The notes under the pieces: generated by a model
Told to the model about the DNA's origin: nothing
Seen by the model: the letters and a program-made list of their open reading frames with translations, nothing else
The model's database searches: none
NCBI GenBank assembly: GCA_031270665.1
Contig: JAISXD010000050.1
Location: forward strand, 1-64,000
Direction of reading: 5' to 3'
DNA: 64,000 bases
Origin: Tannerellaceae bacterium
GTDB taxonomy: Bacteria; Bacteroidota; Bacteroidia; Bacteroidales; Tannerellaceae
Position numbers and translations under genes: made by a program
Part shown: in pieces, positions 1-64,000 of the stretch
Position numbering within the stretch: the stretch's first letter is position 1
How the letters are laid out: each line of letters starts with the position of its first letter

Positions 1-45
1 ATAGAAGAGGTTTTGGCTTTCTTGTGCGAAATTGAAGCTGAATAA
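1..45 (+). CDS. C-terminal end of an upstream + strand CDS (...IEEVLAFLCEIEAE*), cut by window edge
   Basis: Frame 1 is open from base 1 to TAA at 43-45; family cannot be recognised. Confidence 0.35.
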   Translation: MEEVLAFLCEIEAE

Positions 46-65
46 ATCAACTGTGATTTATCCAA

Positions 66-2417
66 TCAATCCAGCCCTTTTATCCTTTCGCTTTCCGAGC
101 TGATCGAGGAGCGGGATTGATACCTGCTTTTCTGTGAACTGAAACGATAGGTGAGAGACAAACTGATTACAGAACGGTCTAAATAGTATTGATAGCCGGT
201 GTAGCGGTTGTTAATTGTCGTGTAGGTCTTCATCTTGTCTGTTTTAAACAGGTCATTCCATAGGATATTTGCTGTTAGTTTATTGTTTAGGAAGGATTTT
301 CGGATGCCTGCATCCATGCGGAATACAGGGTCGAAGTAAAAGACGTTTTCCAGTCCTTTTGTAAAGTACCGGATGGTGGTATTTAGTTTGAATCTGTATG
401 GCAGGGTAAAATCAAAACCGGAATAGGCATACCACATGGGTTGCTTCAAATCAATTACTCCCGAAGCCTTGTCATTGCTGATGGTGTAGAGTAAACCGGT
501 TGATAGATAGCAACTCAACCATTCGTTTTGATACGGCAGTATGGCGTCTATGGATAGCATGTCTGATTTATCAATATTCTTTTGAGTGATTCTGCTTAGA
601 GATGGGTTCGCTGGGTCTTGTTCTATATACCAGGCCAACAGATTATTCATCCGTGTGTAGTTGACCCCTAACGACGTTATTTTCATATATGAAAAGGTTA
701 ATGTCAACGCATGTCGTATTTCGGGGACAAGCGCAGGATTGCCCTGAAAATAAGTTAGTGAATCTATATATTCAATGGCAGGATTCAAATCCTGAAAGGT
801 AGGACGGGAAATTTTCATTGCGTAAGAAAAACCGGCGTCCCAGTTCCCGGCAATCCCATAATTTAATTGCAGGTTGGGAAAAACATTCCACGTTGTAGCA
901 TCCTGAACTACTCTATCGGTTGTTGCATAATTATCAGAAACCTCAACTCTTGTTCCCAACTCAGTATTCAGCTTTTCCAATTGCTTGGACAGGTTAAAAT
1001 ACAAGGCTCCGGTATTTTCTTTATAATCATAGGCCATGTTTCGGACAGCCGTTCCTTCCGAAGAGAAGAATGTATTGCTTCGGTTGTGTATGTTACTGTA
1101 TTTTATACCTGTCTCCAGCATAAAGCTTTGAGGCAAAGGAATAGAGACGTCTGTTTTGAATGATGTTATATCAATTGTCGTGCTAAGATCATTTTCTTTT
1201 GAAGCGATTCCCGTATAACCCAATTCCTTTATTTGGGTATTCAGTTTCGTATTGTAAGATGATTTATCGAATACGCTATTCATGTTTATGCCTGTGGGTG
1301 ATGATTGGTAAGAGTAGAAAGCAGTACCTGTCAGGAAGTTCCGATTTAAGGAGGTTTGCTGTACAGAAGTTAGTTCAGTTATGGGAGGAAGATGTGTGTC
1401 GGTAGAGTTATAGATACGGCTTATTTCATCCTTTGCATTATTTCCGTCTGAAAATTGGCCGCTTAGTTGCAAACCTGCCTTGTGTTTATCGGAAAAGCGA
1501 TAATCGCCTGATAAACGGATGCGATGGTTCTCCGTTGTATTATTGATACTTTTCCTGTCAATCAATCCATAAACAGGAGGCGTTTCGCGTGTATAATCCC
1601 TCACGTACGATTCGGTATTGTATTTTTTATTCGTGGAGAAAGCGTAAGAACCATAAAGAGATAACCGGGATGTTTGGGCCGATAGTATCGTTCCCATATA
1701 GGGATTCCGGTATGTTCCCTTGCTCATTCGTCCGGTTATTTCTGCTCCGAAGCCTTGATTTTGCGCCTTTCTTGTACGGATTTCGATAACGGCTTTCCCT
1801 TTTGCATCATAGTTAGATGAAGGATGGGTAATAATATCCACACGCTGTATTTCGGAAGACGACAGCATTTCAAGGGCTTGACTGTTGGGTAATTCCCTAC
1901 CATCCACAATAATCAGGGCATTGCCTGCTCCCAATACGGATATTCCATTCTCATTTACTTTAACACGTGCGGCTTTTTGCAATACATCAATGGCCGAACC
2001 GGATTCGCTTAACGCTGTTCCTGCCACATTCAGCGTAATGCGGTCATTTCGCATACTGAACATAGGTTGGGATGCTCTTACGGTAACTTCATTCAACCGA
2101 TAACTTTGAACGGATAAGCGAATATCCAGCAAACTTCCGGCAGGTGACGGAACGGATAGTATCGTATCCTTGTATCCGAAAGATGTTACTTTTAGTAAGA
2201 CGGGAAACTGATTGGTTTCTATGGAAAAGTCGGGTTCTAAAAAGAAATCGCCTTTATAGATAGATGAATCTTGAGGCGATAACAGTAGTATATTGTAACC
2301 GCTTTCTATCGGAGAATGGTTGCTGTCTGTAACTTTACCTGTTATTTTTTGCGCTTGCTGGGCATTCGCTAAACAAGGAAGTAAGGCTAATGCGAGGAAA
2401 AAGATTGTTGCTTTCAT
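66..2417 (-). CDS. TonB-dependent receptor-like outer membrane beta-barrel protein with N-terminal carboxypeptidase-regulatory-like domain
   Basis: 783 aa; signal peptide; KITGKVTDSNHSPI CarboxypepD_reg-like start, plug-like region, C-terminal barrel ending in aromatic-rich strands. Confidence 0.85.
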   Translation of the reverse strand: MKATIFFLALALLPCLANAQQAQKITGKVTDSNHSPIESGYNILLLSPQDSSIYKGDFFLEPDFSIETNQFPVLLKVTSFGYKDTILSVPSPAGSLLDIRLSVQSYRLNEVTVRASQPMFSMRNDRITLNVAGTALSESGSAIDVLQKAARVKVNENGISVLGAGNALIIVDGRELPNSQALEMLSSSEIQRVDIITHPSSNYDAKGKAVIEIRTRKAQNQGFGAEITGRMSKGTYRNPYMGTILSAQTSRLSLYGSYAFSTNKKYNTESYVRDYTRETPPVYGLIDRKSINNTTENHRIRLSGDYRFSDKHKAGLQLSGQFSDGNNAKDEISRIYNSTDTHLPPITELTSVQQTSLNRNFLTGTAFYSYQSSPTGINMNSVFDKSSYNTKLNTQIKELGYTGIASKENDLSTTIDITSFKTDVSIPLPQSFMLETGIKYSNIHNRSNTFFSSEGTAVRNMAYDYKENTGALYFNLSKQLEKLNTELGTRVEVSDNYATTDRVVQDATTWNVFPNLQLNYGIAGNWDAGFSYAMKISRPTFQDLNPAIEYIDSLTYFQGNPALVPEIRHALTLTFSYMKITSLGVNYTRMNNLLAWYIEQDPANPSLSRITQKNIDKSDMLSIDAILPYQNEWLSCYLSTGLLYTISNDKASGVIDLKQPMWYAYSGFDFTLPYRFKLNTTIRYFTKGLENVFYFDPVFRMDAGIRKSFLNNKLTANILWNDLFKTDKMKTYTTINNRYTGYQYYLDRSVISLSLTYRFSSQKSRYQSRSSISSESERIKGLD

Positions 2418-2475
2418 CTGTCTTTTGTTTTTGAATTTGCTGCAAACATAAATGACAGAAGAATCTGTTGGAAAT

Positions 2476-2504
2476 TATAGTGACAAGTAACCGGATTTAG
2501 TGAC
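2476..2504 (-). promoter_or_regulatory. Candidate LytTR-type operator: direct repeat GTCACTAAA / GTCACTATA, 20 bp apart, upstream of the TonB-type gene
   Basis: On the minus strand GTCACTAAATCCGGTTACTTGTCACTATA; a TATGTTTG (-7 like) lies downstream at 2450-2443. Confidence 0.4.
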
Positions 2505-2567
2505 GAAATGCTTGCCTTTGCATTTTATCACAGCAATTATGGGATGAATGGAGAAATAGGGCTTTTC

Positions 2568-3434
2568 TTAGTGCAAAATATCCTTTATAACATTAAGGTA
2601 GGAACGGGAAACGGGTATCTCTTCCGAAGTATCATGGATTGATAGTCTATACCCCTGCGCATTGCCGGTTACGTTATAAATCTTATCGGTATTGACAATG
2701 TATGTACGATGACACCGGACGAAACTTGGCTCTTGCTGCAATGTTTCTTCTATTTGCCGGATAGTAGTACGGAGCAACTTGTAGGTAAGTTTATCGTCTT
2801 GCTTATAATGTACGTTTACGTAATTACCTGTGGCTTCTATATAAAGTATGTCTTCAGGTTTGGCGGTTACCGAATCTTTCGTTGAACCGGAGAGGGTTAT
2901 AAGGCCCTCTGTTGCCGTATGCCGCTTTATTCTATCCGAAAGGACCCGGTTGATTTCTTTTGAACTAATTAAATTACGTTTCAACGCACTGTTTTGGCTG
3001 AGTATTGTTATGATACTCAGGGGTATGATGCCAATGGTAAGGACGGCGAACAAATCGATGAAAAAGCCTATCGGGAAATAGTCCGGTAGTTGTTTCATTA
3101 CAAGGAAGTAATCGTAACATACAACTCCTATCCCCGTCATAATTAAAAAGAATACGTTATTCAATAAACTCTTGCCAATGTCCCATTTTTCAGGATTGTA
3201 GAATCGCTTGAACAGAACAGGAAACAGAACAAACTCGATAGAAGCGGCAAGCATTGTCAGCAACGCAAAACCAACCAGCACCCACATTTGCCCCAACGAA
3301 TTAAGCCTGAAACTAAAAGGCTCAAACAGGGCTAAAATAAAAACAACCGTAATTACACATAGCAAAACGGATAGCCAGGGTTTATCATTTACCGGAGCCG
3401 GTTGGGCCAAGTATTTTGAAAGTTTATTTTTCAT
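2568..3434 (-). CDS. LytTR DNA-binding domain protein with N-terminal transmembrane segment (no receiver domain)
   Basis: 288 aa; hydrophobic N-terminal half; C-terminal DILYIEATGNYVNVHYK...FVRCHRTYIVN LytTR signature. Confidence 0.85.
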   Translation of the reverse strand: MKNKLSKYLAQPAPVNDKPWLSVLLCVITVVFILALFEPFSFRLNSLGQMWVLVGFALLTMLAASIEFVLFPVLFKRFYNPEKWDIGKSLLNNVFFLIMTGIGVVCYDYFLVMKQLPDYFPIGFFIDLFAVLTIGIIPLSIITILSQNSALKRNLISSKEINRVLSDRIKRHTATEGLITLSGSTKDSVTAKPEDILYIEATGNYVNVHYKQDDKLTYKLLRTTIRQIEETLQQEPSFVRCHRTYIVNTDKIYNVTGNAQGYRLSIHDTSEEIPVSRSYLNVIKDILH

Positions 3435-3492
3435 CAGGCAAGTTATTTTGCAACAAAGTTACGAAAAGGTAATTATCATGGAATATAATTGT

Positions 3493-3500
3493 TATTTTTG
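3493..3500 (+). promoter_or_regulatory. Putative Bacteroidetes -7 element TATTTTTG upstream of hisH
   Basis: Matches TAnnTTTG; 27 bp before the hisH ATG. Confidence 0.45.
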
Positions 3501-3527
3501 CAGCCTGATCATTTATAAGGGGGAAAG

Positions 3528-4118
3528 ATGCTTGTTGCCATTATAAAATATAATGCGGGGAATATTTATTCGGTTGATTATGCCTTGAAACGTTTGGGAA
3601 TCTCTCCTGTTGTTACGGCAGAGCCCGAAGTGTTGTTGAAGGCAGATAAAGTGATCTTTCCGGGGGTCGGCGAAGCCCGTACTACCATGAATTATCTGAA
3701 AGATACGAAATTGGATTTGTTGATCAGGGATTTACGACAGCCTGTTTTGGGTATTTGCTTAGGGATGCAGTTGATGTGTAAGTATTCCGAAGAAGGGGAT
3801 ACCGGATGCCTGAATATTTTTGATGTTGAAGTCAAACGTTTTATTCCCCAAAAACATGAAGAAAAAGTGCCTCATATGGGTTGGAATACATTATCAATTG
3901 TTGGAGAAGGGCTTTTTACTAAAGAACAGAATAAGCAGTTCGTTTATTTTGTGCATAGTTATTATGTGCCTATAAATAGCTGTACGGCTGCCGCTACGGA
4001 GTATATTTTACCCTTTAGCGCCGCGCTGCAAAAGGGCAATTATTATGCAACCCAGTTCCATCCAGAGAAGAGTGGAACGGTGGGTGAAAAGATATTAGAA
4101 ATTTTTTTAAGATTATAA
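3528..4118 (+). CDS. hisH: Imidazole glycerol phosphate synthase subunit HisH
   Basis: Class I glutamine amidotransferase motifs GICLGMQLM and QFHPEKSG; upstream of hisA/hisF. Confidence 0.95.
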   Translation: MLVAIIKYNAGNIYSVDYALKRLGISPVVTAEPEVLLKADKVIFPGVGEARTTMNYLKDTKLDLLIRDLRQPVLGICLGMQLMCKYSEEGDTGCLNIFDVEVKRFIPQKHEEKVPHMGWNTLSIVGEGLFTKEQNKQFVYFVHSYYVPINSCTAAATEYILPFSAALQKGNYYATQFHPEKSGTVGEKILEIFLRL

Positions 4119-4125
4119 CAGAGGT

Positions 4126-4860
4126 ATGATTGACCTGATCCCGGCTATAGATTTAATTGACGGAAAGTGCGTGAGGCTTACCCAAGGAGACTACAATACA
4201 AAGAAAGTGTATAATGGAAATCCTTTAGAGGTAGCCAAAATGTTTGAAGATTATGGTTTACGCCGGTTGCATGTAGTGGATTTAGACGGTGCCCGCAAAG
4301 GCTGTATCGTTAATTACCGTGTGCTGGAAAGAATCGCCGGACATACGTCGTTTATTATCGATTTTGGCGGAGGGCTTACGCGTGAAAGCGACTTGGAAAT
4401 AGCCTTTGAGAGCGGGGCTCAAATGGTGACAGGCGGCAGCATAGCCATAAAAGACCCTGAAATGTTCACTTCGTGGATAACTAAATATGGCAATCAAAAG
4501 ATCATTCTTGGAGCAGACGCCCGAAACAACAAAATAGCAGTAAGTGGCTGGGAAGAAACAACCGACGAAGAGATTGTTTCTTTTATACAGGCATATTATA
4601 ATAAAGGTATAACAAAAGTTATCAGTACCGATATTAGCCGTGACGGTATGCTGGAGGGGCCTGCTATTGATCTGTATAAGACAATAAAAGAGGCTTTACC
4701 CTGTTTGTATGTGATAGCAAGCGGCGGGGTAAGCTCGGTTGCGGATATTGAAAAGCTGGAAGAAGCGGGAATACCCGGCGTTATTTTTGGCAAGGCCATT
4801 TATGAAGGGCGTATTCAGTTAAAAGAACTGATACGGTTTACGGACAACTATGACGATTAA
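4126..4860 (+). CDS. hisA: Phosphoribosylformimino-5-aminoimidazole carboxamide ribotide isomerase
   Basis: [26 protein letters not shown]-barrel; his cluster context. Confidence 0.95.
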
Positions 4861-4864
4861 CAAT

Positions 4865-5620
4865 ATGTTGGCAAAAAGAATTATTCCCTGTTTAGATATA
4901 AAAGACGGAACGACGGTAAAGGGAATAAATTTTGTGAATTTCCGCGATGCGGGCGATCCGGTGGAATTAGGAGCCCACTATAGCCGTGAAGGCGCCGACG
5001 AACTGGTATATTTAGATATTACAGCTTCGCATGAAGGGCGCAAGACTTTTACGGAATTGGTGCGCAAGGTAGCCGCTTGTATAAATATCCCTTTTACAGT
5101 AGGAGGGGGAATTAATGAAATAAAAGACGTAGACCGTTTACTGAATGCCGGAGCCGACAAAGTATCGATTAATTCTGCCGCGCTCCGTAATCCCTCATTA
5201 GTAGAAGAAATTGCCAAAAACTTTGGAAGCCAGGTTTGCGTGGTGGCCATCGATGCCAATTACGAGAATAATAATTGGATATGTTATTTAAACGGAGGGC
5301 GTATTCCTACTGGTAAAAAACTGTATGATTGGGCTGTTGAAGCTGAAAATCTCGGAGCCGGCGAAATACTGTTTACAAGTATGACGCATGATGGCGTGAA
5401 GGAAGGGTATGCCAATGAAGCCTTGGCGGTATTGGCCGGTCAGTTGCACATACCTGTTATTGCTTCGGGCGGCGCCGGGGAAAAAGAACATTTCCGCGAT
5501 GCGTTTATAGCAGGAAAAGCAGACGCAGCTTTGGCAGCCAGCGTCTTTCATTTTGGAGAAATAGGGATAACAGGGTTGAAACAATATCTGTTAAAAGAAG
5601 GTGTTAGTGTACGAATATAA
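4865..5620 (+). CDS. hisF: Imidazole glycerol phosphate synthase subunit HisF
   Basis: [23 protein letters not shown]; start placed at 4865 rather than the upstream 4850 ATG. Confidence 0.95.
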
Positions 5621-5637
5621 AAAAGAAATTAAAATAG

Positions 5638-6234
5638 ATGAATTTAGACTTCGACAAGGCGGGAGGACTGATTCCTGCCATTATCCAGGATAATAAAACG
5701 AATAAAGTATTGATGCTGGGTTTTATGAATGAAGAAGCTTATCAACAGACAAAAGAAACCGGGAAAGTAACCTTTTTCAGCCGCACCAAAAACCGTTTGT
5801 GGACGAAAGGCGAAACAAGCGGAAACTTCTTATCAGTAAAACAAATACTGACAGACTGCGATAATGATACGTTGCTGATAAAAGCTGACCCGGCCGGCCC
5901 TGTTTGCCATACCGGAAATGATACCTGCTTCGGGGAACAAAACAGGGAAGATGTGATGTTTCTGAAATATCTTCAAAACTTTATAGAACAGCGCAGACAG
6001 GAAATGCCCGAAGGTTCGTATACTACTTCGTTATTTATAAAAGGAGTGAATCGTATGGCTCAAAAAGTGGGGGAAGAGGCTGTGGAGACGGTAATCGAAG
6101 CAACAAACGGTACGGAAGAAGGCTTTATTTATGAAGCTTCCGATATGATCTATCACCTGATTGTGCTGCTTACCAGTAAAGGGCTTCGCATAGAAGACCT
6201 GTTGCGTGAATTAATGAAAAGGCATAAAGAATAA
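5638..6234 (+). CDS. hisIE: Bifunctional phosphoribosyl-AMP cyclohydrolase/phosphoribosyl-ATP pyrophosphatase
   Basis: HisI part (TGKVTFFSRTKNRLWTKGETSGN; CHTGNDTCF) fused to HisE (KVGEEAVETVIEA). Confidence 0.95.
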   Translation: MNLDFDKAGGLIPAIIQDNKTNKVLMLGFMNEEAYQQTKETGKVTFFSRTKNRLWTKGETSGNFLSVKQILTDCDNDTLLIKADPAGPVCHTGNDTCFGEQNREDVMFLKYLQNFIEQRRQEMPEGSYTTSLFIKGVNRMAQKVGEEAVETVIEATNGTEEGFIYEASDMIYHLIVLLTSKGLRIEDLLRELMKRHKE

Positions 6235-6238
6235 ATAT

Positions 6239-6916
6239 ATGGAAAATGACTTATTGCTCCGGCTGGATAATATAGAAATAAAACGCGACGAAAATGTTAT
6301 TTTACGGGATGCTTCGCTTACGCTTCATAACGGCGAGTTTTTATATGTGATCGGTAAAGTTGGTTCCGGGAAAAGCAGTTTGTTGAAATCCTTATATTGC
6401 GAGGCGCCGTTGAGTGGGAAGCATGCTCATTTAATGGAATACGACCTCCTGAAAATTAAACGGAAAGAAATACCTTATTTGCGCAGGAAACTGGGAATTG
6501 TATTTCAGGACTTCCAACTGTTGACAGACCGTATCGTTGAGAAAAACCTGGAGTTTGCCTTAAAAGCTACCGGCTGGAAGAAAAAAAATGAAATCTCAGC
6601 CCGTATTAACGATGTGCTCCACCAGGTAGGAATGCAGACCAAAGGATACAAAATGCCTCATGCGTTATCGGGAGGCGAACAGCAACGTATTGTGATTGCC
6701 CGCGCCTTATTAAATGAACCCCGGCTGATATTGGCTGACGAACCTACCGGAAACCTCGACCCCGAAACAAGTGCACAGATCGTACAACTTCTTCACGATA
6801 TCTGTAAAAAAGGGACGGCCGTAATTATGACTACCCATAACTATACACTCGTACGTAATTTCCCTGCACGTATCGTAAAATGCGAGAATAGCTGCCTTAG
6901 CGATATAAGGGAATGA
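6239..6916 (+). CDS. ftsE: FtsE-like ABC transporter ATP-binding protein
   Basis: Walker [10 protein letters not shown], signature LSGGEQQR, Walker [14 protein letters not shown]. Confidence 0.8.
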
Positions 6917-6977
6917 TTTTTTTATGTAACTTTGCAGTGTTTTTAAAGTAAAGAAAAACAATTTAATACAGTAAAAA

Positions 6978-8291
6978 ATGAAGGTTTTAAAATTTGGCGG
7001 TACTTCTGTAGGTTCGGCACGAAGAATGAAAAGTGTTGCGAAGTTAATTACAACGGAAAAGCATAACATCGTTGTATTATCTGCCATGTCGGGTACTACT
7101 AATTCATTGGTTGAGATTTCCGATTATTTGTACAAGAAAAATCCCGATGGTGCTAACGAAATAATCAACAAGCTCGCTATTACTTATTATAAACATGCAG
7201 ATGAGCTTTACAGCGCCACAGAGTATAAACAGAGAGCGAAAGAATTGATATCCAATCATTTTGATTACATACGTACGTTTACCAAAGACCTTTTTACACT
7301 GTTTGAAGAACGTGTTGTATTGGCGCAGGGAGAATTAATCTCAACCGGTATGATGAATTTATACCTGAATGAATTAGGTGTGAAATCGGTTCTTTTGCCC
7401 GCATTAGACTATATGCGTACAGATAAAAATGCAGAACCCGACCCTATCTATATTAAAGAAAAGCTTTCCGTGTTACTGGCTGAAAATGAAGAGGCTGATT
7501 TATATATCACCCAGGGCTATATTTGCAGGAATGCTTATGGCGAGATAGATAATCTTCAGCGCGGAGGCAGCGATTATACCGCCTCATTAATAGGAGCGGC
7601 TGTCCATGCCGATGAGATTCAGATATGGACGGATATTGACGGAATGCATAATAACGATCCGCGTTATGTGGAAGGCACATTGCCTGTCCGCCAGCTTCAT
7701 TTTGAAGAAGCTGCCGAGTTGGCTTATTTCGGAGCGAAAATACTGCATCCAACCTGTATCCTTCCTGCCAAGCTCAATAACATTCCGGTTCGTTTATTGA
7801 ATACGATGCAACCGGAGGCGCCGGGAACCCTGATTTCTAATGAAACGGAAAAAGGGAAAATCAAGGCCGTAGCGGCAAAAGACAATATTACGGCGATTAA
7901 GGTCAAGAGCGGCCGTATGCTGCTGGCTACCGGTTTTCTTCGTAAAGTATTCGAAATATTTGAAAACTACCAAACGCCCATTGATATGGTTACTACATCG
8001 GAAGTAGGCGTATCCTGTACGATAGACAACCGTAAGCGTTTGGACGAAATAGTAGACGACCTTAAAAAATATGGGACAGTAACGGTAGATGAAGACCTGG
8101 TTATCATATGTGTCGTTGGCGATTTGGAATGGGATAATGTAGGTTTTGAGGCAAGTATTGTAAATGCCTTAATGGATATTCCCGTACGAATGATTTCTTA
8201 CGGAGGAAGCAATTATAATGTTTCTTTATTGGTTAAATCGTCTGATAAGAAAAGAGCGTTACAGATATTAAGCCTGCATTTGTTTAATTAA
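6978..8291 (+). CDS. lysC: Aspartate kinase
   Basis: MKVLKFGGTSVGSARRM; C-terminal ACT region; followed by lysA. Confidence 0.92.
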   Translation: MKVLKFGGTSVGSARRMKSVAKLITTEKHNIVVLSAMSGTTNSLVEISDYLYKKNPDGANEIINKLAITYYKHADELYSATEYKQRAKELISNHFDYIRTFTKDLFTLFEERVVLAQGELISTGMMNLYLNELGVKSVLLPALDYMRTDKNAEPDPIYIKEKLSVLLAENEEADLYITQGYICRNAYGEIDNLQRGGSDYTASLIGAAVHADEIQIWTDIDGMHNNDPRYVEGTLPVRQLHFEEAAELAYFGAKILHPTCILPAKLNNIPVRLLNTMQPEAPGTLISNETEKGKIKAVAAKDNITAIKVKSGRMLLATGFLRKVFEIFENYQTPIDMVTTSEVGVSCTIDNRKRLDEIVDDLKKYGTVTVDEDLVIICVVGDLEWDNVGFEASIVNALMDIPVRMISYGGSNYNVSLLVKSSDKKRALQILSLHLFN

Positions 8292-8305
8292 CTGAGTACA
8301 CGGAT

Positions 8306-9463
8306 ATGCTAAAAGGAACGTTTCCCATTGAGAAATTTAAAACACTTCAGACGCCTTTCTATTACTATGATGTAGAATTGCTGAAAGAAACGCTGAATGT
8401 GGTAAAAAGTGAGGCTGGTAAATATAATTACCACATACACTATGCTATAAAGGCGAATGCGAATCCCCGTATACTTTCCATCATAGCAGCAAATGGGTTG
8501 GGAGCCGATTGTGTGAGTGGAGGCGAAATACAAGCGGCATTAGATGCGGGTATTCCTTCCGAACAAATTGTCTTTGCCGGAGTTGGAAAGGCTGATTGGG
8601 AAATTAATTTAGGATTAGACAATCATATTTTCTGTTTTAATGTAGAATCATTGGCCGAACTAAAGGTAATAGACGAGCTTGCCGCTATAAAAGGACAGGT
8701 GGCGCCGGTTGCTTTACGTATTAATCCGGAGGTTGATGCGCATACCCATGCAAAGATAACTACCGGGATGAAAGAAAATAAGTTTGGAATCAATCTGGGG
8801 CAACTAAATGCCGTAATCGATGAGTTGCTGCAAATGAAGCATGTGAAGTTGATAGGCATCCATTTCCATATCGGCTCGCAAATCACGGATCTATCCTCTT
8901 TTCAGAATTTGTCTATCCGGGCGAATGAAATACAGGAAGACTTGGAAGCGCGCGGGCTACACGTTGAAAATGTAAATTTCGGGGGCGGGTTAGGTATTGA
9001 TTATTATCATCCGAACCATTTGCCTATCCCGGCGTTTGAAAACTATTTTGCTGTTATTCATAAATTATTGAAAGTACGCCCCGGACAGAAAATTCATTTT
9101 GAACCGGGCCGTTCAATCGTGGCCCAATGTGGTTCGCTCATATCACAGGTGTTATATGTGAAAGAAGGAGAAATGAAGAAGTTTGTTATCCTGGATGCCG
9201 GTTTTACGGAGTTGATACGCCCGGCTATGTATGACGCCTACCATCGGATTGAAAATATTTCAAGCAATGAAGATACGATGCTTTATGATGTGGTAGGCCC
9301 TATTTGTGAATCTTCGGATGTGTTTGGTAAAGAGGTGGAATTAAATAAAGCGCATCGTGGCGATTATATCGTTTTACGTTCTGCCGGCGCTTATGGCGAG
9401 ATCATGGCGTCTCAATACAATTGCCGTAAATTGCCGAAGCCTTACTTTTCCGATACTTTATAA
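8306..9463 (+). CDS. lysA: Diaminopimelate decarboxylase
   Basis: YAIKANANPRIL PLP-lysine motif, HFHIGSQ, VGPICESSDVFG. Confidence 0.95.
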   Translation: MLKGTFPIEKFKTLQTPFYYYDVELLKETLNVVKSEAGKYNYHIHYAIKANANPRILSIIAANGLGADCVSGGEIQAALDAGIPSEQIVFAGVGKADWEINLGLDNHIFCFNVESLAELKVIDELAAIKGQVAPVALRINPEVDAHTHAKITTGMKENKFGINLGQLNAVIDELLQMKHVKLIGIHFHIGSQITDLSSFQNLSIRANEIQEDLEARGLHVENVNFGGGLGIDYYHPNHLPIPAFENYFAVIHKLLKVRPGQKIHFEPGRSIVAQCGSLISQVLYVKEGEMKKFVILDAGFTELIRPAMYDAYHRIENISSNEDTMLYDVVGPICESSDVFGKEVELNKAHRGDYIVLRSAGAYGEIMASQYNCRKLPKPYFSDTL

Positions 9464-9471
9464 TATATGTA

Positions 9472-10653
9472 ATGGAGCGGTTCTTTGTATTTAATTTTCC
9501 TGAATTGATAGCAATAGGCAGTGTTATTGCACTATTGATAGTACAGTTGTTATATTATGTGATAAGTTATAGCCGTCCTTATAAGAAGATGAAGATACGG
9601 GCGGCGGATAAGAATAGCGAAACGGAAACTACCCAGCCGGTATCTGTTATTGTTTATACCAAGAACGAATCGTATAATCTCAAAAAATATCTGCCGTCGC
9701 TTTTGTCGCAGGATTATCCTTCGTATGAAGTAATCGTTATAAACGATGGTTCTACCGACGAAAGCGATGATGTGCTCAAACTCTTTGAACATGATTATAA
9801 GCATTTGTATCATACGTTTATCCCGCAGGAGTCAAAATATCTCAGTCGTAGGAAACTGTCTCTTACCCTTGGAATAAAAGCGGCAAAGAATGACATCCTT
9901 TTATTTACGGAAGCCGATTGCCATCCTGTCAGTAAAGACTGGATCCGGGCGATGACTCAAAATTACACAAACGACGTAAGCCTCGTTTTAGGTTTTTGTG
10001 CATACACGGGAGGGAAAGGGTTTCTCCATAAACTGATCTCCTATGATAATTTGATAAATGGGCTGGAATATATATCATCCGCCCTGAAGAATAATCCGTT
10101 TGGAGGAAATGGCAAAAACCTGTCGTACCGGAGGCGGTTGTTCTTTGAGCATAAAGGATTCAGTAAATCCTTGAGCCTTCATGCAGGAGATGATGATTTA
10201 TTTGTTAACGAAACAGCCAACGGCCTGAATACGCAGGTGGAATATTCAAAAAAAAGTATTACGAAAATGGCGCCGGTTGAACGGTTTGCTATCTGGAAAA
10301 GTATGAAAATATCCCGTGCTGCAACACAACATCATTACAAAGGCCGGCAGTTGTTTTTCTATCGAATGGAAAAGGCTGCCTCTCTCTTGTTTTTACTTGC
10401 CGTTGTTATTTCAATTGTTTTGGGATTAGCGAGAAATCTTGTTGTAAGCGGAATAGCGCTGGTATGTTATATGTTATTGTTTACAACAAAAGCTGTTGTA
10501 TTGAAGAGGTCGGCTACTATGTTACAACAAAAAATAAGTATCGCCCTCTTGCCTCTGTTAGAAATAATCCAGCCCTTATTCGATCTATACATTTATATAT
10601 ATAGGGTATTCAGAGGTAAAAAAGATTATACTTTTACAATCAGTAATAAGTAA
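9472..10653 (+). CDS. Family 2 glycosyltransferase, membrane-associated
   Basis: VSVIVYTKNESYNLKKYLPSLLSQDYPSYEVIVINDGSTDES; C-terminal TM segments. Confidence 0.85.
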   Translation: MERFFVFNFPELIAIGSVIALLIVQLLYYVISYSRPYKKMKIRAADKNSETETTQPVSVIVYTKNESYNLKKYLPSLLSQDYPSYEVIVINDGSTDESDDVLKLFEHDYKHLYHTFIPQESKYLSRRKLSLTLGIKAAKNDILLFTEADCHPVSKDWIRAMTQNYTNDVSLVLGFCAYTGGKGFLHKLISYDNLINGLEYISSALKNNPFGGNGKNLSYRRRLFFEHKGFSKSLSLHAGDDDLFVNETANGLNTQVEYSKKSITKMAPVERFAIWKSMKISRAATQHHYKGRQLFFYRMEKAASLLFLLAVVISIVLGLARNLVVSGIALVCYMLLFTTKAVVLKRSATMLQQKISIALLPLLEIIQPLFDLYIYIYRVFRGKKDYTFTISNK

Positions 10654-10669
10654 TCTGTAAGGGCCTTGC

Positions 10670-11917
10670 TTATTCAAAACGTATACTCCGCGCCGGTTCT
10701 ATTTTACTTATCAGGTTGGAAGCCCCCAGCATCATTAACATAGATGCAGCCAATGTTCCTATATTTAGTAAGATAAGCGACTGGAGACTTAAACTTATAG
10801 GGACGGCGTCTAAGTAATAAGTCGCCGGTTCTAACTTTATAAGATGTGTGTAATGTTGTATGGTGCAGAGGAGTATCCCCACGATATTCCCCCATAGCAT
10901 CCCTTTTCCGATAAGAAAGAAGGAGATATATAAGAATACCTTGCGAATGCCGGCATTACTATGCCCTAATGCTTTGAGGATACCAATCATGTTTGTTCGC
11001 TCCAGAATGATAATGAGTAATCCCGATATCATTGTAAAACCGGCAACGGTCAGTATGATGATGATGATGATAACTACGTTCATATCCAACACATCCAGCC
11101 AGTTAAATATCATTGGATTCAGGTCTTTCACGGAACGGACGAAATAGGTGTTTCCCAGCCGGTCGGTTTTTTCCGCCATATAGAAGAAAAGGTCTTCAGC
11201 TATTTGATCCAGCTTATCGTAGTCATCAACCAATAATTCCAGGCCGCTTGCCTGGTCGTTATCCCATCCGTTTAACCGGCGAACCTGCTTAATGTCGCAT
11301 ATAACAAATAACTCATCATAATCCGTAAAGCCGGTTTCGTAAATTCCGGTTATCGTAAATCTGCGCGCCCTTATGTCTTCCTGTACAAAATAGGAGAGAA
11401 AAGAATCGCCTACCGTTAATTGCAGTAAATTGGCCAGGTATCGCGAGATAATTACATCCGTCGTGTTTTTCTTCGGGTCGATCGTAAACAGTTCTCCTTC
11501 TTTCAAGTTGTTGCGGAAGAACGCCCAATCAAATTGCTCATCAACTCCTTTGAGGATAATTCCCTGAAAATCCGTTGCTGTTTTTAATATTCCGGGTTTG
11601 GTAGCATAGGGTTCTACATGGCGTATGCCCGGATAAGCGTATAATTCGTCCATCAATGTATCGCTTATAGCAACAGGGGTGGATTCATAGGAAGTATTGC
11701 TGTCGAAATTAGTTAGTTGGATGTGAGAACCGAATCCGATTACTTTATTCCGCACTTCTTTCTTAAAACCGATAATAATGGCAATCGAAAGAATCATAAC
11801 GGCCAATCCCAATGAGATCCCTATCATAGCTATGCGAACAGCCGGAGGCGTAACCTGTTGGCCACCCTCTTTACTGAAATGGATTCTTTTCGCTATGAAG
11901 AGTTCGAAATTTCTCAT
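10670..11917 (-). CDS. ABC transporter permease, FtsX/LolC-LolE-like
   Basis: FIAKRIHFSKEGGQQVTPPAVRIAMIGISLGLAVMILS; four TM segments with large periplasmic domain. Confidence 0.8.
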   Translation of the reverse strand: MRNFELFIAKRIHFSKEGGQQVTPPAVRIAMIGISLGLAVMILSIAIIIGFKKEVRNKVIGFGSHIQLTNFDSNTSYESTPVAISDTLMDELYAYPGIRHVEPYATKPGILKTATDFQGIILKGVDEQFDWAFFRNNLKEGELFTIDPKKNTTDVIISRYLANLLQLTVGDSFLSYFVQEDIRARRFTITGIYETGFTDYDELFVICDIKQVRRLNGWDNDQASGLELLVDDYDKLDQIAEDLFFYMAEKTDRLGNTYFVRSVKDLNPMIFNWLDVLDMNVVIIIIIILTVAGFTMISGLLIIILERTNMIGILKALGHSNAGIRKVFLYISFFLIGKGMLWGNIVGILLCTIQHYTHLIKLEPATYYLDAVPISLSLQSLILLNIGTLAASMLMMLGASNLISKIEPARSIRFE

Positions 11918-13107
11918 GATTGATTATATCTTTCCAATGCTTTTTCTAATACCGTCAGCGCTTTAGCCAGGTCTTCCTTATTTAAGACATAAGCAATACG
12001 CACCTGATCTTGCCCGATATCGGGCGTTGTATAGAAACCCGAAGCCGGTGCCATCATAACGGTTTGCCCTTCATATTCAAATTCGCTCAAACACCAAGCG
12101 CAAAATTTATCGGCGTTATCAACGGGAAGTTTAGCCACCGTATAAAAGGCGCCCATAGGCAGAGGAGAATAACATCCCGGAATACGGTTCAACCCTTCGA
12201 TAAGAAAATCCCGGCGTTGAATATATTCATTATATACCTCATGCATATATGACTCCGGAGTGCCAAGAGACGCCTCGGCAATGATTTGGCCAATTAACGG
12301 CGGACTTAATCTTGCCTGGCACCATTTCATTACATTTTCCCTGATCTGTACGTTCTTTGTAATAAGGGCTCCTATGCGTATGCCACATTCGCTATATCGT
12401 TTGGATACGGAGTCTACCAATACTACATTATTTTCTATTCCTTTTAAATGGAAAGAAGAGATATAAGGGACATCCGTATAACAAAACTCGCGGTATACCT
12501 CGTCTGAGAAAAGGAACAGGTCATATTTCTTTACGATATCGCGTATTTGGTACATCTCCTCTTGTGTGTAGAGGTAACCTGTCGGATTATTCGGGTTACA
12601 TATCAGGATGGCCTTTGTTTTAGGGGTGATCAAAGCCTCAAATTTATCCATGGAAGGGAGGGCGAAACCATCTTCAATGTGCGAGGGGATTGTTTTAATT
12701 ACGGCGCCGCTTGAAATGGCAAAAGCCATGTAATTGGCATAAGCCGGTTCGGGGACAATAATTTCATCGCCGGGGTCAAGGCAGGCCATAAACGAAAAGA
12801 GAACGGCTTCCGAACCTCCGGTAGTGATGATAATATCTTCTACATTCACATGGATGTTGAACTTGGCGTAGTATTCTACTAATTTCTTACGAAAACTAAG
12901 GATACCTTCGCTGGGCGAATACTCCAACACTTTACGGTTTACATGCTTTAGGGATTCCATCGCGACTTGGGGCGTCGGCAAATCGGGCTGCCCGATATTC
13001 AGATGATATACTTTGATACCTTTTGCTTTAGCCTTATTGGCGAGCGGAACGAGCTTACGGATAGGGGAGGCCGGCATATTGACCCCCCGTTGTGAGATGT
13101 TGGGCAT
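11914..13107 (-). CDS. Class I/II pyridoxal phosphate-dependent aminotransferase
   Basis: HLNIGQPDLPTP, NPNNPTGYLY, SVSKRYSECGIRIG; 4-bp overlap with the downstream permease gene. Confidence 0.9.
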   Translation of the reverse strand: MPNISQRGVNMPASPIRKLVPLANKAKAKGIKVYHLNIGQPDLPTPQVAMESLKHVNRKVLEYSPSEGILSFRKKLVEYYAKFNIHVNVEDIIITTGGSEAVLFSFMACLDPGDEIIVPEPAYANYMAFAISSGAVIKTIPSHIEDGFALPSMDKFEALITPKTKAILICNPNNPTGYLYTQEEMYQIRDIVKKYDLFLFSDEVYREFCYTDVPYISSFHLKGIENNVVLVDSVSKRYSECGIRIGALITKNVQIRENVMKWCQARLSPPLIGQIIAEASLGTPESYMHEVYNEYIQRRDFLIEGLNRIPGCYSPLPMGAFYTVAKLPVDNADKFCAWCLSEFEYEGQTVMMAPASGFYTTPDIGQDQVRIAYVLNKEDLAKALTVLEKALERYNQS

Positions 13108-13190
13108 TTTGTAATAATTAGTAATTAAAAATGACTATTCGATTAAAAAATGGCACAAATGTAACGATTTATTAGTGATTAAGCAATAGA

Positions 13191-14090
13191 TTAAATTCTG
13201 GGAGGGGGAGAATCTTTACTGGCATGCATCGTTGACACAAAAGCATTTGAATCGATCGCTTTTATCTCATTTTTAAGACGTGGAAGGTCTTTACGTTCGG
13301 CTATGGTAAATATAATTTCCTTTTCTTTCCCTTCATACATGCCTTTACCATGCAGGAAGGTTCCCCTCATGCCCATTCTGTCAACAATAAGTTCTTTGAT
13401 TTCTTGTGTTTTGGCCGAGACAATAAAGACAGCCCGGTTCGGATTTTCCGTTTGAAACATTTCCACCACTTTTCCATACACAAAAATAGTAAACCAGGAG
13501 TATAAAGGAACAGCCCAATCCCGGAATACAAGTAAACCCAATAATACAATGGCGGAGTCGAGCAGAATGATCGTATTGCTTACCTTTATATTGGTATCCA
13601 GCGCAATAACCCTTGCCAATACGTCTGTCCCCGCACTTGTACTGTGCGCCCTGAATACGCAGGTTACGCCCAATCCCAGAATAGCTCCCCCATAGAAACA
13701 GGCTATAAACCGGTCGTTCTCCACTAAAGGCGTATCGCCCAGCAGAAAGGATAACGAATCGGTAAAGACGGAGATCAATAAGAATGTTACGATAGTTTTA
13801 GGGCCGGAAGACAGCCCCAACTTCTTCATGGCCAATATCAGCAATGGTATATTAAAGCACAGCGCCATAACCCCCATGGGCAACCCGTCCGGAAAAAACG
13901 GAAACATCCCTTTCGTCACATAATGAATGACAATAGAAATACCATACACCCCTCCGGGAACAATTTTATAAGGAGCAAGGAATACCACATAACTTAACGC
14001 TTGCAAAAAGGAACCGATGATAATCAATGAATAATCGCCTGTTGTTTGTTTCAGCGTAGCGTTGGCGGATAATAGTCGTTTTTGTGTCAT
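13191..14090 (-). CDS. YitT family membrane protein
   Basis: Multi-TM N-terminal region plus C-terminal DUF2179-like domain (IVDRMGMRGTFLHGKGMYEGKEKEIIFTI). Confidence 0.85.
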   Translation of the reverse strand: MTQKRLLSANATLKQTTGDYSLIIIGSFLQALSYVVFLAPYKIVPGGVYGISIVIHYVTKGMFPFFPDGLPMGVMALCFNIPLLILAMKKLGLSSGPKTIVTFLLISVFTDSLSFLLGDTPLVENDRFIACFYGGAILGLGVTCVFRAHSTSAGTDVLARVIALDTNIKVSNTIILLDSAIVLLGLLVFRDWAVPLYSWFTIFVYGKVVEMFQTENPNRAVFIVSAKTQEIKELIVDRMGMRGTFLHGKGMYEGKEKEIIFTIAERKDLPRLKNEIKAIDSNAFVSTMHASKDSPPPRI

Positions 14091-14252
14091 GATTTAATTG
14101 TTACTTTTGAACTGCAATTATACAGAGGGGCAAAGTTACCATTTTTTTAAAGGCATTACTAAACGGATAAACTATTTCTTGCATATTTTCAACTTTCGGG
14201 AGCTGAATAATTACATATTTTTTTATGTTTGCATGAAACAATAAACCAACGG

Positions 14253-14774
14253 ATGAGAAAGAAGCAGGCTTTCGTTATTTTATCTTTTATCGTAGCCTTA
14301 TTGGCTACTTCTTGCGGAACGGCTAAGCATGTCCCGGCTGAAGCGAATACGCCAAAAGAACTATCCCGCAAGTTGGGTTTGCCGGTTACCAATAGAGATA
14401 ATTTGCATTTATATACGGAAGTATCCAAATGGCTGGGAGTAAGACATAAATATGGAGGAAATACCCGGAGGGGCGTTGATTGTTCGGGCTTGGTGGTGCA
14501 AATTTATACGGAAATTTACAGAAAGAAATTAAAACGTTCTTCTGCCGACATGCTAAAGTATAACTGCAAAAAAGTAAGCAGGGGAAAATTACGGGAAGGC
14601 GATCTGGTATTTTTCAGGACAGGCAGCGGTAAGAAAAATATCCCGAATCATGTGGGGGTTTATCTTAAAAATCAACATTTTGTACATGCGAGCACCTCCC
14701 GGGGCGTTATTGTAAGCGATTTGAACGACCCTTATTATTTACGAAACTGGATAACCGGCGGAAGGGTAAAATAA
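14253..14774 (+). CDS. NlpC/P60 family lipoprotein (cell wall endopeptidase)
   Basis: Lipobox LLATSCG; GVDCSGLVVQIY Cys motif and PNHVGVYL His motif; start set to 14253. Confidence 0.88.
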   Translation: MRKKQAFVILSFIVALLATSCGTAKHVPAEANTPKELSRKLGLPVTNRDNLHLYTEVSKWLGVRHKYGGNTRRGVDCSGLVVQIYTEIYRKKLKRSSADMLKYNCKKVSRGKLREGDLVFFRTGSGKKNIPNHVGVYLKNQHFVHASTSRGVIVSDLNDPYYLRNWITGGRVK

Positions 14775-14871
14775 CTGTAATACATCCTCCTATGCGGTAT
14801 CTTCCTGAGGGAACGAATACCTGAAAAGTAAGGTTTTAAATGAAAGAATGAAAAATAAGGCAACCTTTTGT

Positions 14872-14959
14872 TTGCCGACAATTATCAGTAAAATTATCGA
14901 TAATTGTCGTTTATTCTGCCGACAATTGTCAACAGGCTTGCCGATAATTATCGGCAAGC
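14872..14959. repeat. Four-unit palindromic array, exact 22-bp pitch, cores GAYAATTRTC
   Basis: Cores at 14877-14886, 14899-14908, 14921-14930, 14943-14952; last unit is a 24-bp perfect palindrome at 14936-14959. Confidence 0.9.
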
Positions 14960-15042
14960 GATTTTATTCAATATCCATTTGCAACAGATTATGTAAGAAA
15001 AATACTTTTGATTAACAAGTATGTTATTTTCTTAATATTGCT

Positions 15043-15050
15043 TACCTTTG
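15043..15050 (+). promoter_or_regulatory. Putative -7 element TACCTTTG upstream of serS
   Basis: Matches TAnnTTTG; 26 bp before ATG. Confidence 0.45.
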
Positions 15051-15075
15051 TTTCCTCAAATTAAACATAGACGAT

Positions 15076-16347
15076 ATGTTGACGATTAAAGTTATCATTG
15101 AAAATAAAGATGAGGTAATCCGTAAATTGGCTAAAAAGCATTTTGATGCGAAAGAAATAATTGACCGGATTATAGAATTAGATAGAACGCGCAGGGAGAC
15201 GCAACAGCAACTGGATGCCAACCTGGCTGAAGTAAATAGCCTGTCGAAAGCGATTGGCGGGTTGATGAAGGATGGTAAGAAAGCCGAAGCCGAAGCTGCC
15301 CGTTTGCATGTGGCAGAAATGAAAGAGGGCAATAAAATCCTTGATGAAACAAAAAATTCGGCGGAACAACAACTATATGAACTTCTGGTATTAATACCTA
15401 ATCTGCCGCACGATTCTGTTCCCGAAGGCAAAGGGGCGGAAGATAATGAAATCGTAAAACAAGGCGGAGTTGTTCCCGGACTTGAAGAAGACGCCCTGCC
15501 TCATTGGGACTTGGCGAAGAAATATGATTTGATAGACTTTGAGCTTGGCGTGAAAATAACAGGCGCCGGTTTTCCTGTATATAAAGGATATGGTTGTCGT
15601 TTGCAACGGGCATTAATTAATTTTTTCCTTGATAATGCGCGTGAAGCCGGTTATCTGGAAATCCAGCCTCCTTATATGGTGAATGCCGACTCCGGATATG
15701 GAACCGGGCAATTGCCCGACAAGGAAGGGCAGATGTATCACGCTACGCAGGATGATCTGTATCTTATCCCGACGGCAGAAGTTCCGGTAACCAATATTTA
15801 TCGTGATGTGATATTGAATGAAACCGATTTACCGGTTATGAATACAGCCTATTCCGCTTGTTTTCGCCGCGAAGCCGGTTCATACGGTAAAGACGTACGT
15901 GGGCTGAACCGTCTGCACCAGTTTGATAAAGTAGAGATTGTCCGTATAGATAAACCCGGACATTCTTATCAATCTTTACAGGAGATGGTTGATTATGTGC
16001 AGTCATTGGTAGACAAACTGGAATTACCCTGGCGTATCCTTCGTTTATGTGGCGGGGATATGAGTTTTACTTCTGCTTTGACATTCGATTTCGAAGTATA
16101 TTCCGCCGCTCAGAGACGGTGGCTGGAAATTAGCTCGGTATCTAATTTTGAAGCTTATCAGGCCAACCGGCTGAAATGTCGTTATCGCGATGATAACAAA
16201 AAGATACAGTTATGCCATACGTTAAACGGCAGCGCTTTGGCTTTGCCCCGTATCGTTGCGGCGCTTCTGGAAAACAATCAAACCCCGAACGGAATCCGAA
16301 TGCCTCAGGCGTTGATTCCGTATACCGGATTTAATGTAATAAAATAA
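15076..16347 (+). CDS. serS: Seryl-tRNA synthetase
   Basis: N-terminal coiled coil; class II motifs FRREAGSYGKDVRGLNRLHQFDKVE and LNGSALALPRIVAALLENNQ. Confidence 0.96.
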   Translation: MLTIKVIIENKDEVIRKLAKKHFDAKEIIDRIIELDRTRRETQQQLDANLAEVNSLSKAIGGLMKDGKKAEAEAARLHVAEMKEGNKILDETKNSAEQQLYELLVLIPNLPHDSVPEGKGAEDNEIVKQGGVVPGLEEDALPHWDLAKKYDLIDFELGVKITGAGFPVYKGYGCRLQRALINFFLDNAREAGYLEIQPPYMVNADSGYGTGQLPDKEGQMYHATQDDLYLIPTAEVPVTNIYRDVILNETDLPVMNTAYSACFRREAGSYGKDVRGLNRLHQFDKVEIVRIDKPGHSYQSLQEMVDYVQSLVDKLELPWRILRLCGGDMSFTSALTFDFEVYSAAQRRWLEISSVSNFEAYQANRLKCRYRDDNKKIQLCHTLNGSALALPRIVAALLENNQTPNGIRMPQALIPYTGFNVIK

Positions 16348-16368
16348 ATGGGAATAATAAAAAAATGT

Positions 16369-16392
16369 ATTGCTGCGTTTGCAGCAATTTTT
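16369..16392 (+). terminator. Rho-independent terminator downstream of serS
   Basis: ATTGCTGC-gttt-GCAGCAAT followed by T-run. Confidence 0.85.
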
Positions 16393-16424
16393 CTTTCTCC
16401 GGCAACCATTAAACAGATACTTAT

Positions 16425-17069
16425 ATGAACAGATTATTCGACAAATTAAAGCCAAAGGAAAACAAGTTTTTTCTGCAGTTGCACGAAATGGGCGAAATCA
16501 TAATTAAGGCGTCCGACTTAATTATAGAATGTGTAAAGGTGACAAACCACGCTGACGCCGTGCGTTATAATAAACAAATTAAAGAATTGGAACATAAGGC
16601 CGATAGTGTACAAAACCAGATCTTTGAAGAATTGAATAATACGTTTATCACCCCTTTCGACCGCGAGGATATTAACAACCTTTCGTCGAAGATGGATGAT
16701 ATCATGGATTTGATAAACAGTTGTTCAAAGCGTATCGTATTATATAATCCGAAAAGAATACCTGAGAATGCCACAGAATTAGCTGTCCTGCTGCGCGAAT
16801 CGGTAGGTTATCTTGTGCTGGCTGTGGAAGAACTTGATTCTTTTAAGAAAAGACCGGATAAAATAAAGGAATATTGCGCACAATTAGACCAGGCGGAAAA
16901 GAAGGCTGACGATGTATATGAACATTTCCTTATTGATCTGTTTGCGAATGAAAAAGACGCCATTGAAGTGATTAAGCTGAAAGATATACTTCACGAACTT
17001 GAACGGGCTACCGATGCATCCGAATCCGTTGGTAAGATTATTAGAACGGTTATTATTAAGTATTCCTGA
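16425..17069 (+). CDS. DUF47 (PhoU-like) phosphate transport accessory protein
   Basis: Helical PhoU-like protein directly upstream of the PiT transporter. Confidence 0.85.
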   Translation: MNRLFDKLKPKENKFFLQLHEMGEIIIKASDLIIECVKVTNHADAVRYNKQIKELEHKADSVQNQIFEELNNTFITPFDREDINNLSSKMDDIMDLINSCSKRIVLYNPKRIPENATELAVLLRESVGYLVLAVEELDSFKKRPDKIKEYCAQLDQAEKKADDVYEHFLIDLFANEKDAIEVIKLKDILHELERATDASESVGKIIRTVIIKYS

Positions 17070-17080
17070 ACTGAAATAAA

Positions 17081-18085
17081 ATGACTTTATTAATAATAGT
17101 TATCGTTTTAGCCTTATTGTTCGATTATATAAATGGCTTTCATGATGCTGCCAATTCTATAGCGACGATTGTCTCGACAAAGGTGCTTACGCCTTTCCAT
17201 GCTGTACTTTGGGCTGCCTTTTTTAATTTTGTGGCGTTCTTTATCGCTAAGTTTATTATTGGCGAATTTGGTATTGCCAATACGGTTGCCAAAACGGTTT
17301 TACCGCAATTTATCACGTTGCCGGTTATTTTTTCGGGCTTGATTGCCGCCATTGCCTGGAATCTGCTCACCTGGTGGTTGGGGATACCGTCGTCGTCGTC
17401 GCACACCTTGATCGGTGGATTTGCCGGAGCCGCCATTGCAAGCGCCGGATTTAGTTCTATTCAAGGATTGGTGATCATTAAAATTGCCGCATTTATCTTT
17501 CTGGCGCCATTGATCGGTATGTTTATAGCCGTTATATTAACGTATCTTACCTTATATTTCTGGAGAAATGCCAGGCCTCATAAAGCCGAAACATGGTTCA
17601 GGCGTTTGCAATTAGTTTCTTCCGCTCTTTTCAGCGTGGGGCATGGGCTCAATGACTCCCAGAAAGTAATGGGTATTATTGCCGCCGCCCTTTTTGCCGT
17701 TGGTGAAATAGCGGATATCGGCGACATTCCCGTTTGGGTACCTTTAGCCTGTTTTAGCATGATTGCCCTCGGAACGATGTCGGGCGGCTGGCGAATAGTA
17801 AAGACAGTAGGTACAAGAATAACGAAAGTAACCCCACTGGAAGGTGTTGTAGCCGAAACATCGGGAGCCATCACTCTTTTTATCACCGAAATCCTAAAGA
17901 TACCGGTAAGCACAACGCACACAATAACCGGGGCAATCATTGGAGTCGGCGCCGTTAAACGTCTCTCAGCCGTCCGTTGGGGAGTAACAAAAGACCTGTT
18001 AATAGCCTGGACACTCACCATCCCTGTAAGCGCCGTTATGGCAATGTTCATTTATTTTTTGTTGTCTTTCTTTGTTTTAGCATAA
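17081..18085 (+). CDS. pit: Inorganic phosphate transporter, PiT family
   Basis: DYINGFHDAANSIATIVSTKVLTP and GHGLNDSQKVMG PiT signatures. Confidence 0.93.
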   Translation: MTLLIIVIVLALLFDYINGFHDAANSIATIVSTKVLTPFHAVLWAAFFNFVAFFIAKFIIGEFGIANTVAKTVLPQFITLPVIFSGLIAAIAWNLLTWWLGIPSSSSHTLIGGFAGAAIASAGFSSIQGLVIIKIAAFIFLAPLIGMFIAVILTYLTLYFWRNARPHKAETWFRRLQLVSSALFSVGHGLNDSQKVMGIIAAALFAVGEIADIGDIPVWVPLACFSMIALGTMSGGWRIVKTVGTRITKVTPLEGVVAETSGAITLFITEILKIPVSTTHTITGAIIGVGAVKRLSAVRWGVTKDLLIAWTLTIPVSAVMAMFIYFLLSFFVLA

Positions 18086-18104
18086 TCTGGTTAAAGTAGT
18101 CAGA

Positions 18105-19363
18105 ATGAAACCAAAAAATGCTGTTAAGTTGAAAATGCTGTCTCTATTATTGCTAATAGGGATATTGATAAGTTCTTTCTTTGTTTCCTGTGTTCGGAAA
18201 AACAATGCTTCCGGCCAGGAAGTGGTGAAGAAAAGCAACTATTACGTAGCGGCCTATGTCTGGCCGTCATGTCATCACGACGAACGTTTCGGCGATATGC
18301 TTTGGCCTGAAAAAACCGGCGAGTGGGAAGTAATTAAAAAAGGCGATACTCGTTTTGAAGGACATTATCAGCCCCGTTTGCCGCTATATGGTTATGGAAT
18401 GGATAATGATCCCAAAATAGTAGAGAAATGGATTGACATGGCTGTTGACCATGGCGTTAATATCTTTGTTTATGACTGGTATTGGTTTGATGGCGGCCCT
18501 TTATTGGAAAGCGCTCTTAATGACGGTTTCCTGAAAGCAAACAATCATTCCAATATGCAATTTTATATCATGTGGGCCAACCATGACGTAAAGCGAAATT
18601 ATTGGAATGTACATAAGTTTAAGGATGACACGTCGTTACTTTGGGACGGCGCTGTGGGCTGGAACGATTTCAGGCTTATTGTTGAAAGGGTCATAAGGCA
18701 ATATTTCAAACAACCTAACTACTTTAAGATTGACGGCAAACCGGTCTTTTCCATATTCAGTATAGAAAATTTAGTGGAAGGTTTCGGCGGGAGTATTGAA
18801 GAATCACGGAAAGCGTTGGATTATTCCAGGGAAGAAGTGAAGAAAGCCGGATTCCCGGATTTGCATATTCAGTGGAATCAGGGCGGGGGAGCTATTATGT
18901 CGGAAGAAGCTGCCACCCGGTTTGCTGAAAAAGTAACAGACATGGGCTTCAATAGTGTTGCGATGTACAATATGGGAGGAATGAACGAAAATTACCTGAC
19001 ATATGCTGCTAATTCGGTGAAGATAAGAGAACAAATGGATTCCATACTGGATGTACCCCTGTTCCCTTGCGTTTCCATTGGTTGGGATGACACGCCGCGT
19101 TTTCCTGCAAAAGGCATACATGATGTAGTTCATTATTACAATACGCCGGAAAGTTTTGCAGCGTTGCTTTACAAAGCAAAGACCTATGCAGACAGCCACC
19201 CGGAACAGCCTCCCCTGTCACCATCAATGCTTGGAACGAATGGGTAGAAGGCAGTTACCTCTTGCCTGATATGCAAAATGGCTTTGGTTATCTGGAAGCG
19301 GTAAAAGAGGTGCTCGCTGATGGTAAATACGACAACTATTTATCCGGCCTGTTCCTTCCCTGA
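18105..19363 (+). pseudogene. GH99-like / WbsX-family lipoprotein, C-terminus split by an apparent -1 frameshift in a C tract
   Basis: Frame 18105-19247 ends ...PPLSPSMLGTNG*; the -1 frame continues PVTINAWNEWVEGSYLLPDMQNGFGYLEAVKEVLADGKYDNYLSGLFLP* to 19363, including the family's AWNEW.EG motif. Confidence 0.8.
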
Positions 19364-19473
19364 CTCCTGAAAAAAAATAATTATTTGATAGTAAAAGAGG
19401 CTCGTTTGAAAAAAGTTGTTACCTTGTAGTCGTTTTTTTATTACTAACTATAACAAACTTATCTTTATATATC

Positions 19474-20775
19474 ATGATTTGGAATGAGACTATTGAGTGC
19501 ATGGAGCGCGGAGAGATGCAGAAATTGCAAAGTATCCGTTTGAAGCGGGTTGTAGAACATGCTTATCATAATACTCCTTTTTACAGGAGGAAAATGCAGG
19601 AAATGGGGTTAACCCCCGATGATATTGAATCAATTGATGATATTACCAAACTCCCTTTTACGGTAAAACAGGATTTGCGTGATAACTATCCTTTTGGATT
19701 GATGGCTGTTCCTATGTCGGAAATCGTCCGCCTGCATGCTTCATCCGGTACTACGGGTAAGCCGATTGTAGTAGGGTATACCCGGAAAGACCTTTCTATA
19801 TGGAGTGAAACGGTTGCCCGTTGTCTATATGCAGCCGGGGTAACCCGTAATGATACCGTGCAGGTTTCGTATGGGTATGGATTATTTACGGGAGGATTAG
19901 GCCTGCATGGCGGAGTAGAGAATATAGGCGGGACGGTGATACCGATGAGCAGTGGTAATACGCAAAAGCAAATCCAGTTAATGCACGACTTTGGGGCGAG
20001 AGTATTGGCCAGTACCCCTTCATATGCTTTATTTTTGGGGGAAACAATAAAAGAATCGGGCATTCCCCGTGAGGAGTTTCAATTAAAAACAGGTATATTC
20101 GGAGCAGAACCGTGGACTGAAAACATGCGTAATGAAATAGAAGAATCGTTAGGTATTAAGGCTTATGATATTTATGGTTTAACAGAAGTGATCGGTCCGG
20201 GCGTCGGGAGCGAATGTCAATGCCAGAAAGGTACGCATTTATGGGAAGATCATTTCCTGCCGGAAATTATCGATCCAAACACCTTGCAACCAAGTAAACC
20301 GGGTGAGCAGGGAGAGTTGGTTTTCACTACATTAACAAAAGAAGGCATGCCGATGATTCGTTATCGTACGCGTGATTTAACGTCTCTTCATTATGAAAAA
20401 TGCAATTGTGGGCGTACGGCTGTACGTATGGATCGTATTTTAGGACGTAGCGACGATATGTTAATTATTCGCGGAGTGAATGTATTTCCATCGCAAGTGG
20501 AATCTGTTATTCTGGAAATGCCCGAATTTGAGCCTCATTACCTTATTATTGTAGACAGGGTGAATAACACGGATACATTCCAGGTGCAGGTAGAGGTACG
20601 CCCCGAATACTATACAGACGAAATGGGTAAAATTCTGGCTTTGAAAAAGAAAATTGCCGCTCAGATGCAAAGCGTGATCGGCATACAGCCGGAAATAAAA
20701 ATAGTGGAACCTCGCAGTATTGAGCGAAGCATGGGAAAGGCCAAACATGTAATAGACAATCGTAAATTAGTTTAA
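19474..20775 (+). CDS. paaK: Phenylacetate-CoA ligase family protein
   Basis: LHASSGTTGKPIVVGYT AMP-binding motif, YGLTEVIGPGVGSEC, GRSDDMLIIRGVNVFPSQ. Confidence 0.92.
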   Translation: MIWNETIECMERGEMQKLQSIRLKRVVEHAYHNTPFYRRKMQEMGLTPDDIESIDDITKLPFTVKQDLRDNYPFGLMAVPMSEIVRLHASSGTTGKPIVVGYTRKDLSIWSETVARCLYAAGVTRNDTVQVSYGYGLFTGGLGLHGGVENIGGTVIPMSSGNTQKQIQLMHDFGARVLASTPSYALFLGETIKESGIPREEFQLKTGIFGAEPWTENMRNEIEESLGIKAYDIYGLTEVIGPGVGSECQCQKGTHLWEDHFLPEIIDPNTLQPSKPGEQGELVFTTLTKEGMPMIRYRTRDLTSLHYEKCNCGRTAVRMDRILGRSDDMLIIRGVNVFPSQVESVILEMPEFEPHYLIIVDRVNNTDTFQVQVEVRPEYYTDEMGKILALKKKIAAQMQSVIGIQPEIKIVEPRSIERSMGKAKHVIDNRKLV

Positions 20776-20794
20776 CCATAAAAGAATACACGCC

Positions 20795-21220
20795 ATGTTG
20801 ATTAAACAATTATCTATCTTTCTTGAAAATAAGAGAGGCCGTTTTACGGAAGTAGCCAAATTATTAGGAGAAGCAGGCATCAACATGTCTGCCTTTACCG
20901 TATCGGAAAACTCGGATTTTGGCATTTTGCGTTTGATCGTGTCGGATATAGACAAAGCTATCGAAGTACTTCAATCCAAAAGATATGCGGTAAGCGTTAC
21001 GGATGTAGTTTGTTTGTATTGCCCCAATCAGCCGGGCGCTTTGGCTAAGGCAATGGATATTATTACGAACGCTGCAATCTTTGTCGAATATATGTACGCT
21101 TTCTCACAAGGGGATTCGGCGCATGTTATTATCCGCCCGGACGATGTGAAAAGGTGCGCGGAGGTTTTAAAAGAGAATAAATTAACGTTGATTGCAGCAA
21201 GTGATTTATATAAGTTGTAA
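20795..21220 (+). CDS. ACT domain protein
   Basis: Two ACT-like repeats (LSIFLENKRGRFTEVAKLLGEAGINM; PNQPGALAKAMDII); adjacent to paaK. Confidence 0.88.
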   Translation: MLIKQLSIFLENKRGRFTEVAKLLGEAGINMSAFTVSENSDFGILRLIVSDIDKAIEVLQSKRYAVSVTDVVCLYCPNQPGALAKAMDIITNAAIFVEYMYAFSQGDSAHVIIRPDDVKRCAEVLKENKLTLIAASDLYKL

Positions 21221-21286
21221 TTATTAACGTTTTGTGTTTTAATTATTAGCAAGGATACGTTAACTTTGCACGTTAAATATATGCGC

Positions 21287-22096
21287 ATGAGAAAAGTAAC
21301 CTATTTATTAGTGATGATGACAATCTTATTCTCTTCCTGCGGGGAATACAATAAGATATTGAAAAGTACGGATTATGAGCTGAAATATTCTTATGCAAAG
21401 AAATATTTTAATGCAAAGCAATATACCAGGTCGGCTACGCTGCTGGAAGAATTGGTGACTATCTTTAAAGGTACGGCCTATGCCGAAGAGTCATTGTATT
21501 TACTGGCTCAGAGTTATTATGGGCAAAAAGATTATCAAACGGCTTCACAGTATTTCAATACGTATTATACTACGTATCCTAAGGGTGAGTATGTAGAGAT
21601 GGCCCGTTTCTATTCGGGGTACGGCTTATATCTGGATTCGCCGGACGCCCGGTTAGACCAAACGCAAACCTATGAAGCGATTAATCAATTACAATTGTAC
21701 CTGGAGTATTATCCGCAGTCGGAACGTTCTACGGAAGCGCAGAATATTATGTTTGAGCTTCAGGAGAAGCTGGCTTATAAAGAACTGTTAGCTACCCATT
21801 TGTATTACAACATGGGAACCTATATGGGTAATAATTACCAGGCTTGTGTAATAACGGCTCAAAATGCACTGAAGAACTATCCCTTTTCAAAATACAGGGA
21901 AGAATTCATCTATCTGATGTTGCAATCAAAATATGAATTAGCCCTGGTTAGCGTAGATGAAAAGTTACAAGGACGGTATCGGGATGTAGTAGATGAATAT
22001 TATAATTATACGAACGAATACCCCGAAGGAAAATATATGAAACAGGCAAAACGCTTCTATGATTATGCCAGCAAGCGGATTACCGACAGTTATTAA
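21287..22096 (+). CDS. bamD: Outer membrane protein assembly factor BamD
   Basis: Lipoprotein signal (ILFSSCGEYNKIL), TPR-like repeats; exact start (21281 or 21287) uncertain. Confidence 0.85.
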   Translation: MRKVTYLLVMMTILFSSCGEYNKILKSTDYELKYSYAKKYFNAKQYTRSATLLEELVTIFKGTAYAEESLYLLAQSYYGQKDYQTASQYFNTYYTTYPKGEYVEMARFYSGYGLYLDSPDARLDQTQTYEAINQLQLYLEYYPQSERSTEAQNIMFELQEKLAYKELLATHLYYNMGTYMGNNYQACVITAQNALKNYPFSKYREEFIYLMLQSKYELALVSVDEKLQGRYRDVVDEYYNYTNEYPEGKYMKQAKRFYDYASKRITDSY

Positions 22097-22122
22097 CGAA
22101 TTTAATTACTAAAAACAATTAT

Positions 22123-22455
22123 ATGGATTATAGAAAATCAAATGCTCCGGCCAATACGGTTACACGTGACATGATGAAATTATCTGCCGATACAGGTAAT
22201 GTTTATGAAACAACAATGATCATTGCCAAGAGGGCCAACCAGATTACTGTGGAAATGAAGCAGGATTTAGAGAAAAAACTTCAGGAGTTTGCCTCTTACA
22301 GCGATAATTTGGAGGAAGTATTTGAAAACAGGGAACAAATTGAAATCTCCCGTTATTACGAAAAACTTCCAAAGCCAACGCTTATTGCCGTTCAGGAATA
22401 CGAAGAAGATAAAGTATATTATAAAAATCCGGCAAAAGATAAAGGAGCATTTTAA
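22123..22455 (+). CDS. rpoZ: DNA-directed RNA polymerase omega subunit-like protein
   Basis: 110 aa; TGNVYETTMIIAKRANQI omega/RPB6 motif; follows bamD. Confidence 0.8.
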   Translation: MDYRKSNAPANTVTRDMMKLSADTGNVYETTMIIAKRANQITVEMKQDLEKKLQEFASYSDNLEEVFENREQIEISRYYEKLPKPTLIAVQEYEEDKVYYKNPAKDKGAF

Positions 22456-22463
22456 TTCGTTGG

Positions 22464-22521
22464 CAGTTGGCAGTTGACGCTTAATTATGTGATTCAACTG
22501 TTAGCTGTCAACTGTCAACTG
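22464..22521. repeat. Near-perfect inverted repeat (CAGTTGGCAGTTGACGCTTAA / TTAGCTGTCAACTGTCAACTG)
   Basis: Arms 22464-22484 and 22501-22521; arms contain tandem CAGTTGR heptamers. Confidence 0.85.
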
Positions 22522-22528
22522 AAAAATC

Positions 22529-22984
22529 ATGTTACAAAGAATACAAACTGTTTATTTACTTATCATAGCTGTTTTAACGGCTCTTATGTTGTTTATGCCT
22601 TTATCGGTGTTACAAACGGACGACGGTTTTTATACGTTTGATGTTTTTGGCGTGAGCGCTGTGGCTACATTGGAGATTGTTTATTCCACATGGGGGCTGT
22701 TTGTCTTGGTTGCCCTCATTTCTCTGCTTGCCCTTATTACGATATTCCTTTATAAAAAGAGAATGTTGCAGATACGCCTCTGCCTGTTCAATGCTGTCCT
22801 GATGCTTGGGTTTTATGGATTCTTTGCTTATCTGATTGTTGTAATGAAGCAACAGTTGGACGTATCCATAAGTGTACGGATCGCCTTATCTTTCCCTGTT
22901 ATTTGTTTGATTCTCGACTATTTGGCGATACGTAATATCGGCGCCGACGAAACATTGGTGCGTTCCCTTGAGCGATTGAGGTAG
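22529..22984 (+). CDS. DUF4293-like four-TM membrane protein
   Basis: MLQRIQTVYLLIIAVLTALMLFMPL; four hydrophobic segments. Confidence 0.75.
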   Translation: MLQRIQTVYLLIIAVLTALMLFMPLSVLQTDDGFYTFDVFGVSAVATLEIVYSTWGLFVLVALISLLALITIFLYKKRMLQIRLCLFNAVLMLGFYGFFAYLIVVMKQQLDVSISVRIALSFPVICLILDYLAIRNIGADETLVRSLERLR

Positions 22985-22992
22985 AGTATACG

Positions 22993-23658
22993 CTATAAAG
23001 GTATCAAATAAGTAAGCTTTCCGAAAATTACCTGACTGGATGATTGAGGGAAAGGGGCGCCTTTTCTATTATTGAAGAAATCCCCTAATCCATAGTAGTA
23101 ACGCCCTTCTAACAGGAAATTACCTATGCCGGTTCTTATCTCAATGCCGGGGCCTCCGCCAATTCCCCAGGCAAATTTCTTTTCTACAGGCTTTGTGTGT
23201 AGTTCACGGTAACGGCTATCCAGCGTTTCTTCAAAATCACCCGGCAAGTTCGTCGTTGTCTTCTCATTCATAACAAAACCAATCTTCGGGCCAAGGTTCA
23301 TAAAGAAACGTACACGTTTTCCCCCAAAATAGATATGAGTAAGGAAAGGAACTTCAATAACATCTATATTTCGTGTGTATTGGAGTGTCTGGTCTTCAAA
23401 TTTCTCATCCCATCCCTGTTGTGTATAATTTACTTCAAGGATTAGGCCTAAGTGATTTTCCGTTATCCAGCGGCCGGTAAAACCAACGTGTGCACCTGAA
23501 AGGTATTGTGTCTGTATTCTAGGTACAAAACTAACGCTGGAAACACCCATACCAAAGGAACCTCCGATAGATAGCTCTTTCTTGAAAGCGTTTTGCCCAT
23601 TCATAGCAGTGGTAAAAACGAAAAGGGCAATTGACTGTAGGATGAAGCGTTTATTCAT
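22993..23658 (-). CDS. PorT-like / porin-family outer membrane beta-barrel protein
   Basis: Signal peptide, alternating beta strands, KFAWGIGGGPGIEIRTGIGNFLLEGRYYYGLGD. Confidence 0.75.
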   Translation of the reverse strand: MNKRFILQSIALFVFTTAMNGQNAFKKELSIGGSFGMGVSSVSFVPRIQTQYLSGAHVGFTGRWITENHLGLILEVNYTQQGWDEKFEDQTLQYTRNIDVIEVPFLTHIYFGGKRVRFFMNLGPKIGFVMNEKTTTNLPGDFEETLDSRYRELHTKPVEKKFAWGIGGGPGIEIRTGIGNFLLEGRYYYGLGDFFNNRKGAPFPQSSSQVIFGKLTYLIPL

Positions 23659-25463
23659 TTGTTTAATTCATGGCGAATTACATTAAAATCGCGTTTATTA
23701 TAGTGGACTATAAACAAGTTGGTGTTGATAAATCCTCCCCAGTTATTGGCGCGATGGAAATCAAATCCCGTCTGGATACTCTTGTAATGGATTTTATCTA
23801 AGTTATACTCGAAATTAACGCCATACTTGTAGATTGCACCAAAGAAGAACAGGCCTGTATCAAATCCTAACATACCATATTTGGGATACGTATTCATCAT
23901 CTCCTTGCTGTACCATGTTTTATATTTAGCGTTGAAGCGCAATACATCATTCGCCATATTATCGGCGTAAAAATTCGTATAAATGTATGTGTCGAGCGCA
24001 TAGAAATCATCTAAACATTCACGTGTATACGTTTGCCACTCGGGATAACCAAACAGATTAACCGTAAAGGAAGGGTTGGCCTCTACTACCATCCGGAGCG
24101 GGGACCGTATTTTGTTTAATGCAGCTCTCGAACCTGAAATAGGAATAATGACATTTCGATTACCGGTAACCATCAACGAAAGGATATCATTGGCGAATGA
24201 TTCGGGATGGAAAACAAGGTCTTTGAACGGAACTTTCTTTTGTGTCAGTCCCAGTTTGAATGTTTTAATAAATTCAGCCTTATCGTCTGTATCATAGGTG
24301 TCAACAAAAATGATATTGTAGTCGTAGAACATTTTATACGCTTCTTCCGACGCTCTTGCATGGAGATACGAATGTGGGGTGTTTACCTGATAGATGTAAT
24401 AATTGGATAACACATCGTCATTTTTAGACGTAAACGGAATTACATATTTAATACTGTTTTTCCGGGCAAACTCTGCAATAGGTTTAATCTGTTCGTTTTC
24501 AACAGCCCCGATTATCAGATGCACATCCTTTAATGCCGTTTCGCTTAGTATCTGATCTAGTTTTTGCGTACCGGCTCCGGTATCGCGTACTGTCAATTCG
24601 ATAGATATGCCGGCGTTTTTTAAACTGTCTATGGACAGTAATAATCCTTCGTAGTATTCAACAAAACGGGCAGTTGCTGACGTTTGCCCTGTCTGGTCGG
24701 ACATAAACGGCAATAAGAGCGCTACCTTTATTTTGTCTGCTTTAATGATTTGTTTGGGGGCAGACAGCATGGCGTTCACTTCTCTTTCTTTGGGTTGGGT
24801 GGCTGTCTGTGTTATTACCTCTTCTGTTTTAACAGGTATCTTTATAATCATATCGACTTTGACCCCTTTTTTCAATTCGGGATTCTTTGCGATTAACTCC
24901 TCAGCCGTAACGTTAAACTTACGGGTAAGGCGGTACATGGTTTCTTTTCTTTCTATTTTATATTCAATGTCTTTTATAACCGTTTGGGACGCTGTTTGGG
25001 GTAATTGGCTAATCTTGACAGATGGTATACGGATTGTTTTTCCTATTTGGAAAGCCGCAACGGAAAGCCCGGGATTGGCATTGATTATATTCGTAGCCAG
25101 TACCTGGTATTTTTTAGATAACGAATAGAGCGTCTCTTTGGGTTGAATCGTATGGAACAAATAATCAAGGTCTTCTTGTGCGGCAGTAATCGTTGTTGCT
25201 ATATCTTTTTGGGGAATCCTTAATTTTCCTCCGGCTTTAATTACTTCGCGGCTTTCGGGATTCAGGCGATAGATATCTTCTATGCCGACCCCGTACATGG
25301 TAGCGATTGAATAAACGGTCTGTCCCGGTTCAATGGTATGATAAAATATCTTATCATCCTGAATGTCTGTAGAAATAATAGTAACCACTTTCTCTTGGGA
25401 ATACCCTTTTGCGCAGGTAAAGCAAAAGAATACAGTTAGTATGTAAATTGTGACCTTGCTCAT
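23655..25463 (-). CDS. Multi-LysM protein fused to a type 1 periplasmic-binding-like domain
   Basis: Three LysM-like motifs (FYHTIEPGQTVYSIATMYGV; LFHTIQPKETLYSLSKKY; YKIERKETMYRLTRKF) then KIKVALLLPFM... Confidence 0.85.
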   Translation of the reverse strand: MSKVTIYILTVFFCFTCAKGYSQEKVVTIISTDIQDDKIFYHTIEPGQTVYSIATMYGVGIEDIYRLNPESREVIKAGGKLRIPQKDIATTITAAQEDLDYLFHTIQPKETLYSLSKKYQVLATNIINANPGLSVAAFQIGKTIRIPSVKISQLPQTASQTVIKDIEYKIERKETMYRLTRKFNVTAEELIAKNPELKKGVKVDMIIKIPVKTEEVITQTATQPKEREVNAMLSAPKQIIKADKIKVALLLPFMSDQTGQTSATARFVEYYEGLLLSIDSLKNAGISIELTVRDTGAGTQKLDQILSETALKDVHLIIGAVENEQIKPIAEFARKNSIKYVIPFTSKNDDVLSNYYIYQVNTPHSYLHARASEEAYKMFYDYNIIFVDTYDTDDKAEFIKTFKLGLTQKKVPFKDLVFHPESFANDILSLMVTGNRNVIIPISGSRAALNKIRSPLRMVVEANPSFTVNLFGYPEWQTYTRECLDDFYALDTYIYTNFYADNMANDVLRFNAKYKTWYSKEMMNTYPKYGMLGFDTGLFFFGAIYKYGVNFEYNLDKIHYKSIQTGFDFHRANNWGGFINTNLFIVHYNKRDFNVIRHELNK

Positions 25464-25601
25464 TTTCCGGTTGGATTATTTCCGGCAAAGATAGTGTATC
25501 TCGACATAAAATACTAATCTTATATAATATTCAATTGGTAAATAAGTTATCTTTGTGGGGTTGTTCGTTTGGCGGCTCCGGCGATAAGTACTTATTTTAG
25601 A

Positions 25602-26939
25602 ATGAAAATCGAAGATTATAGAATGCTTCACAAAATAGATAAGATAGTCATCCTGTTTCTTTTTACGTTATCACTCCAGGCGCAATATACGGTATCGGGA
25701 GGCAAGGGCGCCCCTTTGCTTGCCCTTGATGATATACCCAATAAGCTGCAGGTTTATTTAGTGTATGGTATGAACAATGTAGAGATACGTTATACCTCTG
25801 CTTCCTCGTCGCATCAGTGGTTCCGGTATAAAATAAAAGCGCTGGAAGCAGAACCTGTTCAGAGCGTGCAGGAAGGAACCACGTCGACGGTTCGTTCGCT
25901 TGAAGAAGGATATGGTTATTTTGTAAAGGAAGTAGAAGCGATCGGTTCCAACTCTTTCGTATGGATTATTGATTACAGTAAATATGCGTTTGATATCCGG
26001 CAACTACAAATTGTCCCCGACGACGACCCTTGTTACGAAGTCCGCCTGGAAGGAACAGCTACCCTGCCTAAACTTGCTTATTGTATACCCGCTGGCGTGG
26101 AATTAGAATTGATGCGTAAATTTGAGATTCTGTATAATACCTTGGAATGGAATAATAGTGAGCGGGTATTTTCTCCGAAAGCCTTGGTTCAAACAGTGGA
26201 GAGGACACCTTTCTACCGTTCCCTTTCACCTCCCCCATTGACTGATACGGATATTCAATTGAAAGGCGACCTTTTCGCCCGTCATTTCGGTGTGGAGAAA
26301 TCAATGAGCGTCAATTATCAGGCAACGGCGATAGAGGCTTATATTGATACAACCGTTGTATCGACGGATGTTCCTAACAGGGTTTCCGGCACGGGCGTAG
26401 GCTATTCGGCGCCGGCGGAGTTAAGTTTTACCGCGAAAGTAAATACGCCGGTTGTGACTTTTTACAGATGGGATATTATAAATACCGAAACAAGGGAAAC
26501 CCTGCGGGTGGAAAATTCGGAAAGTTTTAATTTTACATTCCTTACAGCCGGTAAATATACAGTAACGCTAGACGTAAAGGATAGAAGCAATACGTGTGAG
26601 AAAACAGATTCTATCCTTGTGGATATTGGCGACTCTTACCTGAGGATACCCAATGCTTTTTCACCCGGAGCTTCTCCCGGCGTGAACGACGAGTTCAGGG
26701 TGGCTTATAAGTCATTGGTTAGTTTTAAAGCCTGGATATTCAACCGCTGGGGAGCGGAGCTCTTCCGGTGGGACGACCCGGCTAAAGGGTGGGATGGAAA
26801 AAAAGGAGGTAAATATGTACCGCCGGGCGTTTACTTTTATATAATAGAAGCAAGAGGCTCGGACGGGCGCCGGTATAAGGAAAAAGGAAGTATAAATATA
26901 ATAAGGCCCAAAAATGTGCAAGATCAGCTTGTTGAATAA
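25602..26939 (+). CDS. PKD-domain protein with gliding-motility-type (T9SS type B-like) C-terminal domain
   Basis: PKD motif FNFTFLTAGKYTVTLDVKDRSN; C-term RIPNAFSPGASPGVNDEFRV...FNRWGAELFRWDDPAKGWDGK...PPGVYFYIIEARG; start ambiguous (ORF opens at 25569). Confidence 0.75.
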   Translation: MKIEDYRMLHKIDKIVILFLFTLSLQAQYTVSGGKGAPLLALDDIPNKLQVYLVYGMNNVEIRYTSASSSHQWFRYKIKALEAEPVQSVQEGTTSTVRSLEEGYGYFVKEVEAIGSNSFVWIIDYSKYAFDIRQLQIVPDDDPCYEVRLEGTATLPKLAYCIPAGVELELMRKFEILYNTLEWNNSERVFSPKALVQTVERTPFYRSLSPPPLTDTDIQLKGDLFARHFGVEKSMSVNYQATAIEAYIDTTVVSTDVPNRVSGTGVGYSAPAELSFTAKVNTPVVTFYRWDIINTETRETLRVENSESFNFTFLTAGKYTVTLDVKDRSNTCEKTDSILVDIGDSYLRIPNAFSPGASPGVNDEFRVAYKSLVSFKAWIFNRWGAELFRWDDPAKGWDGKKGGKYVPPGVYFYIIEARGSDGRRYKEKGSINIIRPKNVQDQLVE

Positions 26940-27897
26940 AAATAGCGTAAGTTTTATAGCCGCCGGATTGGTATGCCTCTCGGCATGTATTGCCATAAGC
27001 TCGCATGATGCGGAAAAAGTAAAAGAAGAACGCCCGCTTGTAACAGGCGTTACAACCACGCCTGATGTACCTTCGTCGGTAACAATCTTTGGTGAACAGG
27101 TGGATATTACACGGTATAATATGCACGAAGGATACGACCGGGAAATAAGCAGTTTTACGTATTTCCATTCAACGGTTTTATTGTTGTTTAAGCGCGCTAA
27201 CTGTGTTTTTCCGATTATCGAACCGATATTGGAAGCCAATGGTATCCCCGACGATTTTAAATACCTGGCTGTTATAGAAAGCCATTTAGACCCGCGCGTA
27301 TTCTCTCCGGCGCGTGCGGTAGGAACCTGGCAGTTTTTAGAAAGTACGGGTAAACAATATGGATTAACCGTTACGCCGACCGTTGACGAACGTTGCGATG
27401 TGGCGAAATCTACCCTTGCAGCCTGTAGATACCTGAAAGAGGCCTATCATAAATATGGCAGTTGGTTTAATGTAGCCGCTTCCTATAATGGAGGGATGGG
27501 ACGTATCTCCGGGGAATTGAACAAACAGCAGGAAGAAAGCGCTTTCGACCTGTGGCTTGTGCAGGAAACCACCCGTTATCCATACCGGATCATGGCGATT
27601 AAGCAGGTATTTGAAAATCCGTATAAATATGGTTTCGTTTTACATGCCAAAGATTTGTATAAGCCAATCAAAACAAAAGAAGTATCCGTCTCCGGAGACA
27701 TTCCGAATCTGGCCGAGTTTGCCAAAGAACAAGGCGTAACCTATGCCGACGTCAAACGGTTTAATCCCTGGTTAAGAGACAGAAAGTTAAATACATTAGG
27801 TAAGACATATAAAATCCTGATACCGGAAGCCGGTGATATGTATTATAAAAAGGCGAATACGTATGTGCATGATTCCCGTTGGGTGGTAGTGAAATGA
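26914..27897 (+). CDS. Membrane-bound lytic murein transglycosylase (MltD-like)
   Basis: SLT motifs AVIESHLDPRVFSPARAVGTWQF and AASYNGGMGRI. Confidence 0.88.
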   Translation: MCKISLLNKNSVSFIAAGLVCLSACIAISSHDAEKVKEERPLVTGVTTTPDVPSSVTIFGEQVDITRYNMHEGYDREISSFTYFHSTVLLLFKRANCVFPIIEPILEANGIPDDFKYLAVIESHLDPRVFSPARAVGTWQFLESTGKQYGLTVTPTVDERCDVAKSTLAACRYLKEAYHKYGSWFNVAASYNGGMGRISGELNKQQEESAFDLWLVQETTRYPYRIMAIKQVFENPYKYGFVLHAKDLYKPIKTKEVSVSGDIPNLAEFAKEQGVTYADVKRFNPWLRDRKLNTLGKTYKILIPEAGDMYYKKANTYVHDSRWVVVK

Positions 27898-28460
27898 AAA
27901 GGATAGCTGTATTTTGCGGTTCGAGCCTGGGAAAGAATGAGATTTATCGCGAGCAGGCCTGTTTGCTGGGAGAAACAATAGCCCGTTTGGGAATCGGTTT
28001 GGTATATGGTGGTGGCAATGTAGGTTTGATGAAATATGTTGCCGACGGCGCCATCCGGCAGGGTGGGGAAGTAACAGGAATTATTCCCGCTTTCCTTAAC
28101 AAGAAAGATATAGCCCATGCCGGACTTACGGAATTGATTGTGGTCAAAACAATGCACGAACGAAAATTTAAAATGAATGCATTATCCGACGGCATGATTG
28201 CCCTCCCCGGCGGTTACGGTACGATGGAAGAATTTTTCGAAATGATAACCTGGGGGCAGTTACATCTGCACCAAAAGCCCGTAGCCATTTTAAATACCAA
28301 TGGTTTCTACAATCCCCTTATCCGGCAGGTAGAAACGATGCTGGCCGAAGGCTTCCTGAAAGAATCTTATCGCAACCTGTTAATAGTAGATGATACGATT
28401 CCCTCTCTATTGGAAAAAATGTACCGGTACCAGCCGCCTGTATTTGATAAATGGGCGTAA
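27894..28460 (+). CDS. LOG family protein (TIGR00730, Rossmann fold nucleotide-binding)
   Basis: VFCGSSLGKN, GLVYGGGNVGLMKYVADGA, PGGYGTMEEFFE; ATGA overlap with upstream gene. Confidence 0.93.
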   Translation: MKRIAVFCGSSLGKNEIYREQACLLGETIARLGIGLVYGGGNVGLMKYVADGAIRQGGEVTGIIPAFLNKKDIAHAGLTELIVVKTMHERKFKMNALSDGMIALPGGYGTMEEFFEMITWGQLHLHQKPVAILNTNGFYNPLIRQVETMLAEGFLKESYRNLLIVDDTIPSLLEKMYRYQPPVFDKWA

Positions 28461-28487
28461 ATAATCCTTATTAACACGAAATGTATA

Positions 28488-29234
28488 ATGTCATTACAGC
28501 AGATGAAAAAAAGAAGGAGTATCCGCCAATATACCGGACAGGATATATCCGACTCATTATTAAATGAATTATTGGAAACGGCAGTGCGCGCTTCCAATAC
28601 CGGCAACATGCAATTGTATAGCGTAGTAATCACACGCGACCAGGCAAACAAAGTAAAAATGGCGCCTGCACACTTTAACCAGCCAATGGTAACAGCGGCG
28701 CCCGTAGTGTTAACCTGCTGTGCAGATGCCAATCGATTCGTAAAATGGGCGGAACAACGGAATGCTCAACCGGGATTTAATAACTTCCAGACATTTATAG
28801 CGGCAATGATTGATGCCGTTATCTTTGCACAAGCCTTTTGCACCGCAGCCGAAGAAAAGGGATTAGGCATTTGTTACCTCGGTACGGCAACTTATAATGC
28901 AGACAAAATCATAGAGGCTCTTTCGCTTCCCCAATTAGTTGTTCCCGTAGCAACAATCACGGCAGGCTGGCCTGCCGGTACGCCGGAACAGCCGGAACGC
29001 CTGCCCCTGGAGGCGATTATCCACCATGAATCATATACCGATTATACCTCCGGCGCTATAAATGCCTTATACAAAGAAAAAGAAGAGCTAAGCGCCAATA
29101 AACAGTATGTAAAAGAAAATAATAAAGAAACGCTTGCACAGGTATTCACAGACGTCCGTTACGCCAGGAGTAATAACGAATACTTCTCGGAAGTATACCT
29201 GGGCGTATTAAAAGCTCAAGGATTTATGGATTGA
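28488..29234 (+). CDS. Nitroreductase family protein
   Basis: MKKRRSIRQYTGQDISDSLLNELLETAVRASNTGNMQ; GLGICYLGT. Confidence 0.9.
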   Translation: MSLQQMKKRRSIRQYTGQDISDSLLNELLETAVRASNTGNMQLYSVVITRDQANKVKMAPAHFNQPMVTAAPVVLTCCADANRFVKWAEQRNAQPGFNNFQTFIAAMIDAVIFAQAFCTAAEEKGLGICYLGTATYNADKIIEALSLPQLVVPVATITAGWPAGTPEQPERLPLEAIIHHESYTDYTSGAINALYKEKEELSANKQYVKENNKETLAQVFTDVRYARSNNEYFSEVYLGVLKAQGFMD

Positions 29235-29251
29235 GCAGTTAGTCTGAAGAA

Positions 29252-29959
29252 TTATGATTCGCCGGCATTCAACACCTCTATGTCATAACCTATAAACAAC
29301 CCGCTTTCTATAACGCCGGTGATAGACTTAATCGCATTTTCCATTGTGCGGGGTATTTCATCAAACCGGGCGTCAAGAATCAGGTTTCCGTTTTCTGTAA
29401 TAACAGGGCCGTCTTTGCCTTCCGCCATCCGGAGATTTATTTCGCGGGGGGATAATTCGTTAAGCGCCTGCCCTACATAGGTGAGTGCATGCGGGAAAAC
29501 CTCTATCGGAACGGGAAAATTACTGCCCAGGCGGGAAACCATTTTAGACGAATCGGCAATAATGTATGTCTTAGGGCTGGAATTAATCAATAGCTTCTCT
29601 TTAAACATAGCGCCTCCTCTACCCTTTATCAAACTTAAATGGCTGTCAATTTCATCGGCTCCATCAAATGTCCAGTCCGGTTTATGTTCCATCAGGCTTG
29701 TAACCGGAATATCTACTTGTGCACATGCAATTGTAATTTCAAGTGAAGTCGGAATCGCCTTAATCTGTATATTTTCTTCTTTCACCCGTTTGGCAAGCGC
29801 CAATAAGGCCAGGTAAGAAGTTGAGCCCGAACCAACTCCTATGATATCTCCATCATTTGCCAGAGAGGCTATTTTATTGGCTATTATTTCTTTTTCTTCC
29901 CTTCGGGCAATGGTGTTCCCCCACGGTAATGCATTTATTATATTATTTTTCCACTCCAT
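29252..29959 (-). CDS. rpiA: Ribose-5-phosphate isomerase A
   Basis: DGDIIGVGSGSTSYLAL, TFDGADEID, KGRGGAMFKEKLL. Confidence 0.93.
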   Translation of the reverse strand: MEWKNNIINALPWGNTIARREEKEIIANKIASLANDGDIIGVGSGSTSYLALLALAKRVKEENIQIKAIPTSLEITIACAQVDIPVTSLMEHKPDWTFDGADEIDSHLSLIKGRGGAMFKEKLLINSSPKTYIIADSSKMVSRLGSNFPVPIEVFPHALTYVGQALNELSPREINLRMAEGKDGPVITENGNLILDARFDEIPRTMENAIKSITGVIESGLFIGYDIEVLNAGES

Positions 29960-30089
29960 TTGTTTAGCCTGATTACTTTACGATGCAAAGTAATAAACAT
30001 TACATGGATTACACAGAATTTTGCGGAACTATTTTTTTTATAATTTACCTGTTCTGTTATATTTTACGCAGCAACGTTTTGTACATCGA

Positions 30090-30292
30090 AGGTTCACGTG
30101 CCGGCGGGCGCCGGTTTTTATCCGAAACAGTCGTTGCGGCAGGAAGTATTACCGTTTCTGACTTGTCGGAAAGCCTCATCCGGATGGATTTGGGAAGTAT
30201 TGCGCAGCCCCGCGCAAGGGATTGCAGCGGAAAGCCCGGCCGCCGCACCCCCGGCGAGGGATGCGCCCATAGCCGGAGTTGCTCATTTTTTT
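30090..30292. other. GC-rich intergenic element with AGCCCCGCGCAAGGGATTGCAGCGGAAAGCCCGG segment and a terminator-like hairpin
   Basis: GC-rich block in an AT-rich intergenic region; hairpin CCGGC-GAGGGATGCGCCCATA-GCCGG at 30251-30276 with T7 at 30286-30292. Confidence 0.6.
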
Positions 30293-30322
30293 AATAAGCG
30301 CTGAAATAGTTGCCCTGATTTA

Positions 30323-30352
30323 TTGGCGAAATAAATAATTAGTGTAACTTTG
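30323..30352 (+). promoter_or_regulatory. Candidate promoter of the his leader: TTGG (-33 like), 18 bp spacer, TAACTTTG (-7)
   Basis: TTGG 30323-30326; TAACTTTG 30345-30352; leader ATG at 30373. Confidence 0.6.
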
Positions 30353-30372
30353 CATCGTAAATAATTGAAAAA

Positions 30373-30420
30373 ATGAAACAAAACAAGCTACATCATCATC
30401 ATTGCAACAACGGGCAGTAG
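30373..30420 (+). CDS. hisL: His operon leader peptide MKQNKLHHHHCNNGQ
   Basis: 15-codon ORF with four consecutive CAT codons directly upstream of a terminator and hisG. Confidence 0.9.
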   Translation: MKQNKLHHHHCNNGQ

Positions 30421-30499
30421 TTCGGTGGGCTGATGTGTATGTAGCATATATCAAATAGAAACAGAGAAAGGCTTGCCGTTTTACGGTGAGCCTTTTTTT
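30387..30499 (+). promoter_or_regulatory. Translation-coupled transcription attenuator of hisGDCB (pause hairpin, antiterminator, terminator)
   Basis: Pause hairpin 30387-30400/30432-30445; antiterminator 30423-30431/30470-30478; terminator stem 30467-30478/30484-30495. Confidence 0.85.
30467..30499 (+). terminator. Intrinsic terminator within the his attenuator
   Basis: AAAGGCTTGCCG-tttta-CGGTGAGCCTTT, 12 bp with two G-U pairs, then T-run. Confidence 0.92.
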
Positions 30500-30529
30500 A
30501 TTAATCACTTTAAATATGAATTGTTCATT

Positions 30530-31381
30530 ATGTTGCGAATTGCTGTACAATCAAAAGGACGTTTATACGACGAGACAATGCTCTTGCTCGAAGAAGCGGG
30601 GATTAAATTAAACCGGGGCAAACGTATCCTGCTTTTATCGGCCAAGGGATTTCCTGTTGAAGTTCTTTTCCTGCGCGATGATGATATTCCTCAATCGGTG
30701 GCAAACGGAGTAGCTGATGTGGGTATTGTGGGAGAAAACGAATATGTAGAAAAAGGGGCCGGAGCTAAATTAGTGAAACGGCTTGGGTTCAGTAAATGCC
30801 GTTTGTCGCTGGCCATTCCCAAAGATGAAGAATACGGGGGAATAGCATGGTTTGAAGGGAAAACAATCGCTACTTCCTATCCTGAAATACTGATCAATTA
30901 CCTCGGCAGGTGCCATGTAAAAGCAAACTTACATATTATCAGCGGTTCGGTAGAAATAGCGCCGGGTATCGGATTGGCGGATGCTATTTTCGATTTGGTC
31001 AGTTCCGGAAGTACATTAATCAGTAACCGCCTGAAAGAAGTAGAAGTAGTGATGAACAGCGAAGCTCTGCTGATAGCCAATAATGAACTTTCCGGCGAAA
31101 AACAGGCAATCCTGGATGAACTTCTTTTCCGTTTTGAAGCCATACAGGCTGCCGAAGGAAAAAAGTATGTGCTGCTTAACGCTCCGAAAGATAAACTGAA
31201 TGAGATTATTGAGATATTGCCCGGTATGAAAAGCCCTACCATAACTCCGTTGGCCGACGACAAATGGGTATCTGTACAGTCGGTTATTACGGAACAACAT
31301 TTCTGGGAGATTATCGGACGGTTAAAAGCATCGGGAGCTGAGGGTATATTAATTATTCCAATTGAAAAAATGATTGTATGA
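30530..31381 (+). CDS. hisG: ATP phosphoribosyltransferase
   Basis: MLRIAVQSKGRLYDETMLLLEEAGI; start corrected from 30473, which lies inside the terminator. Confidence 0.95.
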   Translation: MLRIAVQSKGRLYDETMLLLEEAGIKLNRGKRILLLSAKGFPVEVLFLRDDDIPQSVANGVADVGIVGENEYVEKGAGAKLVKRLGFSKCRLSLAIPKDEEYGGIAWFEGKTIATSYPEILINYLGRCHVKANLHIISGSVEIAPGIGLADAIFDLVSSGSTLISNRLKEVEVVMNSEALLIANNELSGEKQAILDELLFRFEAIQAAEGKKYVLLNAPKDKLNEIIEILPGMKSPTITPLADDKWVSVQSVITEQHFWEIIGRLKASGAEGILIIPIEKMIV

Positions 31382-32658
31382 AAGTCTCCAAATATCCCGC
31401 CCGGCCGGAATGGGAACGTTTGATCCTGCGACCGGTATCAGACGTTTCCAATTTATTCGGCATAGTACAAACCGTACTGAATGAAATAAAGGAAAAGGGC
31501 GATAGAGCCGTAAAACGGTATGCTGAGAAGTTTGATAAGGTATTGCTCTCATCCTTACAAGTTTCCGAAGAAGAGACAGAAGAAGCCTGCAACCTTGTCT
31601 CCACTGAATTGAAACAGGCCATTCTGACCGCTAAAAACAACATTGAGAAATTCCACGCTTCCCAGCGGTTTACCGGACAAAAGGTTGAAACGGCTCCCGG
31701 AGTGATTTGCTGGCAAAAGGCGGTTCCTATCGAAAAAGTCGGTCTGTACATACCCGGGGGTACGGCCCCGTTATTCTCTACGGTATTAATGCTGGCCATC
31801 CCTGCTAAGATAGCGGGTTGTGAAGAGATTATCCTGTGTACCCCGCCCAACAGGGAAGGCAAGGTGCATCCTGCCATCCTTTTCGCCGCTAAAACAGCAG
31901 GAGTAAGTAAAATATATAAAGCAGGCGGGATACAGGCAATCGGGGCTATGGCGTATGGTACGGAGTCTATCCCCAAGGTGTATAAGATATTCGGCCCCGG
32001 CAACCAATATGTTACAGTCGCCAAACAATTAGTCGCCCTGCAAGATGTGGCGATCGACATGCCGGCCGGCCCTTCCGAAGTAGAAGTGATTGCCGACGAA
32101 ACAGCCAATCCGGTATTTATTGCCACCGATTTCCTTTCGCAGGCAGAACATGGGGCAGACAGCCAATCGATATTAGTTACCACGGCCGAATCTATCGTGA
32201 CAGATGTAATGCAAGCCATCGATGAACAACTGGCCGAACTTCCGCGCCGGGAAATTACCGCCCAAGCGCTCGAAAACAGCCACATCATCGTGTTGAAAGA
32301 CACTCGGGAAGCGATAGACTTCACCAATTTGTACGCGCCCGAGCATCTGATTATCCAAACAAAGGATTATATGTGTATAAGCGAACAGATAAAAAACGCC
32401 GGAAGTGTGTTCCTGGGAGCTTATACGCCCGAAAGCGCCGGCGATTATGCTTCGGGCACGAATCATACATTACCCACAAACGGGTATGCCAAAGCGTATA
32501 GCGGCGTAAACCTGGATAGTTTTATCAAGAAAATAACATTTCAGGAGATTACGCCCGAAGGGATAAAACAATTGGGTGACACCATCCGCGTGATGGCCGG
32601 TAACGAAGCATTGGACGCTCACCGTAATGCAGTAACAGTCAGATTAGAAACCATATGA
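31378..32658 (+). CDS. hisD: Histidinol dehydrogenase
   Basis: GLYIPGGTAPLFSTVLMLAIPA, FGPGNQYVTVAKQLV, DMPAGPSEVEVIAD. Confidence 0.95.
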   Translation: MKVSKYPARPEWERLILRPVSDVSNLFGIVQTVLNEIKEKGDRAVKRYAEKFDKVLLSSLQVSEEETEEACNLVSTELKQAILTAKNNIEKFHASQRFTGQKVETAPGVICWQKAVPIEKVGLYIPGGTAPLFSTVLMLAIPAKIAGCEEIILCTPPNREGKVHPAILFAAKTAGVSKIYKAGGIQAIGAMAYGTESIPKVYKIFGPGNQYVTVAKQLVALQDVAIDMPAGPSEVEVIADETANPVFIATDFLSQAEHGADSQSILVTTAESIVTDVMQAIDEQLAELPRREITAQALENSHIIVLKDTREAIDFTNLYAPEHLIIQTKDYMCISEQIKNAGSVFLGAYTPESAGDYASGTNHTLPTNGYAKAYSGVNLDSFIKKITFQEITPEGIKQLGDTIRVMAGNEALDAHRNAVTVRLETI

Positions 32659-33692
32659 AAAATCTTAAAGAATTAGTTCGACCGAATATATGGAACCTGA
32701 AACCCTATTCGTCTGCCAGAAATGAATTTCAGGGAGAAGCATCTGTTTTTCTGGATGCCAATGAGAATCCTTACAACGAGCCATACAACCGGTATCCCGA
32801 CCCTCTGCAGTGGAAGCTCAAAGACAAAATAGCGGCATTGAAAGGGATAGAGCGTACCTCCATTTTCTTAGGCAACGGCAGCGACGAGGCTATTGACCTG
32901 CCTATCCGCGCTTTTTGCGAACCGGCAGCAGACGCTATCTTGTCTATCGATCCCTCTTACGGGATGTATCAAGTGGCAGCGGATATTAATCATGTAACCT
33001 GCCGCAAAGTACGGTTGAATAATGATTTCAGCCTCAATGCCGGCGCACTTTTACAGGCCGTTGAGGCCAATACAAAGATTATCTTTCTTTGTTCGCCCAA
33101 TAATCCGACGGGGAATGCACTCAATCGCGACGAACTGTATAAAGTGATTAACGGATTTGAAGGAATTGTAGTGATTGACGAGGCTTACATTGATTTTTCT
33201 GTCTCTCCCTCCTTTCTGAAGGAATTGAAAGACTTCCCTAACTTAATTGTACTGCAAACGCTTTCCAAAGCATGGGGAGGCGCAGGAATCCGTTTGGGAA
33301 TGGCCTTTGCATCGCCTGAGATTATTGATATATTGAATAAAATCAAATATCCTTACAATATCAATCAACTAACGCAGGAACGGGCGCTTGAGCTATTGAA
33401 CCGGCAAGAAGCGATGAAAGGAGAACTGTCCGAAATTCTGAACGAACGTACTCTGGTAGAAACAGCCCTGCTGGAATTACCTTTCGTGCAACGAATTTAT
33501 CCTTCGGACACCAATTTTATCTTGGTAAAGGTAGACGATCCGAATGTTACCTATGATTACCTGGTGAGGAAAGGAATCATTGTACGCAATCGGCACACTG
33601 TAACCTTATGCGAAGGTTGCCTGCGTATTACCATTGGTACGCCGGGGCAAAACAACTTATTATTAAAAGCGCTTCAAACAAGAAAATTATGA
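32655..33692 (+). CDS. hisC: Histidinol-phosphate aminotransferase
   Basis: [44 protein letters not shown]. Confidence 0.95.
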
Positions 33693-34810
33693 AACGGGCT
33701 CTTTTTATCGACCGCGACGGTACCTTGGTTGTAGAACCGCCGTTGGATTACCAGTTAGACAGCCTTGAAAAGCTGGAGTTCTACCCCAAAGTATTCCGCA
33801 ACCTGTTTTTTATCAGAAAACAGTTGGATTTTGAGTTTATCATGGCCACCAATCAAGATGGCTTGGGAACAGCTTCATTTCCCGAAGAAACATTCTGGCC
33901 GGCTCATACCAAAATGCTAAAGGCGTTGGAAGGCGAAGGCGTCACCTTCGACAATATCCTGATAGACCGCTCTTTCCCGGAAGATAATTCACCCGGCAGA
34001 AAACCCCGTACCGGTATGTTTACCCAATACATGAATGGCGATTACGACCTGGCAAACAGTTATGTAATAGGAGACCGGCTGACAGACATGGAACTGGCCG
34101 CTAATTTAGGATGTAAAGGCATCTGGCTACATAGTCTGGAAGGCGCCCGCGAAAAGCTATACGGTAAAGACCTGTCTCCTGCCCTGATTACCGGCGATTG
34201 GGATAAGATAACAGAATTTCTTTTTGCCGGCGAACGGCGTGCAACGATTCAGCGAACAACAAAAGAAACGGATATTTACGTAGAAATAAATCTCGATGGT
34301 AACGGACAAACAGCTATTTCGACAGGCTTGGGTTTCTTTGACCATATGCTCGACCAGATAGGAAAGCATTCCGGCATAAACGTAACGATCCGCGTTGCAG
34401 GCGATTTAAACGTAGATGAACATCACACCATAGAAGATACCGGCATCGCTTTAGGAGAAGCCTTATTGAAAGCGTTGGGCGATAAAAGAGGAATCGAACG
34501 ATATGGCTATACGCTGCCCATGGATGATTGCCTGTGCAGTGTGGCCTTAGACTTTGGCGGCCGCCCCTGGCTTGTTTGGAATGCGGAATTCAAACGCGAA
34601 AAAGTAGGCGATATGCCAACAGAAATGTTCTACCACTTTTTCAAAAGCCTCACCGACGCTGCCAGGATGAACCTCAACATCAAAGCCGAAGGCACTAATG
34701 AACACCACAAAATAGAAGGAATATTCAAAGCGTTGGCCCGCAGCATCAAAATGGCCATCCGCAGAGATATCTACAACTATGAATTACCCTCCACAAAAGG
34801 AGTTATTTGA
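33689..34810 (+). CDS. hisB: Bifunctional histidinol-phosphatase/imidazoleglycerol-phosphate dehydratase
   Basis: HAD motif FIDRDGTL and IGPD motifs [31 protein letters not shown]; start at 33689. Confidence 0.95.
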
Positions 34811-34905
34811 AAAAAGAGAACCCATCTGAAACCCGCCTTCGGGTTCCTGAGAAAGTTTGTGGGAAGAAAAATACAGGCTCCTGTCGGAAATAAATTTATA
34901 TCTCT

Positions 34906-34913
34906 TATCTTTG
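34906..34913 (+). promoter_or_regulatory. Putative -7 element TATCTTTG upstream of the acyltransferase pair
   Basis: Matches TAnnTTTG; 30 bp before the 34943 ATG. Confidence 0.45.
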
Positions 34914-34942
34914 CCCCGTGATAATTATATAAGTAATGTGGG

Positions 34943-35770
34943 ATGGCAAGGGATAAAATGACGCAATTCATTAACCTTCGGCAGGTACTTCGGGAGAAAA
35001 GTCCGTCTCTTGCGAAGAAGTTGCCGGGCTTTATCGTTAATTATTTGATTCGTATAGTGCATCAGGATGAGCTGAATTATATACTGAATCATTATCACGA
35101 TAAGGAGGGTGTGGATTTCATGGTTGACCTGCTTGATTACTTCGACCTTACATTGGAAACGGACGGTGTGGAAAATATTCCGGATACCGGGCGTTATGTG
35201 TTTGCTTCTAATCACCCCTTAGGCGGCTTGGATGGTATTTGCCTGTCGGCTTTTCTGGGACGGCGGTTTAACGGAAAGATCCGTTATCTGGTAAACGACC
35301 TCCTTTTATTTATTCCCAATTTGCGTTCTATTTTTATTCCGGTCAATAAACATGGCAGGCAGGCGAAGCAAACGGCTGTTTTAACAGACGAAGCTTATGC
35401 TTCCGATAATCAAATTATTACTTTTCCTGCCGGGCTGTGTTCGCGGAAAATAAAAGGGGAAATAACGGATTTGGAATGGAAAAAGTCATTTATCCGGAAA
35501 GCCGTAGCATACAAACGCGACGTTATACCCGTCTATTTTGAGGGGAGAAATTCTGATTTCTTTTATCGTTTAGCCAATATTCGTACCGGGCTGGGCGTAA
35601 AGGCGAATATTGAAATGCTTTATTTATCTGATGAACTATTTAAGAGTAAGCGCTCTACTTATCATATATATTTTGGCAAACCGATTTCCTGGCAGACATT
35701 CGATGCGGGTAAAACGCTGTCTGAATGGGCCGGATGGGTTCGCGATATATCGTATGCACTTAGAAAATAA
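34943..35770 (+). CDS. PlsC-like acyltransferase, candidate glycine-lipid O-acyltransferase (GlsA-like)
   Basis: FASNHPLGGLDGI (NHxxxxD) and FPAGLCSRK motifs; paired with the GNAT-type gene downstream. Confidence 0.75.
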   Translation: MARDKMTQFINLRQVLREKSPSLAKKLPGFIVNYLIRIVHQDELNYILNHYHDKEGVDFMVDLLDYFDLTLETDGVENIPDTGRYVFASNHPLGGLDGICLSAFLGRRFNGKIRYLVNDLLLFIPNLRSIFIPVNKHGRQAKQTAVLTDEAYASDNQIITFPAGLCSRKIKGEITDLEWKKSFIRKAVAYKRDVIPVYFEGRNSDFFYRLANIRTGLGVKANIEMLYLSDELFKSKRSTYHIYFGKPISWQTFDAGKTLSEWAGWVRDISYALRK

Positions 35771-35783
35771 AAGAAACACTTAT

Positions 35784-36755
35784 ATGCAAGAAGTAATTAA
35801 ACCTATTAATCGCGCACTGCTTAAAGCAGAGTTAACCCCGGACAAACTTTTGCGAAGGACGAATAAATCCAATAACGAGATTTATATTACTACCGCACAT
35901 GATTCGCCTAATATAATGCAGGAAATCGGCCGTTTGCGCGAGTTGGCTTTCCGTCATTACGGCGGAGGAACGGGAAATTCTGTTGATATTGACGAGTTTG
36001 ATACCATGGAAGGCGCTTACCGCCAATTGATTGTTTGGAGCCCGGAAGAAGAAATCATATTAGGCGGATACCGTTTTTTGTGTGGGGCGGATGTAAAGTT
36101 CGACGCCGCCGGCAAGCCTGTTTTAGCTACGGCTCACCTCTTTCATTTTTCCGGAACATTTATAAAGGATTATCTTCCTTATACGGTGGAGCTGGGCCGT
36201 TCTTTCGTAACCCTCGAATTTCAGGCAACGCGCGAGAGTAACAGCAAAGGTATTTTTGTGCTTGATAATTTATGGGATGGATTGGGCGCTTTGTCTGTAT
36301 TAGAGCCTACGCTTCAATACTATTTTGGTAAAGTAACGATGTATAATACATACAACCCGCATGCCAGGGATATGATTTTGCATTTTCTTGCCGTTCATTT
36401 CCCCGACCCGGATAAGCTGATTACGCCTATTTGCCCGTTGGAAACACATCCGGACTTAAATCAGATGGATATTTTGTTTAGTTCCGATAATTATAAAGAG
36501 AATTATAAGGCATTGAATATGGAAGTGCGTAAACTGAAAATCAACGTTCCTCCTTTGGTAAGCGCCTATATGAGCCTTTCTCCTAAAATGCGGACTTTCG
36601 GAACAGCCGTCAATCACGAGTTCGGCGATGTGGAAGAAACAGGTATCTTGATTGCGATTGATGAAATCCTTGAAACCAAAAGAAAACGGCATATAGAAAC
36701 CTATTTCAGGGAAGAATATCCGTGCCAGCCCTTATTGAAAGGCTTAGGGAAATAA
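35784..36755 (+). CDS. GNAT/hemolysin-like N-acyltransferase, candidate glycine-lipid synthase (GlsB-like)
   Basis: IGRLRELAFRHYGGGTGNSVDIDEFD...; start at 35784 rather than 35610, which overlaps the upstream gene. Confidence 0.75.
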   Translation: MQEVIKPINRALLKAELTPDKLLRRTNKSNNEIYITTAHDSPNIMQEIGRLRELAFRHYGGGTGNSVDIDEFDTMEGAYRQLIVWSPEEEIILGGYRFLCGADVKFDAAGKPVLATAHLFHFSGTFIKDYLPYTVELGRSFVTLEFQATRESNSKGIFVLDNLWDGLGALSVLEPTLQYYFGKVTMYNTYNPHARDMILHFLAVHFPDPDKLITPICPLETHPDLNQMDILFSSDNYKENYKALNMEVRKLKINVPPLVSAYMSLSPKMRTFGTAVNHEFGDVEETGILIAIDEILETKRKRHIETYFREEYPCQPLLKGLGK

Positions 36756-36759
36756 AAAA

Positions 36760-37410
36760 TCATAATGGTTTCCCGTAAGGTTTTATATTCCACGCCGTAC
36801 AGGCCCAGAAAGGTTCCTTATCTTCTTTCTCAAAAATACACAGGCTTCCGGTTGCTACTTTCAGGTCGTGTTCCTGCGAGAATTGTTCAAGGTTTCCGGT
36901 TAAGCAGGGAGCAAACCGTATGATGCCGTTTGAAGCAACTAATAAAGTCGTTTGGAGGAGGGGGACTTCTTTTTCGGCGAAATTCTCCCAGGTCTTAATG
37001 ATTTGCTGAGGGTTTGCTTTCCAGCCATCGGGAACTACGACCTTTTTATTCCACTCATTAATAATGATCCTTCCTTTTTCGATGTTGCCGTTTCCTAATC
37101 GAAGCATGACTTCTTCTTCGGTTTTATTCTCGTCTACGCCATAATCTATTTCCGTGAAATGAGTTAATATCGTAAGATCCCTCTTGATATTCATTGCTTT
37201 TATCGCTAATCCGGCTGTTTCGAGGCATCTCTTCAATGGGGATGAATATATTTTATGAGGGATTAATCCGTGCTCTTTTAAATAAAGCCCGATACGTTTT
37301 CCCTTTTCTGCTTCTACTAACGGCAGGTCTGTTCTGGCGCCTACCCTGGTAGGCGTTTCTCCCGGGCGGAAGGTGTTTCCGTGGCGGGCTATTATGATTT
37401 TAGTTCGCAT
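36760..37410 (-). CDS. Histidine phosphatase family protein
   Basis: IIIARHGNTFRPGETPTRVG; YSSPLKRCLETA. Confidence 0.85.
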   Translation of the reverse strand: MRTKIIIARHGNTFRPGETPTRVGARTDLPLVEAEKGKRIGLYLKEHGLIPHKIYSSPLKRCLETAGLAIKAMNIKRDLTILTHFTEIDYGVDENKTEEEVMLRLGNGNIEKGRIIINEWNKKVVVPDGWKANPQQIIKTWENFAEKEVPLLQTTLLVASNGIIRFAPCLTGNLEQFSQEHDLKVATGSLCIFEKEDKEPFWACTAWNIKPYGKPL

Positions 37411-37445
37411 GATTTGTTGCTGCTTCTGTGATATTGCATTATTAA

Positions 37446-38273
37446 TCAGATTAATTCGCCATATTGATTGATGATGGCTTCTACCCTCTGTATATCTTCC
37501 GGCGAATCTACGCCGTTTGTTGTTTCCCGCCCGCGATAATCAACGTCTACCATTTTGATTTTAAATCCGTTGTACAGGAACCTCATTTGCTCTAACCCTT
37601 CTATATACCCTTTTTCGTAGATGGATTCTTCCGAGGTAAAATACTTTTCCAAAGCTTCACAGGTATAAGCATACAGCCCGATATGACGGCGCACCGGGCT
37701 CTTTCCCGGATGGGCTTTCCTGGCTTCTTCCGGCTTTCTTATGGCTGGAAGAATGCTTTTTGAAAAAGCGAGGGCGTAATTTTTATTGTCGGTCAATACG
37801 GTTGTTCCGGAATAAGGCGTAGCTTTTTTATCCTCCGCCATTTTTTCGTAAGCAGCCCAGTCTAACAAAACACAAGGCGTATAAACGGCGGCTGACTTAT
37901 CCCGCATCCATTCGTCAATGATATTTTGCAAAATCCAGGGAGGGCAAAGCGGGTTATCCCCTTGCAGGTTAATAATCAATTGTGGTTTGCCATCCCGTTT
38001 GTTTGCCGCTTCCCAACACCTTTCCGTACCATTCCGGCATGCTTCGGACGTCATTACCACCTTTATATGATGCCTCTCGCAGAAATCTTCAATAGCCGGA
38101 TGGTCTGTTGCTACCACATAGCTGCAGGCATCATTTTGTTTGCATACAAAGGCGGCTGTTTCAGCTACCCGTTGAATCATCGGTTTCCCCTTGATAAGTT
38201 GCAAAGGCTTTGCCGGAAGCCTTGTGCTGGCATATCTGGCCGGGATAACGATAAGTACTTTTGTCTCTTCCAT
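37446..38273 (-). CDS. kdsB: 3-deoxy-manno-octulosonate cytidylyltransferase
   Basis: VLIVIPARYASTRLPAKPLQLIKGKPMIQRV; INLQGDNPLC. Confidence 0.9.
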   Translation of the reverse strand: MEETKVLIVIPARYASTRLPAKPLQLIKGKPMIQRVAETAAFVCKQNDACSYVVATDHPAIEDFCERHHIKVVMTSEACRNGTERCWEAANKRDGKPQLIINLQGDNPLCPPWILQNIIDEWMRDKSAAVYTPCVLLDWAAYEKMAEDKKATPYSGTTVLTDNKNYALAFSKSILPAIRKPEEARKAHPGKSPVRRHIGLYAYTCEALEKYFTSEESIYEKGYIEGLEQMRFLYNGFKIKMVDVDYRGRETTNGVDSPEDIQRVEAIINQYGELI

Positions 38274-38522
38274 TGCTTTTTATATCGCCTGATTAGGCTC
38301 CCCCTGCGGAAGCCTTGCAAATATACGGTGATTTTTTTTATGTGCGTCTTTTTTTTAGATGACTATGGATGTGTCTTTAAAAAAACGGATGTAACGGATG
38401 CTGTTTTTTCCGTGATTTTTTTCATTTCGCCTGTAAAAATCTTCATTTCATCACATCTGTGTTTGTTTTCATTTATTATTAAACTTTTTTCTGTACGTTT
38501 GTTCTACAATTTAGTTGGATAG

Positions 38523-40280
38523 ATGGTTGCTGATATCATGAAATACAGGATGGCTCTTTGGGGGGGGCTTTTGTTTCTTGCGCTGGCTTTGTTTTTACAA
38601 GGGACGAATGCGTATCATTTTCTTTTTATTGAGCAAAATCAGTTATTCTTGTTTTCCGGTTCCTATATGGGGGAGAGGGTTATGGTTCCGGGCGGGATGG
38701 CTTTGCTCGTGGGGGAATTTTTAGTGCAGTTTTTTATCGTACCTTATGCAGGCGCCGTTATAACGGCCTTGTTGCTTACCGGTGTGGGGGTACTGACGAC
38801 TCTTGTTTGTAAACGGATTGCGCCGGCTTTTTCTTTGTGTCTGTTTTACTTCTTACCGGTTCTGTCTCTGTTGTTTATGCACTTTAATTTTAATTACCGG
38901 ATACAGGGTACGGTGGCGTTTGTTTTTTTGCTTTTCTTTATTTATCTCTATCTTTCTGTTGCCGTTTTCAGGTATCGGTTGTTGATGGCGGTTGTTGTTG
39001 TACCGCTCCTTTTTTGGTGGGGAGGGCCTGTTGCATGCCTTTATGCTTTTTGCGTCTTTTTATGGGAGGTGTTGAACCGTGTCCGTGGCTGGTATTGGAT
39101 GTTGCCGGTGGTATTGGAGGCCGTACTTATTGCCTGTGCCAATGTGCACGCTGCGATTGTGAGTGAATATAAATTTGCATTTCTCCCGGACATTTATTTT
39201 CATACAAGGTTAGCGGCTCCCTTCTGTATTTATTTTTCATGGATTTCGTTGCCCGTTATCTTGGCGGGCGTTTCTTTACTCCGGGGCAGGGGGCCGGAGA
39301 AAAAGAAAACGCAGATGATGGTGGATGCGATGCAAGTATTGTTGATCATTGGCTTATCATGGCTTAGTATACCTGTCTATAATAATACGAAATCGGTCAA
39401 ACTTAAGCAATTGGATTATTATACCCGGACGCGGCAATGGGACAAAGTGATTGAAAATTGCGAAGGCCGCCTGAATAATTATCTTTACCTCTGTTACCTG
39501 AATATGGCTTTAGCCGAAAAAGGAATGTTGGCCGACAAAGCTTTTACTTTCGATCAACGAGACGTACAGGGATTGTTTATTCCCTGGAATAAGACGGCTT
39601 CGGCATCCACCTTATTGAGCGATGTGCATTTCACGGCAGGTACGGTTGCCATAGCACAGGAGAAAGCCTTTGAAAGTTATGTCAGTTCATTAGGATATGG
39701 AAATCCGCGCATGTTACAACGTTTGGTACAAACGAATTTGATTTATGGCGAATATCCCGTTGCAGAGAAGTACCTGGATATATTGGATAAGACGTTCTTT
39801 TATTCGGATTGGGCGAAGGAGCATCGAAAATTCCTTTATAATGATGCGGAGGTAGAGAAAGATGCCGTGCTGGGGGAGAAACGCAAAGGATTACCGGAAG
39901 CAAATTATCTGTCGAACCCGGATCTGATAGAAAAAGATTTGCTGTCGGTAGCCGAACAATATCCGGCGAACCGTAATGCGATTGAATATGTTGGAGTGGG
40001 TTATTTGTTGATGAAGAATTTAAGCGCATTTGAAAACCTGATGAACAACTATTATCATACGGATGTATTACCTTCTTTGCCTGTCTCTTTCCAGGAAGCT
40101 GTTATTATACTTTACGAAGCGAATCCTGCAATTTGGGCTCATTACAATGTTTCCGAATCGATTATCCGGCGATTTGCCGACTTTAAGGGGCTGATAAAAA
40201 CAAACCGCGAAAATCCGCCTGTAGCCGAAGCGATCCGTCTGTTTGGAGATACCTATTGGTGTTATTTCATGTTTAAATAA
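38523..40280 (+). CDS. Polytopic membrane protein (DUF6057-like)
   Basis: N-terminal multi-TM half, soluble C-terminal half. Confidence 0.7.
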   Translation: MVADIMKYRMALWGGLLFLALALFLQGTNAYHFLFIEQNQLFLFSGSYMGERVMVPGGMALLVGEFLVQFFIVPYAGAVITALLLTGVGVLTTLVCKRIAPAFSLCLFYFLPVLSLLFMHFNFNYRIQGTVAFVFLLFFIYLYLSVAVFRYRLLMAVVVVPLLFWWGGPVACLYAFCVFLWEVLNRVRGWYWMLPVVLEAVLIACANVHAAIVSEYKFAFLPDIYFHTRLAAPFCIYFSWISLPVILAGVSLLRGRGPEKKKTQMMVDAMQVLLIIGLSWLSIPVYNNTKSVKLKQLDYYTRTRQWDKVIENCEGRLNNYLYLCYLNMALAEKGMLADKAFTFDQRDVQGLFIPWNKTASASTLLSDVHFTAGTVAIAQEKAFESYVSSLGYGNPRMLQRLVQTNLIYGEYPVAEKYLDILDKTFFYSDWAKEHRKFLYNDAEVEKDAVLGEKRKGLPEANYLSNPDLIEKDLLSVAEQYPANRNAIEYVGVGYLLMKNLSAFENLMNNYYHTDVLPSLPVSFQEAVIILYEANPAIWAHYNVSESIIRRFADFKGLIKTNRENPPVAEAIRLFGDTYWCYFMFK

Positions 40281-40286
40281 AAGTGT

Positions 40287-41756
40287 ATGCGTAATCAACT
40301 ACTCTGCCTGCTTGTCTTGTTCTTATCGGGAGCCTGTTCTCATTCTCCGGTTAAGGTGGATGAAGAACTCAATCAATTGCCGGAGCTGTTTCCCGATTAT
40401 ACCGGTTGTACCATTCCGCCTAATATCGCCCCATTGAATTTTACACTGGCAACAGCATACGACGAGGCGTATGCCGTTTTTTCCTGTGCCGGTAAAGAAT
40501 GGGAAGTGAAAGCAGGCAGGGAACAATTTACATTTCCGGTTTCGAAATGGAGAAAATTCCTGCAGCAGTCAAAAGGTGCCGCTATCCATGTAAAGATTAC
40601 AGTTAAGAAAGATGGGAAATGGATAGGATATCGTCCTTTCCGGTTACCCGTAGCGCTGGAACCGGTAGACGCTTATATTGCTTACCGGCTGATAGAGCCG
40701 GGCTATGAGTTATGGAATCAGATGGGTATCTATCAACGGAATCTTGAAAACTACACCCAAAGCCCGATTATCGAAAATAAGATGACAAACAATGGCTGCA
40801 TGAACTGCCATTCGTTTTGTATGCAGAATCCTGCGAAAATGCTGTTTCATCTCCGGGGCTCGTTAGGATGTACCATTTTGCTGGACGGGGATAAGATAGA
40901 GCGGTTAAATACAAAAACAGGCCAAACCATGTCTGCCTTAGTCTATCCCTCTTGGCATCCCGGCGGGCGGTATATCGCTTTTTCGGTAAACGACACGAAA
41001 CAGGCTTTTCATATGCATAGCCGGAACCGTGTGGAAGTATACGATTATAAATCGGATGTAGTAGTATACGATATAGAGAAACATGAAATCATCACAACAC
41101 CTTCACTGTTTTCCGAAAGCCGGATGGAAACATTCCCTGCCTTTTCGCCCGATGGCAAAACGCTTTATTTCTGTACTGCCGATACATGCGCCATGCCCGA
41201 TAAATTTACAAAAGTGAAATACAGCCTTTGTTCGGTTGCTTTCGACCCGGAAATCCGCCGGTTCGGTACGGTTGCAGATACGTTATTTCATGCAGGGGAA
41301 AGTGAGATGAGCGTTTCATTCCCCCGTGTTTCGCCCGACGGCAACTATCTTATGTACACAAAAGCCGCTTATGGAAACTTCTCTATTTGGCATAAAGACG
41401 CAGATTTGTGGCTGATAGCGCTTGCTTCGCGAAAACATTTTCCATTGGAAACAGCCAATAGTCAGGATGTGGAAAGCTATCATTCATGGAGTAGTAACAG
41501 CCGCTGGGTTGTATTCGGCAGCCGTCGCCTGGACGGTTTGTATACCCGCCTCTATATTGTTTATATAGATGCCGGCGGGCAGGCAGGAAAACCTTTCCTT
41601 GTTCCACAGAAAAAGGTGAGCTTCTATCATGATTTCATGAAATCGTATAATATACCGGAATTTATAACCGGGAAAGTGAGAGAACAAGGATACCGGATCG
41701 GGCAAACAGTCAAAAAAGAAAAGGGGACAGATGTTTCATTTGCTGAAATGGAATAA
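40287..41756 (+). CDS. Lipoprotein with CxxCH motif and TolB/PD40-like propeller repeats
   Basis: Lipobox LSGACSH; NNGCMNCHSFC; repeats YPSWHPGGRYIAFSVN, FPAFSPDGKTLYFCT, FPRVSPDGNYLMYTK. Confidence 0.8.
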   Translation: MRNQLLCLLVLFLSGACSHSPVKVDEELNQLPELFPDYTGCTIPPNIAPLNFTLATAYDEAYAVFSCAGKEWEVKAGREQFTFPVSKWRKFLQQSKGAAIHVKITVKKDGKWIGYRPFRLPVALEPVDAYIAYRLIEPGYELWNQMGIYQRNLENYTQSPIIENKMTNNGCMNCHSFCMQNPAKMLFHLRGSLGCTILLDGDKIERLNTKTGQTMSALVYPSWHPGGRYIAFSVNDTKQAFHMHSRNRVEVYDYKSDVVVYDIEKHEIITTPSLFSESRMETFPAFSPDGKTLYFCTADTCAMPDKFTKVKYSLCSVAFDPEIRRFGTVADTLFHAGESEMSVSFPRVSPDGNYLMYTKAAYGNFSIWHKDADLWLIALASRKHFPLETANSQDVESYHSWSSNSRWVVFGSRRLDGLYTRLYIVYIDAGGQAGKPFLVPQKKVSFYHDFMKSYNIPEFITGKVREQGYRIGQTVKKEKGTDVSFAEME

Positions 41757-41850
41757 AAAGACACCATACTGAAAAAAAAATTTGTTACGTAGAAACAGTG
41801 CGCAGCACCGCCTGATCTTTGTAATGTTAAACAATTTAAAGAGTGTCGTT

Positions 41851-43362
41851 ATGAAATTTAATGTTACAAACAAAGGAATGGACAAGGTGCTAAACCACGA
41901 AGGCGCCCCTGCTTATCGCTTATCGGCAGAATTGAGTTTGTATTCAGCCGTTGTTACCTCTTTGCAGAGTGATTTTTTTTATGAAAAGGCTGAACGCCGG
42001 CGGATATGCGAATTAATTGCGCAGAGCGAGCCCTTGTTCGTTGCACAGTTGGCCGTGTATGCACGTACGAAGATGAATCTGCGCTCCGTGCCGTTGGTTC
42101 TGGCTGTTGAATTGGCCAAAGTACATAAAGGCGACGACTTGTTATGCCGGATGGTGTCCCGGATTGTACAACGCGCCGATGAAATCACCAAATTATTAGC
42201 GTATTATCAAGTAGCTAACAATAGAGGTGGTTTTAAAAAGCTGAATCGTTTGTCAAAGCAATTACAAGCCGGCTTACAGGAAGCGTTTAACCGCTTCGAT
42301 GAATATCAGTTTGCCAAATACAACCGTGATACGGCCGTAGGCCTGCGCGACGCCTTATTCCTGGTTCACCCGAAAGCAAAAAATGAAGAACAGCAGATGT
42401 TGTTCAACAAAATAGTGAAGGATATGCTTGAAACCCCTTATACATGGGAAACGGAATTATCGGCAGTAGGCCAGGTGAAGTATGCCGACGACGCTAAAAG
42501 AGCGCTTGCTTTCCGCGCCAAATGGGAAGAACTGATTGACAGCCGTAAAATGGGTTACATGGCATTGATGAGAAATTTGCAGAATATCATGGAAGCAAAC
42601 GTTTCTTCCGAACATATGACAAAGGTTTGCGTTTCCTTGTCTTCGGCAGAGGCGGTAAGGAGATCCAGACAATTACCGTTCCGTTTCTTGTCGGCTTATC
42701 GTGAAGTTTCCCGCGTGCCTTCCCTTTATGCCGGCCGTATCATGGATGCTTTGGAAGAAGCGGTTTGGGTGTCGACTGAAAACATAGCCGGTTTCAATGA
42801 AAACACAAATGTTCTGCTGGCTTGCGACGTGTCCGCTTCCATGCAAAAGCCGGTGTCGCCCAAAAGCAAGGTGCAACTGTATGATATTGGTTTAATGCTG
42901 GCCATGTTGCTTAAGTCACACTGCAAAAATGTGATATCGGGTATGTTTGGCAGTTCATGGAAAGTAATGAATATGCCCTCCAAAAGTATATTAAGTAATG
43001 TAGACGCCTTTTACCGCCGTGAAGGGGAAGTAGGTTATGCAACAAACGGCTACCTGGTTGTTGAATATCTTCTGGAAAAGAATATCCGGATGGATAAAGT
43101 GATGATATTCACAGATATACAATTATGGAACAGCGTTGGTGATACACTAATATGGCCTCTTTGGCGAAGGTATAAGAACAGGTATCCAAGTAGCCGGCTG
43201 TACCTTTTCGACTTAGCCGGATATGGCACTACTCCCTTGAATGTAGCGGAAGTCGAAGGCGTTTACCTGATAGCCGGCTGGTCTGATAAAATATTTAATG
43301 TTTTATCCGCTTTGGAAAATAACGAGAGCACGTTATCGGAAATCCGGGGAATGACCGTTTAA
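41851..43362 (+). CDS. TROVE (Ro60/Rsr-like) RNA-binding protein with vWA domain
   Basis: TROVE region (PLFVAQLAVYARTKMNLRSVPLVLAVELAK) and MIDAS DVSAS in vWA domain; start at 41851. Confidence 0.88.
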   Translation: MKFNVTNKGMDKVLNHEGAPAYRLSAELSLYSAVVTSLQSDFFYEKAERRRICELIAQSEPLFVAQLAVYARTKMNLRSVPLVLAVELAKVHKGDDLLCRMVSRIVQRADEITKLLAYYQVANNRGGFKKLNRLSKQLQAGLQEAFNRFDEYQFAKYNRDTAVGLRDALFLVHPKAKNEEQQMLFNKIVKDMLETPYTWETELSAVGQVKYADDAKRALAFRAKWEELIDSRKMGYMALMRNLQNIMEANVSSEHMTKVCVSLSSAEAVRRSRQLPFRFLSAYREVSRVPSLYAGRIMDALEEAVWVSTENIAGFNENTNVLLACDVSASMQKPVSPKSKVQLYDIGLMLAMLLKSHCKNVISGMFGSSWKVMNMPSKSILSNVDAFYRREGEVGYATNGYLVVEYLLEKNIRMDKVMIFTDIQLWNSVGDTLIWPLWRRYKNRYPSSRLYLFDLAGYGTTPLNVAEVEGVYLIAGWSDKIFNVLSALENNESTLSEIRGMTV

Positions 43363-43371
43363 CTTGTAAAA

Positions 43372-43395
43372 AAAGGTGGCCCGCAAGCCACCTTT
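43372..43395. terminator. Bidirectional terminator between the TROVE gene and rprY
   Basis: Perfect 9-bp stem AAAGGTGGC-ccgcaa-GCCACCTTT; T-run on the minus strand side. Confidence 0.85.
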
Positions 43396-43412
43396 CCCTT
43401 TATATTATAATA

Positions 43413-44147
43413 TTATAATATCTGCATTCCTTCTTCTTTGGCCGACTGGTCTTCCCCGGAAGGAGTAATGAGTTTATAACCCTTCCCGTGAATGTTGATA
43501 ATTTCAATGGAGGGGTCGTCTTTCAGTAATTTACGCAGTTTGGTTATGTACACGTCCATGCTGCGGGCATTGAAGTAATTATCATCTACCCAGATTGTTT
43601 TAAGCGCGTAATTACGTTCCAGTATTTCGTTGGCATGCGCACAAAGAAGGCTCAGTAATTCACATTCTTTTGTAGTCAATTTGGTCGCTTTTTCACCGAT
43701 GGAAAGCGTTTGTTTTTGGGTATCGAACAGGAAGTTCCCTAGTTTATAAAATGGGATATCTTTCAGCTTCTTCCCTTTTACACGGCGAAGGATTGCTTCG
43801 ATGCGGAGCAATAGTTCTTCCATGCTGAACGGTTTCGTCAGGTAATCGTCAGCGCCAATCTTGAATCCTTCCAATATATCTTCTTTCATTGTTTTTGCCG
43901 TAAGGAAAATAATAGGTATTTCGGGATTGATGGAGCGAATTTCCTGTGCCAACGTGAATCCGTCTTTTTTAGGCATCATAACATCAAGTACGCAGAGGTC
44001 GTATTTACTTTTTGTAAATCCTTTGTAACCGGCTTCTCCATCGGAGAACAGATCGGTGATATAACCTTTCGCTTGCAGGTATTCTCTTAATAACATGCCA
44101 AGGTTCTCATCGTCTTCGCAAAATAAAATTCTCAGTTTTTCTTCCAT
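43413..44147 (-). CDS. rprY: OmpR-family response regulator, RprY-like
   Basis: Receiver (LFCEDDENLGMLLREYLQAKGY; VLDVMMPKKDGF) plus winged helix. Confidence 0.85.
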   Translation of the reverse strand: MEEKLRILFCEDDENLGMLLREYLQAKGYITDLFSDGEAGYKGFTKSKYDLCVLDVMMPKKDGFTLAQEIRSINPEIPIIFLTAKTMKEDILEGFKIGADDYLTKPFSMEELLLRIEAILRRVKGKKLKDIPFYKLGNFLFDTQKQTLSIGEKATKLTTKECELLSLLCAHANEILERNYALKTIWVDDNYFNARSMDVYITKLRKLLKDDPSIEIINIHGKGYKLITPSGEDQSAKEEGMQIL

Positions 44148-44149
44148 AA

Positions 44150-45769
44150 CTAACTTTTTATAAGAGGTAAAGTAATAATAAATTTCGTTCCTACATTTCC
44201 GGCTCCGTTTTCGGCGCGGATACTTCCTTTATGGTCTTCTACAATTTTACGGACATAGGCAAGGCCTAATCCGAATCCTTTTACGTCGTGGACATTGCCG
44301 GTCGGAACCCGAAAAAAACGGTCGAATACCTTTTTATGGTATTCTTTTTTTATCCCGATTCCATTATCTTCAATGGATATGAGCAATTTGTTGTTGTCAT
44401 TCCATGTCTTAGCCGTTAATTTTAAAGGCACATCCTGTTGGCGGTATTTCACGGCGTTGTCCATTAAATTGAACAACACGTTTGTAAGATGCATCTCATC
44501 CACATAGATAGCCGAATAGATTGCTTCCAGATCAATATCTAAGGTGCCTCCATATTTTTCTACTTTTAGTACAAAGGTATTGGCAATGTTCGCTATCAAA
44601 TCGTTTGCATCTACTTCTTTTAAATTAAGCGCTGCCCTTTGGCGTTCAAACAGCGACATTTGCAATACCTTCTCAACCAGAAAGCCCAGCCGTTTGGTTT
44701 CGTCATTGATAACGCCTGATATATGTTTGAATACATCGGGGCTTTTGGTAATATCCGAATCTTTCAACATTTGCGAGGCAAGCGATATGGTAGAAACCGG
44801 TGTTTTCAACTCATGCGTCATATTGTTGATAAAATCATTTTTCATCTCGGATAATTTCTTTTGCCGGAATACAATATATAATGTAAAAGTGAAAGTAGCC
44901 AATAGCATCAGGGAGAAAATAACAGATGGTACGATAAATGATACTTCACTGTAAATATAATCCTGCTTGGTAGGAAAATAGACCCTTAAATAGTTTTGCC
45001 TGGAGGGAGGGTCGTTCGGAAACAATACGGCGGTCAGAATATCCGAGGCAATCGGCTGTTTTTGAATCTCTCCACTCTGATAAACGGTATTCCCGTCTTT
45101 GTTGATAACAGAAAAAACAAAAGGCAGATTTAAACTGTTATTCACAAATTCTGTTTTCAGATAGGTGTTTAAGTGCTTGAAATCGATACGTTCTTCTATC
45201 GGTTTGAGGCTCGAAGTATTCATCATGCTGATTACTACTTCATTGATTAAGTCGATGTTGTATAAATACTGGCGTTTATACGCATCGGCCAATTCTTTCG
45301 ACCGGGCTACAATATTACTTGGCGATTGTTTTTTTAGCAGGGAAGATAAGGGTTGTGATTGTGTATTGCTGAAACTGTGCAATTCGATGCGTTGCATCGT
45401 GCCGTTTGAATCTTTTATTTGTAACTGGTAACTTTCCTGGCTGTTGAATTGCCGGATTTGTTGTGGATTGTATGTGTTTTGATGCGGGTAGTTGCCCAAT
45501 ACTTTGCTCAAATCGTCTTCCACATATTTGCGCGTTTCATCAAGTTCAAGATTATGGGAAACCTGAAATAAACATTTTTTCACGGTTTCATTGAATTGTT
45601 CGCTGCGTGTTTTAAGTATTTCGCTTACATAGTTTAATTGCAAATAGAGTAAACCTGCAAAAGCGAATGCCATCACAACAGCCAATAACCAAATTGTAGA
45701 CTTCCTCATATCAACGATCCTATATCTTAAAAGAGTAACAAATAAAGCATCTTTTGGTTTAATATTCAC
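44150..45769 (-). CDS. rprX: Sensor histidine kinase, RprX-like
   Basis: Two TM segments; H-box NNMTHELKTPVSTISLASQML; N/G boxes; directly upstream of the regulator. Confidence 0.85.
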   Translation of the reverse strand: MNIKPKDALFVTLLRYRIVDMRKSTIWLLAVVMAFAFAGLLYLQLNYVSEILKTRSEQFNETVKKCLFQVSHNLELDETRKYVEDDLSKVLGNYPHQNTYNPQQIRQFNSQESYQLQIKDSNGTMQRIELHSFSNTQSQPLSSLLKKQSPSNIVARSKELADAYKRQYLYNIDLINEVVISMMNTSSLKPIEERIDFKHLNTYLKTEFVNNSLNLPFVFSVINKDGNTVYQSGEIQKQPIASDILTAVLFPNDPPSRQNYLRVYFPTKQDYIYSEVSFIVPSVIFSLMLLATFTFTLYIVFRQKKLSEMKNDFINNMTHELKTPVSTISLASQMLKDSDITKSPDVFKHISGVINDETKRLGFLVEKVLQMSLFERQRAALNLKEVDANDLIANIANTFVLKVEKYGGTLDIDLEAIYSAIYVDEMHLTNVLFNLMDNAVKYRQQDVPLKLTAKTWNDNNKLLISIEDNGIGIKKEYHKKVFDRFFRVPTGNVHDVKGFGLGLAYVRKIVEDHKGSIRAENGAGNVGTKFIITLPLIKS

Positions 45770-45935
45770 ATAAAAAAAGTAAAAAATGAGGCTTTTATCT
45801 GTTAATAATATATTATATTCGTAGATGTTTTATTTCTTAATCCTTTGTGTAGCAATAAATTATTGTGATAGTGGTATGGAGATTGAATGAAAAAGAGAAA
45901 TGAGAAGTTTAAAATAACAGAAAGGATATTTGTGT

Positions 45936-46262
45936 TTAACGGATTGCTACTTTACGGACAGTTTCACCGATGCGGACAATATAATATCCTTTTGCGATGT
46001 TTACAGTGTATTCTCCGGAAGATTGCGTCATCTCAATTTCCACTACCTTTATACCTACTACACTATATATTTCGAGTTTACTTCCAATCGGAGCATTCGT
46101 TACTTTTATACGGTTATCAATAGCAACTACTTCGACGGTAGGCTTTTCGGGCGTTTTTTTTGTGGCATAAGCCGTCCCGTTCGTTTGCCGGGCATGCGCA
46201 GAAACCAAACCAACACCTGTGCTTAACACGAATACCATGAAAATATAAAAAAACGCCTTCAT
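45936..46262 (-). CDS. Small secreted protein ending in a T9SS type A-like or DUF6383-like domain
   Basis: Signal peptide; NAPIGSKLEIYSVVGIKVVEIEMTQSSGEYTVNIAKGYYIVRIGETVRKVAIR. Confidence 0.65.
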   Translation of the reverse strand: MKAFFYIFMVFVLSTGVGLVSAHARQTNGTAYATKKTPEKPTVEVVAIDNRIKVTNAPIGSKLEIYSVVGIKVVEIEMTQSSGEYTVNIAKGYYIVRIGETVRKVAIR

Positions 46263-46354
46263 GTTTCAAGTCCTAAATTGACACAAATGTAAAAAGTTTT
46301 CTTGAAATGATTGCTATAACGAATTGATAATTTGCAACGTTACTGTAAATTCTG

Positions 46355-46576
46355 TTAATTTTTACCGGTGTTCTTCCTTTCGTTTTTTATTTTCTCCCGT
46401 GATTTGAACCGTTTAATCTGGACATGCCGTAATAAGAAAATTGCTCCTAAGGTAAGAACGATGACAAGGCAATATTGAGTCCAGCCGATATCCGGTTTAT
46501 TACCGGGCCAGCCAATCACACTCATCACAAGTAAATAGATAAGGAGTACAGCGCTGGTAATGTTTATTTTTTTCAT
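46355..46576 (-). CDS. Small two-TM membrane protein
   Basis: 73 aa with two hydrophobic segments and basic tail. Confidence 0.55.
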   Translation of the reverse strand: MKKINITSAVLLIYLLVMSVIGWPGNKPDIGWTQYCLVIVLTLGAIFLLRHVQIKRFKSREKIKNERKNTGKN

Positions 46577-46621
46577 CTTTATTGATTATAGGATGCAAAT
46601 ATACATAAATTACCCGATTAT

Positions 46622-46719
46622 TATGCAAGGCCCAAATTTCCGTGCCGGGCGTTGCACACATGTATGCAAGTCTCAAATTTTCGTTCTGAGTGTTGCACAC
46701 ATGTATGTAATGCTCAAAC
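46622..46719. repeat. 41-bp direct repeat (about 2.4 copies) built from alternating palindromes
   Basis: Units 46622-46662 and 46663-46703 plus partial third copy; junction near-palindrome TTGCACACATGTATGCAA. Confidence 0.85.
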
Positions 46720-46769
46720 CCGCCGGGATGCCGCAGAACGCATAAATGCGTTAAAGCGGAATAGATTAG

Positions 46770-49232
46770 TTATTCCGGATAAAACACATATTCTTTTCCG
46801 GGTTCGGTTTGTATGTCATATTCAATTGCCTGAGGTACGGACGGCGGGTTTAAGACGGCCTTTTCGGAGATGAGCGGGCGGGGAATTTCAGGCGTTTTAA
46901 AAAATATGTTCGGATTCTCGCCGTCGGATTGTTTTAAGGCGGCACCTGTTGCTGACACCAACGGAGTTGCCGTGCGTATGCGCAGGTTGCCGCCTAAAGA
47001 CGACTTTACTTTCAATGTCCGGACTTTTCCATTCTTCCATGTTATGTCTGTCTGAAATCCTCCTCTGGCCCGTAAGCCGCTGACCTCCCCTTTGCTCCAT
47101 ACATCGGGGAGGGCGGGCAGGATATGGACAGCGCCATCGTGGCTCTGTAGCAGCATCTCTGCAATTCCGGCCGTACACCCGAAATTACCGTCTATCTGGA
47201 AAGGCGGATGGGCGTCAAACATATTGGCATACGTCCCCCCGCCTTTATAATCTGTCTGGTGATTATCCGTCAGCCTCAATTGTTCGGTGATGAGTTTATG
47301 CGCCCGGTTGCCGTCCATAAAACGTGCCCACAGGCATACTTTCCAGCCCATAGACCAGCCGGTAGCGGGGTCTCCGCGGTAATTTAGCGACGTCCGTGCG
47401 GCGTCGAACAGTTCGGGCGTACGGTAAGGGGAGATCAGGCCTGCCGGATAGACGCCATACAGGTGCGATACATGCCGGTGTTTATCGTCCGGATCGTCCC
47501 AGTCATACATCCATTCCTGCAATTGCCCGTATTGGCCGACTTGCATCGGAGCCAGCCGCTGGCGGGTTTGCCTCAGCGTGTCGGCAAAGGCGTCGTCGAT
47601 TCCCAGTACTTCTGTTGCTGCAATCAGGTTTGTAAAGAGTTCAAACAGCAGTTGGTTATCCATGGTTACCCCTGCGGCATTCGTTGTTCCGGTTTCCCTG
47701 TCGAATGAGTTTTCCGGCGAACAGGAAGGAGATACCACCAACCAGTGATTTTCCGGTTCTTCTATCAGGAAATCAAGGAAAAATTGCGCCGCTCCTTTCA
47801 TCATCGGATACACCTCGGCCAGATACGCCTTATCTCCCGAATACATATAATGTTCCCACAAGTGCCGGCTAATCCAGGCGCCTCCCGACGGCCACATACC
47901 CGAACCGGCAAAGTCTATCGCCCCGGTAGTGCGCCATATATCCGTATTATGGTGCAATACCCATCCTCCGACGCCGTACATGAGGCGGGCCGTACGGGCT
48001 CCTGTTTCGGCAACTTCTTTTGCCATTTGAATAAACGGCTGGTGCAGTTCCGGCAGATTCGTTATTTCTGCCGGCCAATAATTCATCTCTGCATTGATGT
48101 TTGTGGTATATTTACTGTCCCAGGGGGCTTCCATCAGGTCGTTCCATATTCCCTGCAGGTTTGCCGGCTGATTGCCCGGCTGCGAGCTGGAGATAAGCAA
48201 ATAGCGTCCGAATTGAAAGTACAGGGCAGCCAGATGAGGGTCTTTAACGTTCGCAAACTCAAGAATACGTACATCGGTAGGTTTGTTGAAGGCTTCCGTT
48301 ACTCCCAGGTATAACTGTACACGGTCAAAGTATTGGCGGTAACAGGCCGTATGGGCGGCCTTCAATGTTTTGTAATCTTTCTGCAAAGCCTGCTGCAGAT
48401 ATTCGCTGGTCTGTTTGTCCGGGTCGGCGCTCAGGTCGTGATAGTTCACAAAATTAGTCGCCATCGAGATATAGATGGTTACTGCGTCGGCGCCTTCAAC
48501 CGTGAGGCGTCCGTCGCCGACAATCAACCGTCCTTTTTCGGGAACTATTTTTGCCTGTGCTCCAAATTTCACGTTCCCTTCCAGCCCTTCCTGGTCGCCG
48601 GATACCCCTTTTAAGATAAGGCAATCCTCTTCAACGAATGTCTGGCTTTTTTGCAGGCTTGTAAACCAGGCTGAAAAATTGATTTTCTCTTTCTGGGAGG
48701 CCGTAATCTTCGCTATTAGTACCTGATGGGGAAAAGAGGCGAATACTTCCCTCACAAATTCTACCCCGTCTACCGTATAACGTGTGGTTGTTATCGCTTC
48801 CGAGAGGTCGAGCTCCCGGTAATAAGAGGTAGGGTTTTCATGTCCTGGAAACAGGATGTTCAGGTCGCCAACGGGTTGATACGACATGCCGTGGTTCGTT
48901 TTGCTGATTACCTTTGCCGTTGCCATCGTTTCGGCTTCCCTGTATTTTCCTTCAAAAATTAACCGGCGGATTTCAGGGAGGGCTGCCAATGCTTCCGGAT
49001 TGGCATTGTCGTTGGGTTGTCCGGCCCACAGGGTTTCCTCATTCAGTTGTATCTGTTCCTGCAGCGGATTTCCAAACACCATGGCCCCTATACGGCCGTT
49101 GCCCACGGGCAGGGCTTCCACCCATTTCCCGGCGGGCGCCCTATACCATAACTTCCAGGACGGATATTGTCTATCCGGTTGGCTGCACGAACAAACAATG
49201 AGTATCCAGCTTAGGACTGTAATTTTCTTCAT
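46770..49232 (-). CDS. GH95-like glycoside hydrolase (alpha-L-fucosidase/alpha-L-galactosidase type)
   Basis: [28 protein letters not shown]...[55 protein letters not shown]. Confidence 0.9.
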
Positions 49233-49242
49233 TCCGGCAAAA

Positions 49243-52200
49243 TTATAAGGCTGTTATTTTCACAGATCCGATCAGGCCGGACTGCTGTCTTTCGGAAGTT
49301 GTCCGCCACGGATTATTCCTGCTGTCCACCTTTCGTTTTTCCTTTGGAAGGAACTGGTCGCCGATCAAACGGTTAGCCCATGTGTTCACTACTTCCACTT
49401 CGATCGAGTTTTGTTGTCCTTCTTTCACAAACTTCGTAATATCTACACGATACGGAGGTGTCCATGTGCCACCTGCATACTCGCCGTTAATCTTTACTTT
49501 GGCCATATTCTTCACCAGATCAAACTCCACGTAAAACTGTTTATTACCACCGTTAACGACGGGAAAGTCAAAACTCTTGGTATAGAGAGCCGTACCGGAA
49601 TAGTAACGGATACGTTCATCGTCGCTTTGCGACCAGTCTTCCGGCTTGCCGAAAGCCACAGGTTCTGCCGGCCCGCGATACACTTCATCGGAATCGAATG
49701 TAACCGTCCATGAATCGGATATATCGGTTAGTTCTCTGGGCTGTGGAAAATTTGCCGCTAAATCAAAACTTTCCGGTTTCCCTTTTTTGTGGAAAACGAT
49801 GAACGCGCTTCCGTTTCCTTCCAGTCGCAGCGGAACGGCCGTCACGTCTTCACGCTGTTCATAAGCAGGCAATTTGCGTATTTCGCCGGTGACGGGATTC
49901 CACAATTCGGGCTGTTTGCCGCTTACACGGAACTCAGGCGTAATTATTGCCGTTTCATTTTTCAAATTAGCGATGAAGTAAATTTCCTTATTGCCGTCTG
50001 TACGGTGTCCGTAAACGAAATTGTCAAAATCGCCGTCAGACGCCGTGCGCTGGTAGGTGCCTGTCGGTTTCTTGTTATCAAGGTCGGGTACATAGCAATC
50101 GGGTTTCACGCCTATCAGTGTTAATGCTTCCGCCAGTGTCATATGCTTAAGCACCAATCCTTTCCCGTATTTATGTTGTTTGGCGGAAGCATCGCCCCAC
50201 ATCTTGCCGGCTAACTCCTGCACTTGTTTATCCGCTTCGGGGTATCCCTGCAAACTCGGCGAACGCCTGGGAGCCTGGCCCAGCACAACGGCACCCCCGG
50301 CCACTAATTGTTCTATTTTTTGCAACAGTTCGGGGCGCATGGTTTCTACCGGAGGCAATACCAATATCTTGTAGGCCGTTCCGTGCGGCAACGTCAGCAT
50401 TCCGTTCTTCATCTGCATATCATTTAGGATGACGTCGTAATTGACGTAATCGAACTGGTAGCCCTGCGGCAATTCGGGAATGGTCATTCCGTCCTTCTCC
50501 AAGCTCTTGTTCAAGCCGAAAGGCCCGCTGTTCACCGGCACGTCTTCTCCTATGAAATAAGCGATATCCGCCTGGTTCAACCCTTGTTGGAGCATCAGCC
50601 CGCAACGTTTGAGGTAGGTAACGAACTGGTCGATCTGGGAGAACCAGGTATTCTTACGGTTAAATTCAATACCGAACCATGCATCGATACCCGGGGCGAT
50701 CGTATCGTAAGGCTGTTGGATATAAACATGAAGGTTACAACTGTTCATACCCGCGGCAAATGCCCTGTCGCCGAAAGGTTTCAGCGAATGTGGATGATGT
50801 TTAAAGCCCCAGCCTCCGGTAAAGGATTCTGCATAAACCTGCTTCTTGTTGTAAATATGGGCTGTGGATGAGGCAACCCGGACGTAACGGTCGTCTAAAC
50901 TGCCTGTCCAGAACTCGCCTCCCACCTTGTCTGTATACTTGCCGAAGTACAGGAACTCGCCGGGGAACCCCCAGTCGCCATAGTCTTCCATCCATGAACT
51001 CAGGCCGTTCTTATGATACGACTCATTCAGTCCTGGCACAAAAACTTCGGCCATCAGGTCGGCCGCCAGACGGCGGGCATCCCATAGATAACGATCCGTG
51101 AGGTCGGGCGAACCCACCACGTGTCCCGCATGCACCGGCATAAACGGCATAGGGTCATAGCCATAACGGACTTTCATCTTTTCGGGGAAATCATCCGTAA
51201 AAAGCGTTCCGCCCTTTTCCCAACTGTCTGCTACCACAATCTTGAATGTCGGCCTGTCTTCTGCCGGAATCTTGCGCAAAACTTCTCCGATGAAGTGATC
51301 GAAATGATAGGGTATATGCTTAGCGCTCAGCTTATCCAATTCAAACCCTTGATCGTCTGCTTTAGACGGCGAGTTGAAGACTTCGTGCGGAACCATTCCC
51401 GTACGGAGCACAAGCCATTCGCCTTCGGGCGCATCCCATACCAGCGTCCCGTCTGCCGACATTTTATCTGTTATATCAATCACCTGATCGGTTGACGGCA
51501 ATCCCTCGTCCGCGGTAACATCCACCTGCTGAGTCCATTTGTATTCCGTCCATGCAGGGTTACATCCGGCCATACGCGCCAAAAGCTTCTCTGCATAAGA
51601 TTCGAGGGCGATCGTTGGGAAGAGTGAAATCTTACCTAATGCCGACGGCTCATTTATATTATACAGCGTAAGGCGGTATTCATCAGACGTTGTATTGGCA
51701 AAGATCGATACGATAGGAGAATACGGAGCGAAGCCGATGGCCGGCATCGGGCCGTCGCTTTTAACAAGGAAGGTATCTACCCTGACGAATGCCCCGTTTA
51801 CTTTTGCTTCCAGGCTGGCAGTGGCATTAACGCGCCCGGCGGGATAGATAAAAATGCTGCGGGCGTTCCGGGGCTGAGGCAGCTTGTACGAAATTGTGTA
51901 TTTCGTTCCCGCGGGAATCGCATGCTGCTGATAAATCGGAGATTTCGGATTTGTTCTGGCGAGCGAACCTGCCGGACGGTCGGCCGGCGCAATGTTTTGT
52001 CCCGGCGCTTCCAGCACAGCCTTACTGATGGCGCTCGTCACACCCGGAGCGGCAAGCAAATCTTCGCGATAATCCTTCGGAACAGGGAAAGCAACTACTT
52101 TCACATCCTGGAAATGAGGCGAAGGCTTACCTTCGTTATCAACAAAAACGTCTCTCCAGTCTTCCATATGTGAAGCTGCAGATGGAACGGGCAAAACAAC

Positions 52201-52665
52201 TTTTACTTGTCCCGGCCCCGAAACGCGGGTTTCAGACGATGCGATATAACGCATGGCCTGGTCGGGCCTGATCCACGGGCCTCCCGTCATACTCCAACCG
52301 GGACAGTTAAACATACCGATCTCTATGCCGAGTTCGCCGGCTGTCTTAAACATGGTGTGGATTACATCCCACCATTCATCGCTAAATATCTTAGCCGGCC
52401 CGTAAGCATATCCCTGGTCGCCGATATTACCGACAAAAGCGCTGTTGATGCCTGCTTTTTTCATCGCCTGCAAATCTTTTACCACACCCTCTTTGGAAAT
52501 ATGGTCGTCAATCCAATACCAGTAACACCCTGTCTGGATCGTTTCGGGGGGCGTAATAAATTGGGCTTCCAGCGGCTCTTGCTCCCCGCTTTTCTTACAA
52601 CTTGCCGCCAGCAGCATAATCGCTGCCAGGCAAACTAACTTTAAACAAAAAAAAGAATATTTCAT
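49243..52665 (-). CDS. GH106-like glycoside hydrolase (alpha-L-rhamnosidase type)
   Basis: 1140 aa lipoprotein; [39 protein letters not shown]-terminal beta-sandwich. Confidence 0.8.
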
Positions 52666-52689
52666 AATGTATATAATTTGATTTTATTT

Positions 52690-55416
52690 TTATTCCCCTT
52701 TTAAAAGGATCGTCGTTTTTAAACGTATGTCTGCCGAAGAACTGCCTATCATAAGCTCAAACTCTCCAGGTTCGGTTACCCGTTTCATTTCCCTGTTTAT
52801 AAGGGAAAAATGTTCGGGTTGCAACATGATTTCTACGCTCTTCTGTTCGCCCGGTTCCAGGTATAGACGGAAGAAACCTTTCAGTTCCATAACGGGGGTT
52901 GTCACACTGCTAACCTTGTCGCGCACATACAGTTGTACAATTTCCGTTCCTCCTCTGTCGCCGCTGTTGCGTACGTTTAGCGATACGGTTACAGGCGTAT
53001 GTATGTCTGCATTACCCGGAGTGACGGAGAGGTCTGAATAGTCAAACTGTGTATAGCTTAAACCGTGTCCAAATGCATACAGGGGATTCGGGCTTCCATC
53101 GATAGAAGCTCGTGATGCCGATGGTTTACGTGAATAATAAACCGGCAGTTGCCCCATCGATTTGGGAAAACTCATAGTCAGTTTCCCGGAAGGATTATAA
53201 TCTCCAAACAAAACATCCAGGATGGCGTCTCCTCCTGCTTCACCCGGGAACCATGCTTCTACAATAGCTTGTGAAGCTTCGTCAACTTCGTTCAGTATCA
53301 AAGGCCGTCCATTCAGCAGGATTGTCGTAACCGGCTTACCGGAAGCGGCCGCGGCTTTTATCATATCAATATCTAACGCATGCAGATGCAAATCCTGGCG
53401 GTCTTTGGCTTCGCCTACTTCATCGGCGCTTTCTCCTGCAACCACCCATACCAGGTCTGCTTTTGCCGCCGCTTCGGTAATACGGCGGTTCACTTCTTCG
53501 TTTGAACGGCCGCCTGTATACCTCCATTTGATACGTTGTCCCGCAAAATCATTCACTTTACCGTATTCGGAGATAACAGGGATTTCGCGCCCTTTTTCAA
53601 GATACACCTCCGCTGTGGCCGTTACTTCCGTACATTCGTCGCTCCAATTGTCTATTACTAGTTTACCGTCTATATAAAGTCGTCCGTAGTTGTTGGCTAT
53701 CAGGCTGATTTCATAAAAGCCGCTCGTGGTAACATGAATCGTACCGCTGAACCTGGCGGAAAACGGTTCGATATTAACTCCCGGCGCAGGGCTAAGGTTA
53801 TGCCAGTAATGCGACAAGCCCTGTTCTACGGTGGCGTATATCGCTTTACCCGAACAATCCGGGCTGTTGAAATATTCCACATCCAGCCCTTCGCCGTTGC
53901 CTTTCGCCCGTTTAAAAGCAGAAGACGGGATATCTGTAAAGTTGGAAGATATGTCGCCGTTCACCCAGTCGATTATCACGTTTTTCCCAAACCGTTTATG
54001 CAAGGCCTCGATGATTGTCGTCCCGCGCGCTCCCCGTGGCGAATAACCGCCCAGTAAAGAAACGCCGGCAAGGCGGCCTACTACTGCTATACGTTTGGCG
54101 TCTTTTCGGGCCGGCAGGGTTTGATGGTCGTTCTTGAGCAATACAATGGAAGAACGCGCGGCTTCATAAGCCAGTTTCTGATGTTCCGCCGTATGTAAAG
54201 TTTTGGCTACAAGTGTAGTATCGGTATACGGATTGTCAAACAATCCCAGTTCAAATTTCATACGTAAAATTTCACCTGTCACGCTGTCGAGCACAGACAG
54301 GGGTATCTTCCCGTTTTTTACGCCGTTGATAATTCCCGATGCGTATTTTTCATGCGTAAAATCGTAAAATTGCATATTTACGCCTGCGTTAACGGAAGAG
54401 GCAATCGCGTCTTCTTCCGTTGCCGCCGTATTATGTTTGTTATATTGTAGCGCTATGGCGCCCAGGTCTGAGATTACAAAACCCTGAAATCCCCATTCCT
54501 TGCGTAATACGTCGCCAAGCAACCATTTGTTTCCAGCTACAGGGATGCCGTCTATCTCATGGTATGCCGCCATAACCCCGTGGGCGTTGGCTTCTCTGAC
54601 GGCTTTTTCGAAAACGTATAAATGTGTTGAGCGCATTTCCCGCTCCCCGATATAAACGGGGCTAAGGTTACTTCCGTTTTCAGGAATGCCGTGTACACCG
54701 AAATGTTTAGGTTCGGCAATTACTGTGCCGGGGTCTTTAAGGGAATGTCCTTGCATGCCTTTGATCATATTTACTCCCATGCGGGACGAAAGGTATGTAT
54801 CTTCTCCAAACGTTTCTTCCACCCTTCCCCAACGCGGTTCGCGCGCCAGATCAAGATTAGGGCCGAGAATAAGATGTATGCCGTGTGCACGCGCTTCCGC
54901 GGCAATCACCTGCCCTATTTTACGGATAAGCAGGGTATCCCATGTACATGAATTGCCCAGCGGAATGGGGAATGTAGTTGCGCCTGCACCCTGGTAACCA
55001 TGTAGCCCTTCCTCAATCATAATGGGCGGAATGCCAAGGCGCGATCGCTCTTTTACATAGCGCTGAATGTCGTTGCACACAGCGGACGAGACAGGATATA
55101 GGTCATGGATAGCTCCGAAGGTATTGGTTTTCATCCGCCTCTCCATTTTATCCATCGCTAATTCGCCGGCCGATTCAAGGATCGACCCGGCATCGAGCAT
55201 ATCAAGTTGTGCGGCTTTTTCTTCGAGCGTCATCCGTTTCAGCAAATCGCTGACCCGTTGCTCTACCTGTGCGGACCCTGTGAACAGGCAACCGCTGCAA
55301 ATCAGTATTGTAAAAATAGTTCTTTTCATTCTATCCATGTTTCCCATTTCTTTTTTAACAGATGATAAAAATAAATACTGTCTTAAAACTTTGTTTTTTT
55401 CAATTTTTTCAGTCAC
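52690..55416 (-). CDS. GH3 family beta-glycosidase with inserted PA14 and C-terminal Fn3-like domain
   Basis: GH3 region LILGPNLDLAREPRWGRVEETFGED and FVISDLGAI; PA14-like insert; start may be nearer 55329. Confidence 0.9.
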   Translation of the reverse strand: MTEKIEKNKVLRQYLFLSSVKKEMGNMDRMKRTIFTILICSGCLFTGSAQVEQRVSDLLKRMTLEEKAAQLDMLDAGSILESAGELAMDKMERRMKTNTFGAIHDLYPVSSAVCNDIQRYVKERSRLGIPPIMIEEGLHGYQGAGATTFPIPLGNSCTWDTLLIRKIGQVIAAEARAHGIHLILGPNLDLAREPRWGRVEETFGEDTYLSSRMGVNMIKGMQGHSLKDPGTVIAEPKHFGVHGIPENGSNLSPVYIGEREMRSTHLYVFEKAVREANAHGVMAAYHEIDGIPVAGNKWLLGDVLRKEWGFQGFVISDLGAIALQYNKHNTAATEEDAIASSVNAGVNMQFYDFTHEKYASGIINGVKNGKIPLSVLDSVTGEILRMKFELGLFDNPYTDTTLVAKTLHTAEHQKLAYEAARSSIVLLKNDHQTLPARKDAKRIAVVGRLAGVSLLGGYSPRGARGTTIIEALHKRFGKNVIIDWVNGDISSNFTDIPSSAFKRAKGNGEGLDVEYFNSPDCSGKAIYATVEQGLSHYWHNLSPAPGVNIEPFSARFSGTIHVTTSGFYEISLIANNYGRLYIDGKLVIDNWSDECTEVTATAEVYLEKGREIPVISEYGKVNDFAGQRIKWRYTGGRSNEEVNRRITEAAAKADLVWVVAGESADEVGEAKDRQDLHLHALDIDMIKAAAASGKPVTTILLNGRPLILNEVDEASQAIVEAWFPGEAGGDAILDVLFGDYNPSGKLTMSFPKSMGQLPVYYSRKPSASRASIDGSPNPLYAFGHGLSYTQFDYSDLSVTPGNADIHTPVTVSLNVRNSGDRGGTEIVQLYVRDKVSSVTTPVMELKGFFRLYLEPGEQKSVEIMLQPEHFSLINREMKRVTEPGEFELMIGSSSADIRLKTTILLKGE

Positions 55417-55452
55417 ATTTATTGCAACTATATTATATTCAGGATAATAAGC

Positions 55453-55526
55453 GTGACTGAGCGTGTGACGGAATGGTGACGGAAGATGAACTACTACGTA
55501 TCACCTTCCGTCACACGCTCAGTCAC
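55453..55526. repeat. Perfect 21-bp inverted repeat GTGACTGAGCGTGTGACGGAA / TTCCGTCACACGCTCAGTCAC
   Basis: Arms 55453-55473 and 55506-55526; no T-run. Confidence 0.95.
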
Positions 55527-55638
55527 ACCTATCATACTGAATACAAATGTTTTATGAAGGATTTGACTGAAAAACGGAAAAAATAAAGTTTTTGTAGAGA
55601 GTTGTTCCCTACTTTTCAATCTACTCCCTCAAAAAAAA

Positions 55639-55758
55639 GATTGCGATGTCTTCACCAAACCATTGTGATGTCTTCAGTAAACCATTATAATGTTTTTACA
55701 AAAGCATCATAATGGTTTGGTAAAGACATTATAATGGTTTACTTAACACATTATAATG
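55639..55758. repeat. Six-unit array at exact 22-bp pitch, consensus core CATTATAATG
   Basis: Cores start at 55639, 55661, 55683, 55705, 55727, 55749; 55668-55707 and 55712-55751 form a 35/40 inverted repeat. Confidence 0.93.
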
Positions 55759-55787
55759 TCTTTTTTTCTTTGCCCGAAAGTCAATTA

Positions 55788-57572
55788 TTACCACGTGGGG
55801 CCGTCATGCCAGTCGTTTTTTGCCCAGAACAACACTTCCGAATAGTTATCGTGCGGAGCGGCTTCCGCCTGGTAGTTCTCATTATAATTGCGCTCGCTAT
55901 CCACATACCGCAAACGGTTCAAGGGATGCGGAGCAAGAGCTGTGGAGCTATTGTCTTGGTTATAAAACATCCAGGGATAGCCTGTACGACGCAGGTCTGA
56001 CCACTGTTCGCCACAGTTGAGATACCCGTAAGCCAGCCATTTCTGCTCTAATATCGCTTCGAGTTTACCTCCTCTTTCGTACGTTGAACCGTCAATCCTG
56101 GTTTCCCAGCGCGCATCGCCGAAAGCGCTAATCCACGTATCATTATACACACTCTCATCAGGATTGATATTGGTACGCTGCTGAATGCCGTCCCGGGGAT
56201 TGGAGTCGCTATTGTCCGCTTCCGTGCGTGAACGCGTGTTGTGATACTTGAACAGGAGTTTGACAGACTGCCTGATACCTTCCTTAAAAGCGGCCTTGGC
56301 ATCGCCGTTCACCCAGCCGCGCTGTATGGCTTCAGCCTTGATGAAGTGCATTTCCGCTGCTGAAATAGCCAGATGATCCCAGTTCTGGTTACCGTAGAAA
56401 AAGCCGAAACGGCGAACTAATGACAAGTACCCTCCCCGGTCGTTTACCTCTGTGTAATGTTCTTGGAACGAATCATAGGACTCGCCATAGTAAGTGCCCC
56501 GGTAAACCGAAGCTATGGCCATGCCGGCAGACAAAGGATCTCCTATCGCTTCTTCTTCGGCTTTTTCAACAGGCGTCTCGCCGTTCTTCGTTGCCAGGCA
56601 GTACATCAGAGGCAGACGCGGATCGTCCTGACCCGGCACCCATACGCCACCGTTGCCGGCCTGCTGCATACGTTTGATGATTTCGCCGGCAGCGAATCGC
56701 TCTCTTGGCCAGTCGAAGCCTGAACCGCCTTCAATATTCAACGGGCCGGATGTCTGGCGGCTGATGTCGATATTCTGGTCGTTGCTTTCAACGATAGGAT
56801 ATGCCGAAGGATTACCCAGAATTTCTTTAATTATCCGCTGGCCTTCAGACGCCAACGGCCCGTTTGTGGAAATACGTAAAGCTGCGCGTAAACGGAGAGA
56901 ATTGGCATACCTTTGCCAGGCAACTAAATCGCCGCCGTTGATAAAATCCTGTCCGGCAAATGAGGCAGGTTTAGGTATTGTGGCAAATTTGGCCGCAATC
57001 TCTCCTAACCGGTTCAGAATGTTTGTCCACAAGGCCTGGTCGTCGTCAAAGTGAGGGCTTGCATAAGAAATATCGCCCTGAAGGGCTACCTGTCCGATTC
57101 CTTCAAACGGGATAGGGCCATACTCGCTCAACAGGAAGATCATCACTCCGTAAAGATGGGTTTCGGCGGCTATCAGGTACCCTTCGTTTGCCGCTTGTTC
57201 ATTTTCGGGAAGTTCTTCATATATCTGTTGCATTTTGCGGAAGTTGGTAACCATTTTCGGATATTCGTTATATGGCTGGCCGTAGTCTATATAATTAAGA
57301 TTCCCTAAATAATAGGAACTGCTTCTCAGTGAAACGCCAAGGGTATTTGTCTGTAACCCCAAACACAGAGGGTCGTAACCGAAATACCTTCCATACGTAG
57401 AGCAAACCCAGTCATTGGCATAAAGCAAGGTGCCGGGCATCAGTTTATCAAGCGTAGCCGACGCAGCTTTGCCCGGGTCGGCATACTTTTCGTCGTAAGA
57501 CGCTTCTTCACAACTGCTGAATGTGAATAATACACACGCTGCCAGCAACAATATTGAAATTATTTTTTTCAT
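55788..57572 (-). CDS. SusD-like (SusD_2/RagB-type) starch-binding outer membrane lipoprotein
   Basis: Lipobox TFSSCEE; TPR-like SusD fold; ends ...WYGYLNCGEQWSDLRRTGYPWMF type region; follows susC-like gene. Confidence 0.9.
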   Translation of the reverse strand: MKKIISILLLAACVLFTFSSCEEASYDEKYADPGKAASATLDKLMPGTLLYANDWVCSTYGRYFGYDPLCLGLQTNTLGVSLRSSSYYLGNLNYIDYGQPYNEYPKMVTNFRKMQQIYEELPENEQAANEGYLIAAETHLYGVMIFLLSEYGPIPFEGIGQVALQGDISYASPHFDDDQALWTNILNRLGEIAAKFATIPKPASFAGQDFINGGDLVAWQRYANSLRLRAALRISTNGPLASEGQRIIKEILGNPSAYPIVESNDQNIDISRQTSGPLNIEGGSGFDWPRERFAAGEIIKRMQQAGNGGVWVPGQDDPRLPLMYCLATKNGETPVEKAEEEAIGDPLSAGMAIASVYRGTYYGESYDSFQEHYTEVNDRGGYLSLVRRFGFFYGNQNWDHLAISAAEMHFIKAEAIQRGWVNGDAKAAFKEGIRQSVKLLFKYHNTRSRTEADNSDSNPRDGIQQRTNINPDESVYNDTWISAFGDARWETRIDGSTYERGGKLEAILEQKWLAYGYLNCGEQWSDLRRTGYPWMFYNQDNSSTALAPHPLNRLRYVDSERNYNENYQAEAAPHDNYSEVLFWAKNDWHDGPTW

Positions 57573-57608
57573 GTTTTTTTCAATTTAAAATAGCTGAATT
57601 AATATTAG

Positions 57609-60600
57609 TTAGAATGACGCGCGCAAAGAAACGCCGACCGTACGGGTAGGAGCTGCCGATCCTCCGATGGTCAACTGATCCTTCCAGTTAGTACCGTTGC
57701 TGGTTTCCGGGTCATAATTAGGTATTGTCTTGTAAAAGTAGCACAGGTTTCTTCCGAAAACCGACAACGTGAGATTCTTCAATGCTGCATTTTTGATCAA
57801 GTCTTTTTTGAACGTGTACGACAAAGAAAGTTCGCGCAACTTCCACCAGGTGTTTTCGGAAGTGGAAAGCATTCTGTTAGGGTTTCCACCACCACCCCAG
57901 TCGTATGTCTCTTGGATATACTTTTCATACGGAATTGTCTTCTTGTTTTCTGTCCATCCGCCTTTTCCGTCGGAAACCACACCGTCCAGGATAATACCGG
58001 TTTGCTTTTTCAATCCATTGTCATACGTATGTTCATAAAATCCTTCGCCTTCACGATTTTCCGTCTCGGGGTTCACGCCGGCAGTCATCGTGTAGTGATA
58101 TACTTCGTTGAAAATATAGCCGCCGATGCGGAAGTCGGTCATAACGTCGAATGTGAAGTTTTTGTACGACAGGCTTGTTCCGATACCTCCGGTTGCATCA
58201 GGCATAGCGCTTCCTATGACTTCCAGTGTCTGGGTCATCATATAATTACCATCATCATTAACTATTTTGCGTCCTTTGTACGGGCCGTCTTCTACAACCT
58301 GGTTAATATAGGTTACATAGTCGCCCATGGGACGCCCTACCGTTGAATAGTTTTTTCCGATACCGCCGGCGAAATATCCCGTTTCGATGAAATTAATGCC
58401 CTCTACCAGCTTGAGGATTTTATTGCGGTTAAACCCGATGTTACCGCGTACTTCCCATGTAAGGTTTCTGTTATCAATAATGGAGCCGTACAAAGAAAGT
58501 TCAACGCCTTTATTTTCCATCGTACCCGAATTTACCCACATCGAATTGCTGCCGCTACTGGTGGCAAGGCTTGCTTTGAGTAACATATCGGTGATTCTGC
58601 GGTTGTAATACGAAACTTCGAATCCGAGGCGGTTGTTGAGGAACTTACTTTCCAAACCGATTTCAAACTCTTTGGTTGTTTCGGGTTTCAATTTTTCATT
58701 ACCCAAATCGGCAGGTACCTGGTTGTAACTCCAACCGGGAGCGGAACCTACCGTATAAGCCATATTTGCGGCGTATGCTTCGGGTGCGTTACCTACAATA
58801 CCGTAGGCGAGGCGCAGTTTGCCGAAGTCATACCACGAAGGCATGCTGAATGCATCCGTAAACAGGAAGCTGGCGCTTGCCGACGGATAGAAATAATTGC
58901 GGGTATCTTTAGGCAAGGTAGATGATTTTTCCTGGCGGCCGGTAATATCGAGATAAAGGTAATCGCCGTAGGAAACGCCGAGGGTACCTACCCAAGCGGT
59001 CTTCAGTAACTCCATTTTTTTCTCGGTCTGATCATTGATGTCCAACGGACTATATGAATTATTTATCATATACAAACCTTCGATGGAGAGACCCCTGTTC
59101 GTACCGAGATACAGTGAATTCATTGTTTCGGCTCTGCCTTGCCAGCCTGCGCTTGCTGTCACCCCAAACTTGTCGTTCAGTTTTTTGTCGAGCATCAACA
59201 TAATGTCGCCGTAGTTCACCTGGTAGTACTTGGTCATGGTGTTATATCCGCCCGAACCTTCACTCGTACTTGCGGCGGCAGGAAATTCAGGATAATTCAC
59301 GCCTATAATCTTGGATGTGGTATAGTCTGTCGCTATACGGCCTTTTGCCGTCAGCCACGGCGTAATTTTCCAAGTGGGCGACGCGCTTGCCAGCAAACGT
59401 TGCTCCACTTCGTCGCTTGTTTTGTCGTAGATATCCCACAAGGTTTGCCGGACGCCATGCACAAACTCGTTGGAGTTGTATTTGAACTTTTCGTCAGGCG
59501 TAGGACCGGCGCCGCGGTCGTCGTTTTTATAGCCCAAGCTTGTCTTGTACATCTTCTTCATCAACGGTATATCGAGGAACGAAGCGAACATATTAGACCA
59601 GGATTGATAAGTGCCGATTGAGGCTTGCGCGCGGTTTACGAAATGCTGCGTAATATAATTGCCGGTATAATCCACAGACAGCTTATCATTGAACTTCAGA
59701 TTACCCACAACGTTGAAGTTGTGTTTCTGGTAATCGCTCGTCAGGGCATTCGGCACTTCTTTCAAAAAAGTGTATGAGAAGCGGGTCGTGGAATTTTCGC
59801 TACCCTGATTGATGGCAATATTGTATGTCTGGTTTGTACCGGTACGAAACAGTTCTTTCCACGGTTGCGTTGTGATGGCGGAATACGGACGTGTGGTTCC
59901 GTCGATATACAATACATCGCGGCCATCGTAAGGAGCGCCCCACTGGAAATTCGTATAGTTGGGGAAAAGTTTGCCTGTTGCGGCATCCACTTTCATCCCA
60001 TTGTTGGCGATTTGCTCTGCCGTCCATGTTTCGTAACCTCCGCCGGGCCCGTATTTCGTCTGGATATCAGGCACTTCCGCTACCATGTTGGCCTGGAGAG
60101 ACGCATTGACGTCAACCGTTACTCCGGAACCGCTGGCCTTCTTGCTGGTGATAACGATAGCGCCGTTGGCAGCTTCCGATCCGTAAAGAGCGGTAGCGGC
60201 AGCGCCTTTCAAAATGGTCAACTGGTCGATGTCTTCGGGATTGATATCTACCAAACCGTTTGAACGGATACGGTCGCCCGAGCCAAGCGAGGCAAAGTCT
60301 CGGGTGTTATTGTCGCCAATCTTACTTGCATTACCGTTACGTATAGGCACGCCGTTAAGGATTACAAGTGGCTGCGTGTTTCCATTGATTGATGACAATC
60401 CGCGTAAATTAATAGATACGCCGCCGGCAGCTCCCCCCTGTGTGCTTTGAATGTTAACGCCGGAAGCTTTACCGTACAAGGCCGTGGCTAAATTCGCCGT
60501 ACCGCTTTTTAGAAGATCGCCTGAGCTGATAACGGTTGCGGCATAACCCAGTTTTTTAGCGTCTTTCGTTATACCCAACGCCGTTACAACCACTTCGCCT

Positions 60601-60935
60601 AATTCTTCCGCGTCGTCTACCATTGTAATATCAAATCTTGTTTGATTTCCAACGGTAACCGTTTGCGCTTTAAAACCGACATAAGAAAACTTTAATGTTG
60701 CCTGAGGCCTGACATTGATGCTGAAGGCTCCGTTGGCGTCTGTTATCGTCCCGTTGGACGTCCCTGTTTCCAACACTGCAACCCCAACGAGGGGTTCGCC
60801 TCCCGGATCGACAACCTTACCGGTCACTTTTATTCCGCCTTGCGCATAGGCATACGCAAAACCTGAAAAGAGCATACATCCGATCACCAATAACCGGAGT
60901 AAAGCAGGAAATAATAACTTTTTTTGGTTTTTCAT
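57609..60935 (-). CDS. SusC/RagA family TonB-linked outer membrane protein
   Basis: KVTGKVVDPGGEPLVGVAVLETGTSNGTITDANGAFSI; plug KDAKKLGYAATVISSGDLLKSG; 1108 aa. Confidence 0.95.
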   Translation of the reverse strand: MKNQKKLLFPALLRLLVIGCMLFSGFAYAYAQGGIKVTGKVVDPGGEPLVGVAVLETGTSNGTITDANGAFSINVRPQATLKFSYVGFKAQTVTVGNQTRFDITMVDDAEELGEVVVTALGITKDAKKLGYAATVISSGDLLKSGTANLATALYGKASGVNIQSTQGGAAGGVSINLRGLSSINGNTQPLVILNGVPIRNGNASKIGDNNTRDFASLGSGDRIRSNGLVDINPEDIDQLTILKGAAATALYGSEAANGAIVITSKKASGSGVTVDVNASLQANMVAEVPDIQTKYGPGGGYETWTAEQIANNGMKVDAATGKLFPNYTNFQWGAPYDGRDVLYIDGTTRPYSAITTQPWKELFRTGTNQTYNIAINQGSENSTTRFSYTFLKEVPNALTSDYQKHNFNVVGNLKFNDKLSVDYTGNYITQHFVNRAQASIGTYQSWSNMFASFLDIPLMKKMYKTSLGYKNDDRGAGPTPDEKFKYNSNEFVHGVRQTLWDIYDKTSDEVEQRLLASASPTWKITPWLTAKGRIATDYTTSKIIGVNYPEFPAAASTSEGSGGYNTMTKYYQVNYGDIMLMLDKKLNDKFGVTASAGWQGRAETMNSLYLGTNRGLSIEGLYMINNSYSPLDINDQTEKKMELLKTAWVGTLGVSYGDYLYLDITGRQEKSSTLPKDTRNYFYPSASASFLFTDAFSMPSWYDFGKLRLAYGIVGNAPEAYAANMAYTVGSAPGWSYNQVPADLGNEKLKPETTKEFEIGLESKFLNNRLGFEVSYYNRRITDMLLKASLATSSGSNSMWVNSGTMENKGVELSLYGSIIDNRNLTWEVRGNIGFNRNKILKLVEGINFIETGYFAGGIGKNYSTVGRPMGDYVTYINQVVEDGPYKGRKIVNDDGNYMMTQTLEVIGSAMPDATGGIGTSLSYKNFTFDVMTDFRIGGYIFNEVYHYTMTAGVNPETENREGEGFYEHTYDNGLKKQTGIILDGVVSDGKGGWTENKKTIPYEKYIQETYDWGGGGNPNRMLSTSENTWWKLRELSLSYTFKKDLIKNAALKNLTLSVFGRNLCYFYKTIPNYDPETSNGTNWKDQLTIGGSAAPTRTVGVSLRASF

Positions 60936-61020
60936 TGACTTTTAAATTTAATAATTAATAATTAATAGTTTATAGACATATTCTCCGGCAGACGTATTAC
61001 CGAAGGGATTTTTATAGATT

Positions 61021-63432
61021 TTATTCAACCATATAATTCCACCCTGTTTTAGCATAAAATTCTACTACGTTTTCTTCCTTGCAGGAAGTTTCAATTGCTT
61101 TTCCGCCTGCATATACCTTGACAGGTTTTTTAGCCCGAATCCGGCAGGGAGCGTCCTGCGTTGGACGGATGACCGCCTTATTCAATTGCCCGTCTTTCCA
61201 TGACAGGTCAACTCCAAATCCCCCTCTCGCCCGTAATCCTTCAATAGCGCCGGTGGGCCATTGAGCCGGTAGAGCGGGCAGGAGTGAAATTTCCCCGCTA
61301 TGGCTTTGCATCAATAGTTCCGTTATGCCGGCCGTGATTCCCTGAATAGCCTGGTTTCCTTCAAATGAAGGCGTTACATCGCTGTCTTCGGGGTTTGGGT
61401 GGAGACTTATGTCGGTCAGCATCGTATGAAGGATGTTATAAGCTGCTTCCGGTTCTTCAAGGCGTGCGTGCAGGTTGATCTTCCATGCGCCCGACCATCC
61501 TCTGTTAATATCGCCCCGCCTTTTCAACGTCACTTTTACGGCTTCCGCCAGTTCGGGAGAACTCCGTAAGGTGATGTCGTCGTCCGGGTAAGCGGCAAAA
61601 AGATGCGACAGATGGCGATGCATCACATCCCATTCGGTAAAATCGTACACCCATTCTTGTAATTGCCCGAAACGTCCGATCCGGTGCGGCGGCATTTGTT
61701 GTATCACAGTTGACATCAGGCTACTCATTTCCGGATCGGTTTGCAATATCTCCGATGCTTCGATACAGTTACGAAGCAGGTTTCGTATTAACTGGTTATC
61801 GCAGGATGAGCCGAACGAAATGGCAACATTACGCCCCTGTTCATCTTTAAAATGATTCTCGGGAGAAGACGCCGGGCAAGTGACCATATAGCCTGTTACC
61901 GGATCGGTTACCATAAAATCGAGGCAAAACAGGGCGGCGCCTTTCATCAAAGGGTATATTCTCCGCAGATAGTCCGGGTTCCGCCCGTAAAGGTAATGAT
62001 CATACAGTTGTTGCATCAGCCATACGCCTCCCATAGGCCAGGTGGCGTATACCGGTTCGCCATCCGTAGGAGCCGTATTAAACCATACATCCGTTCCATG
62101 ATGCGCACACCATCCCCGGCAGTTATATAATTCTTTCGCCGTACGTTCGCCCGCCTGCGCCAACTGCTCTGCAAAAAGCAGCAGCGATTCGTTGATTTGT
62201 GGAAGGTTCGTGCTTTCTACCGGCCAGTAACATTCCTGCAGATTGATATTCAGCGTCCAGCGCCCTTGCCAGCGCCCTTGCAGATCATCGAGCCACATAT
62301 TATGGTTATTGAAAGCCAGCGTACCTTCGCGCGCTGCCGCCAACAACAGGTAACGGCCATATTGAAAATAGCGCGCTTCGTAAGCCGGGTCAACAGCCCC
62401 GTTGCGGATGCTTTGTAATACTTCTGTGGTAGTCATGCGGGGATTGGGCTCTTTCCCCAGGTCAATACGGCAAGCGGCAAACAAAGGGCAATAATCGTCC
62501 AGATGCCTTTTCAATAATTCTTTATATGAATACCGGGCGGCGGCGGACATATAGCCATAACAACGTTTTTTCTCGTCTCCCGAAACATTATTCCAAGCCA
62601 TCCAGTTGGTTGCTCCCGAAAGGATAAATGTTACCGCATCAGCCTCTTTTATGACGAGTTTGTCATGATCAGCCGCTATACTTCCTCCTTCGGGAACGAT
62701 TTTGAGCCTCGAACTCCATCTCATTTCAGGGGGAAGTATGCGATAACGGTATTCATTTCCCGGATCGGAAATGACCGTTCCTTCCATAATGATTTCGTTG
62801 TTCTCTATACGTACCGTAGCGCTTGGTTGCAAACTTGTAAGCCAGCCCGATACGTTTATTTTCTTTTTATGATCGGCCGTCAACCGCACCACGATTACCT
62901 GGTCGGGATAACTGGCAAAGACCTCCCGGTTATACTTTACGCCATCCAGGAAGTAATTTACCTTGACGATGGCGCTATCCATGCTCAGGCTACGACGATA
63001 CTGCGACGCCTGTTGCTGCTCGTGCCCTTCCATCCGGAAATTCAGGCGTCCCATTGGTTGATAGCGCTGTACGGCTACCGGGTCGCTACCCAGTTTGCGG
63101 GATTCTTCATAAGCTCCCAACCAATCACGGGCAAAGGCATACGCCCGTATTTTTTCCAGCGCTTCAGGCCCTTCCGGGTTATTGGGGTTGTAAGGCCCGC
63201 CTGTCCATAGTGTCTCGTCATTAAAAGCAATTACTTCATGGCCAACCGAACCGGATATCATTGCTCCAAACCGGCCCGTACCAATGGGCAGGCCTTCCCA
63301 GTATTTGGTTGCCGGCGCATCGTACCACCAATTCATCAGTACCTGATTGGCTGTCACTTCCTTTCCTTCCGAACATGAATGGAAGAACGGAATACATACG
63401 GATAAGGCAAAAACAACGAATAACTTTTTCAT
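61021..63432 (-). CDS. GH95-like glycoside hydrolase, second paralogue in the locus
   Basis: NWWYDAPATKYWEGLPIGTGRFGAMISGSVGHEVIAFNDETLWTGGPYNPNNPEG; CYWPVESTNLPQINES. Confidence 0.85.
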   Translation of the reverse strand: MKKLFVVFALSVCIPFFHSCSEGKEVTANQVLMNWWYDAPATKYWEGLPIGTGRFGAMISGSVGHEVIAFNDETLWTGGPYNPNNPEGPEALEKIRAYAFARDWLGAYEESRKLGSDPVAVQRYQPMGRLNFRMEGHEQQQASQYRRSLSMDSAIVKVNYFLDGVKYNREVFASYPDQVIVVRLTADHKKKINVSGWLTSLQPSATVRIENNEIIMEGTVISDPGNEYRYRILPPEMRWSSRLKIVPEGGSIAADHDKLVIKEADAVTFILSGATNWMAWNNVSGDEKKRCYGYMSAAARYSYKELLKRHLDDYCPLFAACRIDLGKEPNPRMTTTEVLQSIRNGAVDPAYEARYFQYGRYLLLAAAREGTLAFNNHNMWLDDLQGRWQGRWTLNINLQECYWPVESTNLPQINESLLLFAEQLAQAGERTAKELYNCRGWCAHHGTDVWFNTAPTDGEPVYATWPMGGVWLMQQLYDHYLYGRNPDYLRRIYPLMKGAALFCLDFMVTDPVTGYMVTCPASSPENHFKDEQGRNVAISFGSSCDNQLIRNLLRNCIEASEILQTDPEMSSLMSTVIQQMPPHRIGRFGQLQEWVYDFTEWDVMHRHLSHLFAAYPDDDITLRSSPELAEAVKVTLKRRGDINRGWSGAWKINLHARLEEPEAAYNILHTMLTDISLHPNPEDSDVTPSFEGNQAIQGITAGITELLMQSHSGEISLLPALPAQWPTGAIEGLRARGGFGVDLSWKDGQLNKAVIRPTQDAPCRIRAKKPVKVYAGGKAIETSCKEENVVEFYAKTGWNYMVE

Positions 63433-63442
63433 ATCTGTTTTT

Positions 63443-64000
63443 TTATTTCGTTATAAATCCGGCGTTTACCCAATTACCATAATCCAGTATATTACGGCTT
63501 CCCGCATCCATACAAACCATATTCAGCCGGCGGCTTCCTTCCGGTATTTCAATATCAAAACGCCAGGGTTCCTGTGTGATACGCATTACCGGACTTTCCG
63601 CCATCATGACGCCGTCAATAAAAAGACGGAAGACCACACTGCTATGCATGGCTAAAAACATGCCACCCGTCCGATCAAGTAGATTCTCATCGATGCCTGC
63701 CAAGGCCACAAATCGCTTGTATTCAGGTTTTATCTCATATTGTACGGATGAAGGAGCACGAAATCCCAATCCTTGTTCGTACGTTTTACCACGAACACGC
63801 AATGCTTTTCCTTCATATGCTTTGTCCGGAGCAGGATACCACAGGCTTTCTTTGACATTTCCGGTATAGTCGTTCGGGATATATTCCAACTCATTCAGCC
63901 GGACATCGGGAAACGGCGGAAGCGTGGGATTCATTTTTACATAATAAGCATAACCAGGTAAGCTGATTTGCCGCCCCTGCCGGAATGCGACGGCCCGTAC
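63443..64000 (-). CDS. C-terminal part of a larger protein with NPCBM-like domain, truncated by window edge
   Basis: Frame stays open upstream of the listed Met to base 64000 (VRAVAFRQGRQISLPGYAYYVK-MNPTLPPFPDV...); KTYEQGLGFRAPSSVQYEI...FRLFIDGVMMAES is NPCBM-like. Confidence 0.75.
   Translation of the reverse strand, partial: VRAVAFRQGRQISLPGYAYYVKMNPTLPPFPDVRLNELEYIPNDYTGNVKESLWYPAPDKAYEGKALRVRGKTYEQGLGFRAPSSVQYEIKPEYKRFVALAGIDENLLDRTGGMFLAMHSSVVFRLFIDGVMMAESPVMRITQEPWRFDIEIPEGSRRLNMVCMDAGSRNILDYGNWVNAGFITK

Follow-up and report, generated by a model that had tools for sequence, protein, structure and literature searches.

The window, by which we mean the whole 64,000-nucleotide stretch of Tannerellaceae bacterium DNA that was analyzed, carries four 22-bp palindromic units in a row between serS and an upstream gene that an earlier note had assigned to an NlpC/P60 lipoprotein (Table 1). 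For the upstream gene, ATG 14253 is more likely to be the start than the listed TTG. Direct reading of the letters bears out the four GAYAATTRTC cores and the 22-bp pitch given in the earlier note, and an inverted-repeat comparison does the same for the 24-bp perfect palindrome at the last unit. The symmetry that had been proposed about 14914.5 also holds: taken as a whole, the array reads as an imperfect palindrome around its midpoint (76% over 38 bp), with the best axis at offset 0. Taken alone, cores 1 and 2 are imperfect palindromes, with C·A or T·G at positions 3/8. The array had been placed about 90 bp before a putative serS −7 box; the location stands, and the distance is 84 bp from the end of the array to the start of the box. 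The box fits TAnnTTTG, which we take to be the Bacteroidales −7 consensus.

Table 1. Features of the window discussed in the text (strand as reported; a point marks features given without strand)
Feature	Position	Strand	Basis or remark
Upstream gene (NlpC/P60 lipoprotein)	14253..14774	+	ORF listed from TTG 14229
Left outer arm TTTGTTTGCC	14867..14876	.	sequence reading and inference
Array, four 22-bp palindromic units, GAYAATTRTC cores	14872..14959	.	read directly, pattern search
Core 1 GACAATTATC	14877..14886	.	exact GAYAATTRTC match
Core 2 GATAATTGTC	14899..14908	.	exact GAYAATTRTC match
Core 3 GACAATTGTC, perfect palindrome	14921..14930	.	exact GAYAATTRTC match
Core 4 GATAATTATC, center of 24-bp perfect palindrome 14936-14959	14943..14952	.	
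TACCTTTG, putative −7 box	15043..15050	+	kept before serS in relatives without the array
serS	15076..16347	+	
Second array, core CATTATAATG, 5-6 units at 22 bp	55639..55758	.	

Exact matches to GAYAATTRTC in the 64-kb window are confined to the four array cores, and the pair pattern GAYAATTRTC-N12-GAYAATTRTC is found in the genome of origin at this locus only, with 0 matches for the backwards control pattern. When pitches of 14-59 were scanned in the window, 4-unit palindromic arrays were seen at 22 bp only. Beyond the cores, the left arm appears to match in part both the right arm GGCAAGCGATTT (14953-14964) when this is inverted and TTTGTTGCC/GGCAACAAAA, the arms that the element has in genome G043; this inverted arm is short and partial only, unlike the longer arms of other copies. 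The four-palindrome array before serS belongs to a dispersed element class, of which it is a copy in somewhat decayed form.

The earlier note had placed the array upstream of serS and suggested that orthologous upstream regions be compared. serS was found in 40 relatives and the upstream sequence was read for 29 of these. The array is present in 0/29, including G012 and G007, which have the same gene order, and a tie to serS is not supported, as the conserved serS promoter also stands in relatives that carry no array. The serS protein of G012 is 92% identical, in both G012 and G007 the upstream gene is retained and the intergenic region is short, and the promoter stretch TTATTTTCTTA...TTACCTTTG is retained in several relatives that lack the array. 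The array was therefore either gained here or lost in the others. The direction is uncertain because G012 retains a short similar stretch, GCGATTT; the short intergenic region of G007 favors a gain. Insertion before serS was probably incidental.

The suggestion that the 22-bp pitch merited a genome scan proved well founded. A period scan by self-similarity over ∼2 Mb of summed DNA, a method that by design favors regular arrays, returned 51 arrays at period 22, whereas the other periods (15 to 40) gave 0-14, the next highest being 21 (14) and 15 (8). In 400 kb of unselected DNA from G007, period 22 accounts for 20 arrays and other periods for 0-3, with 10 at the harmonic 44. The period-22 arrays listed for G007 fall into at least six families without mutual sequence similarity, and 100 kb of P. 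gordonii holds four, all of different sequence; the density in both is ∼4-5 arrays per 100 kb. The spacing of neighboring GAYAATTRTC cores is equally strict, as allowing any gap of 3-33 gives the same counts as a gap of 12 (168/168 pairs, eight genomes). Between this gap scan and a period scan over 12-60, nothing comparable was seen at another pitch. Palindromy exceeds that of all 40 position-permuted controls in 39/53 period-22 arrays. DNA from other families of the order (272 kb) yielded no array, and the 100-kb stretches scanned in each of G026, G039, and G021 likewise had none.

The two arrays of the window had been described as having unrelated cores. Their sequences are indeed unrelated, but both belong to one structural class. 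In the genome of origin the CATTATAATG type is the main family, with 11 pattern matches against 0 for the control. It also occurs there at loci L166, L169, L170, and L183. The same genome contains period-21 arrays built on the palindrome TTTCTGCGCAGAAA (L173 4919-5065, L176 124-395, and L177 9762-10030); these are crossed by stop-free frames and therefore may be coding repeats. In G010, 156 matches of CATNNNNATG × 3 are seen at 22-bp pitch, and 100 kb of G091 (L206-L210) holds some tandem arrays with periods of 20 and 30 beside those of period 22.

The element as a whole is an imperfect palindrome of ∼110 to 400 bp, at the center of which lies the head-to-tail row of 22-bp palindromic units, mostly four in number and six in nearly all complete G082 arrays. 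Since the unit is itself a 22-bp palindrome, each core and each spacer forms a dyad, 11 bp from the next. Spacer sequence varies by species (GGCAAGCTTGCC, GGCCGCTTGGCC, AAAAGGCCTTTT, and others), and across species palindromy is held by compensatory change about both dyads. Copies within one species agree position by position, both in the array and in the sequence beyond it, as with spacer 2 of G091, which is AACAGATCTGTT in 9/9. The inverted symmetry extends past the array ends, and inverted arms are found in the G007 families, G043, G013, and a 240-bp insert in G088. Both element length and arms differ much from family to family.

The pair pattern of the GAYAATTRTC family is present in 20/125 genomes of the bacterial family, with a maximum of 87 pairs per genome, and its backwards control in 0/125. 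A looser pattern, GAYNNNNRTC × 3, extends this to 44/125, with the backwards control also matching in a few genomes, probably because families with different cores are also present in those. Among 84,980 species genomes scanned, 84 loci were recovered, almost all of them in Parabacteroides, with the few remaining in Pedobacter, Prevotella, and one Bacteroidaceae MAG; order-wide, 13/393 genomes match, with a second concentration in family f60. Across Parabacteroides/Tannerellaceae, the copy number of the element class ranges from a few per genome to well above 30. The GAYAATTRTC type occurs in 0 of 2.9 million viral contigs, and a phage origin was rejected.

Signs of spread are clearest in G013, where one element arm has 37 matches, the best 25 at 79-99% identity. 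The element is ∼400 bp at full length, and arm identity is 88-99% in most full-length matches. Copies carry one unit (L288/L289), two units (L287), or four units (the others); those with one lack three units and those with two lack two, in exact 22-bp steps. Among the arm matches in G013, no autonomous transposon with common ends was recognized. Upstream arm homology is of varying length among the G013 copies (L282-L301), and in L297 the left half is doubled, almost symmetrically. Where 200-kb stretches of P. faecis and G088 are collinear, the majority of array sites are occupied in one species only; one of these is a ∼240-bp insert in G088 with ∼65-bp imperfect inverted arms. An orthologous array in the same two genomes has three units in one species and four in the other, and at two of its pairs the letters have changed in a compensatory way. 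The flanks of empty and filled sites, compared for target-site duplication, are strongly diverged.

Although 91% of the DNA is coding, 0/29 unselected arrays overlap a coding sequence. Of these arrays, 13 lie between divergent genes, 12 between tandem genes, and 4 between convergent genes, which is a mild divergent excess (13/29 vs 27% expected). Intergenic siting with this excess is a poor fit to a structure at mRNA 3′ ends, and a terminator or 3′ UTR element was rejected on gene context. No neighbor gene is shared to a telling degree around the arrays, apart from genes for HU-like DNA-binding proteins at seven loci (L044, L061, L068, L120, L165, L194, and L197; median distance 57 bp), which may be chance or a lead. 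The arrays were also considered as CRISPR arrays and rejected, as the spacers are themselves repeated and palindromic rather than unique.

The letters that vary among copies bear on how the units act. Where positions that face each other across the spacer vary, they are anti-complementary in G082 (15/70 vs 35 expected), G043 (11/47 vs 24), and G091 (5/29 vs 15). In the 23 arrays of the G010 sample the CAT/ATG ends are fixed and the core centers are non-palindromic, with self-complementary letters at 8/92 in core 2 and 6/92 in core 3; the CAT and ATG letters were set by the search pattern, and the centers alone are free evidence. These two observations point to two half-sites of a dimeric protein held at a fixed distance. 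The two halves of one core nevertheless covary in G043 (52/62 vs 31) and G093 (30/32 vs 18), which is not predicted by simple half-site recognition and counts against it. We consider the arrays to be, probably, a non-autonomous MITE-like mobile element in which a row of dyad sites, spaced by two helical turns, would bind a protein that we infer from the sites themselves. The row of units would be the platform for this dimeric DNA-binding protein, which would read two short half-sites (GAY..RTC, CAT..ATG, and others), with neighboring dimers packed next to each other at a distance of two helical turns. Spread of the element would be the work of this protein or of a transposase that uses it, and each sequence family probably has its own recognizing protein.

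Several other explanations would account for part of these data. The arrays could be architectural sites maintained by the host, at which a nucleoid protein organizes the chromosome or buffers supercoiling between divergent promoters, with spread being secondary. A strict pitch without indels, the mild divergent excess, the HU-like genes adjoining seven arrays, and the persistence of other families in species that lack the GAYAATTRTC core are all consistent with this. However, array positions turn over between close species, family sequences differ inside one genome, and the recent expansion of one G013 family looks like mobility, so that we think this explanation unlikely. Somewhat more doubtful is a hairpin in RNA or single-stranded DNA, in which the stem of the whole palindrome would act in mRNA stability, termination, dsRNA processing, or folding for transposition. 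The G013 element folds as one long hairpin (∼−76 kcal/mol as RNA), compensatory changes occur across species and in the orthologous pair (AGTATACT vs GGCATGCC), and 22 bp is two turns of an A-form helix. Against it, at least one third of arrays lie between divergent genes, G·U is not commoner than A·C (orientation to transcription not being fixed), no Rfam match at the gathering score is seen in the window or in four array loci, and the spacer-facing positions are anti-complementary as described above. Complementarity between cores in G010 is not above that of shuffled arrays, and signals elsewhere are weak, so that the long-hairpin pairing of units 1:4 and 2:3 was rejected. The nested or local hairpin role raised in the earlier note thus finds no support.

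That the array is an operator for a transcription factor of serS or a neighboring gene is very improbable. The array does lie upstream of a promoter, and operator-like rows were seen in Pedobacter, where three copies of GACAATTGTC at 22-bp pitch stand before two neighboring genes in three species (L096, L142, and L148) and look like a cooperative operator. Yet the position before serS is unconserved in relatives, and Parabacteroides arrays occur in all gene contexts, convergent included. Cooperative operators of the ArgR and TyrR kind have tandem palindromes about two helical turns apart at a few regulated promoters; the spacing is similar, but the arrays here are dispersed copies. We give next to no credence to a REP/RAYT repeat moved by a Y1 (IS200-type) tyrosine transposase. 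REP/REPIN elements are likewise short intergenic palindromes in high copy number, and in them too structure is kept while sequence diverges between families, but they lack a tandem, fixed 22-bp pitch. The arrays here have no GTAG-type tag, and Y1 transposases are excluded as the general agent by their absence from five array-bearing genomes (G045, G046, G047, which is one contig, G052, and G082).

With the mobile element carrying protein-binding sites as the preferred reading, the nearest relative is BrickBuilt, a MITE of Porphyromonas gingivalis (PMC4596501) and the sole one found for this class in a literature search of mostly open-access reach. BrickBuilt is known from a single species, where a 23-nt repeat with the consensus AGAYCATARTATCCTCTCRTRTG occurs in ∼19 copies, always intergenic, and its ends match IS5-family elements (PMC4596501). 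Like BrickBuilt (PMC4596501), the arrays are found in Bacteroidales, have a tandem minisatellite flanked by a leader and a tail, with inverted ends, lie between genes without coding capacity, vary in unit number, and are predicted to form long stem-loops. The BrickBuilt repeat is, however, nearly uniform and not palindromic as printed (PMC4596501), whereas the 22-bp unit here is palindromic, unrelated to it in sequence, and spread as many unrelated families over a bacterial family. The elements are short, non-coding, and present in many dispersed copies with terminal inverted repeats, although in the window copy only as a short partial arm. We thus place them as a variant of the MITE-with-minisatellite kind, a membership that is incomplete as to target duplication and parent transposon. 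The resemblance to PATE and IS605-type elements (PMC3119063) is looser; these are likewise short and non-autonomous with palindromic ends, but their palindromes lie near the ends and not in a tandem center.

This would be a large class of repeats in common gut bacteria, apparently not described before, which interrupts assemblies and marks both promoters and the DNA between genes. It is possible, and we advance it tentatively, that geometry rather than sequence is what is inherited, with rows of dyads at an exact 22-bp spacing read by diversifying cognate proteins that each spread or organize their own family inside one genome. The class may display the joint diversification of mobile repeats and the proteins that recognize them. 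One exact pitch over unrelated sequences offers a clean route to the protein that sets it.

What the first reader, a model, noticed from the sequence alone, without database searches (positions are those of the whole stretch)
30373..30499. Complete histidine attenuator upstream of hisGDCB in a Bacteroidetes genome
Seen: ATG AAA CAA AAC AAG CTA CAT CAT CAT CAT TGC AAC AAC GGG CAG TAG encodes MKQNKLHHHHCNNGQ. The His codons overlap the 5' arm of a pause hairpin (GCTACATcatCATC 30387-30400 with GATGtgtATGTAGC 30432-30445). CGGTGGGCT (30423-30431) can pair with GGCTTGCCG (30470-30478) as antiterminator, which excludes the 12-bp terminator 30467-30495 followed by Ts. A -7 box TAACTTTG lies 20 bp before the leader ATG. 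Established: this is the classical his leader logic of enterobacteria. Inference: hisGDCB here is controlled by ribosome stalling at four His codons.
Basis: partly seen in the sequence, partly recalled or inferred. Interest (0 to 1): 0.75.

Follow-up and report, generated by a model that had tools for sequence, protein, structure and literature searches.

The report
Histidine attenuator before hisGDCB
Just before a set of histidine-making genes in a gut Bacteroidota bacterium lies a tiny gene rich in histidine codons plus two competing RNA hairpins, a sensor that most likely switches the genes on when histidine runs short; the mechanism is textbook, but the same device turns out to be spread across most of the phylum with no entry in the public RNA-family library.

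Summary
At 30373-30420 an ORF MKQNKLHHHHCNNGQ lies 110 nt before hisG (30530), with a 1:2 stem over the His codons, an antiterminator (30423-30431 with 30470-30478) and a 13-bp terminator with a U tail. hisG-D-C-B follow (NCBIfam). It is not chance: 58 of 80 Tannerellaceae-type hisG loci carry an ATG ORF with three or more consecutive His. Across the order Bacteroidales 48/69 hisG genes, in the rest of the class 49/63, and elsewhere in the phylum 18/46 have a His-rich leader ORF (reverse strand 1, 0, 0; shuffles, run for the order, 0). Of 123 such leaders 101 are followed by a strong terminator (shuffled 3). The terminator covaries; the antiterminator pairs in 99.6% of cells; a TAnnTTTG box precedes 48/51 leaders. 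Masking a ribosome on late His codons frees the antiterminator; masking at the stop blocks it. Best explanation: ribosome-mediated transcription attenuation by His-tRNA supply (0.93). Mechanism known, member new; no Rfam family covers it. Related leaders (Phe-pheA, Trp-trp, Ile-ilvE) turned up with the same model. One distant lineage has His leaders without a terminator, perhaps a Rho-type variant. No expression data exist here.

The parts
30323..30326 (+). weak -33 element (TTGG; TTTG in most relatives), 18 bp before the -7 box
   Evidence: relatives show TATTTG at the same distance; inference from the known Bacteroidetes promoter type
30345..30352 (+). -7 box TAACTTTG of the his promoter
   Evidence: TAnnTTTG at -45..-15 of the leader ATG in 48 of 51 relatives, 32 of them at exactly -28; 6% in shuffles
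30373..30420 (+). leader peptide ORF MKQNKLHHHHCNNGQ*
   Evidence: His-rich ORF conserved at the same place before hisG
30391..30402 (+). four consecutive His codons (CAT x4), the sensing codons
   Evidence: position relative to arms tested
30387..30401 (+). segment 1: 5' arm of the pause/anti-antiterminator stem
   Evidence: own arms pair better than arms swapped between species, 0 of 2000 permutations
30431..30445 (+). 3' arm of the pause stem
30411..30424 (+). small inner hairpin CGGGC-AGTA-GTTCG around the leader stop codon
   Evidence: the aligned helix (columns 53-73) is paired in 97.5% of cells of 53 relatives
30423..30431 (+). segment 2: antiterminator 5' arm CGGTGGGCT
   Evidence: almost invariant; pairs with segment 3 in 99.6% of cells, slid versions 30-52%
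30467..30479 (+). segment 3: terminator 5' arm; 30470-30478 is also the antiterminator 3' arm
30483..30499 (+). segment 4: terminator 3' arm and U tail
   Evidence: 94.8% of cells paired, 25 cells changed on both sides
30530..31381 (+). hisG, ATP phosphoribosyltransferase (long form)
   Evidence: TIGR00070, TIGR03455
31378..32658 (+). hisD, histidinol dehydrogenase
   Evidence: TIGR00069
32655..33692 (+). hisC, histidinol-phosphate transaminase
   Evidence: TIGR01141
33689..34810 (+). hisB, bifunctional phosphatase/dehydratase
   Evidence: NF003937

Best explanation
This is a ribosome-mediated transcription attenuator that controls hisGDCB by the supply of charged histidyl-tRNA. Transcription starts about 7 nt after the TAACTTTG box and a ribosome starts the 15-codon leader peptide. 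If His-tRNA is plentiful the ribosome runs to the stop codon, 5 nt before segment 2, and covers it; segment 3 is then free to pair with segment 4 and RNA polymerase stops at the U tail near 30499. If His-tRNA is short the ribosome waits on the His codons, breaks the 1:2 stem but leaves segment 2 free; segment 2 pairs with segment 3, the terminator cannot form, and the operon is read. With no translation the 1:2 stem hides segment 2 and the terminator forms. Shown here: the parts, their conservation, their mutual exclusion and the geometry. Inferred: the transcription start, the stalling, the termination and the response to histidine.
For: Leader with His run before hisG in 58/80 close loci; His-rich leader in 48/69 Bacteroidales, 49/63 other Bacteroidia and 18/46 further phylum members, against 1, 0, 0 on the reverse strand, and 0 in shuffles for the Bacteroidales set. 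101/123 of these leaders are followed by a terminator of -8 kcal/mol or better, shuffled 3/123. Terminator 94.8% paired with two-sided changes in 5 pairs; antiterminator 99.6% paired, slid controls 30-52%. 43 of 51 leaders end exactly 5 nt before segment 2. Mask folding at the decision point, mean antiterminator pairs out of 9: no ribosome 0.97, first His 6.8, last His 8.6, stop 0.0. Promoter box conserved. The downstream genes are hisG, D, C, B. The model built from these leaders also finds leaders with Phe codons before pheA, Trp codons before trp genes and Ile codons before ilvE, so the rule 'codon type follows gene function' holds.
Against: No expression data. The mask model is crude and static: in the window the first two His codons free the antiterminator only weakly (1.9 and 1.0 of 9; third and fourth 4.2 and 8.7), and most codons before the His run free it too, so specificity rests on the codon content. 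In the full-length transcript the terminator always wins at equilibrium, so the choice must be kinetic. The antiterminator itself shows no two-sided changes. Some relatives lack the leader altogether, among them several termite-gut Tannerella MAGs.
Confidence: 0.93

Rival explanations
1. The leader peptide regulates hisG mainly at translation or by mRNA stability; the terminator is incidental.
For: Two groups of phylum members have His leaders without a recognisable terminator.
Against: In the window and in 101 of 123 leaders a strong terminator lies between the leader and hisG, and segment 2 mimics its 3' arm. hisG starts 31 nt after the U tail, outside all the hairpins.
Confidence: 0.04
2. 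A trans-acting regulator or RNA ligand (riboswitch, T-box) controls the terminator and the His ORF is a by-product.
For: Terminator plus alternative hairpin is shared by riboswitches and T-boxes (general knowledge).
Against: No Rfam riboswitch or T-box reaches threshold; the His run is the most widely conserved feature while the RNA sequence around it changes between families.
Confidence: 0.02
3. Chance: a random short ORF with four CAT codons next to an ordinary terminator of an upstream gene.
For: CAT repeats and terminators occur by chance; the window scan finds other short ORFs with weak hairpins.
Against: Phylum-wide recurrence at the same place; the nearest upstream gene, rpiA, points away.
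Confidence: 0.005

Closest known systems
his operon leader of Escherichia coli / Salmonella (hisL; Rfam Histidine operon leader)
   Same: Leader peptide with a His run, pause stem over the His codons, mutually exclusive antiterminator and terminator, hisG first in the operon (known biology, from memory).
   Different: Different phylum, shorter run (4 against 7 His, from memory), Bacteroidetes promoter, no obvious Shine-Dalgarno, hisGDCB only; no match to the Rfam family even at E up to 5.
Bacteroid-trp (RF01692), Bacteroidete tryptophan leader
   Same: Same phylum and same layout; sub-threshold similarity 26.7 bits against a cut-off of 49; the model from our His leaders picks up Trp leaders before trp genes.
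   Different: Trp codons and trp genes; the window does not reach the family's threshold.
Thr_leader (RF00506), enterobacterial threonine operon leader
   Same: Sub-threshold hit of 29.7 bits over the whole model (cut-off 55), reflecting the shared ORF-antiterminator-terminator shape.
   Different: Thr/Ile codons, thr operon, other phylum.
5' element upstream of hisG in Flavobacterium psychrophilum (PMC9723704)
   Same: Structured 5' region before hisG in Flavobacteriaceae, and 'strong clues' for leader-peptide attenuation before amino-acid operons, from transcriptome data.
   Different: The passages of that paper read here give no His-leader anatomy and no survey; its supplement could not be read.

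Membership tests
Ribosome-mediated (classical) transcription attenuator, his type | Short leader ORF with a run of codons for the pathway's end product | tested here: met
   HHHH in a 15-codon ORF before hisG; conserved
Ribosome-mediated (classical) transcription attenuator, his type | Intrinsic terminator between leader and first structural gene | tested here: met
   13-bp stem plus U tail; 101/123 across the phylum against 3/123 shuffled
Ribosome-mediated (classical) transcription attenuator, his type | Antiterminator that excludes the terminator | tested here: met
   Segment 2:3 paired in 99.6% of cells of 53 sequences; weaker support in distant families: in 35 of 101 at most 2 of 50 shuffles pair as well
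Ribosome-mediated (classical) transcription attenuator, his type | 1:2 stem overlapping the regulatory codons that hides segment 2 | tested here: met
   MFE fold, partner-swap test, inner hairpin 97.5% paired
Ribosome-mediated (classical) transcription attenuator, his type | Ribosome at the leader stop covers segment 2 | tested here: met
   Stop 5 nt before segment 2 in 43 of 51 leaders
Ribosome-mediated (classical) transcription attenuator, his type | Read-through rises when charged tRNA-His falls | not testable with these tools
   Needs RNA or reporter data
Rfam Histidine operon leader family | Match to the covariance model above its gathering score | tested here: not met
   No hit at gathering, none at E up to 5 in 351 bases, none at E up to 0.01 in 11 related loci
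Bacteroid-trp (RF01692) | Match above gathering score; Trp codons; trp genes | tested here: not met
   26.7 bits against 49; His codons; his genes

The most novel reading that the evidence does not exclude
Leader-peptide attenuation of his (and of phe, trp and ilv) genes is a general, largely uncatalogued system of the phylum Bacteroidota, unrelated in sequence to the enterobacterial leaders, with at least one lineage (nine leaders, mostly or all of family f186) in which the His leader is kept but the terminator is replaced by an unstructured, C-rich and G-poor stretch that may work through Rho.
Probability: 0.35. Interest if true: 0.65.

Novelty: new member of a known kind. Interest (0 to 1): 0.45.

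Why it matters
It gives a control element for histidine synthesis in a phylum where this regulation is poorly described: a 2021 study of his genes in the superphylum discusses attenuation only for E. coli and Salmonella in the passages found here, and a 2010 survey of attenuators knew leader-peptide systems only in Proteobacteria and Actinobacteria besides its own new Firmicutes case. A sensor that needs a ribosome close behind RNA polymerase also predicts transcription-translation coupling in bacteria whose leader ORFs here start in an A-rich stretch without an obvious Shine-Dalgarno. Parabacteroides and Flavobacterium strains that can be grown carry such leaders or 5' elements, so it is directly testable.

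Tried and rejected
Rfam at gathering and at relaxed thresholds gave no family above cut-off. The simple terminator scan did not list this terminator, probably because its loop and stem limits do not fit it. Chance was rejected by reverse-strand and, for the Bacteroidales set, shuffle controls. Orientation of whole-genome loci was at first taken wrongly and redone. A second attenuator for the other his operon (hisH-A-F-IE, 3528-6234) was looked for and not found. Literature: no paper found in the library describes a Bacteroidota his leader peptide in detail; Lopatovskaya et al. 2010 (cited in PMC4833913) could cover some of it and was not available to read.

Full report
What is there. The window lies in contig 64 of a Tannerellaceae-type genome (58% complete, 91 contigs); its closest hisG relatives (96-92% identity) are Tannerellaceae MAGs. 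The four genes after it are hisG, hisD, hisC and hisB, overlapping head to tail, followed by glsA and glsB for glycine lipid.

More than chance. The 153-nt leader folds at -45.5 kcal/mol against -26.9 +/- 3.1 for shuffles. Of 80 hisG loci from close relatives, 58 have an ATG ORF with three or more consecutive His 140-240 nt before hisG. Some of the others have interrupted His runs (L052, L073, L074), one contig ends inside the leader (L048), and some, mainly termite-gut Tannerella MAGs, have no leader at all. Beyond the family, one genome per species was sampled: 48 of 69 hisG upstream regions of the order, 49 of 63 from the rest of the class and 18 of 46 from the rest of the phylum hold an ATG ORF of at most 50 codons with at least four His in eight residues; the reverse strand gives 1, 0 and 0, and dinucleotide shuffles of the order set 0. 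None of the 14 sampled members with HisG about 34% identical or less (L228-L241) has such a leader.

The RNA. In 53 aligned leaders the terminator is paired in 94.8% of cells with 25 two-sided changes. Segment 2 and segment 3 pair in 99.6% of cells, and only 30-52% when slid; the arm is so conserved that it cannot show two-sided changes. A small hairpin around the leader stop codon, which hides segment 2, is paired in 97.5% of cells. This hairpin probably explains why many leader peptides end in NGQ or NGR: the conservation is of RNA, not of peptide (inference). Arms of the pause stem pair better within than between species, 0 of 2000 permutations; relatedness inflates such tests. Across the phylum 101 of 123 His leaders have a terminator of -8 kcal/mol or better behind them, shuffled 3.

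How it works. Folding with a ribosome footprint masked, on the transcript as it is just before segment 4 is made, gives a mean of 0.97 antiterminator pairs without ribosome, 6.8 to 8.6 with the ribosome on His codons, and 0.0 at the stop codon. In the window itself the third and fourth His codons work better (4.2 and 8.7) than the first two (1.9 and 1.0). Once segment 4 is made the terminator is always more stable, so the decision must be made while the polymerase moves. This is the classical scheme. The promoter is of the Bacteroidetes type, TAnnTTTG in 48 of 51 relatives, mostly 28 nt before the leader ATG.

A family of sensors. A covariance model of the 53 leaders (R1) has one hit in this genome, the window itself, and hits in 66 of 100 genomes of the family and 44 of 148 of the order. 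Its weaker second hits are telling: MNRFSFTYYFYYFYFSRV before pheA (L279, L280), leaders with WW or WWW before trpB- or trpE-like genes (for example L282, L284, L286, L289, L290, L293-L298), two Ile-rich leaders in tandem before ilvE (L287), two His leaders in tandem before hisG (L288) and two Trp leaders in tandem (L295); four other hits are plain terminators (L281, L285, L291, L292). Except for hisG in L288, gene names here are read from the translated downstream ORFs by eye, not from a profile search. Of the Bacteroidota versions only the Trp one was met as an Rfam family (Bacteroid-trp).

Variants. In the lineage numbered f186, and possibly a neighbouring family, nine hisG genes have a His-rich leader, some starting with GTG, but no terminator; the stretch before hisG is C-rich and G-poor (C minus G 0.13 to 0.23; mean of 170 others 0.00, sd 0.08) and shows no consensus fold. 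That would fit Rho, but nothing tests it. Five members of f150 also lack a terminator.

Verdict. The mechanism is textbook, so the member is new but the kind is not. The wider result, that most Bacteroidia hisG genes sampled carry such a leader, is the more interesting part; priority for it could not be fully checked.

Noticed in passing
window 3528-6234: The second his operon (hisH-hisA-hisF-hisIE) of the same contig has a short 5' region with no leader ORF or terminator, so only hisGDCB is under attenuation.
   Followed up: partly
window 30056-30292: A 237-bp stretch, GC-rich in parts, lies just upstream of the his promoter and is missing at the same place in the closest relative L001; short pieces of it recur elsewhere in the genome. 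Looks like an inserted element.
   Followed up: partly
L279, L280: Phe/Tyr-rich leader MNRFSFTYYFYYFYFSRVKAGVCM with terminator before a pheA-like gene in Parabacteroides-type genomes.
   Followed up: partly
L287: Two Ile-rich leader ORFs in tandem, the first followed by a terminator-like hairpin, before an ilvE-like gene.
   Followed up: no
L288 and L295: Tandem attenuators: two His leaders before hisG (L288) and two Trp leaders before a trpE-like gene (L295).
   Followed up: no
L215-L219, L221-L224: His-rich leaders before hisG without an intrinsic terminator, followed by a C-rich, G-poor unstructured stretch; possible Rho-dependent version.
   Followed up: partly
L027, L058, L066, L071, L076, L078, L080: Close Tannerellaceae hisG genes without any His leader, some with a promoter-like box close to hisG, suggesting loss of the attenuator in some termite-gut lineages.
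   Followed up: no

Follow-up and report, generated by a model that had tools for sequence, protein, structure and literature searches.

A dispersed intergenic palindromic element with a 22-bp pitch in Tannerellaceae

Introduction

Several kinds of repeated or hairpin-forming bacterial DNA invite comparison with arrays of tandem palindromes. In phased operator and iteron arrays, sites recur every two helical turns, the usual figure for the underwound DNA of bacteria in vivo being ~11 bp per turn, and iterons are direct repeats located at one origin. Integron attC sites combine a conserved structure with a free sequence and form a hairpin at the DNA level; they are not known to contain a 22-bp repetition, and their cassettes are clustered. 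REPINs are whole-element inverted repeats of ~100 bp, also defined by a cognate RAYT (Y1) gene flanked by the same repeats. More generally, REP, BIME and REPIN elements, including the GTAG or CGTC REP families, are short extragenic palindromes present in tens to hundreds of copies, in lineage-specific families and clustered units (PMC3733652, PMC3116915), and what defines a REP is a palindrome carrying at its foot one of the tags GTAG or CGTC (PMC3733652). Within Bacteroidales, the BrickBuilt elements of P. gingivalis consist of a 23-nt minisatellite within a MITE; they are intergenic, occupy ~20 sites per genome, vary in unit number at conserved sites, give long predicted stem-loops and have a leader and a tail with terminal inverted repeats (PMC4596501). 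In the same species, 22-nt direct repeats are mentioned in strain W83 and 41-nt tandem repeats are known in the 464/PgRS elements (PMC4596501).

We have analyzed a 64,000-nucleotide stretch of DNA (hereafter the window) from the draft genome of a Tannerellaceae bacterium (GCA_031270665.1, contig JAISXD010000050.1, positions 1 to 64,000; draft of 1.97 Mb, 58% complete), in which an array of palindromes separates a susD gene from a GH3 gene. We show that this array represents a palindromic DNA element of ~100-114 bp, dispersed between the genes of one Tannerellaceae genus which, to judge by isolate names, inhabits termite and cockroach guts. Other elements, of unrelated sequences, have the same architecture, namely three to seven dyad-symmetric units at an exact 22-bp pitch, the whole being an inverted repeat.

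Results

The array between susD and the GH3 gene

The six 10-bp palindromic cores (Table 1) succeed one another by steps of 22 bp, as the original prediction had it, and such a repetition is unexpected by chance, two perfect CATTATAATG cores at 22-bp spacing having an expected count of 0.00 in dinucleotide shuffles of the window. Compared with the canonical element of five cores, the copy present here has one more core and linker, located toward GH3. Over 47 nt, complementarity between its two arms (55661-55707 and 55712-55758) reaches 85%, which confirms the inverted repeat centered on the fourth core. The 201-nt region folds 8.9 SD better than shuffled sequences on the + strand and 6.9 SD better on the - strand (0/200 shuffles each). 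Regarding the 84-nt hairpin proposed for the array, the inverted repeat stands, with the refinement that the MFE structure of the + strand is made of two adjacent hairpins instead of a single one.

Table 1. Features of the window, in forward-strand positions
Feature	Position	Strand	Remark
Six-core array, 22-bp pitch	55639..55758		Cores in order GATTGCGATG, CATTGTGATG, CATTATAATG, CATCATAATG, CATTATAATG, CATTATAATG
Canonical five-core part, inverted repeat centered on core four (55705-55714)	55661..55758		Fits the consensus drawn from 58 distinct five-core copies
Additional core and linker, GH3 side	55639..55660		Also in the orthologous G016 copy (6 cores); most other copies have 5
A8 tract, left element end	55631..55638		A7-8 there in most copies
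T7 tract, right element end	55761..55767		T7-8 in most copies
Second dispersed inverted repeat TTTTTTCAGTCAC...GTGACTGAAAAA, adjoining the array	55404..55574		Other copies surround a 22-bp array
GH3 gene, downstream of the array	52690..55416	-	Pfam
SusD-like gene, upstream of the array	55788..57572	-	Pfam
SusC gene	57609-60935	-	Pfam
Second 22-bp-pitch array, unrelated sequence (GCCGACAATTATC / GATAATTGTCGGC type)	14872..14957		Blind scan z = 5.8, dyad p = 0.003

According to Pfam, the neighboring genes code for GH95, GH106, GH3, SusD, SusC and GH95, all on the minus strand, and this gene order agrees with an array located between susD and GH3, its end being 30 bp past the susD stop. Elsewhere in the window, a 41-bp tandem unit (2.4 copies, 46622-46718) is found downstream of a GH95 gene. 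As for the inverted repeat adjoining the array, related TTTTTTCAGTCAC...GTGACTGAAAAA copies form with the 22-bp array they enclose a ~450-bp inverted-repeat composite present at many sites; in the sister species G016, the apex of the window element is longer by 57 bases.

A dispersed intergenic family

A two-core pattern with at most 2 mismatches gave 35 matches per strand in the own draft genome against 0 for the reversed-pattern control, and BLAST with the array pointed to ~33 places. The search for palindromes spaced 21-23 bp, advised at the outset, was thus fruitful, both in this genome, where these ~33 places have a 22-bp pitch, and in its relatives. Three species were analyzed and contained 82 arrays, 0/82 of which lie inside ORFs of at least 130 aa, intergenic status being judged here by ORF length in genomes that are drafts and for many of them MAGs. 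In the usual copy, an A7-8 tract is followed by five cores of 10 bp with a pitch of 22 bp and then by a T7-8 tract; the copy is symmetric about core three and has linkers of a left type (TCTTCAGTAAAC) and a right type (GTTTACTGAAGA). When steps of 21-23 bp were permitted, only two steps among the array copies were not of 22 bp, each of them involving a weak core at an end, and 74/74 window-family scan windows of the three species peak at period 22.

A subgroup of four-core arrays sits within a longer dispersed repeat. Near-identical subfamilies (L047, L048, L060 and L061; L176, L182, L186, L187 and L192; in G000 and G016) share several hundred flank bases, which shows recent duplication of the array together with its flank.

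The distribution of the family is narrow. The two-core pattern occurs in 7 of 19 genus members (77, 61, 54, 35, 6, 5 and 4 matches), the remaining members giving 0, and a scan of GTDB genomes returned matches only in Tannerellaceae MAGs named Cc175, Roe453 and Gsp477, isolate names that we read as indicating a termite- or cockroach-gut origin of the carriers. The viral contigs, plasmids and phages searched contained 0 copies of the window family. An order-wide survey by the A/T-tract linker pattern was abandoned: it was noisy in AT-rich genomes, the reversed control being often equally high, and few genomes stood out; blind period scans were therefore relied on instead.

Orthologous sites, unit number and the susCD tract

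The sister species G016 has a six-core array at the same place, behind a SusD 76% identical, and further arrays are common to sister species, some having the same flanking sequence and others lying at orthologous sites that have diverged. At one orthologous site, 5 cores in G000 face 3 in G016, the difference being exactly 44 bp (two units) with both ends kept. Array number and position hence appear to change slowly, and unit number by whole steps. The comparison of unit number, originally meant for strains and run here between sister species, gives through this whole-unit difference support to the growth by unit duplication that had been considered possible. Among the G000, G016 and G012 stretches, a clean empty site was sought and none was found.

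The DNA of the window and of G016 is ~99% identical from within GH3 up to the array, 69-85% identical on the susD side (69-88% for susD and most of susC), and ~95% identical at the 5' part of susC. The divergent tract extends from the array to ~60500 in susC, and the step in identity consequently falls at the array. The susCD tract (55700-60500) has been swapped or is diverging fast, with its left edge at the array; this is one case, in which the position of the step may be a coincidence.

A whole-element symmetry maintained on DNA

Covariation was assessed with 58 distinct five-core copies pooled from the three species. In the register of the whole-element hairpin, block positions show 47 double (compensatory) changes vs 31 expected (0/300 shuffles); the shuffles take no account of phylogeny, while the shifted-register controls do in part. 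Among these 58 copies, coordinated change is absent from local stem-loops or dyads at cores or linkers and from registers +22, -22 and +44, and register -44 has a weak excess of double changes (18 vs 13). The signal emerges only with the 58 copies, the 20 own-genome copies alone being flat (79.4% vs 79.2% paired). Covariation being thus a property of the whole-element register, the unit of symmetry in which changes are coordinated is the element in its entirety; hairpins with a local tetraloop (7-bp stem, 4-nt loop) were discarded because their positions do not change together.

In the 19 co-directional copies oriented along transcription, G.U pairs number 64 vs 75 A.C, and in copies at most 150 bp from the upstream stop 40 vs 57. 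The 58 classifiable copies are located in co-directional (26), divergent (22) and convergent (10) gaps, in proportion to intergenic length, and display no enrichment at gene 3' ends. A search of Rfam returned no family at gathering score and only sub-threshold miRNA/sRNA matches to AT-rich palindromes. With neither G.U excess nor gene-end bias, and with arms covarying over the whole element, the structure is kept at the DNA level and not as an RNA terminator, its symmetry being maintained by changes which are alike on both DNA strands. These findings can be explained if one arm serves as template for the other through template switching, or if selection acts on an array of sites or on a hairpin formed by DNA; they are not explained by an RNA terminator.

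These results do not support the other idea of the original prediction, in which an RNA structure would adjust the expression of susCD relative to that of the GH genes, since the same element occupies all types of gaps according to their length and G.U pairs do not exceed A.C. A locus-specific susCD/GH attenuator was rejected for the same reasons and for the dispersion of the element, and we infer that the array of the susCD-GH3 gap is a resident repeat rather than a switch proper to this locus.

Unrelated arrays with the same pitch

A sequence-only model of the element gave weaker matches in other Tannerellaceae genera, and inspection of these revealed arrays of 22-bp pitch whose cores differ from those of the window; in G007, a species of the same genus, the R1 model built on the window family had 0 matches. 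Blind scans were performed on stretches of 80-200 kb picked regardless of repeats (for one of them, G367, the presence of an array was already known), with all periods between 12 and 40 allowed in intergenic windows, over a total of ~0.7 Mb of Tannerellaceae. Period 22 was obtained in 24 of the 34 periodic intergenic windows of four other Tannerellaceae genomes with unrelated arrays, one of them being the same-genus species deprived of the window sequence. In the latter (G007), 14 of 15 matches have period 22 and represent several unrelated families, such as GTTCAACAACTGTAGAAC, GCATGCATGCGATTT, GTGAGCC...GGCTCAC and TTTAGACGTACCTCTAAA. The same period accounts for 6/11 matches in G020, 3/3 in G028 and 2/3 in G231 (another family), with unrelated cores. 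G021 gave single or double matches at periods 21, 22, 23 and 28, the sampled stretches of three genomes outside the family (G156, G051 and G094) no period-22 array, and the E. coli control stretch one period-21 match only.

Dyad symmetry was found at ~p<0.05 in 27 of 29 arrays, among which both arrays of the window, the null being a permutation of the 22 positions identical in every unit. The second window array is a single copy in its own draft genome; it resembles an array of G007 (L245:15655). In some families, 7-bp blocks alternate with their reverse complements with four variable bases in between (7+4 = 11 bp), while in the window family the core center is conserved and only the linker center is free. 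In other Bacteroidales (G239/G397, arrays L166 and L165; G370, L157; G095, L168; G385, L151), we observed an A-tract, a ~10-bp core and a T-tract at 21-22 bp pitch with different cores; the G239/G397 arrays have a constant linker, TTTGAGTAAA, and a variable core.

It seems to be the 22-bp spacing rather than the letters which is conserved. The proposal of a phased array with two helical turns per unit is strengthened by this geometry, the ~33 places of the genome and the unrelated arrays of relatives having the same pitch.

Discussion

The explanation we favor, with a confidence that stays slightly below even, is a phased binding-site element for putative proteins, which would have spread in the manner of REP/MITE repeats. 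The spacing is constant and equal to whole helical turns, the sites are dyad-symmetric, and both properties extend across unrelated families; as one length is kept across unrelated sequences, a ruler is needed, and the fixed 22-bp pitch would be that of two helical turns of ~11 bp. Each unit would be recognized by a putative DNA-binding protein acting as a dimer, and the units would all face the same side of the helix, with variable bases between the recognized blocks and with different sequence families read by different putative proteins. The arms might stay complementary because the element folds, as a hairpin or a cruciform, when its DNA is single-stranded or supercoiled, one arm being corrected against the other by template switching, and new copies would travel partly as passengers of larger repeats such as the inverted-repeat composites. 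Some features temper this model. Covariation over the whole element exceeds what plain tandem binding sites need, and protein binding may hence be less important than a hairpin intermediate; register -44 has its weak excess; a reading with free bases at each of the two dyads fits some families better than that of the window; the 22-bp ruler may not be absolute, given the matches of G021 at 21, 22 and 23; and the stretches sampled in G156, G051 and G094, outside the family, have no such arrays.

Part of these observations would be equally expected from a non-autonomous mobile hairpin, REPIN- or MITE-like, recognized as DNA by a trans-acting transposase (e.g., Y1) and spreading without host function, an explanation that we hold for possible but rather unlikely. 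It would account for dispersed copies, for their sporadic distribution among species (77, 61, 54 and 35 matches vs 0 in most genus members), for the coordinated change of the whole-element inverted repeat and for the copies moved within the larger composite; besides, Y1 transposase genes exist in three array-rich species, a few at 0.5-0.75 kb from an array. However, most arrays occupy sites that are orthologous between sister species, and no clean empty site was found; the Y1 genes close to arrays have the appearance of a common IS200-type element that possesses its own hairpins, their proximity means little at such an array density, the own draft genome (58% complete) has no Y1 match, and a transposase leaves a pitch of 22 common to unrelated families unexplained. 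This pitch also weighs on the view of a neutral replication product, in which hairpin template switching and slippage would create and homogenize tandem palindromes, the pitch reflecting a polymerase or a footprint and serving no selected function: the covariation is what correction of one arm by the other would produce, gain and loss concern whole units, and restriction to intergenic regions requires only purifying selection on genes, but mutation alone should spread unit lengths, when unrelated families of several genera peak sharply at 22. We consider this view improbable.

The least supported of the explanations, and in our opinion a very doubtful one, is an RNA hairpin acting as intrinsic terminator, attenuator or mRNA stabilizer to keep susCD above the downstream glycosidases. 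The strong fold predicted for both strands, the A- and T-tract tails reminiscent of a bidirectional terminator and the location just behind the susD stop speak in its favor; it is opposed by G.U pairs not exceeding A.C along transcription, by the 22 of 58 classifiable copies in divergent gaps and only 10 in convergent ones, as intergenic length predicts, by local stem-loops lacking coordinated change and by the empty result of Rfam at gathering score.

Returning to the phased binding-site element, we propose, more tentatively still, that it exemplifies a new class of bacterial intergenic elements defined by geometry alone. Each genome would hold many unrelated families of dyad units at exactly 22 bp, a putative machine (protein lattice or hairpin-acting enzyme) would measure two helical turns, and the sequence would be free to drift, across Tannerellaceae and parts of Bacteroidales. 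If the pitch is truly invariant, up to ~300 intergenic elements per genome, as extrapolated from the G007 sample, may be built on a 22-bp ruler in a bacterial family that is common in guts, including those of termites, while ordinary homology searches miss them because their letters differ. A real pitch would moreover offer a handle on what measures 22 bp, which could be a protein of the nucleoid or of segregation, a transposase or some effect of replication. The present locus is also a warning that hairpins by polysaccharide-locus genes may be resident repeats and not dedicated regulatory RNAs, and the change in identity seen where the window array lies suggests arrays as possible exchange boundaries for susCD cassettes.

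Comparison with known systems

Phased operator and iteron arrays resemble the 22-bp arrays by sites placed every two helical turns, but the latter have dyad symmetry and occur in many gaps throughout the chromosome. The likeness to attC sites lies in a conserved structure with free sequence and in the DNA-level hairpin; the 22-bp arrays are dispersed and do not form cassette arrays. With REPINs, the arrays have in common to be whole-element inverted repeats of ~100 bp.

The initial impression that the array is not a named repeat family agrees with the searches of Rfam and of the open-access literature, the latter yielding no description of a 22-bp dyad class. REP, BIME and REPIN elements resemble the arrays as short, extragenic palindromes in tens to hundreds of copies, with lineage-specific families and clustered units; the arrays differ by their fixed 22-bp pitch, by three to seven fused dyads and by several unrelated families of the same geometry in one genome. 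GTAG, CTAC, CGTC and GACG were sought in window 55631-55767 and are absent. A RAYT/REPIN system appears unlikely, as the Y1 genes, present in 7 of 19 genus genomes and for some of them 0.5-0.75 kb from an array, are IS200-like in appearance and their proximity is unconvincing. IS200-type Y1 transposase genes or fragments lie at this distance in L228, L229 and L231 (G012, G016 and G017). As to MITEs, for which terminal inverted repeats with a target-site duplication would be seen against an empty site, the whole element is an inverted repeat and the G000, G016 and G012 stretches gave no clean empty site.

Finally, BrickBuilt (PMC4596501) is like the arrays in being an intergenic Bacteroidales element of long predicted stem-loops whose unit number varies at conserved sites. 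Its unit, AGAYCATARTATCCTCTCRTRTG, is unrelated, seemingly not palindromic and 23 nt long instead of 22, and the 98-bp array has no leader or tail with terminal inverted repeats. An assignment to the BrickBuilt MITE was hence rejected, the array unit being a dyad-symmetric 22 bp of different sequence and most copies having no common leader or tail around them. The 22-nt repeats of P. gingivalis W83 may nonetheless be a glimpse of the same class.
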